Source: Frigoriglobus tundricola (GTDB lineage Bacteria > Planctomycetota > Planctomycetia > Gemmatales > Gemmataceae). From it: 64,000 nt of DNA. Below the pieces are notes generated by a model. It was not told the origin of the DNA. It worked only from the letters and a program-made list of their open reading frames with translations, and did no database searches. Positions within the stretch are counted from its first letter, which is position 1. The number at the start of each line of letters is the position of its first letter. The stretch spans positions 3,224,001 through 3,288,000 of the forward strand of contig NZ_CP053452.2 of assembly GCF_013128195.2 (NCBI RefSeq), written 5' to 3'. Shown here one piece after another: positions 1-64,000 of this stretch. Made by a program: the position numbers and the translations under genes.

Positions 1-310
1 CGTGCTGGATGCTGAACCCTACTGCCGAAATGGCGAACGCCAGCGAGATCGAGAGCGGCGCGGCGAGCCACACCGTCGGCGCGGCGAACACCAGGAGGGC
101 GTAAGAGGTCGCGAGCCAGGCGAGGATGACGGCCGTCTTCAGGTACATCCGCCAGCAGTCGCGTTCGCTCCGGCCGGTCTCCGCGAAGTACGCGTCGGCC
201 CGGCGCCGCAACTCGGTCATGAACCCCGCTTCGTCCTTGGGGAACTTCGGCCTCGGGTCGGCAACCGCCGGCGCGGAGAGGGTGGGGGCGCGGTCGATTC
301 GCGAAGGCAT
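1..310 (-). CDS. Fatty acid desaturase family protein, N-terminal part (runs off the window)
   Basis: The first 103 codons of a minus-strand gene start at ATG 310 and run past base 1. The protein begins MPSRIDRAPTLSAP. After a charged stretch it has a hydrophobic pair of helices (roughly residues 62-98), and the visible part ends in AVGFSIQH. That ending matches the first histidine box region (GxxxxHDxxH) of acyl-CoA or acyl-lipid front-end desaturases such as linoleoyl-CoA desaturase. Such membrane di-iron enzymes insert double bonds into acyl chains. The remaining histidine boxes lie outside the window, so the substrate cannot be stated. The family call rests on the helix layout and the truncated box. 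Confidence 0.6.
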   Translation of the reverse strand, partial: MPSRIDRAPTLSAPAVADPRPKFPKDEAGFMTELRRRADAYFAETGRSERDCWRMYLKTAVILAWLATSYALLVFAAPTVWLAAPLSISLAFAISAVGFSIQH

Positions 311-787
311 GAGTGGTTTCTTCTATATGAGCGAAAGACTTTTTTCGGCACGAACCCGGATCGCAAGCGGCTGTGCGAGTGAGACCGACCGCGTGAGAGG
401 ACCGGAACAGTGATTTATGGAAGGTTCGGACAATGACACACACATTTCCGACGGCGCGCCCACTCCCGACGAGCGGGTGACCTCGCAAAGCGCGTTCCAC
501 AAACATCCCGCAGCGTGCGTCGGGGAACACGAGGTGTATCGGGCGAATCCACGACGTCCGCTTTCCCGACACCTCGGGCTGAAGGAATCATAGAGCGAAA
601 AACGGGCCGCCGGTACGATTTCGTACGAAGTGATTGCATACAACACGACCGCAAGATACTTCTCTGTGCGGCTTCTAGCAGTAACCTTACCCAAATGACA
701 CGTGGGGTGAGCGAACGCGGCGCAAAGCCGCGGCCCCGGCAGAATGCTGCCGGGGCCGCTCGGTTTCATGCGTATCGCGTTTCAGGG
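311..787. other. Intergenic region between two minus-strand genes
   Basis: No convincing gene was seen here. Open frames on both strands lack family resemblance and a ribosome-binding site. The region must hold the promoter of the desaturase gene near 310-420. At its other end it carries the hairpin at 731-758, which follows the RRM gene. Confidence 0.55.
731..758 (-). terminator. Hairpin terminator after the RRM gene
   Basis: A perfect 12-bp stem (CGGCCCCGGCAG at 731-742 pairing with 747-758) has an AATG loop. It lies about 30 bases past the stop codon of the RRM gene. No clear T run follows on the minus strand, so termination strength is uncertain. Confidence 0.6.
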
Positions 788-1147
788 TTAGTAGCGGCGA
801 CCACCACCACCACCGCCGCCGCCGCCGTAGCCGCCCCGGCTCCCGCCGCCACCGCCGCCGCCGCCGTAGCCGCCCCGGCCGCCGCCGCCACCGCCGCCGC
901 CGCCCTCACGGGGCTTGGCCTCGTTCACGGTCAGGCTCCGCCCGTCCAGTTGGGTGCCGTTGAGGGCCGCAATCGCCTGGTCACCGCCGTCGCTCATCTC
1001 CACGAACGCGAACCCGCGCGGGCGCCCGGTCTCCCGGTCCATGATGAGTTGCACCTTGGTCACCGTCCCGTACTGGGCGAAGACCTCCCGCAGTTGGTCC
1101 TCGGTGGTCGAGAAGGACATGTTTCCGACGTAAAGATTCTTCGCCAT
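788..1147 (-). CDS. RRM-domain RNA-binding protein with glycine-rich tail
   Basis: This is a 119-residue single RRM protein of the glycine-rich type found in cyanobacteria and planctomycetes. RNP2 is LYVGNM near the N-terminus and RNP1 is RGFAFVEM around residues 44-51. Both keep the aromatic residues that stack on RNA. After the RRM (about residue 80) the tail is almost pure Gly with Arg and Tyr, ending GGRRY. Such proteins bind single-stranded RNA and are often cold-induced RNA chaperones; that role here is inferred. ATG 1147 is preferred over the GTG at 1150 because GAGG lies 5 bases upstream. It is divergent from rpsU, leaving a 230-bp gap for both promoters. Confidence 0.92.
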   Translation of the reverse strand: MAKNLYVGNMSFSTTEDQLREVFAQYGTVTKVQLIMDRETGRPRGFAFVEMSDGGDQAIAALNGTQLDGRSLTVNEAKPREGGGGGGGGGRGGYGGGGGGGGSRGGYGGGGGGGGGRRY

Positions 1148-1377
1148 CACGGCCTCGGAGTAAACGGACTGAAGGGCGGAAAAGCCGCCCTTGGAGTGCA
1201 GGGCTGGCCCGCGCCTCCGCGTCCATCGTAACAGGTGCCCGCCTTAACCGGCTCTACATTCGGGAGGAAATCTCCACGAGCACAGAATAGTTTAATTTGA
1301 GAAACGGGTCCGATCCGAGGAATTCGGGTGGCTCGTAGGCGGCGGGTTCATATATTGACGCGCTCGTAGCCTTACTT

Positions 1378-1608
1378 ATGGGGGTCAGAATGGGATTACG
1401 CATGCGGGTTCACGACCGGGAGCCGATCGGAGCGGCCCTGCGGCGGTTCAAGAAGCTGGTCGAGCGGAGCGGGCTGAAGCGGGAACTGCGGGCGCACGAG
1501 TACTACGAGAAGCCGTGCGAGGCCCGGAGCCGCAAAGAGGCCAAGCGCCGCAGCGCCATCAAGAAGGCCGCCCTCGGAAAGCCCGTCAAGAAAGAACGCA
1601 CCTTCTAA
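1378..1608 (+). CDS. rpsU: 30S ribosomal protein S21
   Basis: This small basic protein has the S21 signature: RVHDREPIGAALRRFKK, then GLKRELRAHEYYEKP, then a Lys/Arg-rich tail. It is a late-assembling 30S protein near the anti-Shine-Dalgarno region that helps start translation. Three in-frame ATGs are possible, at 1378, 1390 and 1402. Most S21 proteins begin just before the VRVxDxE motif, which would favour 1390 or 1402. The upstream sequence does not decide, since GGGG at 1380-1384 would serve 1390. The gene stands alone, divergent from the RRM gene and convergent with the downstream kinase. Confidence 0.96.
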   Translation: MGVRMGLRMRVHDREPIGAALRRFKKLVERSGLKRELRAHEYYEKPCEARSRKEAKRRSAIKKAALGKPVKKERTF

Positions 1609-1945
1609 CTCCGCTGGCTCCACGGGCGGCAGTTGGCCCCCCCGCCGCGCAGGCGCCCGTGGGAACGGGCTCGGTGCCCGCGGAGTCCCCGACCGGCGCA
1701 CGCCAACCGGCACAACCGGTTCATTCGGTTGCCCCACGCGTTGGAGGTGCGCCGACGCTCGAGTGGTTGTGGGCCACGCGTGTCCCTGGGTCCGGCTCCC
1801 CATCTTCTCGTCCACTGCGCCCCTACTGCGGGCCGCGTCGGCACCTCGAACCACCCGAAAACGCTTGTGCCCGGTCATTGGGTGTGGACCCGCGGCGGAG
1901 AAGCCCGGCCGGCCGAGCGGTTCCGCCGCGCCCTACGGCTCGTCA
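1609..1945. other. Gap between convergent rpsU and kinase genes
   Basis: No gene, strong hairpin or repeat was seen. The open frames here have no ribosome-binding site and no family resemblance. They look like products of high GC content. Confidence 0.5.
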
Positions 1946-4900
1946 CTACCGGCGGATTTCATGGGGCGGCGGTGCCGCGGTCCCCGATGGGAGCTTCGCC
2001 AACTGCGCCGCCCAGCGCGGGTCGAGGCGGGCGGCTTCGGTCAGAGCCGCGCGCGCCCCGGGTAGGTCACCCGTCTGCTCGAGTGCGAGTCCCAACAAGG
2101 CGTGCCCCTCCGCGAACGCCGGATCGACGGTGACCGCGGCGCGGGCACAGGTGATCGCTTCCGAGTAGTTCTTTTTCTGAAGGAACGCGCTCCCCAGGTC
2201 CGCGTGGGCTTTGGCGTACTTGGGGTTCTGGAGGATCAACCCCTTGAACGCACCGGCCATTTTCTCCTGGATGTCCCGGGCGTCCTTCGCCCGAGCGGTG
2301 ATGCCCAGTTCGTAGGGCGGCTTGCCGTACCGGGGGTCGAGTGCCGCGGCCCATTCGAGCGCCACGGCCGCGCTGGTCGAGTCGCCCATGTTGTCCAGAG
2401 CGCGGGCCAGATTGTAATGGGCCTGAGCGAGTTGAGGGTCGAGCTGGACCGCACGCGCGGACGCGGCCAGCGCGCCGCGGATGTTGCCCCCGGCGAAGAG
2501 GGCGAGGCCCAGGTTGTTGTAAGCCCGGGCGTACCCGGGAGCGAGCGCGACGGCGCGGACGAACGACGCAACGGCCGCGTCCAGATCCCCGTTGGCGTTC
2601 CGCGCGCGGAACGAAAGCCCCAGTTCGTTGTGAGCGACGGCGTTTTGGGGTTCGAGTTCGACGGCCCGCTTGTGGGCGGCCACCGCCCCGTCGAAGCTTG
2701 CCGACGCCCGGAGCGCGACGCCGAGATTGTGGTACCCCACGGCCACTGCGGGCGCCAGGCGGATGGCCTCATTGAAGGCCGCGACGGCGCCGGCCGTGTC
2801 CTTCTTGTGGTACAGCGCGAGGCCCAGGTCGTTGTAAGCGCGAGCGGATTTCGGATCGATTTCGATGGCCCTGTTGAACGCGGCAACCGCCGCGTCGTGG
2901 TCCCCCGCGGCGTCCAGGGCCGCGCCCAGGCCGTCGTGGGCGCGGGCGTCAGAGGGCTCGAGCTGAACGGCCCGTTTGTAGGCGGCGACGGCCCCCTGCG
3001 GCTCGCCCGAAGCGGCCAGCGCCGCGCCCAGGCCGACCCAGACGACGTACAGGTCCGGCCGCAGCACGCGGGCCGCTTCGTACGCGCTGATCGCCTGGGC
3101 CGCTCGGTCCCCGTCACCGCGCGGTCGCGGGGCCGACCCGGAATCGGGTTCGGCGATGACGCCCTCGTTCCGGCCCTTCGTGGCGCCCGAATACCACAGA
3201 CCGAGCAGGAGCGCCAGTTCGCAGTCGGTGGGGTGCTTGGCGCGGGCGGAGGCCAACAGCGGGGCCGGGTTCAGGCCGTGGCGCACCATCAGCCGCGCCA
3301 GAACGGCCAGAGCCGTCGGCGGAACGTCGGCGGAGTCGGCACCGGCCGCGAGCTTCTCGACCTCGGATTTGTCGCTCCGCACGGCCGGGCTGCGGAGCGC
3401 GTCGGTCCAAGGGGCGGGATCGGCCCGACGCGCGACCTCCAACAGGCGGTTCTGCAACCCCGGCTCCGGTTCGTGGACCGCCCAGTCGTCGAGCGCCGCA
3501 ACCAGTTCCGCTTTGACCGGAGACGCCGCAATCTTCTGGGCCGCTTCGACCGGGTCGAGCGTCGCCACGTCCAGTCCACGAACCATGAACGCCGCCCGGT
3601 ACTCCGGCGCGGCGCTCCGGGCGTTGAACTGACCGGCTCCGTGCCGCTCCACGATCCAAATCCACTTGCGATAGCGAATGCCGTCCAATTTCGTCACAAA
3701 CACCACATCGCTTCGTGCCTGCTCGACTTCTGCGCGCCGGTCCGGGGCGTCGGTCTGGGCCAGTTCTGCGACGAGCGCAAGGGCCGCCTCCGCGTCCTGA
3801 AACTTGTGCTGCTTGCGCAAGGTGGTCGCGAGGTTCAGGCCGAGTTCAATGCCCCGGTCCGCTTGTCGCGCCTTGGTCCGGGATTCGGCACCGCGCAGGG
3901 CGGCGCTCGGCACGGGCTCACGGGGGCTCTCGGCCTGCGTCTGTTCGGCTGCGATCCGTTCCAGTTTTGTCCGCGTTTCGGCCTCGATCCGCGCCTGATC
4001 AGCGAGGGCCGTTTCGGCCCTGATTTTCCGTGCGCTCGCTTGCCGATCCGCCCACCACGCCAGCGACCCGCCCACCAGCAGCAACAGCACGATCGCGCCC
4101 GCGAGCTTCCGTTCACCCCGGCGCGCCCGCGCGATCCCTCCGGTTCGATACGCGACCACGGACCGAGCGACCGCGCCCGCGTCGGCTGGTCGGTCGGCCG
4201 CCTTCGGCGCCAGGCACCGTTTACACAACGCCACCCACTCGGGCTCCGCTCCGCACCGATCGAGCCGGGCGAAGCACGCGGCGAGCTGTCCCCGAGCCGC
4301 CTCGGTCTGGGACGCAAAAACGGGCTCGCCGGTGAGGATCACCGCCAGCAGCGCACCGAGCCCGAACACATCGGCGCGGGCGTCCGACGGCCCCCCCCGC
4401 GCCGGCTCGGGCGCCGGGCGGGCCGCTGAGCCGTTCGATTTTGGCGGCACCGTGACTGGCCCGGACCGTTGCCGCGTGCCGCTCTCCAGAACTTTCGCAC
4501 GGCCCCAATCCATGATCTGAACTTCGCCGAAGCTGCCGACCAGCACGTTCGACGCCCGGAGGTCGTTGTGGACGATTCGGTGCGCGTGAGCGTAGGCCAG
4601 CGCCTGGCACACCTGTTCGAACACCATCATGAACCGGTCCCGGTCGTGGGTGGGATCGGGGCGCTCGGCCAGGAGCCCGTCGAGTGTGCGCCCCGTGATG
4701 AGGTTCAGGGCCAAAAACGGTCTCCCATCTGGGAGCGTGCCGAAGTCGTGAACAGCGGGAACGGCCGGGTGTTGGAGCCGACCGGCGGTTCGCGCTTCGT
4801 CCGCGACGCGCGCGGACCCGAGCGGCTCCGTAAGCACCTTGACCGCCACGGTGCGGCCGAAGACCGTATCGGTGGCGCGATAGATCACCCCCGTGTCTCG

Positions 4901-4972
4901 GCGTGCGATCTCCGCTCCCAGTTGATAGCGCCCGGCGGCGGGGGACGGGTTCGTGGGGGGGTGGTTGGACAC
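1946..4972 (-). CDS. Membrane-anchored Ser/Thr kinase-like protein with C-terminal TPR repeats
   Basis: This 1008-residue protein has four parts. A kinase-like domain (about 12-275) keeps the VAVK lysine at 45 but has HND instead of HRD (135-137), DWG instead of DFG (155-157), no GxGxxG loop and no recognisable APE activation segment, so activity is doubtful. A membrane helix (about 291-307) follows. Then comes a charged linker and a middle domain with RYRKWIWI, and finally about nine TPRs from about 640 to the end. The start is GTG 4972, with GGAG 6 bases upstream. A TTG at 5200 would add 76 residues but is really the -35 box of the promoter. It is paralogous to the protein at 37320-40298. 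A role in signalling or scaffolding is inferred. Confidence 0.85.
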   Translation of the reverse strand: MSNHPPTNPSPAAGRYQLGAEIARRDTGVIYRATDTVFGRTVAVKVLTEPLGSARVADEARTAGRLQHPAVPAVHDFGTLPDGRPFLALNLITGRTLDGLLAERPDPTHDRDRFMMVFEQVCQALAYAHAHRIVHNDLRASNVLVGSFGEVQIMDWGRAKVLESGTRQRSGPVTVPPKSNGSAARPAPEPARGGPSDARADVFGLGALLAVILTGEPVFASQTEAARGQLAACFARLDRCGAEPEWVALCKRCLAPKAADRPADAGAVARSVVAYRTGGIARARRGERKLAGAIVLLLLVGGSLAWWADRQASARKIRAETALADQARIEAETRTKLERIAAEQTQAESPREPVPSAALRGAESRTKARQADRGIELGLNLATTLRKQHKFQDAEAALALVAELAQTDAPDRRAEVEQARSDVVFVTKLDGIRYRKWIWIVERHGAGQFNARSAAPEYRAAFMVRGLDVATLDPVEAAQKIAASPVKAELVAALDDWAVHEPEPGLQNRLLEVARRADPAPWTDALRSPAVRSDKSEVEKLAAGADSADVPPTALAVLARLMVRHGLNPAPLLASARAKHPTDCELALLLGLWYSGATKGRNEGVIAEPDSGSAPRPRGDGDRAAQAISAYEAARVLRPDLYVVWVGLGAALAASGEPQGAVAAYKRAVQLEPSDARAHDGLGAALDAAGDHDAAVAAFNRAIEIDPKSARAYNDLGLALYHKKDTAGAVAAFNEAIRLAPAVAVGYHNLGVALRASASFDGAVAAHKRAVELEPQNAVAHNELGLSFRARNANGDLDAAVASFVRAVALAPGYARAYNNLGLALFAGGNIRGALAASARAVQLDPQLAQAHYNLARALDNMGDSTSAAVALEWAAALDPRYGKPPYELGITARAKDARDIQEKMAGAFKGLILQNPKYAKAHADLGSAFLQKKNYSEAITCARAAVTVDPAFAEGHALLGLALEQTGDLPGARAALTEAARLDPRWAAQLAKLPSGTAAPPPHEIRR

Positions 4973-5338
4973 AGGCGGCTCCGGGCATGTGTACTCGGCT
5001 GGCGCCAGTATACTCCCTGCCCGAGGGCAATTGATCGGCTCTTTGGTTGCGAGCGGTTCCAATGCGACTCGCTCGCCCCCACTCAACAAACACGCGGACG
5101 GACTGGCGAAACTCACGGCCCTCAACTTCCAGACACGCGAAGACGACTCCCTCCGGGCCGCGTAGGGTATAATTAGAGACCCCACGCTGAGGGTTGTCAA
5201 AGTCGGTCACTCGCTCCGCGAGTGGCACCAGCCGCCGACTTCAAGTGCCTGGGTGCGACTCGTCTACTGTGCGCGGTGCCAACCCGTGATCCCAAAGGAA
5301 AGAGCCCCGCGCGAAGCGCGGCGCCCGCTTTCAAGACG
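4973..5338. other. Divergent promoter region
   Basis: This gap separates the minus-strand kinase from the plus-strand DUF447 gene. It holds the strong minus-strand promoter at 5172-5200 and a second TATACT box near 5010 on the same strand. The plus-strand promoter was not identified. A small GC hairpin lies about 30 bases before the DUF447 start. Confidence 0.55.
5172..5200 (-). promoter_or_regulatory. Sigma-70-type promoter of the kinase-TPR gene
   Basis: Read on the minus strand, TTGACA (5200-5195) is followed by exactly 17 bases and then TCTAAT (5177-5172). That is a consensus -35 box and a five-of-six match to the -10 box. Transcription would start near 5165 and give a leader of about 190 bases before GTG 4972. 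Confidence 0.75.
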
Positions 5339-5905
5339 ATGATTCTCGAAGCCCTCGTGACGACTCTCGACGCTACCGGCGCACCGCACCTCGCGCCGAT
5401 GGGGCCGCACGTGTCGGCGGACTTCAGCCGCTTGACACTCCGCCCGTTCCCGACCTCGAACACCTGCCAGAACCTGCTCCGCCACGGCGAGGGCGTGATC
5501 CACGTGACCGACGATGCGCTCCTGCTGGCGCGGGCGGCGGTCGGGGCGGCGGTCGTGCCGCCCGGTCGCCCGGCCGCCCGCGTAAACGGGTACGTCCTCG
5601 CTGATTGCTGCCGCTACTTCGAGTTCCGGGTGACGTCGGTCGATGCGAGTGCCCCGCGAGTGCGGATCGAGGCCGAGGTGGTTCACGCGGGCCGCGTCCG
5701 CGACTTCTTCGGCTTCAACCGTGCGAAACACGCCGTTGTCGAAGCCGCTATACTCGCGACGCGCTTGCACCTGCTCCCCCTGCTAGAGGTCGCGAGCGAG
5801 TTCGCGAAGCTCCGGGTGATCGTCGGCAAGACCGGCGGGCCGGACGAACACGCCGCAATGGACCTGCTCGAAGCCAAACTGCGCCAAGCGGAGGCCGCCG
5901 GATGA
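5339..5905 (+). CDS. DUF447-family protein of tetrahydromethanopterin-linked C1 metabolism
   Basis: The 188-residue protein begins MILEALVTTLDATGAPHLAPMGP, the typical start of DUF447 proteins, which have a split-barrel flavin-reductase-like fold. In planctomycetes and methylotrophs this family sits with genes for tetrahydromethanopterin (H4MPT) synthesis, but its reaction is not established. The conserved SNTCQNL and GFNRAKHAVVEAAI segments are present. I start at ATG 5339 because the family starts there; an upstream extension to 5222 has no family resemblance. Its stop overlaps the next start in an ATGA, so the two genes are translationally coupled and probably act in one pathway. Confidence 0.85.
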   Translation: MILEALVTTLDATGAPHLAPMGPHVSADFSRLTLRPFPTSNTCQNLLRHGEGVIHVTDDALLLARAAVGAAVVPPGRPAARVNGYVLADCCRYFEFRVTSVDASAPRVRIEAEVVHAGRVRDFFGFNRAKHAVVEAAILATRLHLLPLLEVASEFAKLRVIVGKTGGPDEHAAMDLLEAKLRQAEAAG

Positions 5906-6839
5906 TTCGTGTCGTCGCGCCGAGTCGGTTGCACTTCGGGCTGGTCCGCGTGCCGGTCGCGGGGGAATCGGCCCCCGGTGCGCGCGCGTTCGGCGGCGTC
6001 GGGCTGATGGTCGATCAGCCCGGCGTCGTCGTCACCGTGCGCCCGGCGGCCGCGTGGCAGTTCGAGGGGCCGCTCGCCAGCCGGGCACAGGTCTTTGCGG
6101 CGCGGTTCATGCTCTCGGTCCCCGAGGAGCGGCGCCGGGGGTTCCAGGTGCTGGTCGAACGGTGCCCCGCGGAACACACCGGGCTGGGCGTCGGCACGCA
6201 GCTCGGGCTCGCGGTGGCGAAGGCGCTGGCCGTTGCCACCGGCGCGCGTGAGACCCGCGCCGCGGAACTCGCGGTCCGGGTCGGGCGCGGCGAGCGGTCC
6301 GCGATCGGGACACACGGGTTCGATTCCGGCGGGCTGGTCGCCGAGGGCGGGAAGCCGCCCGGACCGGGAGTCGCCCCGCTGGTCGAACACGTCACCCTGC
6401 CTGAGTCGTGGCGGGTGGTGCTGTTCACGCCGGGCGGCGCGGGCCGGTGGTACGGCGACGACGAGCGGCGGGCGTTCGCCACGGCGGCGGCGGGGGCACC
6501 GGCCGCGCTGCTCGATCTGGTGCGGACCGCCATTGTCCCGGCCGCAGCGGCGGGCGACCTGGACGCGTTCGGCGACGCGGTTCACGAGTTCAACCGCCGG
6601 GCCGGCGAGCCGTTCGCCGCGGCCCAGGGGGGCGCTATGCGGGGGCCGAAATCGCGGCGCTGATCGCAGAAGTGCGGGGGCTCGGGGTCCGCGGCGTCGG
6701 GCAGAGTTCGTGGGGGCCGACGGTGTTCGCGGTGGTCGGCGACGCCGAGGCGGCTGCCCTCGTGCGCCGGTTCCGGGGCCGGGTGCCCGTCCACGTGACC
6801 CGCGTGTCGGCCGGCGGGCACGCGGTTCAGGACGCGTGA
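5902..6839 (+). pseudogene. Beta-ribofuranosylaminobenzene 5'-phosphate synthase, interrupted by a one-base frameshift
   Basis: This GHMP-kinase-fold protein would catalyse the first committed step of H4MPT synthesis, joining p-hydroxybenzoate or p-aminobenzoate to PRPP. It opens IRVVAPSRLHFGL and has the GHMP-like glycine-rich loop HTGLGVGTQLGLAVAKAL and GRGERSAIGTHGFDSGG. The first frame stops at 6663 after AAQGGAMRG. The natural C-terminus (RYAGAEIAAL, then GQSSWGPTVFAV, ending QDA) lies in another frame up to 6839. Restoring one G in the six-G run at 6627-6632 joins them. A base-calling error is the likely cause, because neighbours show the same fault. It is coupled to the DUF447 gene by ATGA. 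Confidence 0.85.
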
Positions 6840-6846
6840 GCGGCGG

Positions 6847-8088
6847 TCACGGCGCGCGGGTCTGGATGTCGGGCATGGTGCGGAGCCGGAGGCCGCCGCG
6901 GGCGTAGTTGCCGTCGCACGGGCTGAGGGCCGGCGGAACGTACATCCACGCCGGCCCCGCCTGCCCGTCGCTCAGGCCCTCCTGGTACAGCTCCAACATC
7001 AGTTCCTGGTTGATGCTCACCGACGTGTCGGCCTGGATCTCCGCGTCCTGCCGCAGCGCGATCATCTGGTACCGCATCCCGGACAGGCGCGACTGCCAGT
7101 ACATGTTCGCCAGTTCCGCCCGGCACTGGGCGTAGAGCAGCGCGCCGGTGGTGGCCGAGAGCACGGGCAGGATCCGGCGCCGCACCGGTCCGGCGTCCGG
7201 GTACAGCTTGCCGGCCACGATCGCGTAGAAGTTCGGCGCGCCGGGCGTGGGGCTCGGGTTGAACGCCGGGCCGGTCTGAAGGGCGGCGGCGGCGAACACG
7301 CCGGGCGGCATGAACAGCGGGGCCGTGATCGCGCCGTCCACGTGCCACTCGGTTTCGCGGCGGCCGTCCACCACCACCTCGAACGGCACCGGCGGGAACA
7401 CGCCCGGCACCGACGCCGACGCCAGGAGCACGTCGCGGAACAGTTTGCAGCCGTCCGGGCACGGCTGGGCCGCGATCGCGCCCATGTCCCAGATCACGGC
7501 CCGCTTGCTGGCCAGGTCCGTGGTGCCCACGTAGAGCCGGCGCCCCTTCCGGTGCTCGGCCGCGATCCGCTCCATGAGCGGCTGGGTGATCTGGTCCTGG
7601 ATCAGCTTCCGCATCGGGGCGGTGGTGGCGACCGAATCGCGGAACGGGATCGTCACCCACGCCCGCACGCGGAAGATGTCTTCGGCGCGCACGCCGGTGT
7701 AGAGCTGCGCGGCCTGGGCGTCGTAGTCGCCGCCGAGGAACGCGAACGGCGAGATCAGCGCGCCGGTGCTGGACCCGGTGACGACGTCGAACTCCGGCCG
7801 CGTGCCGGTGCGCGACCAGCCGTCCAGCACGCCCGCCGAGTAGGCCCCGTAGAGGCCGCCGCTGGAGAGGGCGAGAACGTGTTGCGGCGCCCGGAGCCCG
7901 ACCACCAGGTCGGCCGGCGACGTGAGGATCACGCCCGGCGGCACGACCGCCGGACCGTCAACGGACGCCGTCGGGCGGTGCTTGGGCGGCCGTTCCGCGG
8001 TGCGCGGCGGTTGGCACCCAATCGTCACCGCGAACAGCAAGCCGATCGTGACCACCGCGAGAGCGGCGGGGTTGCGCGATGTGACCAT
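6847..8088 (-). CDS. Patatin-like phospholipase, exported (probable lipoprotein)
   Basis: The 413-residue patatin-domain hydrolase has three recognisable sites. These are a glycine-rich oxyanion segment (SSGGLYGAYSAGVL), the nucleophile elbow GSSTG (GxSxG) and the dyad Asp in VDGAIT (DGA). Patatins use a Ser-Asp dyad to release fatty acids from lipids. The N-terminus (AALAVVTIGLLFAVTIGC) is a signal peptide ending at a Cys near residue 25, so it may be lipid-anchored; the lipobox is imperfect. A Pro/Arg-rich spacer follows. ATG 8088 is preferred to a GTG seven codons upstream because it places the signal peptide properly. It is convergent with the beta-RFAP gene, 7 bases apart. Confidence 0.88.
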   Translation of the reverse strand: MVTSRNPAALAVVTIGLLFAVTIGCQPPRTAERPPKHRPTASVDGPAVVPPGVILTSPADLVVGLRAPQHVLALSSGGLYGAYSAGVLDGWSRTGTRPEFDVVTGSSTGALISPFAFLGGDYDAQAAQLYTGVRAEDIFRVRAWVTIPFRDSVATTAPMRKLIQDQITQPLMERIAAEHRKGRRLYVGTTDLASKRAVIWDMGAIAAQPCPDGCKLFRDVLLASASVPGVFPPVPFEVVVDGRRETEWHVDGAITAPLFMPPGVFAAAALQTGPAFNPSPTPGAPNFYAIVAGKLYPDAGPVRRRILPVLSATTGALLYAQCRAELANMYWQSRLSGMRYQMIALRQDAEIQADTSVSINQELMLELYQEGLSDGQAGPAWMYVPPALSPCDGNYARGGLRLRTMPDIQTRAP

Positions 8089-8552
8089 GCCAGGGACGTA
8101 CCCGCCCACCCCAAACGTGTCAACGTCGGTTGGGAGCCACTTCCCGAACGGAAGCGCAAATTGTTACTAGGTCCGAAGATGCGACTCTGGCGAGTATCAG
8201 GCACACTCTACCAGGGCCGGATCGGCGGCGGTTCGCGGGCCGCTCATTCGGGTCCGGAGCGGCGAGTCTTGATGGAATGTCTTGGCGACTTCGGAGGAGT
8301 ACCGGCAGCCGTGCGCCGTTTCAACCCCAGGCGTCCCGTCCGTATCATGTCCCCGCCGTTCGGCGGGTGCGTGTGAACCGCCCCGCTCCGCACGGCCTCA
8401 CTATTTGAGACAGTCTCAAGTCAGAAGGTCGCACGTCATCAAGTCGAAGACCGGAGCGAGTTGGGTATTCGACTTGACGACGTGCGACTTGATGACTTGA
8501 GACCCACCAAGCGGGGTCCAGGCCAAGGGCTTCGCGCACTGAGGGCTTACCG
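8089..8552. other. Region upstream of glyS with a large hairpin
   Basis: This gap separates the divergent patatin and glycyl-tRNA synthetase genes. The only clear structure is the 36-bp inverted repeat at 8413-8503. I saw no T-box features (no specifier loop or conserved T-box bulge) and no supported gene. Confidence 0.55.
8413..8503. repeat. 36-bp inverted repeat upstream of glyS
   Basis: The arms are 8413-8448 and 8468-8503 with a 19-base loop. They start GTCTCAAGTC and end GACTTGAGAC. They match apart from a few positions near the middle, and the inner part itself repeats the word CAAGTC/GACTTG. The structure ends 49 bases before the glyS start, so it would lie in the leader or promoter. 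It could be a miniature mobile element or a regulatory hairpin. Confidence 0.7.
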
Positions 8553-10232
8553 ATGGCGAAGAAGATCGAGGACATGGCGAAGTTCGCCAAGTTCTGCAAG
8601 GACATGGGGTTCATCTACCAGTCCTCGGAGATTTACGGCGGGATCAACGGGTTCTGGGACTACGGCCCGCTGGGCGTCGAGCTGAAGCGGAACATCAAGG
8701 AGGCGTGGTGGCAGGACATGGTCCGCAACCCGCCGCCCGGCCCGGACGGCCAGGAGATCCGCATGGTCGGGCTGGACTGCGCCATCATCATGAACCCGAA
8801 GGTCTGGGTCGCCAGCGGGCACGTCGGGGGGTTCTCTGATCCGATGGTCGGGTGCAAAACCGAAGGATGTAAGAAGCTCTACCGCGCTGACAAAGTGTTC
8901 GCTGTGAACTTCGGTCCCTTAACTCCAGGCGGCGCTGATTACGTAGTTGTGGGTGTGGAAGCGAATTCAAAAGCCGAGGCAGAAGCGGCGGCGTGGGATG
9001 TGGCGAAGAAGTTCAAAAAGAAATTGCCCTCAGACCCATCCTCCACTGCTGATTCCATTCTTGAGGAGTATGCAGAAACCCCAACGAATATGGGCAGGTT
9101 CCCCTGCCCGAACTGCCAAGAACGATCGTTTACGCCCCCCCGCGCCTTCAACCTGATGTTCGAGAGCCACGCGGGACCGATCGCGTCGGACGAGAATAAA
9201 GTGTACCTGCGGCCCGAAACCGCGCAGGGCATCTTCGTCAACTACCGCAACGTACTCGACTCATCGCGATTGAAGCTCCCGTTCGGAATCGCGCAGGTCG
9301 GGAAGGCGTTCCGCAACGAGATCAACCCGCGGAACTTCACTTTCCGCAGCCGCGAATTCGAGCAGATGGAGATCGAATTCTTCTGCCACCCGGACGAGTC
9401 GCGGAAGTGGTACGAGTACTGGCGCGAGCTGCGCAAGAACTGGTACAGCACGCTCGGCATCAAGAGCAACAACCTCGTGCCGCGCGAACAGGGGCCGGAG
9501 GAACTGGCGCACTACTCGGTCGGCACCACCGACATCGAGTACATGTTCCCGTTCTCGGACGAACCGCAGGAGTTGGAGGGCGTTGCCCACCGCGGCGCGT
9601 TCGACCTCACCGCCCACGCGAAGCACAGCGGGAAGGACCTCGGCTACTTCGACGAGGAGGGGTGGAACAACCTGCTCCAGTCGCGGCTCACGCCGTTCAA
9701 GGACGACAAGAACCGCCAGCCGGAAGAAATCAAGCTCCGCGAAGAGGAGAAGAAGAAGCTGGAGGCCGAGGAAAAGCCGAGGTTCCAGTTCGTGCCGCAC
9801 GTGATCGAGCCGTCGGCCGGCGCGGACCGCTTCACCCTCGCGGTGCTGTGCGAGGCGTACACCGAGGAAGACGTGCCGGACGCGAAGGGGAAGACCGAGA
9901 AGCGGATCGTGATGAAGTTCCACCCGCGGCTCGCGCCCGTGAAGGCCGCGATCTTCCCGCTGGTGAACCGCGACGGCATGGACGAGGCCGCGCGGGCGCT
10001 CTACCGCGAGCTGAAGGCGCACTTCAACGTGGTGTACGACCAGAGCGGCGCGATCGGCCGCCGGTACCGCCGCCAGGACGAGGCCGGCACGCCGTTCTGC
10101 ATCACGATCGACGGCGACACGATCAAGGACGGCACCGTCACCATCCGCGATCGCGACACGCTCAAGCAGGAGCGCATTCCCAAGGGCGAGGTGCGGGCGC
10201 GAATCGAAGCGCTGCTCCGACCGGGGGCGTGA
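8553..10232 (+). CDS. glyS: Glycyl-tRNA synthetase (homodimeric type)
   Basis: The 559-residue class II synthetase charges tRNA-Gly. The N-terminus has the family block GFIYQSSEIYGGINGFWDYGPLG. Motif 2 appears as FRNEINPRNFTFRSREFEQMEIEFF (about residues 252-276), and RPETAQGIFVNY matches the glycine/ATP pocket. A zinc-like insert with CKTEGCKKLYR and later CPNC lies between about 104 and 190. That insert, with its Lys/Ala-rich stretch, is visibly lower in GC (8850-9130) than the rest, which may mean separate origin or relaxed constraint. The C-terminal anticodon-binding domain is present. Start ATG 8553 follows GAGGG. It is a single gene, convergent with the GT39-like gene. Confidence 0.97.
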   Translation: MAKKIEDMAKFAKFCKDMGFIYQSSEIYGGINGFWDYGPLGVELKRNIKEAWWQDMVRNPPPGPDGQEIRMVGLDCAIIMNPKVWVASGHVGGFSDPMVGCKTEGCKKLYRADKVFAVNFGPLTPGGADYVVVGVEANSKAEAEAAAWDVAKKFKKKLPSDPSSTADSILEEYAETPTNMGRFPCPNCQERSFTPPRAFNLMFESHAGPIASDENKVYLRPETAQGIFVNYRNVLDSSRLKLPFGIAQVGKAFRNEINPRNFTFRSREFEQMEIEFFCHPDESRKWYEYWRELRKNWYSTLGIKSNNLVPREQGPEELAHYSVGTTDIEYMFPFSDEPQELEGVAHRGAFDLTAHAKHSGKDLGYFDEEGWNNLLQSRLTPFKDDKNRQPEEIKLREEEKKKLEAEEKPRFQFVPHVIEPSAGADRFTLAVLCEAYTEEDVPDAKGKTEKRIVMKFHPRLAPVKAAIFPLVNRDGMDEAARALYRELKAHFNVVYDQSGAIGRRYRRQDEAGTPFCITIDGDTIKDGTVTIRDRDTLKQERIPKGEVRARIEALLRPGA

Positions 10233-10258
10233 GTGAGCTGTTCGCGCCCGTTCCCGTA

Positions 10259-11764
10259 TCAGACCTCCCGGCGCGCGCCGGGCGGTTCGACGGGTTCGGG
10301 CGCCCGGTCCGCCCCCGGCGCGACCCGCCGGAGCGCGGTCGTTAGCACGCGCAGCAGCCCGAACGCCATCACAACCGAAACGACCGCATCGAGCCGGCGC
10401 GACTGAAGGTACCGCGCCGCCTTCTGAACGAGAACCGCCGGGTCCGACCCTTCGGGCGGCTGGAACCCGTGTCGATACACTCCCAGTAGGATCAGGTTCC
10501 ACAGAACCAGGCCGCTCAAGACGGACGCCAGCAGCACCGGTCGCCGAGGGCCGACGCGATCGAACAACGCGGCCAGCCCGACGACCAGCACCACACACGT
10601 CTCGGTCAACATCCGGAACCCGAACGACCAGCCGAGAAACACCCCGCGGTCACAAACCGCGGCGACAAAATAGATCTGAACGGCGGCCCCGAGGAGCAGC
10701 ATTCGGGCCGCGCCGCACCGCGGCGCGGACGAGCGGACGGCGGCACCGTAACCGAACACCGCCAGGAGGGTGACCGGCGTCCAGAAGAACAGGCTTCGGT
10801 CGGTCGACCCCAGGACGCGCCAAAACGACGGGGCGAGCCAGTCCGGGTGCGTCGGGTGCGGGTTGAGGAGCGGCACCCCGTACACCACCCACCACGCGGC
10901 GATTTGCGGCGCGAATCCGATCAGCGTCCCGAACCCGGCGGCCGCCGTCAGCCGCACCAGCAGCCCGGGCGCCTTGCGCCAGCCGGCCGCGACCATCAGG
11001 CCGACGGCTTCCGCCGCGGGCACCACGGCAAACGTCGCGAGCTGCCAGCGCATCAGGCACGCGACCCCGAGCAGCAACCCGAGCACGAACCAGCGCCGGG
11101 CACCCGCGCCGCCTTCGGTCCGCAGCCACGCGTACAGGAACGCCGCCAGAGCCGCCGCGGCCGGGCCGTGGGCCATTACGACCTCGACCGTACCGTAGGC
11201 GACGAGCGGTGTTCCCAACACGATGACCGCCGCGGCCGCGGCCGCGGCGCCCGGTGGCGCGAACCGGCGGGCGATGCCGTATGCGAAGAGCAGCGTGGCG
11301 ACGGACAGAATCAGCGTCACGCTCCCAACGGCCAGTTGGTACAGCGGCCCGTACCCCGCGGGTTCCTCCTGCTCCCACCCGCACGCGGTCACGAGCAAAT
11401 GGACCGGGACGACCCCGGCCGCCCACACGAGCGCCGGACCCACGGACCAGTGGTTGGGTGTCGCCCCGGTGGGCGTTCGGCCCCGAAGGCTTTCCCCGCC
11501 CTTCCAGTGCGCGCGATAGAAATCGAACTCGTTCTCGAACTGCCAGTCGCCATCGATCAGCGCCGACCGGAGCCAGGCATAGTACCCGTGGCCGTCAATG
11601 ACACGCACGAGCGCTCCGGCCACCTGGGGCCGGTTCGCCGTACTCGAGTCGGCAAGGGCAGTTACGGAACTCCGCGCTTCGGTCAGGAACAGTACGAGCT
11701 GAATCGCGATGGCAACAAACAGAACACGCCGGGCACGGTTCGGCAGCGGTGCGTGGGCAGGCAT
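10259..11764 (-). CDS. Polytopic membrane protein, GT39-like (possible GT-C glycosyltransferase)
   Basis: The 501-residue protein has about ten hydrophobic helices, starting with RVLFVAIAIQLVLFL. The first outside loop carries DGHGYYAWLRSALIDGDW, the kind of acidic loop seen in PMT/GT39-like GT-C enzymes that transfer sugars from lipid-linked donors. Later helices include AAAAAAVIVLGTPLVAYGTVEVVM and a C-terminal cluster. No GT-C family can be named with certainty and the acceptor is unknown. I start at ATG 11764 rather than a GTG four codons upstream. It is convergent with glyS (26 bases between stops), suggesting a single-gene unit. An untyped membrane protein is the alternative. Confidence 0.6.
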   Translation of the reverse strand: MPAHAPLPNRARRVLFVAIAIQLVLFLTEARSSVTALADSSTANRPQVAGALVRVIDGHGYYAWLRSALIDGDWQFENEFDFYRAHWKGGESLRGRTPTGATPNHWSVGPALVWAAGVVPVHLLVTACGWEQEEPAGYGPLYQLAVGSVTLILSVATLLFAYGIARRFAPPGAAAAAAAVIVLGTPLVAYGTVEVVMAHGPAAAALAAFLYAWLRTEGGAGARRWFVLGLLLGVACLMRWQLATFAVVPAAEAVGLMVAAGWRKAPGLLVRLTAAAGFGTLIGFAPQIAAWWVVYGVPLLNPHPTHPDWLAPSFWRVLGSTDRSLFFWTPVTLLAVFGYGAAVRSSAPRCGAARMLLLGAAVQIYFVAAVCDRGVFLGWSFGFRMLTETCVVLVVGLAALFDRVGPRRPVLLASVLSGLVLWNLILLGVYRHGFQPPEGSDPAVLVQKAARYLQSRRLDAVVSVVMAFGLLRVLTTALRRVAPGADRAPEPVEPPGARREV

Positions 11765-12164
11765 GGTGCTCGGCACGTCGGGGACTGGTGCGGTCGATCG
11801 GGGCGTGGTTCACATCCCGATATCGACTAACCGCCGCGGACAGCTCACAGCACGAAGCATGAACGCGGACTCATCCTCATGCTACGGCGCAACCGGCACG
11901 CAATCCTCTCGACGGCCACGCGAGAGTAACCTTGTCAGAGGGGTCGGCGAGTCTTCGAGCCGGGTGAGGGGACCTCGCCACACAAACCGAAACACGAAGG
12001 AATTCAACGCGGCACCGGATACTCAAACAGGTCGGGCACGGCGCTCAAGTGAGCCCCGTGCCCGATCGTGAACTGCTGGAACCGGCTGTTGAGAACCCCT
12101 TCCCCAATCACGGTTCTCCTGCGAACTTGTCCGGGAACACTCCGTCGGCGGGGGGCCGCCTTGC
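11765..12164. other. Intergenic region
   Basis: It lies between two minus-strand genes. No gene or strong hairpin was seen. The end nearest 11765 should hold the promoter of the GT39-like gene, but I found no convincing -35/-10 pair. Confidence 0.5.
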
Positions 12165-12659
12165 TCACGGTTTGTTCGGAGCCTTGTCGGCCTTTTTCAT
12201 GCTCTTCAGCACGAACAGGTGCTGCTTGTCTTTCGTCTTGAATTCGGTCGGGGCCGGCGCGCCGGGCAGAGAATAGATAATGGTGAGCGTGTCGCCCTCC
12301 TTCTTGATCAGCCCGGTCGCCGTCGCCTCCTTGGGGGATTTGCTCGTCATGTCGATGACCCACGGGGTCTTGGAGGCGTCGAGAGTAAAGGTCGCGGAGA
12401 AGAACTCTTTCTTGTCCTTGTCGGTCCCCGTAATTTGGTTCCCGACAAACTGCACGACCGATCCTTTGATCCGCTCGGGGGGGATCGGCTTCCCGTCTTT
12501 TTCGCCCGAGACGATCGTATAGCCCCCCGCCAGCACGGCGGCGGCCTTCTTCTCGTCTGGCTTGCCGTCCGGCTTGCCGTCCGGGTCCGGGCGCGGCGAA
12601 TCGGCCAGGGCGACCGCGAGTGAAAGTGAGAACAGTCCCGTCGCAAGCACCAGTTTCAT
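12165..12659 (-). CDS. Secreted TIGR03067-domain protein
   Basis: The 164-residue protein starts with the signal peptide MKLVLATGLFSLSLAVALA. A short Asp/Lys/Pro-rich spacer follows, then one TIGR03067 domain: GGYTIVSGEKDGKPIPPERIKG, then VVQFVGNQITG, FTLDASKTPWVIDM and GIIKKEGDTLTIIYSLPG-like strands. This lipocalin-like domain is expanded in planctomycetes and its ligand is unknown. The conserved 'dG' after the first strand, W-x-I-D and the Y/C-rich strand are all present. Start ATG 12659 has GAGGAG about 9 bases upstream. It is not obviously in an operon. Confidence 0.88.
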   Translation of the reverse strand: MKLVLATGLFSLSLAVALADSPRPDPDGKPDGKPDEKKAAAVLAGGYTIVSGEKDGKPIPPERIKGSVVQFVGNQITGTDKDKKEFFSATFTLDASKTPWVIDMTSKSPKEATATGLIKKEGDTLTIIYSLPGAPAPTEFKTKDKQHLFVLKSMKKADKAPNKP

Positions 12660-13081
12660 GGCGGCTTCTCCTCAGAATCTGTTGTTCGGGCGACTCGGCC
12701 CGCCTCGGCGAAGCCGCTAAACCGGGAGCAAGACGTGTGCCGCGTGGAATGATAGACTGCTGAAACGCACCGACAAATGTATCGGTAAGCCGAAAGACCG
12801 TGTGCGGGTGGGCTAAGCGGTCGGTTTCACAAATCCGTGTGGGACTACCGGTTGGTAAGAACGGGGTCAAGCGCCCGGCACCGCCGCACCGCCCACGTTT
12901 TCGTTGAGGCCCGGCGCCAGGTGGCCCCAAGCACGGCGGCTTCGTACCTGCAGCGACGTGCACACCGGCTGCGGATGTTGCACGAGTGTCCCTCGCGGTC
13001 CCCATGTCCGAGCGGGTGCCCGGCTCGACCGGGCTCCGAACTGCGTGCGCCGGCGGCCCCGTCTCGTAAAGAGGACTGCCC
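12660..13081. other. Divergent gap before the zeta-toxin gene
   Basis: No supported gene was found. The region must carry promoters for the TIGR03067 gene (minus) and the zeta-toxin gene (plus). There is no small antitoxin gene before the toxin, where one is usually found in epsilon-zeta systems. Confidence 0.5.
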
Positions 13082-13702
13082 GTGAACCCACCGCCCGTTG
13101 CGCGGCCGCAAGTGGCCGTTCTCGCCGGCATCAACGGCGCCGGAAAGACGACGGCGTCGCAGCACCTCTTGCGCGAGGCGCTGCGGGTACCGTCCTTTAC
13201 CAACGCGGACGCCATCGCCCGCGGTCTCAACGCCTTAGATGTGGAGTCGGTCGCGGTGAAGGCCGGCCGGGTCATGCTCGATCACCTGCACGAACTCGCC
13301 GCCGCGCGGCAGAGCTTCGCGTTCGAGACGACGCTATCGGGGCGCGCTTACGCGCCCTGGCTCCGCCAACTGGTTCGGGACGGCTACGCTGTTCACCTGC
13401 TCTACTACTGGCTCGAAAGCGCTGACGTGGCCATTAGCCGCGTAGCCGAGCGCGTCCGGGCCGGCGGGCACCACCTTCCGGACGACACCGTTCGCCGGCG
13501 GTACGCGCGGAGCGTGCGAAATTTTCTCGAACTCTACCGACCGGTCGTGACGACGTGGCAGGTGTATGATAATACGCACGGGGCTCGGCGGCTGATTGCC
13601 TTCAACAACGGTTACTTCGATACGGTTCTCGATCACGATTTGTGGGACCGCTTCCACAGGAGCGCGAACGATGGCGGAACAATCCACTCTGCCGGCGAGT
13701 GA
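13082..13702 (+). CDS. Zeta-toxin-family P-loop kinase
   Basis: The 206-residue protein has Walker A GINGAGKTT (residues 16-24), then FTNADAIARGLN and FETTLSGRAY, the sugar-nucleotide binding blocks of zeta toxins and their AAA kinase relatives. Zeta toxins phosphorylate UDP-N-acetylglucosamine and so block peptidoglycan synthesis. Chromosomal relatives may do other phosphotransfer, so toxicity is inferred. The C-terminal part has the RRYARSVRNFLELYRP helix typical of the family. GTG 13082 is well supported, with GAGGA 6 bases upstream. The next gene begins inside its 3' end, so the two are co-expressed. Confidence 0.88.
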   Translation: MNPPPVARPQVAVLAGINGAGKTTASQHLLREALRVPSFTNADAIARGLNALDVESVAVKAGRVMLDHLHELAAARQSFAFETTLSGRAYAPWLRQLVRDGYAVHLLYYWLESADVAISRVAERVRAGGHHLPDDTVRRRYARSVRNFLELYRPVVTTWQVYDNTHGARRLIAFNNGYFDTVLDHDLWDRFHRSANDGGTIHSAGE

Positions 13703-13886
13703 TCTCATCGACCTCGCCGCAGTGGATCGGGCCCACGCTGCCGCCAACAAGGAGGCTCTGCTCGAACACGCGCGCATGGGGCGACCGGTGTGCGAGGGTC
13801 GGGACGGAAAAGTCGTGTGGATCACACCGGCGGAGATCTTCGCCCGGTACGGCCTGGACGAGTTCGGTCGGCCGAAGCCCGAATAG
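13671..13886 (+). CDS. Small protein overlapping the zeta-toxin gene, candidate antitoxin
   Basis: The 71-residue protein starts MAEQSTLPASDLIDLAAVDRAH. It has an Ala-rich helix, then the segment GRDGKVVWITPAEIFARYGL. It overlaps the toxin gene by 32 bases in a different frame and has AGGAG about 8 bases before ATG 13671. The pairing and acidic N-terminal helix suggest a neutralising partner. The order (toxin first) is the reverse of epsilon-zeta, and I do not recognise the sequence as any epsilon antitoxin. A small accessory protein of the kinase is the alternative. The protein is real judging from start and overlap; the role is inferred. Confidence 0.72.
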   Translation: MAEQSTLPASDLIDLAAVDRAHAAANKEALLEHARMGRPVCEGRDGKVVWITPAEIFARYGLDEFGRPKPE

Positions 13887-13925
13887 CTCCAACACGTTCG
13901 CGGCCCCCGCGTTTACAATAACACC

Positions 13926-16283
13926 ATGAACGCCATTCTGATCGCCGGGGCCGCGCTCGTCGGGCTGCCGATCGTGCTCCACCTCATCATGAAGCAGGAG
14001 CCGAAGCGGCTCACGTTCCCGGCGTTCCGGTTCCTCAAACAGAAGCTCAAGACCAACCAGCGCAAGCTCCGCCTCCGGCACTTCGTCCTGCTCGCGATGC
14101 GCATGCTCCTCATCGCCCTGTTCTGCCTCACCCTGTACCAGCCCACCTTCAAGAGCGACCGGCTCAACATCCGCGGCGAACAGCCGATCGCCGTCGCCAT
14201 CGTCATCGACACCACGCCCAGCACGGGCTACGTGGTCAACGAGAGGACACGGCTGGAAGAGGAGCGGCGCCGCGCACTGGAGCTGCTCGACGAGCTACCG
14301 GAGAAGTCGCCGGTCGCCGTCATCGACACCGCCGACATGACCGGGCACTGGCTCCCCGACCTCGGCGCCGCACGCCGCCGCATCGAGGAACTGAAGGAAA
14401 CCCGAGCCGGCCAGCCGGTCAGTTCCGCGGTGGCGGTCGCCTACCAGTTGCTCGCGAAGGTCGATCAGGAGACGGAGGCGACCGAGCCGCTGCCGAAGCT
14501 GGTCGCGGTGTTCACGGACCGCACGACGGCCTCGTGGGACCCGGGCCGCACCGAGGACCTGAAGAAGCTCCGCGACACGGTGCCCGACCCGAAACCGGTC
14601 GCCGTCGTCATCGATTTCGGCGCGGACGCCCCGGCGAACGTCGGCATCCTGTCCGCGGAGATGAAGCCGCAGGTGATCGCGGCGAACCCGGTGGCGAACG
14701 TCACCGTGACCGTGGGCGCGGTCGGCGGGGACCGCCCGCTGGACGTGACCGTGCTGGCGAAACTCGACGGCTCCGGCAAGCCCGAAAGCAAGGCGGTCGT
14801 CGTACCGCCGGGCCAGACGCGGGCGCTCCCGTTCGAGTTCCGCGGCCTCAAACCGGGGCTCCATCAGGTCGAGTTCGCCCTCGCGGCGGCCGACAAACTC
14901 ATGGTCGACAACACCCGCTTCCTCACGTTCAAAGTGGGCGAGGCCCGCCGCATCCTCACCATCACCGACGACAAAGAAGGGGCCGTGTTCTGGCAGCTCG
15001 CCCACACGGTGCGGGACGAGTTCAGTTGCCTCGTGGTGGATCCGAACGACGTGCAGTTGGGCGACGGCGGGACGGTCGTGGTGAAGTACGCCCCGGACGC
15101 GGCGAAGCCGGACGTGAAAGTGGCCGACGACCTCAGCTCCTTCGAGGTCGTCTGCCTCCTGGACCTGAAGAACCCCAACCTGACGAACCCCAACCGGCCC
15201 GGCGACGGCACGCTCTGGGACCGGCTCCGGCCCCAGCTCCGGGCCGGGGGTAAGCTCCTCGTCATGCCGCCGCCGGACACGAACATCGATCTCGACGGGT
15301 ACAACGCGGCGCTCCCCGACCTCATGCCGGGCCGGCTCACAACGGTTCTGCGCACCAAGGACCTCACCCCGCCGCCGCAGGAGGCGGCGAACTGGCCCGC
15401 GCCGCGCGACGGTAAGGGCGGCGTGACCTGGGTGCTGGACGAAAAGGCGCTCAAGCACCCGCTGCTGAAGCCGGTCGAGGAGTGGCGGCAGCAGAAGGCC
15501 AACCTCGACTTCCTCGCCGACCCGCGGACCACCAAGAAGTTCTGGAACGTCGAACCGGACAAGGCCGCCACGCCCGTCGTCTATTACAACGACGCCGCCG
15601 CACCCGACAAGCGCCACGTGGCCATTCTGGAGCGGCCCGTCATCGACAAGGAGAACCGGGCGCGGGGCAAGGTGCTGCTCCTCACCGTGCGCATGGACGT
15701 GATGCCGCCCGACGACGAGTGGCACGACTACTGGGAGCAGAGCTCGACGTTCTTCGCGTCGTTCCCGGACCTGCTGGTGCGGTACCTCGCGGGCGACTCG
15801 GCGGACGCGAACTTCAATTACCCCACCGGCGCCACGGTATCGGTCCCGCTCCCGCGTGCCCGGCTGGGGCGCGAGAGCAAGGTGGTCCTGGACGGCCCCC
15901 CCATCATTAGTGGCACCGACGCCGTCATTATCCCGGGCGACAGACAAACGGAGATCCGCCTCGGCCCGCCGAAAACGAGCGTACCGGGCAACTTCGCGCT
16001 CTCGGTAGAGAAGGACCGCGTCGTGTTGTGGAAGGACGGGTTCAGCACGAACGTCCCGGCCGACGAGTGCAACCTGGAGAAGGTGCCGGTGGAGGCGATC
16101 GAGGAGCTGGTCGGCAAGGACCGCGTGATCCCGATCGACCGCAACACCTCGCTCCGCGACTGGCTGGACCTCGCGCTGGGGCAGCCGGTGGACCTGTTCC
16201 CGTGGCTGTTGCTCATGGTGCTGGCGCTGTTCGTAGTGGAGGGGCTGGCCGCGAACCGCTTCTACCGCCGCCCGCGGGGCTGA
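13926..16283 (+). CDS. BatA and VWA domain-containing membrane protein
   Basis: The 785-residue protein starts with the BatA double helix: ILIAGAALVGLPIVLHLIM (about 4-22), the KRLTFPAFRFLKQKL segment and the second helix FVLLAMRMLLIALFCLTLY (about 53-71). A VWA-like domain follows, with a degenerate MIDAS: AVAIVIDTTPSTGY has DTTPS in place of DxSxS. The long periplasmic middle has Ig-like strands, and a glutamine-amidotransferase-like region is possible around 420-500. The C-terminus ends in the helix LFPWLLLMVLALFVVEGLA. Bat-type proteins usually sit beside MoxR ATPase, DUF58 and transglutaminase genes in envelope stress loci, but none is adjacent here. Start ATG 13926 follows a 39-base gap. 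Confidence 0.9.
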   Translation: MNAILIAGAALVGLPIVLHLIMKQEPKRLTFPAFRFLKQKLKTNQRKLRLRHFVLLAMRMLLIALFCLTLYQPTFKSDRLNIRGEQPIAVAIVIDTTPSTGYVVNERTRLEEERRRALELLDELPEKSPVAVIDTADMTGHWLPDLGAARRRIEELKETRAGQPVSSAVAVAYQLLAKVDQETEATEPLPKLVAVFTDRTTASWDPGRTEDLKKLRDTVPDPKPVAVVIDFGADAPANVGILSAEMKPQVIAANPVANVTVTVGAVGGDRPLDVTVLAKLDGSGKPESKAVVVPPGQTRALPFEFRGLKPGLHQVEFALAAADKLMVDNTRFLTFKVGEARRILTITDDKEGAVFWQLAHTVRDEFSCLVVDPNDVQLGDGGTVVVKYAPDAAKPDVKVADDLSSFEVVCLLDLKNPNLTNPNRPGDGTLWDRLRPQLRAGGKLLVMPPPDTNIDLDGYNAALPDLMPGRLTTVLRTKDLTPPPQEAANWPAPRDGKGGVTWVLDEKALKHPLLKPVEEWRQQKANLDFLADPRTTKKFWNVEPDKAATPVVYYNDAAAPDKRHVAILERPVIDKENRARGKVLLLTVRMDVMPPDDEWHDYWEQSSTFFASFPDLLVRYLAGDSADANFNYPTGATVSVPLPRARLGRESKVVLDGPPIISGTDAVIIPGDRQTEIRLGPPKTSVPGNFALSVEKDRVVLWKDGFSTNVPADECNLEKVPVEAIEELVGKDRVIPIDRNTSLRDWLDLALGQPVDLFPWLLLMVLALFVVEGLAANRFYRRPRG

Positions 16284-16295
16284 GCGGGGGCGGGT

Positions 16296-17645
16296 TCAGC
16301 CTTCGGGTCCCGTCAGCGCGCCCCTCAGCTCGCCGGCCAAAAACACCGAGCCCGTCACGCACACCAGATCGTCCGGGCCGGCGGCGGCACGGGCCGCGTG
16401 CCAGGCGTCGGCGCTCGTCGCGTGCGTCGTGAACGCGGCGCCCGGCGCGACCGCGGCCAGCGTCTCCGCCAGCCGCTCGGGCGGGACGCTCCGCGGGTTG
16501 GTGCCGTACTTCGTCAGGTGGAAGTGGTCGAAGTAGCCCGCCAGAACGCCGAGAATGTCCGCGTACTGCTTGTCGGAAGAGACCGCGAACACCACCCGCT
16601 TCGCGCCCCGCACCGGGACCGACTCGCGGAGCGTGCCGACCAGCGCTTCGGCGCTGGGGACGTTGTGCGCGGTGTCGAGGACCACGACGGGGCGCGCGCC
16701 CACGACCTCGATCCGCGCCGGCCATTTGACCTCGGCCAGGCCGCGCGCGACGGCCGCGTCGGGGATCGGCATTCCGGTATCGCGGAGGCGGTCGAGCGCG
16801 GCGATCGCGACGGCCGCGTTCTGGCGCTGGTGCGCACCAAGGAGATTCAATTTCGGCACCCTCACGCCTTCAGCGCCGCCGGAGGGTTCCGGACCGTATG
16901 AGGGTTCCTCGGGGGGCTTACGCCCCCCGCTCGCCGGGGTCGTTTGGTTCGCTCCGTACCCCACTTCCCACAGCGGCGCGTTCGACTCCGCCGCGGCGGC
17001 GCGGATCACCGCGCGCGGCCCCGGCTGCGTCACGCCGCTGACGACCGGCACGCGCGGCTTGATGATGCCGGCCTTCTGGTACGCGATCGCTTCGAGGGTG
17101 GTGCCGAGCTGTGCGGTGTGGTCGGGGCCGATGTTGGTGATGACCGACACGAGCGGGCGGCACACGTTGGTGCTGTCGAACCGGCCGCCGAGCCCCACCT
17201 CGATAACGGCGACGTCGCACCGGCGGCGGACGAAGTGCAGGAACCCCAGCGCGGTGCCGATTTCGAAGAACGTGGGCGGCGGCAGCCCGGCCTCCGTCTC
17301 CATCGCGCGCACCGCGGGGGCCACGTCCTCCATGCGGGCGACCAGCTCGGCGCGCGAAATCGGCACCCCGTCCACCTGCACCCGCTCCTCGACGTGTTCC
17401 AGGTGCGGCGAGGTGAACAGGCCGACTCGATAACCCGTCGCCCGGAGGACCGACGCGATCATCGCGCACGTCGAACCCTTCCCCTTGGTGCCGGTGACGT
17501 GGACCAGGCGGAGCCGCTCGTGCGGGTCGCCGAGCCGGCGCAAGAGCGCCCGCATCCGCTCCAGTTTCAGGTCGAGTGGCCCCGCCGACCGCACCTCGTA
17601 ATTGATGCGCCCGTACCAGAAGTTCAGGGCGTCGTCGTAAGTCAT
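16296..17645 (-). CDS. folC: Folylpolyglutamate synthase / dihydrofolate synthase
   Basis: The 449-residue Mur-ligase-family enzyme adds glutamates to folates or makes dihydrofolate from dihydropteroate. The P-loop is HVTGTKGKGSTCAM (about 49-62), followed by LFTSPHLEHVEERV. The metal/folate segment is TFFEIGTALGFLHF, and the ATPase blocks VGLGGRFDSTN and ITNIGPDHTAQLG are intact. LDTAHNVPSAEAL is the C-domain motif. Residues about 240-268 (QTTPASGGRKPPEEPSYGPE) form a low-complexity insert encoded by a palindromic repeat, placed in a surface loop before the C-domain, and do not resemble the family. It is convergent with the BatA gene. Confidence 0.95.
   Translation of the reverse strand: MTYDDALNFWYGRINYEVRSAGPLDLKLERMRALLRRLGDPHERLRLVHVTGTKGKGSTCAMIASVLRATGYRVGLFTSPHLEHVEERVQVDGVPISRAELVARMEDVAPAVRAMETEAGLPPPTFFEIGTALGFLHFVRRRCDVAVIEVGLGGRFDSTNVCRPLVSVITNIGPDHTAQLGTTLEAIAYQKAGIIKPRVPVVSGVTQPGPRAVIRAAAAESNAPLWEVGYGANQTTPASGGRKPPEEPSYGPEPSGGAEGVRVPKLNLLGAHQRQNAAVAIAALDRLRDTGMPIPDAAVARGLAEVKWPARIEVVGARPVVVLDTAHNVPSAEALVGTLRESVPVRGAKRVVFAVSSDKQYADILGVLAGYFDHFHLTKYGTNPRSVPPERLAETLAAVAPGAAFTTHATSADAWHAARAAAGPDDLVCVTGSVFLAGELRGALTGPEG
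16899..16940. repeat. Palindromic repeat inserted in the folC coding sequence
   Basis: An 8-bp perfect stem (CGGGGGGC at 16910-16917 and GCCCCCCG at 16922-16929) with a TTAC loop lies in frame inside folC. It encodes the Gly/Pro/Glu-rich insert. It looks like a dispersed extragenic element that has landed in a tolerant loop. Confidence 0.65.
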
Positions 17646-17710
17646 GGGGAACGCGGTGAGTGTTGAGTCCTGAGTGATGAGTTAGGAAAAGACGGGGGCA
17701 CGGAAAGCGA

Positions 17711-17739
17711 GAAAGCCCGCGGCTGGGCCGCGGGCTTTC
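17711..17739 (-). terminator. Hairpin terminator after the small secreted-protein gene
   Basis: A perfect 13-bp stem (GAAAGCCCGCGGC at 17711-17723 with 17727-17739) has a three-base loop. It is 27 bases past the stop at 17766 on the minus strand, where the stem ends in a short pyrimidine-rich run. Confidence 0.75.
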
Positions 17740-17765
17740 CCCTCGTCGGTACTCGGCGTCACCGG

Positions 17766-18320
17766 CTATCGCTTAATTTTCCCCTTCTGGGTCACGCCCG
17801 CCAGCGCGCTGTCGCTCGTGGCCGGGATCGTGCCCGTCGCGAACAGCGTGCGGAACCTGCCGCTCGCGTTCTTGTACTTGCCGGTGCCCCCGGTGACCGT
17901 GAACTCGCCGTCGCCGCTGAAGATCACCTCGGTCGCGCTAACGAACTGGATCGTGAACGTCGCCGTCCACGTGCAGAAGATGAGGCCGTCTTCGGTGGCC
18001 ACGACGTGGACCAGATCGCCGCACGGGAGGAACGGGTTCGGGCCGACCTCGCCCGTGAACTTCACCGTCGTCAGATCGACCGGGGTGGGCTTCGAAGTCG
18101 GGCGGATGCTGCCGAACTGCACGCTCGGTCCGGTCAGGGCACTCGTGCCGATGCCGAAATAGGGGACGTCTTCCCCGAAACCGAGACCGTTCTGAATGTT
18201 GGTGAAGATGACTTCCCCGACGAAGTCGTAGTCGCCGGCCCGGGCCGACGCGGGGGAACCGAACAGGAACAAACACACGCCGCACAGGGCGGCCAGACGG
18301 GACGGGCGGAACGGGCGCAT
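17766..18320 (-). CDS. Secreted protein of unknown function with a GTGKYKNASG motif
   Basis: The 184-residue protein has a classic signal peptide (LAALCGVCLFLFGSPASARA, cleavage near residue 28). The mature part is beta-rich. Its second half has FSGDGEFTVTGGTGKYKNASG, a motif seen in many small secreted bacterial proteins of barwin/allene-oxide-cyclase-like beta-barrel type, with no firm function. Two Cys residues (LPCGDL and IFCTWT) could form a disulfide. ATG 18320 has GGAG 7 bases upstream; a longer frame reaching 18602 has no such site. A strong hairpin ends the transcript. Its neighbours do not suggest a pathway. Confidence 0.8.
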   Translation of the reverse strand: MRPFRPSRLAALCGVCLFLFGSPASARAGDYDFVGEVIFTNIQNGLGFGEDVPYFGIGTSALTGPSVQFGSIRPTSKPTPVDLTTVKFTGEVGPNPFLPCGDLVHVVATEDGLIFCTWTATFTIQFVSATEVIFSGDGEFTVTGGTGKYKNASGRFRTLFATGTIPATSDSALAGVTQKGKIKR

Positions 18321-18540
18321 CAGACGTCTCCGGCGGGTCGGTCGATGCGGTCCCGACTTCACACGAAGGCGGGTGGACGGCCGCAAGCGGTGCCGACCGC
18401 GACAGACTAACCGACGCGGATTGCAGATCCACTCGAAAGTCGGAATCATTTCCACAAATATCGCACTGAACGTCTCGACGGGAGCTGTAAAAGACGACTC
18501 TCGTCGAGACGAAAACAGAATCTCACCCATGGCCCGCTGG

Positions 18541-19375
18541 TCACCCCGGGGTTCGTGCCGGGAGCGCGTCGAAGAAGCGGTCCAGGGCTTCGATGTACGC
18601 ACGCGACGGCGGGTCGTTGTGCCCGGCGCCCGGAACGGACACGAACCACTTCGGCTCGTTCGCCGCGTCGAACAGCTTTCGCGCCAGTGCGGGCGGCACG
18701 ATCCGGTCCGCGTCGCCGTGGACTTGCAGGAGCGGGCCGCAGTAGTTCGGGATCTTCGCGAGCGAATCGAAGCGGGTGCGCATCAGCCGGCGCACCGGGA
18801 GCAGGGGCAGGTGGCTCGCCGCGGTCTCGGGGAGCGAGGAGAACGTGCTTTCCAGGACCAGCCCGCGCGCCCCGTCGCGGGCGGCGAGGTCCACCGCGAC
18901 CCCGCCGCCGAGCGATCGGCCCGCCAGAACGATGTCGCCCTCCGGGACGTGCCCGCGCGCGGCGAGCCAGCGCGCGCGCGGCGCGGGCGTCGGCGAACAC
19001 GCCGTCCTCGCTCGGCGTGCCGCCGCTGCGGCCGTAGCCGCGGTAGTCGAAGACGAGGACCGAAACGTTCAACCGGTCACGGAAGAGCTGAAGAACGGGA
19101 ACCAGATCGGACACGTTCTCGGCGTTGCCGTGCGCGTACAAGACGACCGCGCGGGGGCGGTCGGCCGCCGCGAACCACCCGTGGAGCCGGCACCCGTCGG
19201 CCGAGTCGAACCGGGCCTCCTCGACCCCGTGCCCCCGCACCCAGTTTCCTTCGGGAGCGGCCCGGGGCTGGAAGACGAAGGTGTCTTCGATCGGCCGCCC
19301 GCTCATGAGTGCGGTACAGCCGATCGCAGTGAGGAACGTCACCGCGCCGACGACGAGGACGGTGGCTCGGCCCAT
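18541..19375 (-). pseudogene. Alpha/beta hydrolase (lipoprotein-like), frame broken in a GC run
   Basis: Two overlapping frames together make one alpha/beta hydrolase. Frame one starts at ATG 19375 with VLVVGAVTFLTAIGC, a lipoprotein-type signal, and runs through LYAHGNAEN (oxyanion site) and FDYRGYGRSGG. After the alternating GC run at 18970-18980 it loses resemblance. The other frame then supplies VLAGRSLGGG (nucleophile Ser), HGDADRIVPP (acid) and GAGHND (His), ending at 18541. All catalytic parts exist, so one frameshift in the (GC)n run is the only defect. It resembles BEM46-type serine hydrolases with unknown substrate. Sequencing error is likelier than true decay. Confidence 0.82.
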
Positions 19376-19527
19376 GTCGCCCTCACGCGGCGTCGGGTTC
19401 TGGGTTCGTAATCACAAAGAGGGGCCGGTCCCGAGTATCCCGTACAGGAATTACGCGGTGGGGCACGTGGCGCCGGGTTTTGAACCTCTCGGGGGGCTCA
19501 GATACCAAACCGCGTCGCTCCCTTCTA

Positions 19528-19545
19528 GATCACGCTGGCTGAATT
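19528..19545 (+). repeat. Left terminal inverted repeat of the IS630 element
   Basis: GATCACGCTGGCTGAATT pairs with the right end at 20893-20910, differing at one base. Confidence 0.85.
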
Positions 19546-19617
19546 GGCCTTCCATCACGACGGGAATTTCGTCACCCTCGCGGGGTATCCCAGATTGACA
19601 CCCGAGCGGAGCCGGTC

Positions 19618-20860
19618 ATGCCAGGGAAGGCAGCCAAGGTGGTCATCACCGAGCGGCAGCAAGAGATCCTCCAACGGTGGGTTCGGTCTCGCTCCTGCCC
19701 GCGGGGGTTGGCCCAGCGAGCCGAGATCATCTTGCTCGCCTTCGACCGCCTGCAGAACGGACCGATCGCCAACCACCTCGGGTGCGAGCGGCACGCCGTC
19801 GGGATTTGGCGACGACGTTGGGCGGCCGCCTTCGACACCCTGGTTCGCATCGAGTGCCTCGAAGGTCTCTCGACCCTGGAGAGGGCAATCGAAGATGTCC
19901 TGAGTGATAACCCCAGGTCCGGTTGTCCGGGGACTTTTGCTCCCGACCAGATCGCCCGGATCATCGCCGTCGCCTGTGAGCCGCCGGAGGATTCGGGCCG
20001 ACCCGTGACGCACTGGACCCCGACCGCGTTGGCCGAGGAAGTGGTGGCACGCCGGATCGTCCCCTCGATCTCCGTCCGCCACGTCGGACGCCTTTTAAAA
20101 GTGCCGAACTCCAGCCCCATCGGAGTCGGTATTGGCTGAACGCGAACCCCAAGGATCCCGAGGCATTCGCCCAACAAGTCCGGGACGTGTGCGACTGCTA
20201 CCAAGCTGCTCCAACGGGGTTGAAGAGCGGGGTTCACACGGTGTGCGTGGACGAGATGACGGGGGTCCAGGCGAAGGAGCGGATCGCCCCGACCAGCCGA
20301 TGCGGCCGGGTCAGGTCGAGAAAGTTGAGTTCGAGTACAAGCGGCATGGGACGCAGTGCTTGATCGGGAACTTCGAGGTCGCAACGGGTCAGGTGATCGC
20401 CCCGACGGTTCAGGCGACGCGGGGCGAGAAGGACTTCGCCACCCACATTGAGCGAACGGTGGCGACGGACCCGCAGGCGGGTTGGATCTTCGTGGCGGAC
20501 AACCTGACGACGCACACCTCGGCGACGTTGGTGCTGTGGGTGGCGTCGCTGTGCGGGGTGGCGGCCGAGTCGCTGGGCCAGAAGGGGAAGAGCGGGGTGC
20601 TGAAGTCGGTCGCGACGCGGAAGGCGTTCCTGACGGACCCCCGTCATCGGGTGCGGTTCGTGTATGTGCCCAAGCACACGTCGTGGCTGAACCAAGTGGA
20701 GATCTGGTTCAGCGTGTTGGCGAGGCGTGTGGTGCGCCGTGGGAACTTCCGATCGGTGGCGGACCTGCGGGAGAAGATCCTGGCGTACATCGCGTACCAC
20801 AACCGGACGCGAGCCAAGCCCTACAAGTGGACGTACACCGGCCGCCCGCTCAACGTGTGA
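19618..20860 (+). pseudogene. IS630-family DDE transposase, two frameshifts
   Basis: Three frames in succession carry one transposase. The first (19618 to about 20100) is the HTH region, with ERQQEILQRWVRSR and the GCERHAVGIWRRRW helix. The second (about 20110-20300) has [17 protein letters not shown] and the first catalytic Asp in [13 protein letters not shown]. The third, ending at 20860, has the second Asp in VADNLTTH and the Glu region [14 protein letters not shown]. All three DDE residues are recognisable. At least two frameshifts make it inactive as read. ATG 19618 is the likely start. Confidence 0.88.
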
Positions 20861-20892
20861 CACCAGGAAACCCTCTGCCTTGGTGGCAGCCG

Positions 20893-20910
20893 AATTCAGC
20901 CAACGTGATC
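20893..20910 (-). repeat. Right terminal inverted repeat of the IS630 element
   Basis: This is the inverse complement of the left end with one mismatch. It is followed by TA at 20911-20912. Confidence 0.85.
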
Positions 20911-21167
20911 TAGTCGAGTCTCCAGTCAAAATGTCACACGTCGTACCGTCGAAAACTCAGACCCGCTCGCGTCTTTGGCTGCACGACTCGGGATGGTACG
21001 AGAGGAAACCAACGGCGGAGTGAATGTGACAGGACCGTGCTCACCTCGCACGGCGGGAACGTGCGGAACTGACAGATCCCATCACCGGCCCGAATAGAAA
21101 GATCGCGTGCCGCTCCGCGCGAGTGCGGTGTTCGTTCGGCAAAATTCCCGATTCAAGAGCCCGGGTC

Positions 21168-21923
21168 ATGCCCGCAACAAACCCGTTCCCCGACGACCCC
21201 GATCCCGAAGCCGGAACCACCAGTCGGACGCTCTTCCAACAGGCCCACCTGCGGGGCCGCGAAGGCGACGACGCCCGCGTCGAACTGGCCCGGCGGTACT
21301 TCGGACCCACCTTGAGTTGTTTCCGCCGCTTCTGGGGCGCGGACGCGCGCGAGCGGGCGATCGATTTCGTGACGGGCTTCTTCGTCGTGCCGAACGCCGA
21401 CGGAACGTACCGGTTCGAGAAGTTCGCTCCCGACGGCCCCGGCCGGTTCCGCTCCTACGTCTATACGGCGGCCCGGAACAGCTCCGCGGACGACCTCAAA
21501 GCGCGGCGAAAGCAGAAGCCCGCCGTCTCGTTCCCGGTGAACCCGTGGGACGAGGAGCCCGAGGCCGCCCCCGCCGACGCGGCCACGGACCCGGAAGTCC
21601 TTTGGGACCGCGCGTGGGCAACGGAGCTGCTCGCCCGGGCGATCGCCGAAGTGCGACACGCGTGGGTTCACCACCCCCGGTGGTCCCAACACCCCCGCCT
21701 GTTCGAAGCCCTGTTGGCGCACATCGAGCGCAGCGCCGAGCGGGTTCCCTACGACGAGTTGGAGCGGGAATTCGGGATCGCGAACGGCATCCTTCGCGTC
21801 CGGCGGACCACCCTCGGCGAAGAGATCCGCGCCGCGATTTACGCGCAACTGAGGGCGGAAGGGTACCCGGAGACCGGCCTGGACGACGGGCACCGCGAGC
21901 TGTTCCGGCTCCTCGACCCGTAG
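21168..21923 (+). CDS. ECF-like sigma factor, planctomycete kinase-linked type
   Basis: The 251-residue protein resembles the planctomycete ECF sigma group found next to Ser/Thr kinases. The region 2 equivalent is AIDFVTGFFVVP, followed by the diagnostic GRFRSYVYTAARNSSADDLKARRKQK (usually GRFRxYLxxALxxFL). Region 4 is degenerate: PYDELEREFGIANGILRVRRTTLGEEIRAAI resembles the HTH of these factors. It would redirect RNA polymerase under control of the adjacent kinase gene, which starts 69 bases downstream on the same strand; that link is inferred. ATG 21168 is preferred, though an upstream GTG (21123) is possible. Confidence 0.75.
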   Translation: MPATNPFPDDPDPEAGTTSRTLFQQAHLRGREGDDARVELARRYFGPTLSCFRRFWGADARERAIDFVTGFFVVPNADGTYRFEKFAPDGPGRFRSYVYTAARNSSADDLKARRKQKPAVSFPVNPWDEEPEAAPADAATDPEVLWDRAWATELLARAIAEVRHAWVHHPRWSQHPRLFEALLAHIERSAERVPYDELEREFGIANGILRVRRTTLGEEIRAAIYAQLRAEGYPETGLDDGHRELFRLLDP

Positions 21924-21992
21924 CGCGGTTTTTCATAACTTTCGGTCGGACCGGCCGTGTGACTGAAGGACCCGCACCGACGGACGCTCGCC

Positions 21993-24535
21993 ATGCCCAC
22001 CCACTGCCCCAACGGCCACCGCGTGCCCGCGCGGTTCTACGGCTTCTGTCCGCGGTGCTTCCGCGCGCACGACCCCGACCCGTCCGGACTGCCCGCGGTG
22101 CCGGGGCACCGTCTGCTCGAAGAACTCGGAAGCGGCGGGATGGGGCGCGTCTTCCTCGCCCGCGAGGACCGGACCCATCACCTCCGCGCCGTCAAGGTGA
22201 TCCGGAGCCAAGTGGCCCACGACCCGGTGGCGATCGACCGGTTCCGAAAGGAGTTCAGCGCGGTCAAGGCGATCCGATCGGACCACGTGGTCCGGGTTCA
22301 CGAATTCGACGCGACCGACGGCGCCGCGTGGTTCAGCATGGACGCGGTGGAGGGCGGCACGCTGAAGGACTGGCTCGGCGCCCGCCACCGGCGCGACCCC
22401 GGCGGCGCGGTTCGCATTCTGTTGGGGGTGGCGAGCGGCCTCCGGGCCGCGCACCGGAACCTGGTTCACCACCTCGACTTGAAACCGTCCAATGTGCTTA
22501 TCGACGCCCACGGCACCCCGATACTGATCGACTTCGGGGCCGCGGAGATGGCTTCGACCGGCGCCCCGCTGGTCGGCCCGGTGGCGCGGTGGTTCACCCC
22601 GCAGTACGCGGCCCCGGAACTGCGCGAGAACCGCCTCGGCCGCGGTTTCGTCCGGGCCGACATTTACAGCTTCGGCCTCGTAATGTGCGAGACGCTCACC
22701 GGCGCGGCGCCGCCCTCGGGCGCCGAGAGGCCCGTCCCAAACGAGATCCCGGCCGACCTGCGGGCGGTGTGCGCAAAATGCCTCGAAGTCGACCCGGACC
22801 GGCGCTTCGCCTCGATGGACGAAGTTCACGCCGAACTGACGCGGTACGCGTACGGCTACCCCGCGCGGTGCCGCCGCGTGTGGTGGCCGGTCCACGCGGG
22901 GTACGCGCTGCGGCGGAACAAGTTCATCGGCGGCGCGCTCATCGGCCTTTCGTTGCTCGCACTGGCCGCGTCGGGCTTCGGCGCCGCGATGTACGCCGAT
23001 CGGTTGGAGCACCGGGCGGCCGAACAGGCCCGCGAGCGCGCGGCCGGCGTCGCCCGGACGGCGGACGCGGCCGACGCCGCCGCCCGCGCGGGGATTGGCC
23101 CGCGGCCCTGTCGGGGTACCACGACGCGATCGCCGGGAACCACCCCGACCGGCCGCGCCTGGAGGTGGCCCGCCTGCGGAGCCTGCTCGCCTCCAACCGG
23201 CTCGACGGGCTCGCCGCGCGGGTGGACGAGGTGCTCGCCGCGCCCGACATGGCGGCGCGGCGCGCCGACCTGCTCCTGCTCCGGGGAGGTCCGACTCATC
23301 GACGCGGAGCAGCAGGAGCGGGGTTGTCCGACGTGCGCGCCGCACTGGAGGCCCAACCGCCCCTCGGTCCGGCCGACGCGGCGTACGCGCGGGGGCTGGC
23401 CGCGACCACCCCGACGGGCACCCTTGAGCAGTTCCGGACCGCCGTCACCCTCGACGCGACGCACCGCCCCGCCCGGTCGGCACTCGTGACGGGTTTGCTC
23501 CTTTCGGGGCGCCGCGCCGAGGCGCGGGCCGAACTGGACACGCTGCGCTCCCTGTTCCCGGCCGATCCGCTGGTCCCGCTCGCGGACGGGTTGTTGGCGC
23601 TCTATTCGGGGGACGAGGCGGCGGGTCTGGCGGCCTTCGCCCGCCTTGCCGCCGCCGCGCCGCCGGAGCAAGGCGAGCGGCTCCAGAAGCAGGCCCGCGC
23701 GTTTGCTGCCGTGCTGCGGTCCCTCCGCGAGATCAACACCGCCCCGGTGTTCGGGCCGCCGCCGCCCGCGACCCGGAAGGCGATCGAGAGCGCCCCGGAC
23801 TCGGTCGTCGCGCTGTTCAAGGAGGCCGCAACGGCTCAAGGGCCGCTCGGGTTGCCGCAACCGGTCGTCGCGCGATTTTTTGACTGGTCCCAGGTGTACA
23901 TGACGGGCGGCCGGATGCTCCTGGCGGGCGCGCCGATGTCCGACGTGATTGCCGCGGTCGATCCGGCGCTCGAGCGGGCCCCGGACGCCGCGCTCCTTCA
24001 ACTCTCGGCCTCGGCGCATCTGCTGAAGGCCCAGGATCACCTTCGGCCCGACCAGAAAGAGCAACTGATCGCGGAACTCCGGATCGTGATCGACCGCGGG
24101 GAAGCCGCGGCGGCCGCGCCCACCGCGATCCCGTTCGGTACGTTCGCGTACCAGGGGCGCACCACCGCCGCCTTCGCCCTCGCCCTCATATCGTTACCCG
24201 GCTTCGACCGGGGGGACGACGCCCGGCTCCGGAAGAACCTGCGCGAGCTGGTGCGCGAGGGCGAAGCGTTCCCGGCGCTCCGCGCCGAATCGATCGAACT
24301 GTTGCTGAGAAACGAAGGGTTGTCCGCCGACCAGTCCCGGTTGCTGCTCGCGGACTGGGGGCTCAGCGCGGCGGGCCAATCGGCGCCGTGGGAGCGGTTG
24401 GCCGTGTTGGAATCGCGACTCGGAAACCACGGGGCGGCGAAAGCGGCGGCCACACGAGCGCTCGCAGCAGCGCCCACGGACACGGCTCTCAAGTCCCGTC
24501 TCGATCAACTCTTACGTTCCCCGAACGGAAAATGA
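21993..24535 (+). pseudogene. Ser/Thr protein kinase with zinc-ribbon start and TPR-like tail, multiple frameshifts
   Basis: The protein begins with a zinc-ribbon-like CPNGH and CPRC (residues 5-22), then a kinase domain: GSGGMGRVF loop, AVKVI lysine, HLD instead of HRD in VHHLDLKPSNVL, and an intact DFG in LIDFGAAEM. A TM helix (GGALIGLSLLALAASGFGAAM) follows. The frame breaks in a G run at 23090-23093, again at 23283-23286, and again at 23320-23323. The correct alpha-helical repeat sequence continues in the other frames (DWPAALSGYHDAI, GEVRLIDAEQQERG, LSDVRAALEAQ) to 24535. Restoring four Gs rebuilds a protein of about 850 residues. It is probably coupled to the sigma factor just upstream. 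Confidence 0.85.
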
Positions 24536-24993
24536 CCCCGATCGGTTCGGGTGCGGCCGCAAAAAATTTGCCCTCATCCGCGTAACAAATGCCCCCGATG
24601 CTCGTGAGCAGAGGGGGGAGGGCGTTCGCGTCCTCCCACGATTGGCCCGGTACGGGGCGGTTCTCGCGTTTTAACTTCGTTCCCAACCAAACTTCACGCT
24701 ATCGAGGTGGCGGAGAGGGCGCTTGGCGAGGCGCGCGGTTGCAAAGAAAAACCGCGAACGCGACATCTTTCTCCGGCATGAATTTTGGGTGCCAAACGAG
24801 AATAAATAGAAAAACCTCGTTGACGCGGCACATGAGATCTTTTAGTGTTAATCTAAAACTTGATTAAATTAGACAATCTGCCGCATTGTAAATAAATTGT
24901 GAATTTCACGAGTGCGATTTTCTCCTTAGCGCCTGGCACCGATAAATTGATTTAATAAAATATTGTTCAATATATTTCAACAATAACTAGCCC
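24536..24993. other. AT-rich region before the giant surface-protein gene
   Basis: The last 180 bases are strikingly AT-rich for this genome (runs such as TTAAATTAG and AATTGATTTAATAAAATATTG). At 24961-24985 an imperfect inverted repeat with TATTGTT and AACAATA arms ends 8 bases before ATG 24994. No gene was seen. It is likely a promoter and binding region, possibly for a nucleoid or regulator protein. Confidence 0.6.
24961..24985. promoter_or_regulatory. AT-rich inverted repeat upstream of the giant gene
   Basis: Seven-base arms TATTGTT (24961-24967) and AACAATA (24979-24985) have an 11-base AT-rich spacer. Size and position suit a dimeric regulator site, but it would overlap the ribosome-binding region if 24994 is the start. 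Confidence 0.4.
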
Positions 24994-27900
24994 ATGCCGT
25001 TTATCGTCCCGCCCCGGAACTTACCCCCATTAGGTTCTGACACTATGTTGCCGTTCTTCCGCCGCCGCTGGCTCAAGCTGTGCGCCCTGTCCCTGAGCCG
25101 TGTCCGCTCCCGGGCCGCCCGGAAACATCGCGGCACAAGACAATCGCTGGCCGTTGAAGCTCTGGAAACGCGGGACACCCCGGCGTCCGTCTACTGGACC
25201 GGCACCGCGGGTACGTACAACTGGGGCGACGCGGGCAACTGGTCGACGCACGCCGTCCCGACCGCCGCCGACGATGCGGCGATCAGCGTTTCCGTGCCCG
25301 ACACCATCAGCATCAATGGGGGGAACTACAGCGTCCGCTCGCTGACCGACACGACTGGCGTCCTGTCGATCGCGTCGGGCGCGTCTCTCAACCTGGCAGC
25401 CACGACCGCAACATCGACCTTCGGCAAGAACGTGACGGTGAGCGCTGGCGCAACGCTGGCGGTGGGTGCGGGGGCGAAGGTGGAGGTCAGCACGGGTGGA
25501 ACGACGGTGGCGCTCACCGTGGACGGCACGGCCACGTTCGCGTCCGGTGACGCCGTCTCCCTCAACAGCGGGTACGGCGCGTCGCCCATCCAGATCCTAG
25601 TCGGGGCCGGGGGCGCGCTCCGGGCCACCGGCACCACCTTCACCGCCACCGGCAGCTACACCTCCCGGTTCGTCTTCGACGCCAGCGCCGCGCTCGGCAC
25701 CGGGGACCTGGTGGGGGACGCGTTCGACGTGCCCCTGTACATCCCCGCGGACGACGTCCAGTACCTGTCCGGGTCGGCCGACAACAACCTGCGGTTCGGC
25801 AACGTGTTCGTCACCGGGGGGCTCGCCGGCGGCCAGACGGCCGCCCTCAACGCCATCGGCACGCAGACCACCGCCAACCTGCAGTACATCTTCGACAGCA
25901 ACTTCACCGTCGCCTCCGGTGCCACGCTGTCGGTCGGACCGGGGGTCAAAGTGAAGGTGAGCAACGGCGACGCCACGGTGGCGCTCACCGTGGACGGCAC
26001 GGCCACGTTCGCGTCCGGTGACGCCGTCTCCCTCAACAGCGGGTACGGCGCGTCGCCCATCCAGATCCTAGTCGGGGCCGGGGGCGCGCTCCGGGCCACC
26101 GGCACCACCTTCACCGCCACCGGCAGCTACACCTCCCGGTTCGTCTTCGACGCCAGCGCCGCGCTCGGCACCGGGGACCTGGTGGGGGACGCGTTCGACG
26201 TGCCCCTGTACATCCCCGCGGACGACGTCCAGTACCTGTCCGGGTCGGCCGACAACAACCTGCGGTTCGGCAACGTGTTCGTCACCGGGGGGCTCGCCGG
26301 CGGCCAGACGGCCGCCCTCAACGCCATCGGCACGCAGACCACCGCCAACCTGCAGTACATCTTCGACAGCAACTTCACCGTCGCCTCCGGTGCCACGCTG
26401 TCGGTCGGACCGGGGGTCAAAGTGAAGGTGAGCAACGGCGACGCCACGGTGGCGCTCACCGTGGACGGCACGGCCACGTTCGCGTCCGGTGACGCCGTCT
26501 CCCTCAACAGCGGGTACGGCGCGTCGCCCATCCAGATCCTAGTCGGGGCCGGGGGCGCGCTCCGGGCCACCGGCACCACCTTCACCGCCACCGGCAGCTA
26601 CACCTCCCGGTTCGTCTTCGACGCCAGCGCCGCGCTCGGCACCGGGGACCTGGTGGGGGACGCGTTCGACGTGCCCCTGTACATCCCCGCGGACGACGTC
26701 CAGTACCTGTCCGGGTCGGCCGACAACAACCTGCGGTTCGGCAACGTGTTCGTCACCGGGGGGCTCGCCGGCGGCCAGACGGCCGCCCTCAACGCCATCG
26801 GCACGCAGACCACCGCCAACCTGCAGTACATCTTCGACAGCAACTTCACCGTCGCCTCCGGTGCCACGCTGTCGGTCGGACCGGGGGTCAAAGTGAAGGT
26901 GAGCAACGGCGACGCCACGGTGGCGCTCACCGTGGACGGCACGGCCACGTTCGCGTCCGGTGACGCCGTCTCCCTCAACAGCGGGTACGGCGCGTCGCCC
27001 ATCCAGATCCTAGTCGGGGCCGGGGGCGCGCTCCGGGCCACCGGCACCACCTTCACCGCCACCGGCAGCTACACCTCCCAGTTCGTCGTCGACTCCGGGG
27101 GGCAACTGTACGCCAACAACAGTTCCTTCAACCTGCCGAGCCTCGCTTTGGACAGCGGATCGAGTGCCACCCTCAGTTTCGATGTCGTCTACAACCAGAT
27201 CGCGGTCAACAGCGGCGCAACGGTTAACATCACCAACAACGACTTCCGCAACATCAGCGCCCAAGGCATCGTCGCGACCGGCACCCCCACGGCCACGATC
27301 GATTTCACCAACAACTACTGGGGTACGACCTCGGCCTCAGCCATCGCCGCCAAGATCCTCGATCACACCACCGACTCCACGCGGCCGACCGTCGCGTACA
27401 ACCCGATCCTGGCCGCCGAACCGACCGACGTGACCGCCTCGAGCGCGTCCGCCCCCTTCAATACCGCGGCCCAAAATGTGAGCCTCACCGCGAACGTGGT
27501 CAGCCCGCTCGGTGCGGTCAACTCCGGGACCGTCACGTTCACGCTCCTCGACGGCACCACGGTCCTCGGCACTGCCGCCACCGCGAACGTCGTGAGCGGG
27601 GTAGCGACGGCGTCCTACACCGTCCCCGCGGGCCTCGCGATCGGGACAAGTTATACCATCAACGCAGTGTACAACGGCAACTCGACCTATCTGGCCAGTT
27701 CTCCGGCCACCGCTTCGTTCAGTATCACCCCGAGTGGGACTTCGACCGCCGTGAGCAACGCCACGGCAAGCTACGGCACCAATAACCAGAACGTCGCGCT
27801 CCAGGCGACCGTTGATAGCCCGACGGGCACGGTGAGCGAGGGCACCGTGACGTTCACCGTCCTACAAGGCGGGGTGGCGGTCGGGAACCCGGTCACTGTC

Positions 27901-30900
27901 AATGTCATTGGCGGGGTGGCCAACGCCACCTACGTGCTCCCTGCCGGCACGTACACGGTCCAGGCTACCTACGACGGCACCTCCAACTACGCGGGCAGCA
28001 CCGACTCCAGTCACACGCTGACGGTCGGCCAGTCGTCCACCTCCACGGCGGCCGCGGCCGCGTCGGCGGCGTTCAGCCCAGCGACCCAGTTTGTGACTCT
28101 GAACGCGACCGTCACGAGCCCGGCCGGGACGGTGAGCGAAGGCACCGAGACGTTCACGCTCTTCCAAGGGACGACGCAGGTCGGCAACTCGGTTACGGTG
28201 GCCGTCAGCGGCGGGGCCGCCGTGGCCAGCTACACGCTCCCGGCGGACACGGCCGCCGGCACCTACACGATCGTGGACGCGTACAACGGCACGAGTAATT
28301 TGTTAGGCTCCAGCGAGGGAACGCACTTCCTGACCGTCGGCCCGGCGGACAGCGCAACGACGGTGCCGACCGCATCGGCGGTCTTCGGCGACGCCTCTGT
28401 GATGCTCAGCGCTTCGGTGGCGAGTGGGGGTAACGCGGTCGCCGAGGGGACCGTGACGTTTACGGTCTTTCAGGGGACCACGGTGATCGGATCTCTGGTG
28501 ACAGCGGTCGTGAGCGGCGGAACCGCGAGCACCAGTTTCCCTCTGCCGGCCGGGTTGGACGCCGGCACGTACACGATTCGGGCGACCTACAGCGGAACGG
28601 GGAACCTGAACACCAGCACGGGCACCGGCTCGCTGGTGCTCAACCCCGCGCTCAGTACCGCCGCCGCAACCGGAGCGCCGGTCGCGTTCAGTTCCGCGTC
28701 CCAATCGGTGAACCTGAGTGCCACCTTCACCAGCACCGGGGGCACGGTGACCGGCGGCACGGCCACGTTCACGATCCTTCAGGGGACCACGGTCATCGGC
28801 ACCGCCGTCACCGTGAACGTCACCGCCGGGACCGCGACCACCAGTTACACGCTTCCCGCCGGAACGCCCGCCGGCACGTACACCATCCAGATCACCTACA
28901 GCGGCAGCACCGACTTCGCCGGCTCCACGAGCACCCAGACGCTGGTGATCGCCAATTTCGCCAGCGCCGTATCGACCTCGGCCACCTCGGTCGTGTTCAG
29001 TTCCTCGTCCCAGTCGGTGAACCTGAGCGCGACCTTGACCAGCCTCGGGGGGATGGTGAGTGAGGGCACGGCCACGTTCACCGTCCTTCAGGGCACCACG
29101 GTCATCGGCAGCCCGGTCACCGTGAACGTGACCGCCGGGGCCGCGACCGCGAGCTACACGCTGCCGGCCGGGTTGGCCGTAGGCACGTACCAGATCCAGG
29201 TCACCTACAACGGCACCGCCAACTTCGCCGGGTCCACGAGCACTGAGCCGCTCGTGATCGCCCATTTCTCCAGCACCACGGTCGCGTCGGCCGCGTCGGC
29301 CACATTCGGCTCCTCGTCCCAGTCGGTGAACCTGAGCGCCACCGTCACCAGCACCGGCGGCACGGTGAGTGAGGGCGCGGTCACGTTCACGATCCTTCAG
29401 GGCACCACCGTAATCGGCAACCCGGTCACCGTGAACGTGACCGCCGGGGCCGCGACCGCGAGCTACACGCTGCCGGCCGGGCTGGACGCCGGCACGTACA
29501 CCATCCAGGTCACCTACGGCGGGACGTCCACGTTCGCCGGTTCCGGCACCACCAGCCACACGCTCGTCATCAACCGCGTGGCAAGCACCACGGCCGCGTC
29601 GGCTGCGTCGGCCGTGTTCAGTTCCGCGTCCCAATCGGTGAGCCTGGGCGCCACCTTCACCAGCCTTGGGGGCACGGTGACCGGCGGCACGGCCACGTTC
29701 ACGATCCTTCAGGGGACCACGGTCATCGGCACCGCCGTCACCGTGAACGTCTCCGCCGGGGCCGCGACCGCGAGCTACACGCTCCCGGCTGGGTTGGCCG
29801 CTGGCACGTACACGATCCAGGTCACCTACAGCGGCAGCACCGACTTCGCCGGGTCCACGAGCACCCAGACGCTGGTGATCGCCCATTTCTCCAGCACCAC
29901 GGCCGCGGTCAGTGCGTTGGGGGCGTTCAGTTACTCGTCCCAGTCGGTGAGCCTGAGCGCCACCCTGACCAGTTCCGGGGGCACGGTGAGTGAGGGCACG
30001 GCGACGTTCACGGTGCTGCAAGGGACCACGGTGATCGGCACCGCCGTCACCGTGAACGTCGCGGCCGGGGCCGCGACCGCGACCTACACGCTTCCCGCCG
30101 GAACGCCCACCGGCACGTACACGATCCGGGTGGTGTACAACGGCACTGCCAACTTCGCCGGGTCCGTCGATACCAGCCACACGCTTGTCGTGAACACTGT
30201 GCACAGCACCACGGCCGCGTCGGCCGCGTCGGTCCCATTCAACACCGTGGCCCAGTCGGTGAGCCTAATCGCCATCTTCACCAGCCCCGGGGGCACGGTG
30301 AATGAGGGCACGGCCACGTTTACGATTCTTCAAGGGACCACGGTGATCGGCACCGCCGTCACCGTGAACGTGACCGCCGGGGCCGCGACCGCGAGCTACA
30401 CGCTGCCGGCCGGGTTGGCCGCCGGCACGTACACGATCCAGGTCACATACAGCGGCACCGCCAACTTCGCCGGGTCCGTCGATACCAGCCAGACGCTGGT
30501 GGTCGCCGACTTCGCCAGCGCCACGAGCGCGTCGGCCGCATCGGCCGTGTTCAGCTCCTCGTCCCAGTCGGTCAGTCTGAGCGCCACCGTGACCAGCTCC
30601 GGGGGCACGGTGAGTGAGGGCACGGCCACGTTCACGATCCTTCAGGGGGCCACGGTGATCGGCACCGCCGTCACCGTGAGCGTCGCGGCCGGGGCCGCGA
30701 CCGCGAGCTACACGCTACCCGCCGGAACGCCCACCGGCACTTATACGATCCGGGTGGTGTACAACGGCACCGCCAACTTCGCCGCCAGCACGGCCACCAA
30801 CCGCACGCTGGTCGTGAGTGCCGCACCGGCCGCCGCGACCGTCACGGCCCCCGCGACCGTGCTCGCCACCGCGGGCCAGTCAATCGTCCTGAGCGCCACG

Positions 30901-32028
30901 GTCACCAGTTCTGGCGGTACGGTGAACGGGGGAACCGAAACGTTCACCATTCTCCAAGGGGGGACCGTGATCGGCGCGCCGATCACGGTCGCCGTCAGCA
31001 ACGGGGTCGCGTCCGGGGCCTACACGCTGCCCGGGGGCACCCCCGCGGGCACTTACGCCATCCGGGCGGTGTACAACGGGACCGCCGACTTCGCCGGTGT
31101 CGCCGTGGACACAACCTTCCGAGTCACGCCCGCCGTCCCGCTGTACGCCGCGGGTAGCGGACCGGGCGGTCCCGGCATCGTCACCGTCTTCAGCCCGACG
31201 ACGAGCGCGGCGTTGCTCGAGTTCGCCCCGTTCGGGGCGTATGCGGGCGGGGTGAAGGTGGCCGTCGGGGACGTGACCGGGGACGGGTACGACGACCTGA
31301 TCGTCATGGCCGGACCCGGTGCCCTCAACGGCCTGGTCGAGATCTACAGCGGCCGGGACTTCTCGCTCATCAACGAGTACTACGCGTTCCCGGGGTACCA
31401 GGGCGAGTTCAACATCGCGGTCGGGGACGTGACCGGCACCGGGATCGCGGACGTGATCTTCTCCACGGCCACCGGGGGCGACTTCGTGTTCGCCTACGCG
31501 GGAGCGAGCAACAACTTCCTCGTGTCGCCGTTCTCGGCGTTCGGCGGGTTCAGGGGCGGGGTGACGATCGCGGCCGGGGATCTGACGGGGGTGGGTCACG
31601 ACGAGATCATCGTGGGCACGGCGTCCCAGGTGGGGGCGGCCGGGGTGTTCAACCAGTACGGGCAACAGCTCCAGCCGTACTACTTCGCGCCGATCCCGAT
31701 GAACGGGGTGAACGTGGCCGCGGGCGATCTGAACGGCTCCGGGCACGACGACCTGATCCTGGGGGCGAAGACCGGCTCGACGCTGGTGCTCGAGTACGAC
31801 GGGGTGTCGCAGGGGCTGGCGGGGTACTTCTTCGCGTTCCCCGGCCAGTCGTTCGGGGTGACCGTGGCGACCGTGGACCCGACCGGGGACGGGTACGCCA
31901 ACATCGTCACCGGGTTCACCGGCAACGTGTCGGCCATCGCCATCTACAGCGGCCTCTCGTTCCAGCTGATGACCGTAAACGGCCAGCCGAGCGGGGCCGG
32001 CGGGGTCACCGTCGCTGGCGGCGCGTGA
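24994..32028 (+). CDS. Giant repetitive surface protein with Ig-like domains and FG-GAP-like end
   Basis: The 2344-residue protein has several parts. The N-terminus has the planctomycete export motif (RRRWLKLCALSLSR, then LAVEALETRDTPA, about 20-65). A beta-helical stretch rich in TVSAGATLAVGAG follows. Residues about 172-695 are 3.3 near-identical 157-residue repeats. Residues about 810-2047 hold twelve Ig-like domains of about 103 residues (GGTVSEGTATFTILQGTTVIG, then SYTLPAG, then YTIQVTYSG). The C-terminal 290 residues have repeats such as VAVGDVTGDGYDDLIV, an FG-GAP/VCBS-like beta-propeller. It would act outside the cell as an adhesin or structural protein; function unknown. Neither ATG 24994 nor ATG 25045 has a clear ribosome site. 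Confidence 0.9.
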   Translation: MPFIVPPRNLPPLGSDTMLPFFRRRWLKLCALSLSRVRSRAARKHRGTRQSLAVEALETRDTPASVYWTGTAGTYNWGDAGNWSTHAVPTAADDAAISVSVPDTISINGGNYSVRSLTDTTGVLSIASGASLNLAATTATSTFGKNVTVSAGATLAVGAGAKVEVSTGGTTVALTVDGTATFASGDAVSLNSGYGASPIQILVGAGGALRATGTTFTATGSYTSRFVFDASAALGTGDLVGDAFDVPLYIPADDVQYLSGSADNNLRFGNVFVTGGLAGGQTAALNAIGTQTTANLQYIFDSNFTVASGATLSVGPGVKVKVSNGDATVALTVDGTATFASGDAVSLNSGYGASPIQILVGAGGALRATGTTFTATGSYTSRFVFDASAALGTGDLVGDAFDVPLYIPADDVQYLSGSADNNLRFGNVFVTGGLAGGQTAALNAIGTQTTANLQYIFDSNFTVASGATLSVGPGVKVKVSNGDATVALTVDGTATFASGDAVSLNSGYGASPIQILVGAGGALRATGTTFTATGSYTSRFVFDASAALGTGDLVGDAFDVPLYIPADDVQYLSGSADNNLRFGNVFVTGGLAGGQTAALNAIGTQTTANLQYIFDSNFTVASGATLSVGPGVKVKVSNGDATVALTVDGTATFASGDAVSLNSGYGASPIQILVGAGGALRATGTTFTATGSYTSQFVVDSGGQLYANNSSFNLPSLALDSGSSATLSFDVVYNQIAVNSGATVNITNNDFRNISAQGIVATGTPTATIDFTNNYWGTTSASAIAAKILDHTTDSTRPTVAYNPILAAEPTDVTASSASAPFNTAAQNVSLTANVVSPLGAVNSGTVTFTLLDGTTVLGTAATANVVSGVATASYTVPAGLAIGTSYTINAVYNGNSTYLASSPATASFSITPSGTSTAVSNATASYGTNNQNVALQATVDSPTGTVSEGTVTFTVLQGGVAVGNPVTVNVIGGVANATYVLPAGTYTVQATYDGTSNYAGSTDSSHTLTVGQSSTSTAAAAASAAFSPATQFVTLNATVTSPAGTVSEGTETFTLFQGTTQVGNSVTVAVSGGAAVASYTLPADTAAGTYTIVDAYNGTSNLLGSSEGTHFLTVGPADSATTVPTASAVFGDASVMLSASVASGGNAVAEGTVTFTVFQGTTVIGSLVTAVVSGGTASTSFPLPAGLDAGTYTIRATYSGTGNLNTSTGTGSLVLNPALSTAAATGAPVAFSSASQSVNLSATFTSTGGTVTGGTATFTILQGTTVIGTAVTVNVTAGTATTSYTLPAGTPAGTYTIQITYSGSTDFAGSTSTQTLVIANFASAVSTSATSVVFSSSSQSVNLSATLTSLGGMVSEGTATFTVLQGTTVIGSPVTVNVTAGAATASYTLPAGLAVGTYQIQVTYNGTANFAGSTSTEPLVIAHFSSTTVASAASATFGSSSQSVNLSATVTSTGGTVSEGAVTFTILQGTTVIGNPVTVNVTAGAATASYTLPAGLDAGTYTIQVTYGGTSTFAGSGTTSHTLVINRVASTTAASAASAVFSSASQSVSLGATFTSLGGTVTGGTATFTILQGTTVIGTAVTVNVSAGAATASYTLPAGLAAGTYTIQVTYSGSTDFAGSTSTQTLVIAHFSSTTAAVSALGAFSYSSQSVSLSATLTSSGGTVSEGTATFTVLQGTTVIGTAVTVNVAAGAATATYTLPAGTPTGTYTIRVVYNGTANFAGSVDTSHTLVVNTVHSTTAASAASVPFNTVAQSVSLIAIFTSPGGTVNEGTATFTILQGTTVIGTAVTVNVTAGAATASYTLPAGLAAGTYTIQVTYSGTANFAGSVDTSQTLVVADFASATSASAASAVFSSSSQSVSLSATVTSSGGTVSEGTATFTILQGATVIGTAVTVSVAAGAATASYTLPAGTPTGTYTIRVVYNGTANFAASTATNRTLVVSAAPAAATVTAPATVLATAGQSIVLSATVTSSGGTVNGGTETFTILQGGTVIGAPITVAVSNGVASGAYTLPGGTPAGTYAIRAVYNGTADFAGVAVDTTFRVTPAVPLYAAGSGPGGPGIVTVFSPTTSAALLEFAPFGAYAGGVKVAVGDVTGDGYDDLIVMAGPGALNGLVEIYSGRDFSLINEYYAFPGYQGEFNIAVGDVTGTGIADVIFSTATGGDFVFAYAGASNNFLVSPFSAFGGFRGGVTIAAGDLTGVGHDEIIVGTASQVGAAGVFNQYGQQLQPYYFAPIPMNGVNVAAGDLNGSGHDDLILGAKTGSTLVLEYDGVSQGLAGYFFAFPGQSFGVTVATVDPTGDGYANIVTGFTGNVSAIAIYSGLSFQLMTVNGQPSGAGGVTVAGGA
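25511..27079 (+). repeat. Exact 471-bp tandem repeats inside the giant gene
   Basis: Three full units (25511-25981, 25982-26452, 26453-26923) and about 155 bases of a fourth follow head to tail in frame. Bases read identically from unit to unit, which implies very recent duplication or gene conversion. Each unit encodes 157 residues starting near ALTVDGTATFASGDAV. Copy number may differ between strains or be miscounted in assembly. Confidence 0.9.
27424..31134 (+). repeat. Twelve diverged 309-bp repeats coding Ig-like domains
   Basis: Twelve units with a regular 309-bp (103-codon) period encode Ig-like domains. The middle units (about 28700-30800) are more alike than the outer ones, showing later expansion there. 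They share the words QSVNLSAT and SYTLPAG. Confidence 0.85.
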
Positions 32029-32034
32029 CCGGAG

Positions 32035-32089
32035 GCGTCCGGAACGAGCGACCCGCGCACCGGTTGCGCGGGTCGCTCGTTCCGGACGC
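32035..32089 (+). terminator. Strong hairpin terminator of the giant gene
   Basis: A perfect 25-bp stem (32035-32059 pairing with 32065-32089, loop CCGGT) starts 7 bases after the stop. No T run follows, so it may act as an RNA-stabilising end or a bidirectional block as well. Confidence 0.85.
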
Positions 32090-32555
32090 GCCGTGCGCGC
32101 CCCGCGCACGACCGACGGATCTTCCGGTAACTCACAATTCCAATCGGGCACTGCCGCGCCACCGGCTCCCGGGTCCGAGTCGAACACCGAACGTTTGAAC
32201 CCGCCTTGCCCCTCCGCTTTCCGATGACGCCCCCGACGAGTGGCACCGGCTCAGGATCGGGAGGGGATCGGACTCGAAGTGATACGCACCCGGCGCTGAT
32301 ACGCGGTCCGGTTGATGCGGTTCGTTCTCGTGTTTGTGGCACAGGCTTTTCTGCCTGTGTAACTGGACGCACGGGCCGGAAAGCCGGTGCCACGGAAATG
32401 CCTCACACGCAACCCGATCGTGAACCCGGCCTCGTTCGGGGCACGCGAGAACCAACAGTGGGAGGTAAAAAACCGCACGGGGCGGCTTCCGCGGGTCCCG
32501 CTCGCTGCGCGAGCGGAAGCGCCAAAGGAACTGAGACGAAACGCCCGGTCGTGCG
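32090..32555. other. Intergenic region with a diverged palindromic repeat
   Basis: No gene was seen. Around 32331-32400 there is a degenerate form of the palindrome that is perfect at 51266-51349 (GTGGCACAGGCTTTTC, later AAAGCCGGTGCCAC). The rest shows nothing recognisable. Confidence 0.5.
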
Positions 32556-32840
32556 TCAATCGCCGCCGCCGTACTCCGGTTCGCCGTAGCTGTCTTCGAC
32601 AACGGTCCGCTTCGGCCGGGAGATGCGCAGCGGGGTCGGGGCGGACACCGACAGCGGTTCGTCGGCCGCGAGCGCCGCGACCCCAACGGCCTCGACCGGT
32701 CGGGCCGGGATGAACCGCAACCGCACCGGCAGCGGCTCGCCGCCCGGGCGGCTCACGGACACGGTCATCTCCTGGGCTTCGGACAGGAGGAAGCCGACCG
32801 GGACGACGACCTGAAGGACCCCGCGTTCAACAGTAGCCAT
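32556..32840 (-). CDS. Hypothetical protein
   Basis: I do not recognise this 94-residue protein. It starts MATVERGVLQVVVPVGFLLSEAQ, continues with beta-strand-like sequence (MTVSVSRPGGEPLPVRLRFIPA) and ends in a charged tail with VVEDSYGEPEYGGGD. There is no signal peptide or membrane helix. ATG 32840 is supported by GGAGG about 8 bases upstream; longer frames reaching 33095 have none. The gene stands alone on the minus strand between the giant gene and apgM. Confidence 0.65.
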   Translation of the reverse strand: MATVERGVLQVVVPVGFLLSEAQEMTVSVSRPGGEPLPVRLRFIPARPVEAVGVAALAADEPLSVSAPTPLRISRPKRTVVEDSYGEPEYGGGD

Positions 32841-33326
32841 CGCATCCACCTCCGAGACGTGAGGGGCGAGCAGAGAGGCGCACCGGCCGGCGCCGGCGCG
32901 ATCGCGCCCCGCCGAACGCGGCGGGGCCGGGACTGTGAATGGTCGGGAACGGTAGCCCGCCGCGAGTCCGGCCGGCGAACTTCCGCTGAGAATAACGCGC
33001 CCCGAGCGAATGTCAAAAGAATCGTTTGGAGAATCCTGGGCGGGCCGGGCGGCGGTTCCTGATACCGCGCGGGGCGCAGACTTGAGCGAATCCAATAGCG
33101 AACCCTAACACAGAGCGGCGAACGTGGCGGATGTGCAGATAAGAAAACCCGCGCCCGCTCTCTCGCGCGGGTGCGGTCGGACGGCGTGGGGAAAGTGGGG
33201 CGGGCGGGGAAACGGAGCCGCGGGCGTCGGGCCGGGGGCCGCCGGCCCGGGGGCGCGACCACCCGCGCCCGTGCCCCGGGCGCGGGCGACTAAACGCGGC
33301 ACGGAACCGGTGATACAATCTCACGT
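32841..33326. other. Gap before apgM
   Basis: No supported gene was found. It holds the promoters of the minus-strand hypothetical gene and of apgM. On the minus strand, an 8-bp GC stem near 33150-33175 followed by TTTTC resembles a terminator or attenuator, but no gene fits it. Confidence 0.5.
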
Positions 33327-34541
33327 ATGAAATACGTCATCGTCATTCCCGACGGGTGCGCGGACGACCCGGTCGCCGAACTCGGCGGGCTCACGCCGCT
33401 CCAGGCCGCAAACCTGCCGAACATGGACCGGGTCGCGCGGGCCGGCGTCGTCGGCCTGTCGAACAACGTGCCGCCGTCGCTCACGCCGGCGTCCGATGTC
33501 GCCACGCTGTCGCTGTTCGGGTACGACCCGCTGAAGTACTACACCGGCCGCGCGCCGCTCGAAACGGCCGCGATGGGCATCCACCTCGGCCCGAACGACT
33601 GGGCGGTCCGGTGCAACCTCGTGTACGCGCCCGACGGCCACATGCGGGACTTCACCGCCGGGCACATTTCCAGTGAGGACGGCGCCCCGCTCGTGCGCGC
33701 GCTCCAGCACGAGCTCGGCGGGCGCGAGCTCGCCGGCGGGACGCTCGAATTTCACCCCGGCGTGCAGTACCGGAACATCCTCGTCTGGCGCGGCCACGCT
33801 CCCGCCTCCCCCCTGCAAGGGACCCGGACGCAGGCCCCGCACGACATCCCGGACCGGCCCGTGGCGGACTACCTCCCCCAGGGGCCGGGGGCGGAACTGC
33901 TCGTCTCACTCATGGAGGCGAGCAAACCGGTCCTCGCGGCCCACCCGGTGAACGCCCGGCGGACCGCGGGGGGCCAGAAGCCGGCCACGCAGATCTGGCT
34001 GTGGGGCCAGGGCCAGGCGCCGCGGATGGCGCCGTTCGCCGACGTGTACGGCTGCCGCGGGGCGATCATCTCGGCCGTCGATCTGGTCCGCGGCGTGGGC
34101 GTGCTGCTCGGCTGGCACCGCATCGACGTGCCCGGCGCGACCGGGTACCTGGACACCAGCTACGCGAACAAAGGGAAGTACGCGATCGAAGCGCTCGGCG
34201 CGTTCGACCTCGTGTGCGTCCACGTCGAAGCGCCCGATGAGGCGTCCCACGAGGGCAAGGTGCTGGAGAAGGTACGGGCGCTCGAACGGATCGACGAGCA
34301 CATCGTGGGGCCGCTGCTCGACGCGCTCCCGCGGTACGGCGCGCACCGCGTGCTGGTCGAACCGGACCACCGCACCACGCTCGCGACGCGGGCGCACGCG
34401 CACGGGGCCGTCGCCTTTGCCGCGTGCGGCTCCGGGATCGCGCCCGACGGCGCCGACCGCTACGACGAGCCGACCGCCGCAACCACCGGCCTGAGCTTGG
34501 ACCCCGGCTGGCAACTCATGAACTGGTGGCTGGGCCGTTGA
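33327..34541 (+). CDS. apgM: Cofactor-independent phosphoglycerate mutase, archaeal type
   Basis: The 404-residue enzyme interconverts 3- and 2-phosphoglycerate in glycolysis. It is the archaeal-type iPGM in the alkaline phosphatase superfamily. The start KYVIVIPDGCADDPVAELGG has the metal-binding Asp. PPSLTPASDVATLSLFGYDP carries the Ser nucleophile. GRAPLETAAMGIHLGPNDWAVRCNLV is the family block. The C-terminal metal site appears as LVEPDHRTT with HAHGAV near residue 360. Length fits the family. The MBL-fold gene starts 59 bases downstream on the same strand. A diagnostic region around DEASHEGKVLEKVRALERID (substrate/metal) is intact. Confidence 0.95.
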   Translation: MKYVIVIPDGCADDPVAELGGLTPLQAANLPNMDRVARAGVVGLSNNVPPSLTPASDVATLSLFGYDPLKYYTGRAPLETAAMGIHLGPNDWAVRCNLVYAPDGHMRDFTAGHISSEDGAPLVRALQHELGGRELAGGTLEFHPGVQYRNILVWRGHAPASPLQGTRTQAPHDIPDRPVADYLPQGPGAELLVSLMEASKPVLAAHPVNARRTAGGQKPATQIWLWGQGQAPRMAPFADVYGCRGAIISAVDLVRGVGVLLGWHRIDVPGATGYLDTSYANKGKYAIEALGAFDLVCVHVEAPDEASHEGKVLEKVRALERIDEHIVGPLLDALPRYGAHRVLVEPDHRTTLATRAHAHGAVAFAACGSGIAPDGADRYDEPTAATTGLSLDPGWQLMNWWLGR

Positions 34542-34600
34542 AAAGTGGTGCGTGACGCGTCTTGAGTTACGATAACACACTCCGCACTGAGGGGACGCAG

Positions 34601-35440
34601 ATGTATCGGTTGCTCGTTGTGGTCGGCGGTGCCGCGCTCTTGCTCGGGTCACTCGTCCCCCCGCACCCGTCACTGAGGGGCCAGGAGCCGAAGGCGAAGA
34701 CGATGACGATCCGGTGGTTCGGCCAGTCCTTTTTCCAGGTGGAGGACTCGGCCGGGCGCAAGTTCGCGTTCGACCCGCACGCCATCCCGGCGTTCGGCCG
34801 CGCGACGGTGCGGGCCGACTTCGCCATCGTCACCCACCCGCACGACGACCACGCGCTGATCGAGATGATCGACACCGGCAAGAAGGACGCGCGGCTCCCC
34901 GAGGCCGACGTGTACCGCGGGGTGACCGAGACCCGGACCGGCAAACAGGACTGGAAGGTGATCGACGAGAAGCGCGGCACCACCCGGATCCGCACCGTCG
35001 CGACCTACCACGACACCCAGAACGGCCTCCAGCGCGGCAAGAACAGCGTGTTCGTGGTCGAGGTGGACGGCCTCGTGATCTGCCACCTCGGCGACCTGGG
35101 CCACGAGCTGACCGACGCGCAGGTGAAGGCGATCGGCAAGGTGGACGTGCTGATGGTCCCGGTCGGCGGCATCTACACCATCAACGGCGAACAGGCGCAG
35201 GCCGTCGTCAAGCAGCTCAAGCCGCGGTTGTACGTGCTGCCGATGCACTACGGCGTGCCCGGCTACGACGACCTCGCCGGGCCGGAAGAGTTCCTCGACG
35301 GGGTGCCGAAGGACCGGGTGAAGAAGCTGCCGGCGACCAACGAACTCACCTTCCCCATCGACGCCAAAGCCGACGCCCCGACCGTCGTGCTGCTCGGCTG
35401 GAAGAAGGAAGAGCCGCCCCCGGCGCCGCCGAAGAAGTGA
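34601..35440 (+). CDS. Secreted metallo-beta-lactamase-fold hydrolase
   Basis: The 279-residue protein begins with a signal peptide (MYRLLVVVGGAALLLGSLVPP). The MBL fold then starts at MTIRWFGQSFFQVEDSAG. The metal ligands are HPHDDH (the HxHxDH motif) followed by VATYHD, HLGDLGH and a late His in LPMHYG. This layout matches the UPF0173/L-ascorbate-lactonase-like branch rather than true beta-lactamases. The substrate is unknown. ATG 34601 has GAGGGG about 6 bases upstream. The C-terminus ends in a Pro/Lys tail (EEPPPAPPKK). Location in periplasm or outside is inferred from the signal peptide. Confidence 0.88.
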   Translation: MYRLLVVVGGAALLLGSLVPPHPSLRGQEPKAKTMTIRWFGQSFFQVEDSAGRKFAFDPHAIPAFGRATVRADFAIVTHPHDDHALIEMIDTGKKDARLPEADVYRGVTETRTGKQDWKVIDEKRGTTRIRTVATYHDTQNGLQRGKNSVFVVEVDGLVICHLGDLGHELTDAQVKAIGKVDVLMVPVGGIYTINGEQAQAVVKQLKPRLYVLPMHYGVPGYDDLAGPEEFLDGVPKDRVKKLPATNELTFPIDAKADAPTVVLLGWKKEEPPPAPPKK

Positions 35441-35832
35441 GCGGAAGGGCGACCGGCGCGGTGCGGCGTGAACCCGCCGGTGCTCGGGAACCCCGTCACC
35501 GACGTGCGGCCCGAAACGCCCCACCCCATCGGGGCGGAGTACCGGTGGTGTCACGGAACCCCGTCACCAACGTGCGTGTCGCCGGTCGCACGACCGGCGA
35601 AGAGGTTCGCCCCTTTTCGAAGCAATCGCTGAGCGCGTCGGCAGTTGAATTCTTACAGCACCCGCGGGCTCACGCCGCGCCGCTCGCCGGATTTCTCGCC
35701 GCACCTCATTTTCCCGTCGGTGCTCAGCTCGATCAACTTTGCGGATGCGGTAACCGCGTTGGCCTGGAACGGTTTTTCGCACTAGGGTTGTGCGCCACAG
35801 TTCGGCAGGGGGCGGACGCCGGAGCGCACGTA
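35441..35832. other. Intergenic region with a 22-bp direct repeat
   Basis: No gene was seen. The sequence GGAACCCCGTCACC (G/A)ACGTGCG occurs at 35487-35508 and again at 35555-35576, 68 bases apart. It holds the promoter region for the downstream kinase; no clear -35/-10 pair was found. Confidence 0.5.
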
Positions 35833-37251
35833 ATGATCGGCCGCGTATTTCTGGGTCGGTACGAGACGCGCCGCCTGCTGGGCGAGGGCGGGATGGGGAA
35901 GGTGTACCTCGCCCGGCAGCTCGACCTCGGGCGCGAAGTGGTCGTGAAGGTGATGCACGAGGCGATCGCCTCGGACCCCAAGTTCCGGGACCGGTTCCAG
36001 CGCGAAACGCTCCTGATGGCCCGGTTCCAGCACCCCGGCGCGGTCACCCTGTACGACGCCAGCCTGGACGACCCGCTCGGCCCGTGCATCGTGATGGAGT
36101 ACGTGAAGGGGATCAACCTCGAGGCCCTGCTGGCCAAGAACAAGCGGATGACGGCGCCGCGCGTGGGCCGCATCATCGGCGAGCTGTGCGAGGTGCTCCA
36201 GGCGGCCCACGACGAGGGCATCATCCACCGCGACCTGAAGCCCGCCAACCTGATGATCGTGGAGCCGGACACCCCGCGCGAGCGCATCAAGGTCATGGAC
36301 TTCGGGCTGGCGAAGCTCATCGAGGGCGAGCCGGGCACGCGCAAGGTGACCGACACGAACGTCGATTTCGCGGTGGGGACGCCCGGGTACATCTGCCCCG
36401 AGCAGGTGCGCGGCGAGGAGATGGACCACCGCGGCGACCTGTACTCGGTCGGCATCATGATGTACGAGCTGATCACGGGGCGGATCCCGTTCAGCGGGCC
36501 GACGAGCATGGACATCCTGCTCGCCCACGCCACCGAGTACGCGCCCACCTTCGCCGAGCTGGGGCTCAGCGGCTGGGTGCCGGCGGAGATCGAGGAGCTG
36601 ATCTTCGACACACTGGCGAAGGACCCGCAGGACCGCCCGCAGACGGCCCGGGAGCTGGCCGAGCGGTTCGACACGGCCCTGAACCGCGCCCAGGCGAAGG
36701 CGGAGGCCCGGGGCTCGCACCACGGCTCCCACTACGGCCCGCTCCCGGGCGGGTCGCACCACGGCACGGCGGCCGGCGGGGCGCCCCGGCGCGCGCTGTC
36801 GTCGCACGGCCAGCCGGGCCTGTCGGCGGCCCCGGCGGGCGCCCCGGTGGCCGCCCCGTCGGCCCCGTCGCGGGAGGTGGCGGCGCTGCCGTTCCACATG
36901 GAAGCGTGGATGCCGGAGCGGATCGCGATCATGAAGCTCCGCGGGTTCGTCCACGACGCCGGCGGCGAGGTGGTGGAGTCCGTACCGGGGCTCATCAAGG
37001 TGCGCCTGGGCGGGCGGAAGGCGTCCACCAGCGGCCCGTTCTCGTGGCTCGGCCTGCGCCGCTCGTCGAACCCGATCGACGTGGAACTGCACATGCACCA
37101 CCTGGACCCGACCAAGGACAACCAGCTCACGATCCACGTGCTGTTCCGGCCGTCCCACCCGGCGCTCCTGACCGACCGCAACTGGCGGCAGCGCTGCACG
37201 CAGGTCTTCATCGAGCTCCGCGCCTACCTCATGGGCCGCTCGCCGGAGTGA
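35833..37251 (+). CDS. Ser/Thr protein kinase with canonical motifs and a novel C-terminal domain
   Basis: The 472-residue protein has a complete kinase domain: GEGGMGKVYL loop, VVKV lysine (39), IIHRDLKPANL (HRD 132-134), VMDFGLAKL (DFG 156-158) and GTPGYICPEQ. It is the only kinase in the window with all canonical residues. A Gly/His/Pro-rich linker (about 295-345, with GSHHGSHYG) follows. A C-terminal domain of about 120 residues (MPERIAIMKLRGFVHDAGGE, then VDVELHMHHLD-like strands, then NWRQRCTQVFIELRAYLMG) is unknown to me. There is no TM helix, so it is probably cytosolic. ATG 35833 lacks a strong ribosome site; GTGs upstream are possible. It is followed 68 bases later by another kinase. 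Confidence 0.9.
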   Translation: MIGRVFLGRYETRRLLGEGGMGKVYLARQLDLGREVVVKVMHEAIASDPKFRDRFQRETLLMARFQHPGAVTLYDASLDDPLGPCIVMEYVKGINLEALLAKNKRMTAPRVGRIIGELCEVLQAAHDEGIIHRDLKPANLMIVEPDTPRERIKVMDFGLAKLIEGEPGTRKVTDTNVDFAVGTPGYICPEQVRGEEMDHRGDLYSVGIMMYELITGRIPFSGPTSMDILLAHATEYAPTFAELGLSGWVPAEIEELIFDTLAKDPQDRPQTARELAERFDTALNRAQAKAEARGSHHGSHYGPLPGGSHHGTAAGGAPRRALSSHGQPGLSAAPAGAPVAAPSAPSREVAALPFHMEAWMPERIAIMKLRGFVHDAGGEVVESVPGLIKVRLGGRKASTSGPFSWLGLRRSSNPIDVELHMHHLDPTKDNQLTIHVLFRPSHPALLTDRNWRQRCTQVFIELRAYLMGRSPE

Positions 37252-37319
37252 CCCGGTCCCCTTTGCGCGCCCGGGCGTCCGCGATATCATGTGCGCTCTA
37301 TTCGCACCCGGGTACGCGC

Positions 37320-40298
37320 ATGGCCGATGCCCCCTCGTCCGACAGCGACCGCACCGTTCCCCAACCGGGTCCGCTGGACCAGCGGGCGGAAACGCTCGCG
37401 TTCCGGCCCCCGCCGGGCGCCGGGAGCGAAGAGGCGCCGACCTGTCCGGCCGCGCCCGAGCCCCCGGCGCCCGCTCTGCCGGCCGTGCCGGGGTACGTCG
37501 TGACCCGCGAAATTGGCCGCGGCGGGATGGGCGTCGTGTACGCGGCGCGCGACCCGCAGTTCGAGCGCGAACTCGCGATCAAGGTGATGCACCCGGGGCA
37601 GAGCGCGGACCAGTTCGTCGTCGAGGCGAAGGTCACCGCCGGGCTCCCGCACCCCGGGGTCCCGCCGGTGTACGCGCTCGGCGCGCTCCCGGACGGGCGC
37701 CCGTTTCTCGCGATGAAGCTGGTTGAGGGCCGCACCCTCGCCCAGGAGTTGAACGGGGCGGGCCGCGCCGACCTGCCCCGGCTCCTCGACCACTTCCAGC
37801 GGGTCTGCCTGACGGTCGGCTTCGCCCACGCGCGCGGCGTCGTCCACCGCGACCTGAAACCGTCGAACGTGATGGTCGGGGCCTACGGCGAAGTTCAGGT
37901 CATGGACTGGGGGCTCGCCACGCGGCCGGCCCACGAGCGCCCGACCGTGAGTGACGAACCCACCGAACCGGCGCGCGGACGGACCGCCGCCACGAGCGGC
38001 GGTCGGGTCCGAGGGACGCCGGCGTACATGTCCCCGGAGCAGGCACGGGGCGAACCGGCCGACGACCGGTCCGACGTGTTCGCGCTGGGCGGCATCCTGG
38101 CCGCCGTCCTCACCGGCGCGCCGCCGTTCGCCGGCGACACGGTCGCCGACACGGTCCGGCGGGCCGCGCGGGCGGACCTGGCCGAGTGCTTCGCGCGCCT
38201 GGGGGCGTGCGGGGCCGACGCGGACCTGGTCGCGGTGGCCCGCCGGTGCCTCGCGCCGCACCCGGCCGACCGGTACGCGACCGGCGCGCGGCCGTGGCGG
38301 CGGCCGTGGCCGGGTACCGGGCCGGCGTGGACGACCGGTGCCAGCGCGCCGAGCGCGACCGGGCCGCGGCCGAGGCCCGGGCGGCCGAGGAGGCGAACAC
38401 CCGGCGCGAAGCGGAGGCCCTGGGCGGGCGCGGAACGGGCGCACGCAGCCGAACAGCGGAAGCGGCGCGGGGCGCAGTGCGCCGCGGCCGTGACGGCCCT
38501 GGTCCTCGTCGGCGCGCTGGGCGGGTTCGCGTGGTGGCGCGACAAGCAGCGCACGAGCGCGAGCGAGCGGGCGGACGCGCGCGCCGGGGCCGAGCGCCTG
38601 CGGATCGAGGCGGACGGAGCGGCCGTCGCGGCCCGGCTCGCGGGCGAGCGCGACGCCGAGGCGCGGCACAAGGCGGACCAGGCGCGTGCGGGCGTCCGGT
38701 CCGGGCTGGCGCTCGCCACGGACCTGCACCCAGTTCAAGTTCAAACCGGCGGCGGCGGCGCTGGCGCAGGCGGCGGCGCTGGCCGCGGAGCGGCGCACCG
38801 GAGCTGCTCGCCGGGGTCGTCGCGCGCGCGGGCCGACCTGGCGTTCGTGGAGCGCCTCGACGACATCCGGTTCCGCAAGTGGGCGTGGGTCGCGGAGCGC
38901 GGCGGGCGGGGGACGTTCAACACGAAACGCGCGCCGGCGGAGTACCGCCGGGCGTTCGCGGACCACGGCCTGGACCTGGCGGGGCTCGCCCCGCCGGAGG
39001 CGGCGCGGCGGATCGCCGCGGCGGCCGTGAGGGCCGAACTCGTGACGGCGGTGGACGACTGGGCGCTGCACGAGCCGGACGTCGCGCTCCGGGACCGCTT
39101 GCTGGGGGTCGCGCGCGCGGCCGACCCCGGCCCCTGGTCCGACCGGTTGCGCGACCCCGGACTGTGGGGCGACCGCGCGGCCCTGGCGAAACTCGCGGCC
39201 GACACCGACCCAGCGCGGACCGCGGCGACGGGGCTGAGCGCCCTGGCGGAACTGATGCGGCGAAACAACCTGGACCCGGCCCCGCTGCTCTCGGCCGCCC
39301 GCACCAAGCACCCGGGGGATTTCGAACTGGCCTTCGCCCTCGGCCAGTGGCGCGTGGCCGACCGGAGCGGCCGGCAGATCGGGCCCTACGAGGCCGCGCG
39401 GGCCCTTCGCCCGGACAACCCGACGGTGTGGCGGAACCTCGGCGTCGCGCTGGGGTGGAGGGGCGATCTGGACGGGGAAATCGCCGCGTGCCGGGAACTC
39501 GTCCGCCTCGTACCGAACGACGCCACCGCGCACAACAACCTGGGCGCCGCACTCAGCGACAAGGGCGATCTGCCCGGGGCACTGGCGGCGGGCCAGGAGG
39601 CCGTCCGACTCGACCCCGAATACGCCGCGGCCCACGACACTATCGGCCTAACGCGGGCACGGATGAACGATCTGGCCGGGGCGATCGCATCGTTCCGAGA
39701 GGCCGTGCGGGCCGACCCTCAATTCGCCCGCGGGCACAACAACCTGGGCGTCGCGCTGAAGGCGAAGGGCGACCTGGTCGGCGCGATCGCGGCGTACCGG
39801 GAGGCCGTCCGCGCCGACCCGGATTACGCCGTCGCGCACAGCAACCTGGGCGTCGCGCTGCACATCCAAGGAGATTTGGACGGGGCGATCGCGGCGTTCC
39901 GGACGGCCGTCCGGCTCAATCCCAAGTACGCACTCGCCCACACCACTCTGGGCATGGCGCTGGAGGGCAAGAACGATTCGGCCGGAGCAGCGGCGGCGTA
40001 CAAAGAGGCCATCCGGGCCGACCCCCGGTACGCGCTGGCGCACTCCAATCTGGGGGCACTCTACCTCCGACAGCAGCGGTACCCGGAAGCGATCGACTGT
40101 GCCCGTGCGGCCCTCAAGGACGACCCCGAGTACCCGGAGGCGCTCGCGACGCTGGGGCTGGCCCTGCTGAAAACGGGCGACGTGCCCAACGCGCGGGCCG
40201 CTCTCACCAGGGCCGCGAAGCTCAATCCGAAGCAGTACGGACCGCTCCTGGCGCAGCTCCCCTCTCCACCCGTTGCACCGGCACCGCACGAGAAGTGA
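37320..40298 (+). CDS. Ser/Thr kinase with membrane helix and TPR repeats; internal compensated frameshifts
   Basis: The 992-residue protein is paralogous to the one at 1946-4972. Kinase motifs: GRGGMGVVYA loop, AIKVM lysine, VVHRDLKPSNVMV (HRD intact), VMDWGLATR (DWG for DFG) and GTPAYMSPEQ. A TM helix (AAVTALVLVGALGGFAWW) follows, then a middle domain with FRKWAWVAERGG and about nine TPRs (NNLGVALKAKGDLVGAIAAYREA type). The frame stays open throughout, but three stretches read wrongly. The true helix AAVAAAVAGYRAGVDDRCQ lies in another frame between about 38285 and 38425, and TQFKFKPAAAALAQAAAL in a third near 38730-38815. Base-calling errors explain this. ATG 37320 starts it. Confidence 0.88.
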   Translation: MADAPSSDSDRTVPQPGPLDQRAETLAFRPPPGAGSEEAPTCPAAPEPPAPALPAVPGYVVTREIGRGGMGVVYAARDPQFERELAIKVMHPGQSADQFVVEAKVTAGLPHPGVPPVYALGALPDGRPFLAMKLVEGRTLAQELNGAGRADLPRLLDHFQRVCLTVGFAHARGVVHRDLKPSNVMVGAYGEVQVMDWGLATRPAHERPTVSDEPTEPARGRTAATSGGRVRGTPAYMSPEQARGEPADDRSDVFALGGILAAVLTGAPPFAGDTVADTVRRAARADLAECFARLGACGADADLVAVARRCLAPHPADRYATGARPWRRPWPGTGPAWTTGASAPSATGPRPRPGRPRRRTPGAKRRPWAGAERAHAAEQRKRRGAQCAAAVTALVLVGALGGFAWWRDKQRTSASERADARAGAERLRIEADGAAVAARLAGERDAEARHKADQARAGVRSGLALATDLHPVQVQTGGGGAGAGGGAGRGAAHRSCSPGSSRARADLAFVERLDDIRFRKWAWVAERGGRGTFNTKRAPAEYRRAFADHGLDLAGLAPPEAARRIAAAAVRAELVTAVDDWALHEPDVALRDRLLGVARAADPGPWSDRLRDPGLWGDRAALAKLAADTDPARTAATGLSALAELMRRNNLDPAPLLSAARTKHPGDFELAFALGQWRVADRSGRQIGPYEAARALRPDNPTVWRNLGVALGWRGDLDGEIAACRELVRLVPNDATAHNNLGAALSDKGDLPGALAAGQEAVRLDPEYAAAHDTIGLTRARMNDLAGAIASFREAVRADPQFARGHNNLGVALKAKGDLVGAIAAYREAVRADPDYAVAHSNLGVALHIQGDLDGAIAAFRTAVRLNPKYALAHTTLGMALEGKNDSAGAAAAYKEAIRADPRYALAHSNLGALYLRQQRYPEAIDCARAALKDDPEYPEALATLGLALLKTGDVPNARAALTRAAKLNPKQYGPLLAQLPSPPVAPAPHEK

Positions 40299-40391
40299 CC
40301 GGTGCGGTCGCCGCTTGAAGGTTCAGATTCTTGGGCCGCACCGGGCGCGCCCGGGCACCTTTTAGGGTGAGCCCGACACAAGGAGGTACCT

Positions 40392-43182
40392 GTGCCCGCA
40401 ACACCCGTCACAATTGCCCGCTGTGCCCTGTCCGCCCACCGCGCCGCCCGGCCCGCGGCCGAACTCCTCGCGTGCTACGCGCGGGAGCGCGATCCCGACG
40501 CGTTCGCGGGCCTGGTTCAGCAGTTCGGCCCGCTCGTTCTGGGCGTGTCCCGCCGCGTCCTCGGCCCGTCCGGGGACGCGGACGACGCCTTCCAGGCGGT
40601 CTTCCTGGCCCTCGCCCGGCGGGGCGCACTCATTCCGCGACGCCCAGGCTCTGCCGGCGTGGCTGCACCGCGTCGCGCTCCGCACGGCCCGCAAGGCACT
40701 GGCCCGGCGCTCGGCGGCCCCCGCACCCCGCACGCACGAGCCGGCCGACCCGTGCGACCCGTTCGCAAACGTCGCCTGGAAGGACGTGCGCCGGGTGCTG
40801 GACGAGGAACTGGACGCGCTTCCGGAAAAGGTCCGGGGGCCGGCGGTCCTGTGCTGGCTCGACGGGCTCACGCAGGACGCAGCCGCGGCGCGGCTGGGCA
40901 CGTCGCGTAACACACTGAAGCGGCGACTCGAGGTTGCACGCGAACTCCTTCGTGCCCGGCTGACGCGCCGGGGGCTGGCCCCGCTGTTGGCCGCGACCGT
41001 GGTACTGGCCCCCGACGGGCTCCGTGCTGAGGTGCCGGTGGCGCTCCGTGCCGCGACCACGGATGCGGCGCTGAGCGCGAACGCGCTCCGCAGCGGGTGG
41101 GCTCATCTGTTCGCGCTCTCCGCTGTGCTCGCCGCCGTCGCGTGCGGGTTCGCGTTCGTATCCGGCGGGGGCACGCCGCCCGAAGCGCCGCAACCGCGGG
41201 TCGCCTTGCCCACGGAGCCACTGCCGGTTGCCGCTGATGCGCCGCTCCCGCCGGGTGCGGTCGCCCGGTTCGGGAGTATGCAGTTCCGCACCGAAGAATG
41301 GATCGGCACTGCGGCGCAGTCGCCAGACGGCAAACGCATTGCCATCGCCTACGGGTCGTCTGTCCGGGTGTACGAAGCGGCGACGTGGCGATTGCTCCAG
41401 AGGTTTTCCGCCGAGGGAAACGGGGGCGGCCCCGAACACCGCCCCACGCTCGCGTTCTCTCGGCATGGCGACCGCCTCGCGTACGTGAAGAACGGGCGCT
41501 ACGCGTACTCGTGGGATCTGAAGACCGAGAAACAGCTGCACCAGATCGACCACGCCGACAGGAGCTGGCAAGGGTATTGCGCGTTCGCGCCGGACGGGCT
41601 GCTGGCGCTCGTGGACAAGGAGAAGCTCCGGTTCTTCGATCCGGCAACGGGAACGGAAAAGCGGTCGGTCGGCGCGGCCAACGTGATCGCACTTTCACCC
41701 GACGGGAAGTATTTCGTTCGCTACGCCTCATTACACGGGCGAGTGGAACCCGTCACGCTGGGCGACACCGCCACCGGGAAGGACCTGCACACGTTCGAGA
41801 CGGGGGTGTGGCAGTGGTCCACCGTGTCGTTCACACCGGACGGGAAGCGACTGGCGCTCGTCACGAAGGAAGGCAACCTGGTCGAGATGTGGGACACGGA
41901 CAAACGGGCCCGCGTCAGGTGTTTCAATGCCCCAACGATGAAGCGGCCGGAGCGCCCCAGCCAGTACTCGGCCGGACTGACACCGGACGGGAGCGAGGTG
42001 TGGCTCCAGTTGCCCAACGGCGATCTGGCCCGATGGGACGCGGAGACGTCCCGCGAGTTGCCGCGACTCGTGACGGGAACGGCCCCGGCCCCGGAGGGAC
42101 TCTTTCCGCTGCCCGACGGACGAACGCTCCTCGCTCCGTGTGGCAACTGGGTGCGGGTCTTCGACCGCGAGAGCGGCAAGGAGCGGGCGGTCCCCGGCCG
42201 CTATCAGCTTAGCGCCGTGTTTGCCGTCTCCCCGGACGGTCAGGTTGTGGCCGCCGGAGATCCGTCCGGGCGCATCGACCTTCTCGATTCGATCACCGGC
42301 AAAGTGGTGCGCACTCTGCGCGAACGAGGCGGTCGGGTGCTTACGCTCGCGTTCGGGCCGACAAGCGCGGTTCTCGGCGTGGGCGATGTCACGATGGCAG
42401 ACGATCCCACGCGTCACCGAAGCGGGGTGCGCGCGTTCCGGGTACCGGACGGAAAGGAGCTGTGGTCACGATCGAGTGCCGACGAAAAAGAGCCGTTCGT
42501 TGGACTGCTGGGGTTCGCCTCCGACGATCGGGCGCTGCTCCACCCGAACTTCTGGGACCAGGTGCGGGCGTGGGATGCCAAAATCGGGAAGGACATTTAC
42601 CGAATCGATATCTGCTGCCGCAACGCCGCCATCGGCCCTAGCGGTAAGCTCCTGGCCTCCGACGATTCCGGCGAGGTCGTACTGAGTGACCTCGGTACCG
42701 GGCGCAGTGTGAAGCGGATCGAGGTCGATCCAGAAGAACGGGAGCGAAAGAGGCGGCCCGGGGGTTTCAAGCGGTTCGCGTGGTCGGCGGACGGGCGCAC
42801 GCTCGTCACCACGCTCCCAGAGGACGTCGTATGCGTTCTGGACCCGGTCACGGGCACGGAACGCACCCAGTTCGCTGTGTACCGGGGAAAGGTCACGAAC
42901 TCGTTCAAGAGCGACTTTTGGCGCGACGGCGGACATACCATTTACACACTGGCACTCTCGCCGGACGGGAAGCGGTTGCTGGCCTCGGCACTGGACGGCG
43001 CGTATGTCGCCCTGTGGGACACCCGCACCGGCCAGCAGCTCGCCAAACTGGAACCCGGCTTCACGATCAACTCTGCCGCGTTCAGCACGGACGGCAAGAG
43101 CGTGTTCACCTTCGGTGACACCGGCCTCGGCTACCGCTGGGACGTCGAGACGTTGATCGCGGCCCAGAGCCCGAAGAAGTGA
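40392..43182 (+). pseudogene. ECF-type sigma factor fused to a membrane-tethered WD40 domain, one frameshift
   Basis: GTG 40392 is set by a perfect AAGGAGGT five bases upstream. Region 2 is ERDPDAFAGLVQQFGPLVLG and DADDAFQAVFLALARR. Near 40620 the frame shifts, and the natural continuation SFRDAQALPAWLHRVALR is in the next frame. Region 4 is ALPEKVRGPAVLCWLDG with DAAAARLGTSRNTLKRR. A TM helix (LFALSAVLAAVACGFAFV) separates this from a long WD40 propeller ending at 43182, with repeated SPDGK and WD turns (LALSPDGKRLLASALDG). These fusions are typical of Gemmata-like genomes: the propeller may sense outside the membrane and control the sigma factor. That model is inferred. Confidence 0.87.
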
Positions 43183-43184
43183 CG

Positions 43185-43640
43185 CTACCAGCCCGCGTCC
43201 TCGTCGTCGTAGAGCGACTCGCGCGAGTCGATGTCGGCGAGGCCCGCGCCGAACACGCCCACCTTCACGCCGTGCTTCCGGAGTTCGGTCGAGGCGTAGC
43301 CGTTCACCAGCGTCAGGACGATGAGGCCGATGCAGGGGACGAGCGTCGCCAGACCGAACACCACCGCCGCGAACGCGCCCCGCAGTTCCCACGCCAGTAG
43401 GAACACGAAGACCCCGCCCACGCCGCCCAGGATGAGCGTGAGTACCCCCGGGAAGTCGATCCCGGGGGCCCGGCCGCTGTTGAGTAGTGTCAGCGCGATG
43501 AACCCCAGCCACAGCGCCAGTTGCGCCAGCACCACCGCGATCAGCCACCGCTGGTAGCGGGCGATCCGCTTCAGCCCGTCCGCCGACCGCGCGCCCGGCC
43601 AGTCGGGGTCGTCCCACGCAGCCATTACCCCTCCCGACAT
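43185..43640 (-). CDS. Small membrane protein of unknown function
   Basis: The 151-residue protein has an N-terminal amphipathic stretch and three or four hydrophobic helices: WLIAVVLAQLALWLGFIALTL, GVLTLILGGVGGVFVFLLAW and AAVVFGLATLVPCIGLIVLTLV. An acidic tail ends SRESLYDDEDAGW. ATG 43640 and ATG 43625 both have plausible ribosome sites; I chose 43640 because its spacing is better. It lies tail to tail with the sigma-WD40 gene, 2 bases from its stop. The large frame continuing toward 44303 is only the antisense of the glucokinase gene. No family recognised. Confidence 0.7.
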   Translation of the reverse strand: MSGGVMAAWDDPDWPGARSADGLKRIARYQRWLIAVVLAQLALWLGFIALTLLNSGRAPGIDFPGVLTLILGGVGGVFVFLLAWELRGAFAAVVFGLATLVPCIGLIVLTLVNGYASTELRKHGVKVGVFGAGLADIDSRESLYDDEDAGW

Positions 43641-43737
43641 GGCGAACCCCTCAGTGTCGCGGTGGCGTCCCGCACACCGAAGCATAGAACCGGTTGCGGA
43701 AGGGGCGCGCCAGAAGCGGGGTCGGCTCGGAACCGTA

Positions 43738-43832
43738 GTCACCACGCCCCGCGTGATGTCTCCGCACCCACGCGGTTCTGAGGTGAGCGACACACGTCCG
43801 ACCCCAGCGCACATCACGCGGGGCGTGATGAC
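43738..43832. repeat. 22-bp inverted repeat upstream of the small membrane-protein gene
   Basis: Arms GTCACCACGCCCCGCGTGAT... at 43738-43759 and 43811-43832 are inverse complements with one mismatch, separated by 51 bases. Each arm also contains a near-palindrome (TCACGCGGGGCGTGA). It lies between the stop of the glucokinase gene and the start of the membrane-protein gene, both on the minus strand, so it may end one transcript or bind a regulator. Confidence 0.65.
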
Positions 43833-43849
43833 TGCGACGGACGCACGAC

Positions 43850-44842
43850 TCACTTCGAATGGGCCAGCAGCCGGGCGCACCCGGCGGTCCCGATGAACCC
43901 GGCGTCCGACCCCAGGCTCGCGAACGCGATCTTCACCGACTTCGTCGGGTACGGCAGGCCGAACCGCTTCACGTAGCCCTCGATCTTCGACCGGAACCAC
44001 TCGCCGGCCGCCACCATCCCGCCGCCGAACACGATCATCTCGGGGTCGACGGTCGCGGTCGCCGCGCACGCGCCCAGCGCCAGGTAGTACGCGGTGTCGT
44101 CCACCACCTTGAGGGCCAGTTCGTCGCCGGCGGCCGCGAGGTCGAAGATCACCTTCGCGGTGAAGTCCTCGTCGGTCGCGGTGTAGTAGTCGCGGAGCCG
44201 GCTCGCCGGCCCGCGCCACCACGCCATGTCCTCGCGCGCCCGGCGCACGACGTTGGTGGCGCTGGCGTACGCCTCCAGGCACCCGCGGGCGCCGCACCCG
44301 CACTGCCGGCCGACGTCGGGCATCGCGATCCGCAGGTGGCCGAGTTCGCCGCCGTGGCTGTGCTCGCCCTCAATGATCTTGTGGTCGATGATGATCCCGC
44401 CGCCGACGCCGGTGCCCAGCGTGAACAGGACCATGCTCTTCGCCCCGCGCCCGGCCCCCACCCAGAACTCGCCGTACGCCGCGGCGTTCGCGTCGTTCTG
44501 GTACGCGGTCGGCTTGCCGAACGCGCGCGCGATGTGGTCCCGCACCGGCACGTTCTTCCACGGCTTCAGGTTCGGCGGGTCGATGATGAGCCCCTTCCGG
44601 ATGTCGCCGAGGCCCGGCGTCGCCACGCCGATCGCGGTCACGTCCGCGAGGGTGATGCCCGCCGCCGCGACGGCGCGGCGGATCGTCTCGCACATCGTCG
44701 CCAGCCCCTCGTCCTGGCCGCGCTCGGGGTTGGTGTCCATCACCACCGGCTTGGACAGCGGCCGGCCGTCGTCGGCCACCACCGCGGCCTTCATGGTGGT
44801 CCCGCCCACGTCCAGACCGACGAACTGCGCCTGATCCGCCAT
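43850..44842 (-). CDS. ROK-family glucokinase
   Basis: The 330-residue sugar kinase phosphorylates glucose or a related sugar with ATP. The N-terminal phosphate loop is LDVGGTTMKAAVV. The sugar site includes NDANAAAYGEFW and EGEHSHGGELGHLRI, and the zinc motif is CGCGARGCLEAYAS. The C-terminal ATP block IVFGGGMVAAGEWF is intact. ROK enzymes can be glucokinases or N-acetylglucosamine/mannosamine kinases. The NagA-like gene 1.1 kb away fits an amino-sugar role, but the motif set matches glucokinase best. Start ATG 44842 has GAGGTG 6 bases upstream. It is divergent from the HEAT gene across a palindrome. Confidence 0.92.
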   Translation of the reverse strand: MADQAQFVGLDVGGTTMKAAVVADDGRPLSKPVVMDTNPERGQDEGLATMCETIRRAVAAAGITLADVTAIGVATPGLGDIRKGLIIDPPNLKPWKNVPVRDHIARAFGKPTAYQNDANAAAYGEFWVGAGRGAKSMVLFTLGTGVGGGIIIDHKIIEGEHSHGGELGHLRIAMPDVGRQCGCGARGCLEAYASATNVVRRAREDMAWWRGPASRLRDYYTATDEDFTAKVIFDLAAAGDELALKVVDDTAYYLALGACAATATVDPEMIVFGGGMVAAGEWFRSKIEGYVKRFGLPYPTKSVKIAFASLGSDAGFIGTAGCARLLAHSK

Positions 44843-45160
44843 CTGTCACCTCGCGGTCGTGTCGCTGTGTTCCGCGTTTCGCGGTTCGCGATCAGGGGGC
44901 CGGGGCCACGTCGCCCGCTCCCCCGACCACCAAAGGCCAAAACGCATTCCCCCGTTGTACCGACCGCGCGGCGGTTGTGGAAGGCGAAGGCGTTAACGCC
45001 GGTTAACGCGGGGTTCGGGGTGTAAACCGCGGGGAATGGCGGGCGGCGAAATGCGCCGCCGCGGCGACCGCGCCGCGGGGCGGTGACCTAGAGTTGGATC
45101 TACTGACGCCCCCCGCGGTCGCTCTGTTGACCGTCGCCCCGCTTATCGGCCAGCGAAAAT
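44843..45160. other. Divergent regulatory region with a palindromic site
   Basis: This gap separates glucokinase (minus) from the HEAT/NagA-like pair (plus). The main feature is the site at 44990-45009. Around it are GC-rich stretches without supported genes or clear -35/-10 boxes. Confidence 0.55.
44990..45009. promoter_or_regulatory. Candidate operator palindrome
   Basis: GCGTTAAC, four bases, GTTAACGC: an 8-bp perfect inverted repeat with HpaI-like cores. It sits mid-way in the divergent gap, as a single regulator site would for coordinate control. No regulator gene is nearby, so the binding protein is unknown. Confidence 0.5.
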
Positions 45161-45829
45161 ATGGAACCGCTCACACCGCAAGTAATGCACAAACTGGTCT
45201 TCACCATCCTGGTTCACGGCCTGCCGGACGCGCAGACCAACGTGGCGTACGAAATCCTGCTGGAGGCCCAGAACAACCCGAACCCGCAGGTGCGCGAACT
45301 GGCCGTGGTGGCCCTGGCCGAGCTCCCGGTGCCCGCGGCCAAACGGGTCGCGGCGCTGACCAAGGGGCTGCGCGACGCCTCGGCCCGCGTGCGGCGCCGG
45401 GCGGCCCGCGCGCTGGGCGACTTCGGGGTCCAGGCGATCCCGGCCGTGACGACGCTCGCCGCCGGCCTGAAAGATTCGGACATCAGCGTGCGCCGCGACT
45501 GCGCCGGCACGCTCGGGCGCCTCGGCCCGGCGGCCGCGCCGGCCGCGGCCGGGCTGGTCGCCCTCCTCACGGAGCCCGAAACGCGGAGCCGGATCGTCGC
45601 GGCGACCGCCCTCAAGCGGGTCGGCCGCGCCGCCGTGCCCGCCCTGCTGTGCGCCCTCAAGACCGGCGACGCCGAGTTCCACGCCCGGTGCGTGGCCGTC
45701 CTCACCCACCTGGCCCCGGACGATGAGGAAGTCGCCGCCGCGATCCGCGTCGCCGCCGCGGCCGACGAGGCCCGCCGGTGCGACCAGACGGTCCTCGAAG
45801 ACGCGATCCCGCTCGCGATGGTGGTGTGA
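45161..45829 (+). CDS. HEAT-repeat protein
   Basis: The 222-residue all-helical protein has about five HEAT/Armadillo-like repeats. Examples are NPQVRELAVVALAELP, DASARVRRRAARALGDFG, DISVRRDCAGTLGRLGP and SRIVAATALKRVGRAAVPAL. Such repeats form scaffolds that bind proteins. There is no signal peptide or TM helix. ATG 45161 is chosen, though no strong ribosome site precedes it. The NagA-like gene follows 104 bases downstream on the same strand, so a shared transcript is possible. No direct functional link can be shown. Confidence 0.82.
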   Translation: MEPLTPQVMHKLVFTILVHGLPDAQTNVAYEILLEAQNNPNPQVRELAVVALAELPVPAAKRVAALTKGLRDASARVRRRAARALGDFGVQAIPAVTTLAAGLKDSDISVRRDCAGTLGRLGPAAAPAAAGLVALLTEPETRSRIVAATALKRVGRAAVPALLCALKTGDAEFHARCVAVLTHLAPDDEEVAAAIRVAAAADEARRCDQTVLEDAIPLAMVV

Positions 45830-45933
45830 GGAACGAGGACGCGGTGGCCCCGTGCGTTCTGCCGTAGCCCGGGGCCCCGGCGCCGTGTATCTTTCCGGTC
45901 TCGGCCCGCTGGCCCGCACACCGGCAGCTCACG

Positions 45934-47043
45934 ATGATTCTCCACGCGCGCCACTACGCGACCGGGCGGCCCGTTGCCGTCACCGTCGAAGGCGGCCGGA
46001 TCACCGCGGTCGCGGGTTCCGACCAGAACCCGCTGCGGTGGATCGCGCCGGCCTTCTTTGACCCGCAAATCAACGGCTGCCTCGGAATCAGCTTCAACTC
46101 GCCGGCGCTCACCCCCGAGCGGGTCCGGGCGGTCGTGGACGTGTGCCGCACGCACGGCATCGGAGCGTTCTGCCCCACCCTCGTCACCGCCGATTTCGAC
46201 GCGCTGCGGCACGGCTTCGCCACGCTCACGCGGGCCATCGACGCCGACGCCGAACTCGCACGCCGGGTGCCGTGTTTTCATCTCGAAGGGCCGTACCTCT
46301 CGGGCGAGGACGGCCCGCGCGGCGCGCACCCGAAGGAGCACATTCGCGATCCCGACTGGGTCGAGTTTCTGCGCTGGCAGGACGCCGCCGGCGGGCGCAT
46401 CCGCATGGTGACCGTCGCGCCGGAGCGGGCCGGCGCCTGTGCGTTCATCGAAAAACTGACGGCGGCCGGTGTGGTGGTCGCCATCGGACACACCGGTGCG
46501 ACGCGCTCACAAATCCAGGACGCCGTAACGGCCGGCGCGCGGACCAGTACGCACCTGGGCAACGGGTGCCACGCGGTGCTCCCGCGGCACGACAACTACG
46601 TCTGGGAGCAACTCGCGTGCGACGACCTGCACGCGAGCGTCATCACCGACGGCCACCACCTGCCCGCCGCGCTGGTGAAGTGCATTTACCGCGTGAAGAC
46701 CGCGCGGCGCTTGCTCCTGACGTGCGACGCGAGCAGTCTGGCGGGTCTGCCCGCGGGGACGTACCGCGAGTGGGGCACGGATCTGGAGGTGCTGCCGTCC
46801 GGGAAGGTGGTCGTGCCGGGGACGCCGTTCCTGGCCGGCAGCGGGCACTTCACAGACGTGTGCGTGGCGAACGTCGTCCGCATGGCCGGCGCGCCGCTCG
46901 CGGACGCGATCGACATGGCGTCCGCGCGCCCGCGGCACCTTCTCGGCCTTCCGGTCACGACGATCACTGTGGGGCAACCCGCGGACCTCGTGCTGTTCGA
47001 CTGGGAACCCGACGGAGACGTGCGGGTGCGCGAAGTGCTGTGA
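45934..47043 (+). CDS. nagA: N-acetylglucosamine-6-phosphate deacetylase-like amidohydrolase
   Basis: The 369-residue amidohydrolase would remove acetate from GlcNAc-6-phosphate, feeding amino sugars into glycolysis or cell-wall recycling. Metal and substrate motifs in order: PAFFDPQINGCLG, FHLEGPYLS (metal Glu), IGHTGATR (His), STHLGNGCHAV (His), DGHHLPA and the catalytic Asp in TCDASSLAGLPAG. The HLFNAM motif of classic NagA is replaced by HLGNGC, as in a planctomycete subgroup, so specificity could differ. ATG 45934 begins the protein with no clear ribosome site. It is paired with the HEAT gene and opposite a ROK kinase that may act in the same pathway. Confidence 0.88.
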   Translation: MILHARHYATGRPVAVTVEGGRITAVAGSDQNPLRWIAPAFFDPQINGCLGISFNSPALTPERVRAVVDVCRTHGIGAFCPTLVTADFDALRHGFATLTRAIDADAELARRVPCFHLEGPYLSGEDGPRGAHPKEHIRDPDWVEFLRWQDAAGGRIRMVTVAPERAGACAFIEKLTAAGVVVAIGHTGATRSQIQDAVTAGARTSTHLGNGCHAVLPRHDNYVWEQLACDDLHASVITDGHHLPAALVKCIYRVKTARRLLLTCDASSLAGLPAGTYREWGTDLEVLPSGKVVVPGTPFLAGSGHFTDVCVANVVRMAGAPLADAIDMASARPRHLLGLPVTTITVGQPADLVLFDWEPDGDVRVREVL

Positions 47044-47153
47044 GAAGCGGGCCTAGAGTTCCCAATCGGTCGCCCCGTTCGCTCCGGCCTGAGATCGACC
47101 GGAAGGTGCCGGGTGGCCAAGCCCGACAGACCCTTCGGTACTGCCTCTTGCCC

Positions 47154-48752
47154 CTACGGACGTGACATCCCCACGAAGCTGCCGTCGTTCTCGCGCGACA
47201 GCGACCACAGGAAGGCGCCCACGTCCGGGCTGTCGAAATAGAAGCCGACCGAGTTGATCCGCACCCGCGCCTGCGTCGGCAGCGGGCGGTTCCAGGTGCG
47301 GGTCAGCGTCTCGCGGATGTGCTTGCCCAAAATCACGCCGAGTTCCGGTTCCGAGAGCGGCGGGTTCGCCGTCTGCTGCGCGCGTGTCAGCCCCGGCCCG
47401 CTCGTCGGCAGGCCGTCGGAGAACAGGTAGATCGTGTCCAGCCCGCCGGCCCGCAGCGAGAACGCCTTGTCCAGCGCCGCGTACATGTTCGTGTCGTCCT
47501 TGGGCTTCACCTTCAAGAGCGCCGCACTCACCGCCTCCACCGACTTCTCGCCGGCGAACGGCTGCCACTCGCCCGTCCCGAACACCCAGTTCGCCTCGCT
47601 CGAAAACACGATCGCCTGGTACTGCTCCAGTGTCGGGATGCTGCGCATCACCTTGCACACCGTCTCCACGACGAGCGGCCACTTGGTTTCGTCCAGTGAG
47701 CTCAGGTCGCGCTTGCCCATGCTGCCGGACATGTCGACCAGGAACACCGCCCGCTTGCCGGTCATGGCGATGCCCGCGAACCGCGCGTCCGCGTCGCGCT
47801 GGAGCCGGTTGAACTTGTCCGCCAGTTTCGCCTTGTCGCCCTGAAGGTCGACGATGTTGACGTTCGCGTCGTCCACCTTCTTGCTGAGGTCCTTGATCTG
47901 CGCCTGGGCGGCCGCGAGTTGCTCACCGGTCTTGGCCGCGCCGGTTTTCGCGCTCGCCACCTCCTCGGCCGCCGCTTTGGCCGCGGCCTTCGCCGCCGCG
48001 AGTTCCTCCGCGGCGGCCTTCGCCGCCGCTTTCGCCGCGGCGAGTTGTGCGTCGAAGTCTTTCTGCGCGGCACGCAGGCGCGCGTCCGCGTCGGTCAGCT
48101 CCTTCCGGGTCGCGGCCAGGCGTGTTTCCAGCGCCAGCCGCTCGTCGTCCTTCGCCCGCACCAGCCGCTGAAGGCTGTCCACCTGGGTCGCGCTGGCGGC
48201 GTCCTTCTTGGCGAGCGCGTCGATGTCTTTCTGGCGCTTCTTGAGGAGGTCGTCCGCGTCGGCCGACTGCGCGCGGGCGGTGGCGAGTTCCTTTGCCGTC
48301 GCGTCGCTCTTCTTCTCGGCGGCGTTGAGTGCGAGTTGGGTGGCGTCCAGCCGGGCCTGAGCGACCTTGGCGTCGTCACGCGCCCGCGCCAGCTTGGCGG
48401 CGGTCTCTTCCCGCTCGGTCCGGGCGAGTTTGAGCTGCTCGGACGCGGTCCGCGCCTCGTCGGTGAGTCTGAGGCGGACCCCTTCGAGTTCGGTGACGCG
48501 GGCCGCGAGCGTCCCGCGCTCCTGGACCTCACCGGTCAGTTGGAGGCGCGTGGACTCGAGCGACGTGAGCGCCGCGGCGAGGCGCTTGTCCGTGCTTTCG
48601 AGGTCGAGGAGCGCGGTGCGGTTGGCCTGAACCGCGTCCGTTGCCATCCGGCTGTTGAGTAGGAAGAGGAGCGTGACGCACCCGAGCGCGCAGCAGAACA
48701 CGTCCAGCATCCACATGCTGACCAGCGTCGGCGGCTTGTGGCGAACGCGCAT
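47154..48752 (-). CDS. VWA-domain protein with ExbD/MotB-like anchor and long coiled coil
   Basis: The 532-residue protein starts with a single helix LVSMWMLDVFCCALGCVTLLFLL (about 10-32) that carries an Asp at a place like the proton-carrying Asp of ExbD/MotB. About 300 residues of coiled coil (Ala/Lys/Glu-rich, e.g. AKAAAKAAAEELAAAK) follow. The VWA domain near 330-520 has an intact MIDAS: FLVDMSGSMG (DxSxS), then DDTNMYAAL (Thr) and SDGLPTSGP. ATG 48752 has AGGAG about 6 bases upstream. It is the third gene of a minus-strand set after the ExbB-like and Hsp70-like genes. A cell-envelope machine is inferred. Confidence 0.88.
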   Translation of the reverse strand: MRVRHKPPTLVSMWMLDVFCCALGCVTLLFLLNSRMATDAVQANRTALLDLESTDKRLAAALTSLESTRLQLTGEVQERGTLAARVTELEGVRLRLTDEARTASEQLKLARTEREETAAKLARARDDAKVAQARLDATQLALNAAEKKSDATAKELATARAQSADADDLLKKRQKDIDALAKKDAASATQVDSLQRLVRAKDDERLALETRLAATRKELTDADARLRAAQKDFDAQLAAAKAAAKAAAEELAAAKAAAKAAAEEVASAKTGAAKTGEQLAAAQAQIKDLSKKVDDANVNIVDLQGDKAKLADKFNRLQRDADARFAGIAMTGKRAVFLVDMSGSMGKRDLSSLDETKWPLVVETVCKVMRSIPTLEQYQAIVFSSEANWVFGTGEWQPFAGEKSVEAVSAALLKVKPKDDTNMYAALDKAFSLRAGGLDTIYLFSDGLPTSGPGLTRAQQTANPPLSEPELGVILGKHIRETLTRTWNRPLPTQARVRINSVGFYFDSPDVGAFLWSLSRENDGSFVGMSRP

Positions 48753-48766
48753 GGGGCGCTCCTCGG

Positions 48767-49017
48767 TTGGTGTTTGGTGTTCGGTGTTCGGTGTTCGGTG
48801 TTTGGACCCCGAAGGGGTCGGACAACATAGCCCAGGGCAACGCCCTGGGTCGGGTTGTGGGTTTCGTCTTCCAGCCTGAAGGGCTGAGACAACCGGTCGG
48901 CGTGTCGCAGCCCTTCAGGCTGCATCTCACCGCTTTGCCAACCCAGGGCGTTGCCCTGGGCTATGTTGCCCGACCCCTTCGGGGTCAAAAAACCGAAGAC
49001 CAAACACCAAACACCAA
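48767..49017. repeat. Nested inverted repeat between VWA and Hsp70-like genes
   Basis: There are three concentric layers. Outermost is a TTGGTGTTTGGTGTT arm (48767-48781 and 49003-49017). The middle layer is 46-base arms (48805-48850 and 48941-48986, one mismatch) that contain two smaller palindromes, CCCCGAAGGGG and CCCAGGGC-AACGCCCTGGG. Innermost is CAGCCTGAAGGGCTG (48872-48886 and 48908-48922). The modules recur in other gaps of this window, so this is a modular dispersed-repeat family. Confidence 0.85.
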
Positions 49018-49018
49018 C

Positions 49019-50252
49019 TTACGCCATCGACCCGGAACCGGTGGCCGGCTTTCGCACACCCTTCCCGGCGGGGGCCGGCGTCGGGGCGAGCGGGATCGTG
49101 CTGTCCAGGTGGGCGCGGGGCAGTTCGCCGGCGAGCCAGCGCGGTACGAGCGCGGCGGCGGCGGCGGCGAGCGCGTTCGGCGGCAGCACCTCCACCGCGG
49201 TCCCTTCGGGCGTGTTCGCGTGGACGGCGCGCACGAGGCCGGGCAGCCGGCCGGCGGCGTCCGTCAGCCACACCGCCCGCGGCGGTTCCGCCAGCCCGAT
49301 GCCGTTGGTGAAGTCCCGCACGGACTCGCCCGCGAGGCGCGCGCGCGCGCGCAGTGGGCCTCGAACTCCTCCGGCTGCTGGACCACGTCCTGGAACCAGT
49401 GGGCGGTGCGCACGCACAGGCTGCTGCGCTGGCCGGCGCGGGCGCGGTCGAGCGCCTCGTCGAGCTGTTCGAACAGCGCCTGTTCCGCCTCGGCGGAGTC
49501 GCGCGGGTCGCGTCGGCACAGCCGCACGCACCGGTCGGAGATGGCGTCCAGCAGGCGGTCCTTCCACGCCTTCACGTTGAGCCGCGGCCACACGGCCGAG
49601 CCCCCAGCCGCACCCGGTCCGGCTCGACCGACACCAGCGCCGCGGACGCGGCGAACTCGTCCGCGTCGATCACGACGACGGCGCCCGGCCCGTCGGCGGC
49701 GGGCCGCAGCGGCACCACCCAGTCGGCGCCGGCCGGCGCGGCGGGCCTCCCGCTGAGGAGCGAGGCGGCGCGGACGGCCGCGAGCGCGAGCGGGCCGACC
49801 GCGGTGCCCTTCAGCGCCAGCTTGGAGCGGCCGGCGGTGAGAACCACGCGGGCGACCTGCGGCGGGCCGATGTACACGGGCAGCACCAGCGCGGCGGCGT
49901 CCGTCTCGGCCGAAACCGGCCCGCGGAGCTTGTCGAACGTCAGCCCGAGGGCCGTTTCTGCGCTGAACGTGTGTCGGCCGACCTTCCACTCCCGCGCCTG
50001 ACCGAGCGCGGCCAGGAAGTTCGAGCACACGAGGTGCGGCGTCTTGCGGCAGAGCGCGAACCCGCCGCGGCCGACGTCCGGTACGCGCCGGTCGCCGGCG
50101 ATGAAGAGGAGCAGTTCGGCGTCCGGGTCGTCGAGAACGAGGGGGCGCGACTTACTGCCCACGGCCTCCCCGCGCACGCGACTGGCGGTCACGTCGAGGC
50201 CGACCGCACGGGCGCGATCGTGAACGGGGGCGGACTTGCGGGACCAGAGCAT
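49019..50252 (-). pseudogene. Hsp70-like ATPase, two frameshifts
   Basis: Three frames form one actin/Hsp70-fold protein of about 410 residues. The first part starts at ATG 50252, with RAVGLDVTASRVRGEAV (phosphate-1-like) and VVVIDADEFAASAALVSV (phosphate-2-like). The frame breaks in a run of five C's (five G's on the coding strand, 49601-49605) and continues as WPRLNVKAWKDRLLDAISDR and QPEEFEAHCA. It breaks again in an 8-unit GC repeat (49337-49352) and continues as LAGESVRDFTNGIGL and AVWLTDAAGRLPGLVRAV (adenosine motif). Hsp70 helical-lid regions were not seen. It is likely intact in the organism. It sits between the ExbB-like and VWA genes. Confidence 0.78.
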
Positions 50253-50300
50253 CGGAAGTTGCTCGCGGGGGCAAGAAGCTACAAAACGACTGCAAAAACG

Positions 50301-50414
50301 GCCAGGGGTTTGCACCCCCGGCTACGGACGGTCGCCCTTCCAGGGCTTCAGAACAGCGCTCGACCTCAGCCCCGGAGGGGCGATCGGCCGTAGCCGGGGG
50401 CGCAAACCCCTGGC
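50301..50414. repeat. Nested inverted repeat between Hsp70-like and ExbB-like genes
   Basis: Twenty-seven-base arms (50301-50327 and 50388-50414, one mismatch) start GCCAGGGGTTTGC and end GGCTACGG. The 60-base interior has a smaller GC palindrome. It belongs to the same style of nested element as 48767-49017, but with other modules. Confidence 0.8.
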
Positions 50415-50432
50415 ACTTTTGGTATCAGCCGC

Positions 50433-51227
50433 TCACAGATGAGCGGCTTCCGTCGCCGGATCGTACAGCCGCAGGAGCAGGTGCTCCTGGCAGTACTGTT
50501 GGGCGTCGGTCACGAGCGTCTCCTCCGCCCGCTGGAGGGCGTGAATGAAGTACATGACCACGAGGCTCAGGAGCAGCGCCACCAGCGTACAATCGAACGC
50601 GATCTTCAGCTGGTCCTTCGCCTGGTCGGTGAACACCTGGATGTTCGGCGAGTTCGCGCCGAACGCCCCGCCGAGCCCGCGGACCGTGCCGACGAACCCG
50701 ATGGCCGGGACCGCCCACGCGAGGTAGTTCACGGTGGACATGCCGGTGATCAGCCGCGACAGCTCCACGTCCGCCTGGTTGCGGACCACCTCGCTCACGT
50801 CCGCCGCCGATTTACTGATCGCGAACTTCCCCAGCCCCAGGCGGATCATGTTCGCGAGGATGAACGGCCGCCCCGCGGTCACCTGCTCCACTTTTCGCGC
50901 CAGCGGCCGCGCGTCCTCGGGCAGGATCCGGGCGCCCTCCTCCGTGGGCAGCAGGTCCAGGTTGAACGCCCGGCGCTGCCGCCGCACCTCGCGGTACCGG
51001 CTCTGGAGGATGAGGGCCGCCCACACGGCGCAAACGTAGCACAGGACCTGTTCGGGGCCGAGCAGCAGCCGCTTGACGCGGTCCTCGTCCCATTTCGCCC
51101 ACTCTTCGCGTGCCTTGGGGCCGGTGAACACCTCCCAGAACGGGGCCGCCACCGCCGCGACCACGGCGAGCGCGACGACGAGCCACAGCCACTCGCGGGC
51201 CGGTCGGTGGGACGCGGGTATCGACAT
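50433..51227 (-). CDS. MotA/TolQ/ExbB proton channel family protein
   Basis: The 264-residue membrane protein has four helices. The first (EWLWLVVALAVVAAVAAPFWEVF) and the second (VLCYVCAVWAALILQ) come before a soluble loop. The family block NYLAWAVPAIGFVGTVRGLGGAFG precedes helix 3, and helix 4 is CTLVALLLSLVVMYFIHALQ. The Gly-x-x-Gly-Thr signature of MotA/ExbB is present. Such proteins form pentameric ion channels around two ExbD/MotB-like helices. I start at ATG 51227 because the upstream frame to 51422 only translates a palindromic repeat. It is first in a minus-strand set. Confidence 0.88.
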   Translation of the reverse strand: MSIPASHRPAREWLWLVVALAVVAAVAAPFWEVFTGPKAREEWAKWDEDRVKRLLLGPEQVLCYVCAVWAALILQSRYREVRRQRRAFNLDLLPTEEGARILPEDARPLARKVEQVTAGRPFILANMIRLGLGKFAISKSAADVSEVVRNQADVELSRLITGMSTVNYLAWAVPAIGFVGTVRGLGGAFGANSPNIQVFTDQAKDQLKIAFDCTLVALLLSLVVMYFIHALQRAEETLVTDAQQYCQEHLLLRLYDPATEAAHL

Positions 51228-51265
51228 CGGCGGGTCGTCCTCATTCTCGGTCCGGTCAAGGCGGC

Positions 51266-51349
51266 CCGCGTTTTTTCCTTGTGGCACAGGCTTTCCAGCC
51301 TGTGCGCCCTGAAGCACAGGCTGGAAAGCCTGTGCCACAAGGAAAAAAC
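51266..51349. repeat. Perfect 38-bp inverted repeat
   Basis: Arms 51266-51303 and 51312-51349 match over all 38 bases with an 8-base loop. Each arm carries the smaller palindrome CAGGCTTTCCAGCCTG. A diverged copy is at 32331-32400. It lies in the divergent gap between the ExbB-like gene and the FG-GAP gene, upstream of both. Confidence 0.85.
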
Positions 51350-51524
51350 GCCTCCAACCGGACCGTGATCCGTGCGTCCGGGCCAATAGAGTTATTGTCC
51401 GCACCGAAGTGCCGCGCAGCAAGCGCGTAGCGCCGCGATGTCGGGACCGAGCTTCGTTAGCGCGAAAACGGGTGCGGGTGTGGTAAGCTGGGCACCTCGT
51501 TCGCGCCCACCACAGGAGGCCCCC

Positions 51525-52784
51525 GTGCGCTCTCTATTCGCCGCGATCGCGATTATCTTTGCCGCCCCCGCCGACGCCGCGGACCTCCCGAAGTTCAAGG
51601 CCCAGGAAATCGACACGGGCCTGAAAATCGGCTACGCCGTGATCGTGACGGACATCGACGGCGACAAGAAGCCGGACCTCGTGGTGGTCGATCAGCACAA
51701 AGTGGTGTGGTACCGGAACCCCGGTACGCGGGACGGGGAGTGGACGAAGTTCACGGTCCTCGACGGCAAGACCCGGCCGGACAACGTGTGCGTCGCCGCC
51801 ATCGACATCGACGGCGACGGTCTACCGGAACTGGTTCTCGGCGCCGCCTGGAAGCCGTTCGACACGACCCACGCGGCGCAACTCGTGTGGCTGAAACGCA
51901 ACACGGACGCGACCCAAGAATGGACGGTGCACGAGCTGCCCTGCGACGAGCCGGCGGTTCACCGCGTCCGCGTGTTCGACATCGACGGCAGCGGCAAGCC
52001 GGCGATCGTCCACGTCCCGCTGATGGGTCGCGGTTCGAGCGCGAAGGGCAACTGGACCGACGGCAAGCCCGTGCGCATCGTTGCACTGAAAGTGCCCGCG
52101 AAGGACCCGGAGAAGAAGGAGAACTGGAAGGCGCAGGTGCTGTCGGACGAGCTGAACGTCACGCACAACTTCTGTCCCGGTCCCGGGGGCGGCTTCGCAC
52201 GCAAGGGCCGTTCTGTGCTCGTCGGCAGTTACGAAGGCGTGAGCACGATCTACCCCGAAGGCCCGGCCGACAAGTGGACGACGAAGTTGATGCACGCGGC
52301 GAACCAGAGCAACCCCAAGGGCAGCCGTGGGGCGAGCGAGATCAAGCTCTCCGGCGACAACCGCGGGGTGATCGCCACGATCGAGCCGTGGCACGGAAAC
52401 CAGGTGGTCGTTTACACGCCCGGAAAGCCGAACCCGGAGAGCGCGTTCTCGCTCGACCGCCACGTGATCGACGAGCAGCTCCGCTGGGGGCACGCGGCCT
52501 GGTTCGCGGACCTCGACGGCGACGGCGTGGACGAACTCCTTATCGGCGTGCGCGACGACCCGAACCCGAAGCTCGGCGACACGTTCAAGGAGCGCCGCGG
52601 CGTTCGCGTCTACAAATGCACCGACGGCAAAGGCGCCCGGTGGGAGCGAACCATTCTCGACGACGGAGGCGTGGCGGTAGAGGACCTGACCGCGGCCGAT
52701 CTCGACGGCGACGGCAAGATCGACATCATCGCCGTCGGGCGGCAGACCGGGAACTGCAAGATCTACTGGAACCAGGGAAAGTGA
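51525..52784 (+). CDS. Secreted FG-GAP/VCBS repeat protein
   Basis: The 419-residue protein starts at GTG 51525 (AGGAGG 6 bases upstream) with a signal peptide VRSLFAAIAIIFAAPADAAD. The mature protein is a beta-propeller made of FG-GAP/VCBS repeats: VTDIDGDKKPDLVVVD, AIDIDGDGLPELVLGAA, FDIDGSGKPAIVHV, FADLDGDGVDELLIG and ADLDGDGKIDIIAVG. The repeats carry calcium-type DxDGDG loops. Planctomycetes have many such extracellular or periplasmic proteins with unknown ligands. It is divergent from the ExbB-like gene and convergent with the kinase-WD40 gene; no operon partner. Confidence 0.9.
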   Translation: MRSLFAAIAIIFAAPADAADLPKFKAQEIDTGLKIGYAVIVTDIDGDKKPDLVVVDQHKVVWYRNPGTRDGEWTKFTVLDGKTRPDNVCVAAIDIDGDGLPELVLGAAWKPFDTTHAAQLVWLKRNTDATQEWTVHELPCDEPAVHRVRVFDIDGSGKPAIVHVPLMGRGSSAKGNWTDGKPVRIVALKVPAKDPEKKENWKAQVLSDELNVTHNFCPGPGGGFARKGRSVLVGSYEGVSTIYPEGPADKWTTKLMHAANQSNPKGSRGASEIKLSGDNRGVIATIEPWHGNQVVVYTPGKPNPESAFSLDRHVIDEQLRWGHAAWFADLDGDGVDELLIGVRDDPNPKLGDTFKERRGVRVYKCTDGKGARWERTILDDGGVAVEDLTAADLDGDGKIDIIAVGRQTGNCKIYWNQGK

Positions 52785-52886
52785 TCGGCGCCCGGCTCCG
52801 CGGCGCAATGGTGGGACGGCGCAAAGCCCTGTCCCACCCGACAAAACTACGAAATCCGAACGCGGCCGGGGCAGAAGCGGGTACCG

Positions 52887-55145
<2,259 letters not shown>

Positions 55146-55503
55146 TTCGAGAACCTTAACGAAGTAAGGGCGACTGACGCGCAGTTTCGGAAACGGTAGC
55201 ACACGGCACGCGCCGTTGAATTCGCGATCCGTTGCAAACCCTCCTATTGCCGGACCGAAATTCTCGAGTAGCGAGAATTGCATTGAGACTCGCACATGAG
55301 GTTTCCGCCCGAGTGAACACTGGGGCGCCCGTGCGGCTCTCATGGGTAAACCGGCCCTGCCCTCCCCGCCGACCGACGGGCCGGCCGGGTCACTTGAATC
55401 GGCGCCGGTGTGCCCGTGTCCGCACCGGCACGAGTGCCGCGAACTCGGGACGCCACAAACGCGACGGCCCGCCGGATCACTCCGGCGGGCCGCGCACTTG
55501 GCA
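55146..55503. other. Gap between the kinase-WD40 and RbfA-like genes
   Basis: No supported gene was found. The end near 55503 holds the terminator at 55465-55492. The end near 55146-55250 should hold the kinase promoter; no clear boxes were found. Confidence 0.5.
55465..55492 (-). terminator. Hairpin terminator after the RbfA-like gene
   Basis: A perfect 12-bp stem (CGGCCCGCCGGA at 55465-55476 with 55481-55492) has a TCAC loop, 11 bases past the stop at 55504 on the minus strand. Confidence 0.75.
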
Positions 55504-55905
55504 TCACGCGTCGATCACTTCGAACACCAGTTCCGGCGCGTAGCGCCGGCTGATCGCGGTCGCCACTTCGCTCCGCAGGTGCCCGGCCGCACGGGACACG
55601 GCCGCCGCGACCGCGGCGTGTCCCACCTCGGTCGGCGCACCGAGTAACACTCGTAGCCGGCCGCTGTGCGGGGCCGGTTCCACTGCGAGTACCGACGCGG
55701 CCTGTACCGCCGGGTCGCCGCACGCGGCGAGCGCACCAACGAGTGCGTCCATCACCTGTCGGCACAGTTGTTGCGATTTGCGCCCCGCCTGTTTCGGCGC
55801 GTTCCAGGGTTTCGCGTGGAACTCCTTGGGGTCGCTGCCGTCCTCGGGGCTAACGTCGCCCGCGAGGTGTTTGAACTCGTCCGCTTTCTGTCGCCTCCGG
55901 CTCAT
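55504..55905 (-). CDS. RbfA-like ribosome maturation factor (divergent)
   Basis: The 133-residue protein begins MSRRRQKADEFKHLAGD. The part GRKSQQLCRQVMDALVGAL fits the helix of RbfA, a KH-like protein that helps 30S maturation. The C-terminus AAGHLRSEVATAISRRYAPELVFEVID matches the RbfA block LRxELAxxLxLRxxPELxFxxD. The RbfA-type AVTxVExSxDLxxAxVYxS strand region is only loosely visible as SVLAVEPAPHSGRLRVLLG. The family call is reasonable but not certain. ATG 55905 has GAGG about 8 bases upstream. It is an isolated gene, away from nusA-infB where rbfA usually lies. Confidence 0.62.
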   Translation of the reverse strand: MSRRRQKADEFKHLAGDVSPEDGSDPKEFHAKPWNAPKQAGRKSQQLCRQVMDALVGALAACGDPAVQAASVLAVEPAPHSGRLRVLLGAPTEVGHAAVAAAVSRAAGHLRSEVATAISRRYAPELVFEVIDA

Positions 55906-56396
55906 CGGAGTCGCCTCGGAATGAAGGAAGGGAGTTAAACGCCACACGTGCGAGGAGAACACGAGCACGCATAAGGCACCCTCCTTCCGGGCGAGTTGAT
56001 GACTGCGGGCAATGAACGGACACGCAAGGGGTCGATAGGTTCGGTCCGTTGGCTTCGCGTCTACCGATCGAGATACCAGATCGCTTCAGCTCCCGACGCT
56101 TGCTGCTTACGGGCAGACCAGTTCATCTTGGACATCGAGGTTGCGATGAGGAAACCTCCACACTGTGTGAAGAGCCGTTTGGGTTTTCAGCCTGAAGGGC
56201 TGAAAACCCAAACACGGGGACACAACACCGAACCTGGCCGCGCGGACCACAACTCCGATACACGAACGCAATCCGCCCGACCACGAACGCGGGGAGCGAA
56301 AGGCGGAGGGACTTCGCGTCGTCCTGACGATTGACACCAGCCCTTCGCTAGACGAAACTGCACACTGTGCCGCCACCCATCTCTCGGGGTTTCCCG
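55906..56396. other. Intergenic region with a palindrome
   Basis: No supported gene was found. It contains the palindrome at 56177-56213, and otherwise nothing recognised. Confidence 0.5.
56177..56213. repeat. 16-bp palindrome of the CAGCCTGAAGGGCTG type
   Basis: Arms GTTTGGGTTTTCAGCC (56177-56192) and 56198-56213 are perfect inverse complements with a TGAAG loop. The core CAGCCTGAAGGGCTG is the same module as at 48872 and 58330. Confidence 0.8.
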
Positions 56397-56648
56397 ATGT
56401 CACGCCTCTTCGCCGGTCTGGTCCTCGTGGTTGCCGCCGAACCGGCCGCCGCGTGCATCAACGACGTCGAGTTGCCCACCCACGAGCGGGAGTTCCGATC
56501 CCAGTACCGCAGCCCGACCACGACGCCCCCCACCTCGCCCTCGGGGCCGACAAACCGACCGAGCGCCAGCCTGCTGGTCGGCACCGGGGTAGTACTCCTC
56601 GCTGGGGCGGTCGCCCTCACGCTGTCCGGCCGCCGGACGGGAAGCTGA
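56397..56648 (+). CDS. Small secreted/membrane protein
   Basis: The 83-residue protein has a signal peptide (MSRLFAGLVLVVAAEPAAAC). A Pro/Thr/Ser-rich middle follows (TTTPPTSPSGPTNRP), and then a C-terminal helix (LLVGTGVVLLAGAVALTLSGR). The stop lies 3 bases before the start of the next gene, so they form a transcription unit. ATG 56397 is chosen because it puts the signal peptide at the start; a frame from 56367 lacks this. No family recognised. Confidence 0.7.
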   Translation: MSRLFAGLVLVVAAEPAAACINDVELPTHEREFRSQYRSPTTTPPTSPSGPTNRPSASLLVGTGVVLLAGAVALTLSGRRTGS

Positions 56649-56651
56649 CCC

Positions 56652-58277
56652 GTGGGCGTTCGCATCCGCCAGTTTATCTGGATCGCCGGTGCGGCCGTAT
56701 TCGGTCTGTTCGCTGGGTGAGTCGGCGGGTCGCTGCCGCATCTCATCCCCCGCCCGGCCGATTACCCGTTCCTGGCCGAACAGGTGCCGCTCCCGCACCA
56801 CGTCCCTCAATACGCCGGTGGGGTGTCGCTGCGGTACGCGATGGTTCACGACGTGATCCATGAGCGGTTCCCGAAGCACGGCCCGGCCCACTACCGCGAG
56901 CGGAACCGACTGACCACGCACGCGCTCGCCGCCTTGGCCCCGGACGCCCCGGCCGCCTTCCCGCTGGCCGATGACCTCGCCGCAGGGCTGGAGCGACTCG
57001 GCCGCCCCAACGAAGCGGTCACGGTCGTGCGGGACAAGCTCGCCCGTCAACAGGCGAAGGGGATCACCGGCCGGCCCCTCTACACCTCCTACGCGAATCT
57101 CGGCACGTTTCTGATTCACACCAACGCCCAGAAGGCTCTGGCCGGCGACCCGGCCGCCCGAGACACGTTCCGGGAGGGCGTCGGGCTGGTTCGGAAGTCG
57201 GTCGAGGTGAACCCCGAGGCCCATTTCGGGCGAGAACGGTGGCAGGCGGCGGTCGCCGAGTTCCTGCTCGCCGCGATGGACAATCCGTCTCTGCTGCGGA
57301 CCTTCGACTGCCTGGGCAACCGGCTCGAGCGAGGGATCGAGGAGATCCTGAACCGGGAGACGAACTGGGTCGACACCGGGTACGGGCGGGCGACCGACGT
57401 GGAGTTCAGCAAGGGCCACGCGGCCGACGAGGTGCCGGGCTTCTTCGAGCCGGGCACGGACCCTGCCGACCCGGCCCGGTGGGCGGAGTTGAGCCGGGTC
57501 CGCCGGCACGTCACGAAGGTTGGAGCGGAACACGGGTGGGACGCGGTGCCGGTCCCGTCGCACCGGCAGCCGGTACCGTTCGATGAACCGGTGCTGGGCA
57601 TCATCGGCATGTGGCGACAGGGCGGCGGGGCGAACCCGCACTTCGCCCTGGCGATCGGGGAGGTGATGCTGCGGGTCGGGCAGCGGAACGTTGCCTGGGC
57701 GGCGTTCGAGAGGGCCTCGCGGTTGGCCGACCGCTATCCCCCGGACCGATCCACACAGGAGTTCCTTCGAGAGCACTGCCGAAAGCGGCAGACCGACATC
57801 GAGCGGACGCTGATGTACACGCCACCTGCCGACGCCCGGGGGCCGGCGTGGCAGAACGTCAGCCCGCCGCTTTCGCCCGCCGATGTGGCCGATCTGCGAC
57901 CACGGTTCGAGGGGGAACTGGCCCACGGGGAGGGCTACCAGCGGGCGTACCAACAGTATGAGGAGCAGCGGATCACAGCGGGCGTGTCGCTCGACGACCC
58001 GCACTTCTTCGACGCGTTCCACGCCGGTCGAGAGCCGATCGCCTCGCCAGTGGGGCCGGAAGAATGGTTCGTCTGGGTTCCGCGCGGAAAAATCTACGAG
58101 TATGCGGCCCGGCAGCGAAGGGCCTGGGGAGCGTTCGGAGCCGGTCTCGCGGCGATCCTGGCCGCGACGCTCATGCGGTGGCGAGCCGGCCATGCGGCCG
58201 GCGGTTCGGAAATCCGTTCCGAGGCTCCCCGCGTCGAACGCACCGAACTCGGCCCGCCGCCGGTGGGTGGTCCGTGA
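56652..58277 (+). pseudogene. Membrane protein of unknown function with TPR-like helices, in-frame TGA
   Basis: The frame starting at GTG 56652 gives VGVRIRQFIWIAGAAVFGLFAG, a signal/anchor helix, then a TGA at 56718-56720. The same frame then runs open to 58277. The downstream part is all-helical, with TPR-like pairs such as LAAGLERLGRPNEAVTVVRDKLARQ. It ends in a second helix (AFGAGLAAILAATLMRW). A TGG-to-TGA change would explain the stop. The alternative is a start at GTG 56784 without the anchor. It is directly behind the small protein gene (3 bases). No family recognised. Confidence 0.65.
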
Positions 58278-58323
58278 CCGACGGCCAGGAAAGAGCATTT
58301 TGGTGCGTGGTTGTCGTGCCTCG

Positions 58324-58480
58324 GTTTTTCAGCCTGAAGGGCTGAGTTTCCTGGGCCCAGGGCAACGCCCTGGGTGACCGCGTTCGAGTGGGTCGGTCGC
58401 GTTCGCGTGGCGTCTGGATTCTATCGCACGACAGGGCGCAGCCCTGGGCTCAGGAAGCTCAGCCCTTCAGGCTGAAAAAC
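58324..58480. repeat. Nested inverted repeat between convergent genes
   Basis: Forty-base arms (58324-58363 and 58441-58480, two mismatches) hold the CAGCCTGAAGGGCTG module and a CCCAGGGC module. They lie between the ends of convergent genes, so they could end transcripts from both sides. Confidence 0.85.
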
Positions 58481-58517
58481 CAAACGGCTCTACCCACGAC
58501 GCTCGCATCGAATCGAT

Positions 58518-59150
58518 TTATTCTTTCACTGCGGTGCCGGAAATGACCGTCGTGCGGCTGCGGAGGCCGGCGGCGACGGTCACCGACCGAGAGGTCTCGA
58601 ACGTCTTCCCGCCCGCCTTCCACCGGCCCTTCACCTCGAACGTGTGCGCTTCGCCCACTTTCAGAGTCGGCGAGGTCAGGGTCCACTCGGCCGCCGGGTC
58701 GCCGTTGACCTTTTTCCCGCCCACCCAGATCTCGGCCGCTGCGGGGAGCTGGACCACCAGCGTCGCGCTCGCCTCACCGGACAGGGTGTTCATCGTGGCA
58801 AGCTCCGTGTTCCGGAATCCGGCCCGGCCGGTCGGCACGGGAGCGGGTTCGATCACGATCGGGAAAACGGGCCACTGGTAATAGTCTCCGCCCCACGCCC
58901 CGCTCGGAACCCAGAGCTGGGGCGGGGCACTGAGGGAACCGCCTCCGACGCTGAACGGTGGCGGCACATCGGTCTGGACCGCGTACAGGGCACTTGAACC
59001 GTTGGTAATCGGGGGGGCAATCACCAACCGCCCGCCGACCACAGGGGGGCCGATGAGCACCGCGGAACCCGATGTCGTTGGGGCCGCCGTCTGAGCGGGC
59101 GCGACTGCGGGCAGAGCCAGGAGGGCAACGGCAGCGAGGGTGCGGGTCAT
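58518..59150 (-). CDS. Secreted TIGR03000-domain protein
   Basis: The 210-residue protein has a signal peptide (MTRTLAAVALLALPAVAPAQ). A Gly/Pro/Ser-rich middle follows, with LWVPSGAWGGDYYQWPVFP. The C-terminal domain matches the planctomycete TIGR03000 family: ATLVVQLPAAAEIWVGGKKV, then FEVKGRWKAGGKTFETSRSVTVAAG. The domain is beta-rich and its function is unknown. It is often found many times per genome. ATG 59150 has GGAG 10 bases upstream. A shared transcript with the next minus gene (59240-59596) is possible, with 89 bases between. Confidence 0.85.
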   Translation of the reverse strand: MTRTLAAVALLALPAVAPAQTAAPTTSGSAVLIGPPVVGGRLVIAPPITNGSSALYAVQTDVPPPFSVGGGSLSAPPQLWVPSGAWGGDYYQWPVFPIVIEPAPVPTGRAGFRNTELATMNTLSGEASATLVVQLPAAAEIWVGGKKVNGDPAAEWTLTSPTLKVGEAHTFEVKGRWKAGGKTFETSRSVTVAAGLRSRTTVISGTAVKE

Positions 59151-59239
59151 GGGAATTCTCTCCGGTGTGCGTGAGACAATCTATAATACCCGCCCCCTTG
59201 GCCCGATGCACCAGATCCCTTTCGCTGAAACCGCTCCCG

Positions 59240-59596
59240 TCAGTCGGTCACGTCGGCGATCCCGCGGACCGGCGTTCCGTTCGGGTACTGATCGGCGGAC
59301 GCCCAGTGCTCGACCACCATCCGCTTGCCCACCGGCGTCCACCGCTCGACACGGCTGTCTTCACACACGAACAGGTACGTGCCCCGGACCGACGTCACCT
59401 TTCCGTCGGAGGTGCGGGCGGGTTCGGAAACCGACGCGGTCCCGTCCTTCTTGATTTCGACCTTCTCGACGACACCGTTGGCGAACTCGACGCTCCACTT
59501 CCCGACCGGGAGCGCCGGATCTGGGGGACGCGGCGGGTCGGCCTGGGCCAGCGAAACGGTGAGACAGGCCGTAAGCAGGAACGCAATCGTTCGCAT
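59240..59596 (-). CDS. Small secreted protein
   Basis: The 118-residue protein has a signal peptide (MRTIAFLLTACLTVSLAQAD). A beta-rich mature domain follows: WSVEFANGVVEKVEIKKDGTA, then VRGTYLFVCEDSRVERWTPV and MVVEHWASADQYPNG. The alternating strands resemble small lipocalin-like or TIGR03067-like domains, but I cannot assign a family. ATG 59596 has GGAG about 9 bases upstream; a longer frame to 59704 does not. It lies on the minus strand between the larger secreted protein and the TIGR03000 gene. Confidence 0.72.
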   Translation of the reverse strand: MRTIAFLLTACLTVSLAQADPPRPPDPALPVGKWSVEFANGVVEKVEIKKDGTASVSEPARTSDGKVTSVRGTYLFVCEDSRVERWTPVGKRMVVEHWASADQYPNGTPVRGIADVTD

Positions 59597-59666
59597 CGGA
59601 CGTTCTCCGGTTGGGACCAACCGATGATACTCGACCGGCGGGAACGCGGGAACGGGTCTGCCACTC

Positions 59667-60788
59667 TCAAGCCTGATTCGGCGTGGAACGCGAACCGGCG
59701 GCACTCCTTTGCATTCGGAGCCGGACCAGCACGCCGAGCAACACGGCCGCAGTCACCACTCCGCCCAGCCCCAGCCAACCGATTCGTTTCGCCCACGTGC
59801 TGACGTGCGCGACCAGCGTGTCGGACCAGGCCGGCGGAGTCGGCTCGGGTTCCAGGGTTCCGTCATCGCGGACACGGAGCGCGAAACTGTTCCGGTGGAC
59901 CGTCATTTCCGGACGGAGCGCGATTCGGAAGTCGTCATCGCTGACGACGGGATCGAACGTCAGCGCCTCGACGCGAACGCGACGGGCCACGGCCGGAGGC
60001 CGATCGGGTCGCAGGTCCGATCGCTCCCACGTCTGCGGCAACCAGCCGTGCGGGGTCTCCTGGTAACGAATGCGGATCTCGGCACCATAACCGTTCGCCC
60101 GCTCGATCCGCCACCGGACAATCACTCCGCGTTCGTCATCGACCCACAGCGTCTCCTTCGATTCTGTTCGCGCCGTCGTGTCGTGGAGTATGATGCAGGC
60201 CCGCCCCTCGACCGCCTCCCGACCGGACGAACGAAACTGGCCGGGTTTGGCCCGCCAATCGAATGGGAGCGCCGTGACCCGCTCCGTCCAGATCAGGCCG
60301 TGCACCCAAAAGAGCGGGCCGAACTCGTCCGTTAACCGCGCCGAGGAGCCCCAGGGACCGAGCCAGATACTCGGAAAGACCGGTTCGATCGGAGCTTTGG
60401 CGGCATCAAAGTCGTGCGCCTGGGCGAACGACTGTTCGTTGCCGTCGTACCGGTGAATCGTGCGAACCCGACTGAGCCGCTCCCGGCGGTTCAGGATGTG
60501 AGTGATTTCGTCTTTGTCCATTCGGAGCCGCTTGCGTGTGGGATCGAGCAGGACGAGTGCGGAACCGGTGTACGCGCCGTCCTCTCCCGGCTTCGGAGCG
60601 TCCGGGTTGGGATTGGTCGGGAAAGAATCCCATCGGATCACATAACTCACAACCGGGGCCGCCCGCCGCAACTGGTCCCACCGGGCCACCATTCGGGCCG
60701 CGTCGTCGTTCGGAGGTTGTGCGCCCGCCGGCGCCAGCACGAACACCCCGAACACCGCCGCACACACGATACGCCGAGTCGAAAACAT
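59667..60788 (-). CDS. Exported protein with C-terminal membrane helix, function unknown
   Basis: The 373-residue protein has a signal peptide (VCAAVFGVFVLAPAGAQ) and a beta-rich middle. Segments such as SYVIRWDSFPTNP, LDPTRKRLRMDKDE, TLWVDDERGVIVRWRIE and ETPHGWLPQTWERSDLRP suggest a LolA/LolB-like half-barrel for binding lipids; this is a loose resemblance. The C-terminal helix (IGWLGLGGVVTAAVLLGVLVRLRM) anchors it. ATG 60788 is used. It is upstream of the two smaller secreted genes on the same strand, 70 bases from the first. Confidence 0.72.
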   Translation of the reverse strand: MFSTRRIVCAAVFGVFVLAPAGAQPPNDDAARMVARWDQLRRAAPVVSYVIRWDSFPTNPNPDAPKPGEDGAYTGSALVLLDPTRKRLRMDKDEITHILNRRERLSRVRTIHRYDGNEQSFAQAHDFDAAKAPIEPVFPSIWLGPWGSSARLTDEFGPLFWVHGLIWTERVTALPFDWRAKPGQFRSSGREAVEGRACIILHDTTARTESKETLWVDDERGVIVRWRIERANGYGAEIRIRYQETPHGWLPQTWERSDLRPDRPPAVARRVRVEALTFDPVVSDDDFRIALRPEMTVHRNSFALRVRDDGTLEPEPTPPAWSDTLVAHVSTWAKRIGWLGLGGVVTAAVLLGVLVRLRMQRSAAGSRSTPNQA

Positions 60789-60943
60789 GATACCGCCCGT
60801 TCTCGGAAGGTAACGGTTCGGATGGGATTATCCGTGCGGCAACGAACGATGTTCACGGAAAAAACGATGAGTAATAGCGGGGCACCTGATCTCGCCCATG
60901 AGGGGCGAGATCGGCGTCCATCAATAGTGGGCGTGCAGATCGC

Positions 60944-61870
60944 TCAGAATCCGGTCGTGCTGGCTGGCCCGAACCCGTTGTTCGAACCGAACGTCGCACC
61001 CGGCCCGAACCCGCCCGATGCCGCACCCCCGGCCGTGCTGGCGGGCCCGAACCCGCCCGACGCTGCACCGCCCACTGTGCTCGCTGGTCCGAACCCGCCC
61101 GATGCCGCACCCCCGGCCGTGTTGGCCGGGCCAAATCCCTCGGACGAACTGCTGCCGTTGGAGTTGGCCGGGCCGAATCCGGCGGTCGCGGTCGCCGGCC
61201 CGAATTGGCCGGTCGACGTCAGTGCGATGCCGCTGAACCCGCTCGTGTCGGGCGCACCGATCGCCCCGAACCCGGTCGTTCCCGGTGAGCCGATCCCGCT
61301 CGTGCTGAAGCCGCCCAGCGCCTCGAACAGGCTGAGCGTGTTGGCCGCCCCGCCCGCCCCGAGCAGATCGACCTCGGTGAGCAGTTCTTGCTGCGTGACC
61401 AGCAGTTGCGCCTCCGCGAACGAGACGGCCGCGGAGTTGGAACTGAACCTCAGCTCCGTTCGGTCCAGAGCGGCGGCCTGGATCGCGTCCATCGTGCTCA
61501 GGGCGAGGAACTGGGAGTCGATTTCCGCAGCGCTCCGGGTGGGGAGCTCCTGAGCGATTGCCGTATCGAACGACGATAGTTGGACCGAGAGCCCCAACTG
61601 CCTGAGAACCGGGGTGATCTGGTTCAGTGCGTTGAGTTGGGTCGTGTACAGTTGCTCTCCGGCCGCCCGGGTCTGCGAATTCGCCCCCCGAGTCGCTTCG
61701 ACCATGCCCAGCCACGCTTGCACCATGTCCAGCCGGGCCGATTCGGCGAGGAACGCCTGATCCAGAAGTGGGGCCGCGGCCGGCGTCGTTCGATCTTCGA
61801 GCGACTCGAGACCCAGCGCCGGGCCGTTCTTCCCGCCCGACGCGCGTCGTGAACCCGCGTTCTCGAACAT
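60944..61870 (-). CDS. Exported DUF4142-like protein with FGPA repeats
   Basis: The 308-residue protein has an N-terminal export motif like the giant surface protein (LGLESLEDRTTPA). The helical part DQAFLAESARLDMVQAWLGM, with QTRAAGEQLYTTQLNALNQ, resembles DUF4142 (ferritin-like four-helix bundle). The second half is low-complexity with repeated GFGPASTAGGAASG units of 14 residues (42 bp), ending NNGFGPASTTGF. ATG 61870 has GGAG 8 bases upstream. It probably acts outside the cytoplasm; function unknown. It is on the minus strand, 155 bases before the LolA-like gene. Confidence 0.72.
   Translation of the reverse strand: MFENAGSRRASGGKNGPALGLESLEDRTTPAAAPLLDQAFLAESARLDMVQAWLGMVEATRGANSQTRAAGEQLYTTQLNALNQITPVLRQLGLSVQLSSFDTAIAQELPTRSAAEIDSQFLALSTMDAIQAAALDRTELRFSSNSAAVSFAEAQLLVTQQELLTEVDLLGAGGAANTLSLFEALGGFSTSGIGSPGTTGFGAIGAPDTSGFSGIALTSTGQFGPATATAGFGPANSNGSSSSEGFGPANTAGGAASGGFGPASTVGGAASGGFGPASTAGGAASGGFGPGATFGSNNGFGPASTTGF
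60960..61135 (-). repeat. 42-bp coding repeats (FGPA units)
   Basis: Three closely similar 42-bp units and flanking partial ones encode GFGPA-S/N-T-x-GGAASG. They form a low-complexity tail. Confidence 0.75.
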
Positions 61871-62454
61871 GAGACCGTCTCCGCCCGGCCCGCCGTCGGC
61901 TGCGGACAAGGCCACGCGGTGTATCGGTACCCCGGGCGCCGCCGACGGGCCACCGGGAGGTGAATGGGGCGCTCCGGTTCGGAGTACCCTGTGTAGCGAA
62001 AGCCGCCGGCCCGAATGTCCGTTTCCAACGGAGAGGGAGCCGCGGCCGACCGGAAAATGCAATCGGCGTACCCACTCGCGGGTACGACTCGGAAAGAACG
62101 CAGAGTCAGACACTTGAGCAGCAGGAATGCGTCGATTCGGTCAGCCAGCCGCGAAACGGCCGACGAAGAAGACCTCCCCCCCACCCCCTCCCTTCAGGGA
62201 GGGGGAGGAAGACGAAGCCCCCCAAGGGGAGAAGAGTTAAACACTGAAGAGCGTCTTGCTCCCCCTTCCCTTCAGGAAGGGGGGGCCGGGGGGGAGGTTC
62301 TTCGCCTTCGCACTGGAAAACGAAGCATGATGGGCCGGACGTGTCTTTCGCTCCCGCGCCGAACGCGACCGAGTGCGGAAGGGCAGTTGCGCAGAGCCGG
62401 GCGCACCTCGCCCACGCGGCGGGGCCGCGTCTGCGCGGTGGCCCTCGAGCCGCT
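61871..62454. other. Intergenic region with two G/C palindromes
   Basis: No supported gene was found. It carries two related palindromes near 62184-62205 and 62261-62283. The start side should hold the promoter for the DUF4142-like gene. Confidence 0.5.
62184..62283. repeat. Pair of CTCCC-TTCA-GGGAG type palindromes
   Basis: CCCCCTCCC (62184-62192) pairs with 62197-62205. CCCCCTTCC (62261-62269) pairs with 62275-62283. Both have a loop with TTCA. They are two copies of one small palindrome family, and they lie just past the stop of the downstream kinase gene (62455, minus), where they could end its transcript. Confidence 0.7.
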
Positions 62455-64000
62455 TTAGCGGCGGCCGGGCTTCTTCGGGGCGTCCATCTTCTCGAGCGCT
62501 TTCTGCGCGTCCTCGTCGCCCCGGGCCGCCGCCGACTCGTAGAGCTGGCGCGCCTTGGCGTAGTCCTTCTTCAGCCCCAGCCCGTTGTGGTACATGTAGC
62601 CGAGGTTGTAGAACGCCTCCGCCAGCCCCTTCTTCATGGCCTTCTCGAACAACTCGCGCGCCTTGCGGAAGTCCTGCTCGACGCCCATCCCGTACTGGTA
62701 CATGTACCCGAGCGAGCTGTAGGCCTGGGCGTTCCCCTGGGCCTGCGCCTTCTCCAGGTAGTAGCGCGCCTTGGTGTAGTCCAGCGGCACCCCCAGCCCC
62801 TTGAGGTACATGAACCCGAGGCTGTTCTGCGCGACCGCGAACCCCTGCTTGGCGGACAGTTCGAAGAGTTCGAGCGCCTTCGCGTAGTCCTGGGGCACGC
62901 CCAGCCCCTCGAGGTACATGAACCCGAGGCCGTTCTGCGCCTTCGCGTACCCCTGCGCGGCCGACTGCACGTACAGTTCGAGCGCCCTCGCGTAGTTCAG
63001 CGGGACCCCCAGTTCGTGCAGGTACAGGCACCCGAGGCTGTACTGTCCGGCGGCGTCCCCCTGCGCGACGGCCTTCTCGTACAGCTCGCGGGCCATCCGG
63101 TAGTCCCGCGGGACGCCCAGCCCCTTGAGGTACATGTACCCGAGGTTGTTCTGCGCCCGCGCGTCCCCCTGCGCGGCGGCCAGCTCGTACAACTCGCACG
63201 CCTTCTCGTAGTCCCGCGGGACGCCCAGCGCGTACTGGTACAGGCTCCCGAGGCTGTTCTGGGCGGGCGCGTACCCCTGGGCCGCGGCCCGTTCGAAGAG
63301 CCGGCGGGCGCGGTCCGGGTCGCGCGGGACGCCGGGGGCGCCGTAGTAGTACGCTTCGGCCTGCTTGAAGTCCTCAACGGTCGTGATGAGGCGCTCGGCG
63401 TCCACGAGCCGCCGGATGCGGTCGATCTCCTCGGCGAACGCGTGTGCGGACGCGTACCGGTCGTTGGGATTGGTTTCCAGCGCGCGGAGGCACAGCGGGT
63501 TCAACCGCGTGTCGAGCCCGGGGTACGCTTCGGACGGGAGGCGGAGCCGCTGCGCCCACACGCCGACGCCCTGGGCCAGCACCTCCGCCGAGAGCCACGG
63601 GAACGGGTGCGTGCCGGTCAGCAGCTCGTACAGGATCGCGCCGAGACTGAACACGTCGGAGCGCGGGCCGGGCACGAACGCCCCGCCGGGCCGCCACTGT
63701 TCCGGCGCCATGTACCGGTTGACGCCCCCGGCCGGAGACGCGGCCGTGCCGTCGGCGCGCGCCCAGCCGTAGTCCGAGACGACCAGCTTGTCGCCGTCAA
63801 TGAAGATGTTGTCCGGCTTCAGGGCGCGGTGGACGATCCCGGCCGTGTGAAGGGTGCCCAGCCCCCGGGCGAGCCCGAAGATCCGGTCCAGGGTGGCGCG
63901 GACCGGCGCGACCGGGTTGGCGCGCATCCACTGGGCGAGCGTCCCGCTTTCGTAGTACGGCATGACGAGAAACGGCCGGCCGCTCGCCAGTCCGATCTCG
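62455..64000 (-). CDS. Pseudokinase with Sel1 repeats, C-terminal part (runs off the window)
   Basis: The visible 514 residues start inside a kinase domain (EIGLASGRPFLVMPYYESG) and continue beyond 64000. The catalytic loop reads IVHRALKPDNIFI: HRD has become HRA, losing the catalytic Asp. DFG has become DYG (VSDYGWARA). The APE-like MAPEQW is present. The lobe should not phosphorylate substrates, but may bind ATP. After about residue 200 come about eight Sel1 repeats of 36 residues (AAAQGDARAQNNLGYMYLKGLGVPRDY) forming an alpha-solenoid. It ends at TAA 62455. It is the sixth kinase-fold gene of the window. Confidence 0.88.
   Translation of the reverse strand, partial: EIGLASGRPFLVMPYYESGTLAQWMRANPVAPVRATLDRIFGLARGLGTLHTAGIVHRALKPDNIFIDGDKLVVSDYGWARADGTAASPAGGVNRYMAPEQWRPGGAFVPGPRSDVFSLGAILYELLTGTHPFPWLSAEVLAQGVGVWAQRLRLPSEAYPGLDTRLNPLCLRALETNPNDRYASAHAFAEEIDRIRRLVDAERLITTVEDFKQAEAYYYGAPGVPRDPDRARRLFERAAAQGYAPAQNSLGSLYQYALGVPRDYEKACELYELAAAQGDARAQNNLGYMYLKGLGVPRDYRMARELYEKAVAQGDAAGQYSLGCLYLHELGVPLNYARALELYVQSAAQGYAKAQNGLGFMYLEGLGVPQDYAKALELFELSAKQGFAVAQNSLGFMYLKGLGVPLDYTKARYYLEKAQAQGNAQAYSSLGYMYQYGMGVEQDFRKARELFEKAMKKGLAEAFYNLGYMYHNGLGLKKDYAKARQLYESAAARGDEDAQKALEKMDAPKKPGRR

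What the first reader, a model, noticed from the sequence alone, without database searches (positions are those of the whole stretch)
47154..51227. Three-gene set: ExbB/MotA-like channel, Hsp70-like ATPase and VWA protein with an ExbD/MotB-like anchor
Sequence shows three minus-strand genes in order: a MotA/TolQ/ExbB-type channel, an Hsp70/actin-fold protein, and a protein with one helix carrying an Asp (MWMLDVFCC), a 300-residue coiled coil and an intact VWA MIDAS. Known families: ExbB/ExbD, MotA/MotB and ZorA/ZorB all join a channel to an anchor with a proton-carrying Asp. Inference: the VWA protein replaces ExbD/MotB, and the Hsp70-like protein controls assembly or force. I know of no described system with these three parts. 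It may be an envelope motor or a defence system of the Zorya kind.
Basis: partly seen in the sequence, partly recalled or inferred. Interest (0 to 1): 0.85.

Follow-up and report, generated by a model that had tools for sequence, protein, structure and literature searches.

The report
Hsp70-like partner of a membrane motor
Three neighbouring genes, present in nearly all sampled relatives of this Gemmata-type bacterium, look like a proton-driven membrane motor whose long arm ends in a metal-dependent binding domain, together with a chaperone-like protein that seems to have lost its ATP site and that we did not find described as part of such motors.

Summary
Channel: MotA/TolQ/ExbB family. Last gene: one membrane helix with an Asp present in every copy measured, a coiled coil, and a VWA domain with conserved MIDAS. 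Middle gene: a confident AlphaFold model of an intact relative (pLDDT 91.6) matches Hsp70 nucleotide-binding domains (Z about 34), but the phosphate-2 and adenosine glycines are lost: a likely pseudo-ATPase without a substrate-binding domain. Of 44 sampled genomes of the order 41 have the channel and the same 41 the middle gene; 73 of 80 named loci have it downstream of the channel.

Half of the idea is in print: a 2025 paper (PMC12204202) describes VWA proteins with an Asp-bearing transpore helix beside TolQ without TolR/ExbD. Its main text does not mention Hsp70. I found the Hsp70-like gene, in part fused to an FHA domain, in other planctomycete families and in 10 of 20 gammaproteobacterial sets (2 weak hits).

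Best reading: a 5:2 proton motor moving a VWA-tipped arm, about twice as long in the Gemmata order, with a cytosolic Hsp70-like protein controlling assembly or engagement. Function is inferred. Zorya-type defence is unlikely. New variant of a known kind.

The parts
50433..51227 (-). Channel gene, MotA/TolQ/ExbB family, 264 aa
   Evidence: ORF; Pfam PF01618 38.6 bits, residues 126-242; homologues (E 2e-50 or better) in 41 of 44 genomes of the order
50685..50687 (-). Codon of Thr181 of the channel, pore-side Thr candidate
   Evidence: invariant in 30 of 30 (A3) and 14 of 14 diverse homologues (A4); pore role inferred from ExbB/TolQ/MotA
50586..50588 (-). Codon of Thr214 of the channel, pore-side Thr candidate
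   Evidence: invariant in 30 of 30 (A3) and 14 of 14 (A4)
49019..50252 (-). Middle gene, Hsp70-NBD-like probable pseudo-ATPase; reading frame broken twice in this window
   Evidence: three frames: 50252-49602, 49593-49348, 49339-49046; intact in relatives; Hsp70 profile and fold matches on relatives
47154..48752 (-). Arm gene: transpore-type helix, coiled coil, VWA domain, 532 aa
   Evidence: ORF; Pfam VWA_2 36.3 bits; AlphaFold model
48702..48704 (-). Codon of Asp17 in the membrane helix
   Evidence: invariant in 26 of 26 and 39 of 39; 60 of 60 complete named proteins; 45 of 45 distant homologues
47787..48650 (-). Coiled-coil arm, residues about 35-322
   Evidence: helices 13-240 and 289-322 in the model, 241-288 low confidence; Asp-to-MIDAS spacing 323 residues
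47166..47753 (-). VWA domain, residues about 334-529
   Evidence: Pfam; model and VIA-align match Z 18.5 to a solved VWA
47721..47735 (-). MIDAS DxSxS motif, residues 340-344
   Evidence: D340, S342, S344 invariant in A2 (26) and A6 (14)

Best explanation
The genes encode a trans-envelope machine of the proton-driven 5:2 rotary-motor kind. Shown by sequence: a MotA/TolQ/ExbB-type channel, a partner protein with a single helix carrying an invariant Asp followed by a long coil and a metal-site VWA head, and a soluble Hsp70-NBD-fold protein. Inferred: a pentamer of the channel surrounds two helices of the VWA protein; ion passage past Asp17 and the conserved Thr sites turns them; the coil carries the motion into the periplasm, where two VWA heads grip a partner in the outer membrane, wall or bound cargo through MIDAS. 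Inferred, weaker: the Hsp70-like protein no longer hydrolyses ATP, sits on the cytosolic face (on the channel loop or the basic N-terminal tail of the VWA protein) and acts as assembly factor or clutch; the FHA domain fused to it in part of the relatives reads a phosphothreonine signal. Gemmata-order members have an arm about twice as long as the relatives sampled, which fits their enlarged periplasm. In this strain the middle gene is broken, by sequencing error or by recent loss.
For: Family and motif evidence. Asp in 60/60 and 45/45. Gene order channel, Hsp70-like, VWA: middle gene downstream of the channel on the same strand in 73 of 80 named loci, VWA found in 66 of 80; of the 7 and 14 misses all but 1 and 2 sit at contig ends. 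41 of 44 genomes of the order have the channel and the same 41 have the middle gene. No ExbD hit at the locus. Same three-part set in distant planctomycete families f50 (3 genomes) and f103 (1 genome, middle gene at E 3.7e-7) with two VWA genes and in Gammaproteobacteria. Published models of the channel/transpore-VWA part (PMC12204202). Hsp70 fold with the first Gly of phosphate-2 GGGT turned to Asp in 70 of 70 complete Gemmatales proteins. FHA on 10 of 52 Gemmatales proteins, on L197 and on 3 of 6 gammaproteobacterial proteins scanned. One locus, L183, has channel and middle protein in one ORF. Asp-to-MIDAS medians 291 against 144 residues. Enlarged periplasm: PMC5394234, passages read.
Against: No complex was modelled and no experiment on these genes was found. 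The channel profile does not reach significance against solved MotA/TolQ structures (best E 0.086). In 10 of 20 gammaproteobacterial genomes no middle gene was found in the stretch fetched around the channel (the rest of those genomes was not searched for it), so the motor there may do without it. G039 has channel and middle gene in different places; G006/L110 shows no VWA gene in 4.6 kb after the middle gene. The single fused ORF may be a lost stop or an assembly error. ATP loss rests on motifs in an alignment: the Asp of phosphate 1 is still Asp in 53 and Glu in 10 of 70, that of phosphate 2 Asp in 56 and Glu in 14, and L197 reads SLGHGT; the catalytic-Lys column aligned poorly even for true Hsp70 controls (Lys in 3 of 6).
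Confidence: 0.55

Rival explanations
1. The channel and VWA protein are the motor, and the Hsp70-like protein is only a dedicated assembly chaperone or scaffold with no role in the running machine.
For: Not found beside the channel in 10 of 20 gammaproteobacterial genomes, most of which show the VWA pair. Structural neighbours near the top include Ssz1 of the ribosome-associated complex; that Ssz1 does not hydrolyse ATP is recalled, not from a call.
Against: Present in all 41 order genomes that have the channel; FHA fusions suggest a signal input.
Confidence: 0.25
2. Anti-phage defence motor of the Zorya kind: phage contact is sensed through the arm and ion flow triggers a cytosolic effector.
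For: Weak ZorA profile hit, E 0.0019; same motor superfamily; ZorAB is a 5:2 complex (PMC11890865, start of abstract in a search listing).
Against: PADLOC hits on the 7 flanking window proteins scanned are generic kinase and HEAT matches; Pfam shows no nuclease or helicase on the 6 of them scanned; near-universal in the sampled order; the largest flank cluster with downstream members covers 5 of 79 loci.
Confidence: 0.06
3. No motor: the VWA protein is a membrane-anchored adhesin or sensor, and the channel only a leak gated by its state.
For: VWA/MIDAS domains are commonly adhesive (recalled). For the SHLS-type vWA transducers PMC12204202 states that no deletion phenotype is reported, and for the TPH-vWA family it gives models only.
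Against: Invariant Asp and Thr sites and close linkage to the channel in the place of an ExbD-type partner.
Confidence: 0.14

Closest known systems
TolQ plus transpore-helix vWA proteins (PMC12204202, 2025)
   Same: TolQ-like channel, no ExbD/TolR, TM helix with conserved Asp, VWA head
   Different: Published sets are predominantly pairs of vWA genes in Proteobacteria and Verrucomicrobia; here one vWA gene with an arm about twice as long as in the relatives I measured; Hsp70 and DnaK are not named in the paper's main text
TonB/TolA-like vWA transducers with SHLS helix (PMC12204202)
   Same: Membrane-tethered vWA protein near a tolQ-like gene; that family includes Planctomycetes
   Different: Within the PVC group those often sit with a pair of tolR-like genes and are modelled at the edge of the motor; here there is no ExbD hit at the locus and the helix bears the Asp
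ExbB-ExbD / TolQ-TolR / MotA-MotB
   Same: Channel family PF01618 and Asp-helix partner
   Different: Partner has coiled coil plus VWA instead of the ExbD/TolR fold or an OmpA-type wall-binding domain; Hsp70-like gene added
ZorA-ZorB of Zorya defence
   Same: MotA-type channel joined to an anchored partner
   Different: ZorA match only E 0.0019; no ZorB hit; no ZorC/ZorD hit among the flanking proteins scanned; not sporadic
Hsp70 / DnaK, and Ssz1
   Same: Nucleotide-binding-domain fold, Z about 34-35 over about 340 residues
   Different: No substrate-binding domain; phosphate-2 and adenosine glycines lost; FHA fusion in part of the relatives
PilM-PilN and similar actin-fold/bitopic pairs (recalled)
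   Same: Cytosolic actin-fold protein beside a single-helix protein with periplasmic coil
   Different: No ion channel there; an analogy only, not tested

Membership tests
MotA/TolQ/ExbB channel family | PF01618 match above curated cut-off | tested here: met
   38.6 bits vs 22.9
MotA/TolQ/ExbB channel family | Conserved Thr/polar sites in the two pore helices | tested here: met
   T181 and T214 invariant in 30/30 and 14/14
MotA/TolQ/ExbB channel family | Pentameric assembly around two partner helices | not testable with these tools
   no complex prediction available
TPH-vWA motor family (PMC12204202) | Membrane helix with conserved Asp joined to a vWA domain | tested here: met
TPH-vWA motor family (PMC12204202) | Next to a tolQ-like gene without tolR/exbD | tested here: met
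   ExbD profile scanned only in the window's own genome
TPH-vWA motor family (PMC12204202) | vWA genes predominantly in heterologous pairs (a tendency, not a requirement, in the paper) | tested here: not met
   one VWA hit in each of the 33 same-order loci that show any (L016 repeats the place of L068); pairs in f50, f103 and in 17 of 20 gammaproteobacterial genomes
TPH-vWA motor family (PMC12204202) | Sequence relationship to the published Idiomarina proteins | not tested
   those sequences were not fetched; the comparison is with unnamed gammaproteobacterial genomes
ExbD/TolR | PF02472 match | tested here: not met
   VWA protein has no such hit; none at the locus in the genome scan
Hsp70 chaperones | NBD fold | tested here: met
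Hsp70 chaperones | ATP motifs (phosphate 2 GGGT, adenosine GGS) | tested here: not met
   first Gly of GGGT is Asp in 70/70 and GGS is replaced; Hsp70 controls keep GGGT in 6/6 and GG in 6/6
Hsp70 chaperones | C-terminal substrate-binding domain | tested here: not met
   modelled protein has 411 residues and ends soon after the NBD; where longer relatives have a recognised extra domain it is FHA
Zorya | ZorA and ZorB profiles | tested here: not met
   ZorA2 E 0.0019 only, no ZorB
Zorya | ZorC and ZorD/ZorE beside them | tested here: not met
   none among the 7 flanking window proteins scanned

The most novel reading that the evidence does not exclude
An Hsp70-fold pseudo-ATPase, perhaps ancestrally fused to an FHA domain, is a phosphorylation-read clutch or assembly switch of a class of proton-driven VWA-arm motors found from Gammaproteobacteria to Planctomycetes. 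In the Gemmata order the longer arm works across the enlarged periplasm and may supply force for the still unexplained, CCCP-sensitive entry of macromolecules through the outer membrane.
Probability: 0.2. Interest if true: 0.85.

Novelty: new variant of a known kind. Interest (0 to 1): 0.62.

Why it matters
It adds a component, an Hsp70-fold protein in part fused to a phospho-reader, to a motor class described in 2025, and shows the association in two phyla. If the protein is a clutch or assembly switch, it would be a regulatory principle not known to me for 5:2 motors. For the Gemmata order it offers a concrete gene set to test in the open question of how proton motive force is passed across a very wide periplasm; dextran entry in G. 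obscuriglobus is abolished by CCCP and its outer-membrane step is unexplained (PMC5394234, passages).

Tried and rejected
Pfam scans of the window's middle gene fragments found no Hsp70; profiles of relatives did, and single relatives only in part: 4 of 24 at E up to 1, 7 of 52 at E up to 0.01, best 1.1e-5. A profile of the more distant middle proteins (A9) hits FHA domains first and Hsp70s only weakly (best DnaK E 0.0019). A phylum scan with the Gemmatales middle profile mostly returned ordinary Hsp70s (22 of 392 genomes at 1e-15; of the 9 loci inspected, L188-L196, only L189 and L191 carry the set). Five further channel relatives read closely (L093, L095, L097, L100, L103) show no middle or VWA gene and have single-helix, ExbD-like proteins beside them by eye; the listing shows no channel neighbourhood for L200, L202, L204, L205, L208, L209, L210 and L213, which I did not pursue. 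Flank clustering found no widely shared downstream partner; ORF calling there is noisy and includes antisense shadows. A divergent FG-GAP gene upstream is shared within the genus. Kaur et al. 2020 (PMC7159879, passages) has vWA and Hsp70 in conflict systems but none of the terms MotA, ExbB, TolQ. Literature searches for the combination gave PMC12204202 as the only relevant paper; the library lacks most subscription papers and no supplement could be read. A chance explanation for the Asp was dropped after 60/60 and 45/45. The 45 distant VWA rows were picked by the A6 profile and located by a motif (Asp, Gly seven on), so that count leans towards the motif; the 60 were also read by eye in the printed N-termini.

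Rows dropped before counts: of the 66 named VWA genes 6 cut by contig ends, leaving 60; of the 73 named middle genes 3 cut, leaving 70. In one search a fourth query, MIDb, was translated in a wrong frame of the broken gene; its hits are shadows and were ignored. One search uses the best 80 of 412 relatives, so it leans to close relatives. The 20 gammaproteobacterial genomes are those with channel E of 2e-63 or better among the 25 hits in 274 sampled; the 5 weaker ones (L240-L244) have another gene setting (by eye) and were left out. Middle-gene counts there include two weak hits (L235 8e-6, not listed; L239 7e-6). The absence of the middle gene in G016, G020 and G032 rests on a single-sequence search.
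Full report
What is there. The window lies in a 9.86 Mb, two-contig genome. Its nearest named relatives are Gemmata, Limnoglobus, Zavarzinella, Fimbriiglobus and other Gemmataceae. On the minus strand lie a 264-aa channel gene (50433-51227), a middle gene, and a 532-aa VWA gene (47154-48752). The channel scores 38.6 bits against Pfam MotA_ExbB (cut-off 22.9) and the last gene 36.3 bits against VWA_2 (cut-off 27). The middle gene is not a single open frame here: against intact relatives it matches in three frames, 50252-49602, 49593-49348 and 49339-49046, while the channel, the VWA gene and the upstream FG-GAP gene match in one frame each. The pieces after the breaks are still 66.7 to 90.2% identical to the nine same-genus relatives compared, so the breaks are either sequencing errors or very recent; I cannot tell which.

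Conservation. A search of 59 genomes (the window's own included) gave the channel at E 2e-50 or better in 41 of the 44 genomes of the same order; the 3 without it are two incomplete genomes (68% and 75%) and one complete one, G032, whose only hit is a distant paralogue. The middle gene is in the same 41: 38 by single-sequence search and G040, G041, G042 by profile. In G003, G023 and G039 it lies on another contig than the channel. In a scan of named genomes 412 relatives of the channel were found and the best 80 kept. In 73 of these 80 the middle gene lies downstream on the same strand (in L156 with a gap of about 0.9 kb) and in 66 the VWA gene is found. Of the 7 loci without a middle gene six end within 700 bases of the channel; L131 has 2.2 kb more without one (by its length it is the same contig as that of G023, whose middle gene is on another contig). 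Of the 14 without a VWA gene, L110 and L131 are not explained by a contig end. Titles of two loci (L134 Bacteroidales, L178 Kuenenia) do not fit; I take these as binning or naming errors, not tested.

The arm protein. Asp17 and Gly24 in the helix and the MIDAS residues D340, S342, S344 are invariant in 26 of 26, 39 of 39 and 14 of 14 aligned homologues. All 60 complete VWA proteins from named loci show the Asp. AlphaFold predicts helix 13-240, an uncertain stretch 241-288, helix 289-322 and a VWA domain (mean pLDDT 79.7, pTM 0.46); the domain matches solved VWA structures (best Z 18.5, rmsd 2.4, 163 residues). From Asp to MIDAS there are 323 residues in the window, a median of 291 (180-375) in the 60 named proteins, and a median of 144 (132-306) in 45 proteins of other planctomycete families and of Gammaproteobacteria; the 306 is L212, so a long arm is not unique to the order. 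As one helix that would be about 44 against 22 nm (1.5 Angstrom per residue, my arithmetic).

The channel. T181, T214, P174, W171 and other residues are invariant in 30 of 30 and 14 of 14 sequences. Against solved structures the profile finds only MotA, PomA and TolQ, none significant (best E 0.086). The genome has six PF01618 hits and four ExbD hits; the latter lie beside two other channel genes, none near this one. Three more channel genes also have no ExbD hit beside them, so this is weak evidence taken alone.

The middle protein. A profile of 24 intact relatives hits Hsp70s in the PDB (best E 6e-13). Of 52 single proteins 7 match Pfam HSP70 (E up to 0.01, best 1.1e-5) and 10 an FHA domain (best 1.1e-15). 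The AlphaFold model of an intact relative (L114, 52-row alignment, pLDDT 91.6, pTM 0.89) finds Hsp70 family members in the 50 Foldseek rows shown (best E 6e-20) and in VIA-align (Z 35.0 to 33.5 in the 50 rows, about 340 residues at 2.3 to 3.0 Angstrom for most, some rows worse; Ssz1 entries are among the first). In an alignment with six Hsp70s of the phylum, phosphate-2 DLGGGT, kept in 6 of 6 controls, reads mostly xDxDxxA, with Asp for the first Gly in 70 of 70 complete Gemmatales proteins; the adenosine GGS is replaced too. Some positions persist: the phosphate-1 Asp in 53 of 70 (Glu in 10), the phosphate-2 Asp in 56 (Glu in 14), the Pro of the adenosine motif in 70; and L197 reads SLGHGT. 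The Lys column is not usable, as only 3 of 6 controls had Lys there. I conclude an Hsp70-NBD-fold protein, probably not an ATPase, without a substrate-binding domain.

Beyond the order. A phylum sample of 392 genomes searched with the middle profile and with the channel profile (64 of 392 at 1e-20) led to the same set in family f50 (G326, G290, G247), with two VWA genes and upstream a large protein that by eye has PEGA and SUMF1-like parts in L217, and in f103 (G405) with two VWA genes and a weak middle match (3.7e-7). G366 (L197) has an Hsp70-FHA protein (Pfam HSP70 3.8e-9, FHA 5.2e-22) next to a channel and a helix protein without VWA. One named locus, L186, is a gammaproteobacterial MAG; its genome has a middle gene followed by two VWA genes on another contig. 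In a sample of 274 genomes of that class 25 have a channel at 1e-25. In the 20 best, 17 show two VWA genes (two more are cut by contig ends, L233 shows none), and 10 show a middle gene, two of them weakly; in the other 10 none was found in the stretch fetched. Of six gammaproteobacterial middle proteins scanned, three have FHA and one matches HSP70 below the curated cut-off (E 5.7e-4). PEGA plus SUMF1 proteins (L221, L231), a protein with weak TPR matches (L225) and a protein kinase (L231) lie in these loci.

What is known. 'Origin and Evolution of Bacterial Periplasmic Force Transducers' (PMC12204202; section 8 read in full; [quoted passage not shown] My f50, f103 and gammaproteobacterial sets match that layout apart from the middle gene. 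The words Hsp70 and DnaK do not occur in its main text; its supplement was not read. Full-text searches for the combination gave no other relevant paper. So the motor part is known in kind; the Hsp70-like member, its FHA fusions, its occurrence in two phyla and the long single arm of the Gemmata order are what this work adds.

How it probably works. I commit to a proton-driven 5:2 motor whose arm is the VWA protein, with the Hsp70-like protein as a cytosolic assembly or engagement factor. The motor part rests on conserved sites and on published models of similar sets; the role of the Hsp70-like protein rests on gene order, one shared ORF (L183, possibly an artefact), its soluble fold and FHA fusions, and is the weaker half. 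The link to macromolecule uptake in Gemmata is speculation: in PMC5394234 (passages) 23% of 1,065 G. obscuriglobus cells took up dextran and none of 816 CCCP-treated cells; but P. limnophila, of another order (recalled) and not searched here, also takes up dextran, so the set need not be the answer.

Defence. The only motor-type defence hit is ZorA at E 0.0019. The kinase gene upstream (52887-55343) matches PD-T4-6 and other kinase profiles, as protein kinases in general would. A trait present in 41 of 44 genomes of an order does not look like a defence system.

Noticed in passing
window 49019-50252: The middle gene lies in three frames, the breaks near a G run and a CG repeat, although the neighbouring genes are intact.
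   Followed up: partly
L183:5998-8022: Channel and middle protein in one open frame in Gemmatales bacterium KatS3mg105; natural fusion or lost stop.
   Followed up: partly
L197:3141-8321: Set with two FHA-like proteins (one with a trypsin-like part, by eye), an Hsp70-FHA protein, a channel and an Asp-helix protein without VWA.
   Followed up: partly
L212:824-7920: Two kinase-like genes around a channel and a VWA arm protein of 306-residue spacing, with an FHA/trypsin-like membrane protein (by eye) and no middle gene found.
   Followed up: no
L103:3438-7781: Second motor-like cluster in a same-genus relative: two proteins with an SFLDLLSCGxGAV helix before a 690-aa channel protein, near an integrase-like and a reverse-transcriptase-like ORF.
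   Followed up: no
L240-L244: Gammaproteobacterial channel relatives, some with FHA-like, PP2C-like or Asp-helix proteins nearby (by eye), a possible phospho-regulated sister system.
   Followed up: no
L231:7599-12548, L221:3093-5531: PEGA plus SUMF1 (FGE-sulfatase) proteins upstream of gammaproteobacterial sets, in L231 also a protein kinase (Pfam).
   Followed up: partly
window 51438-52784: Divergent FG-GAP gene beside the channel, conserved in same-genus relatives; might be a periplasmic partner.
   Followed up: partly
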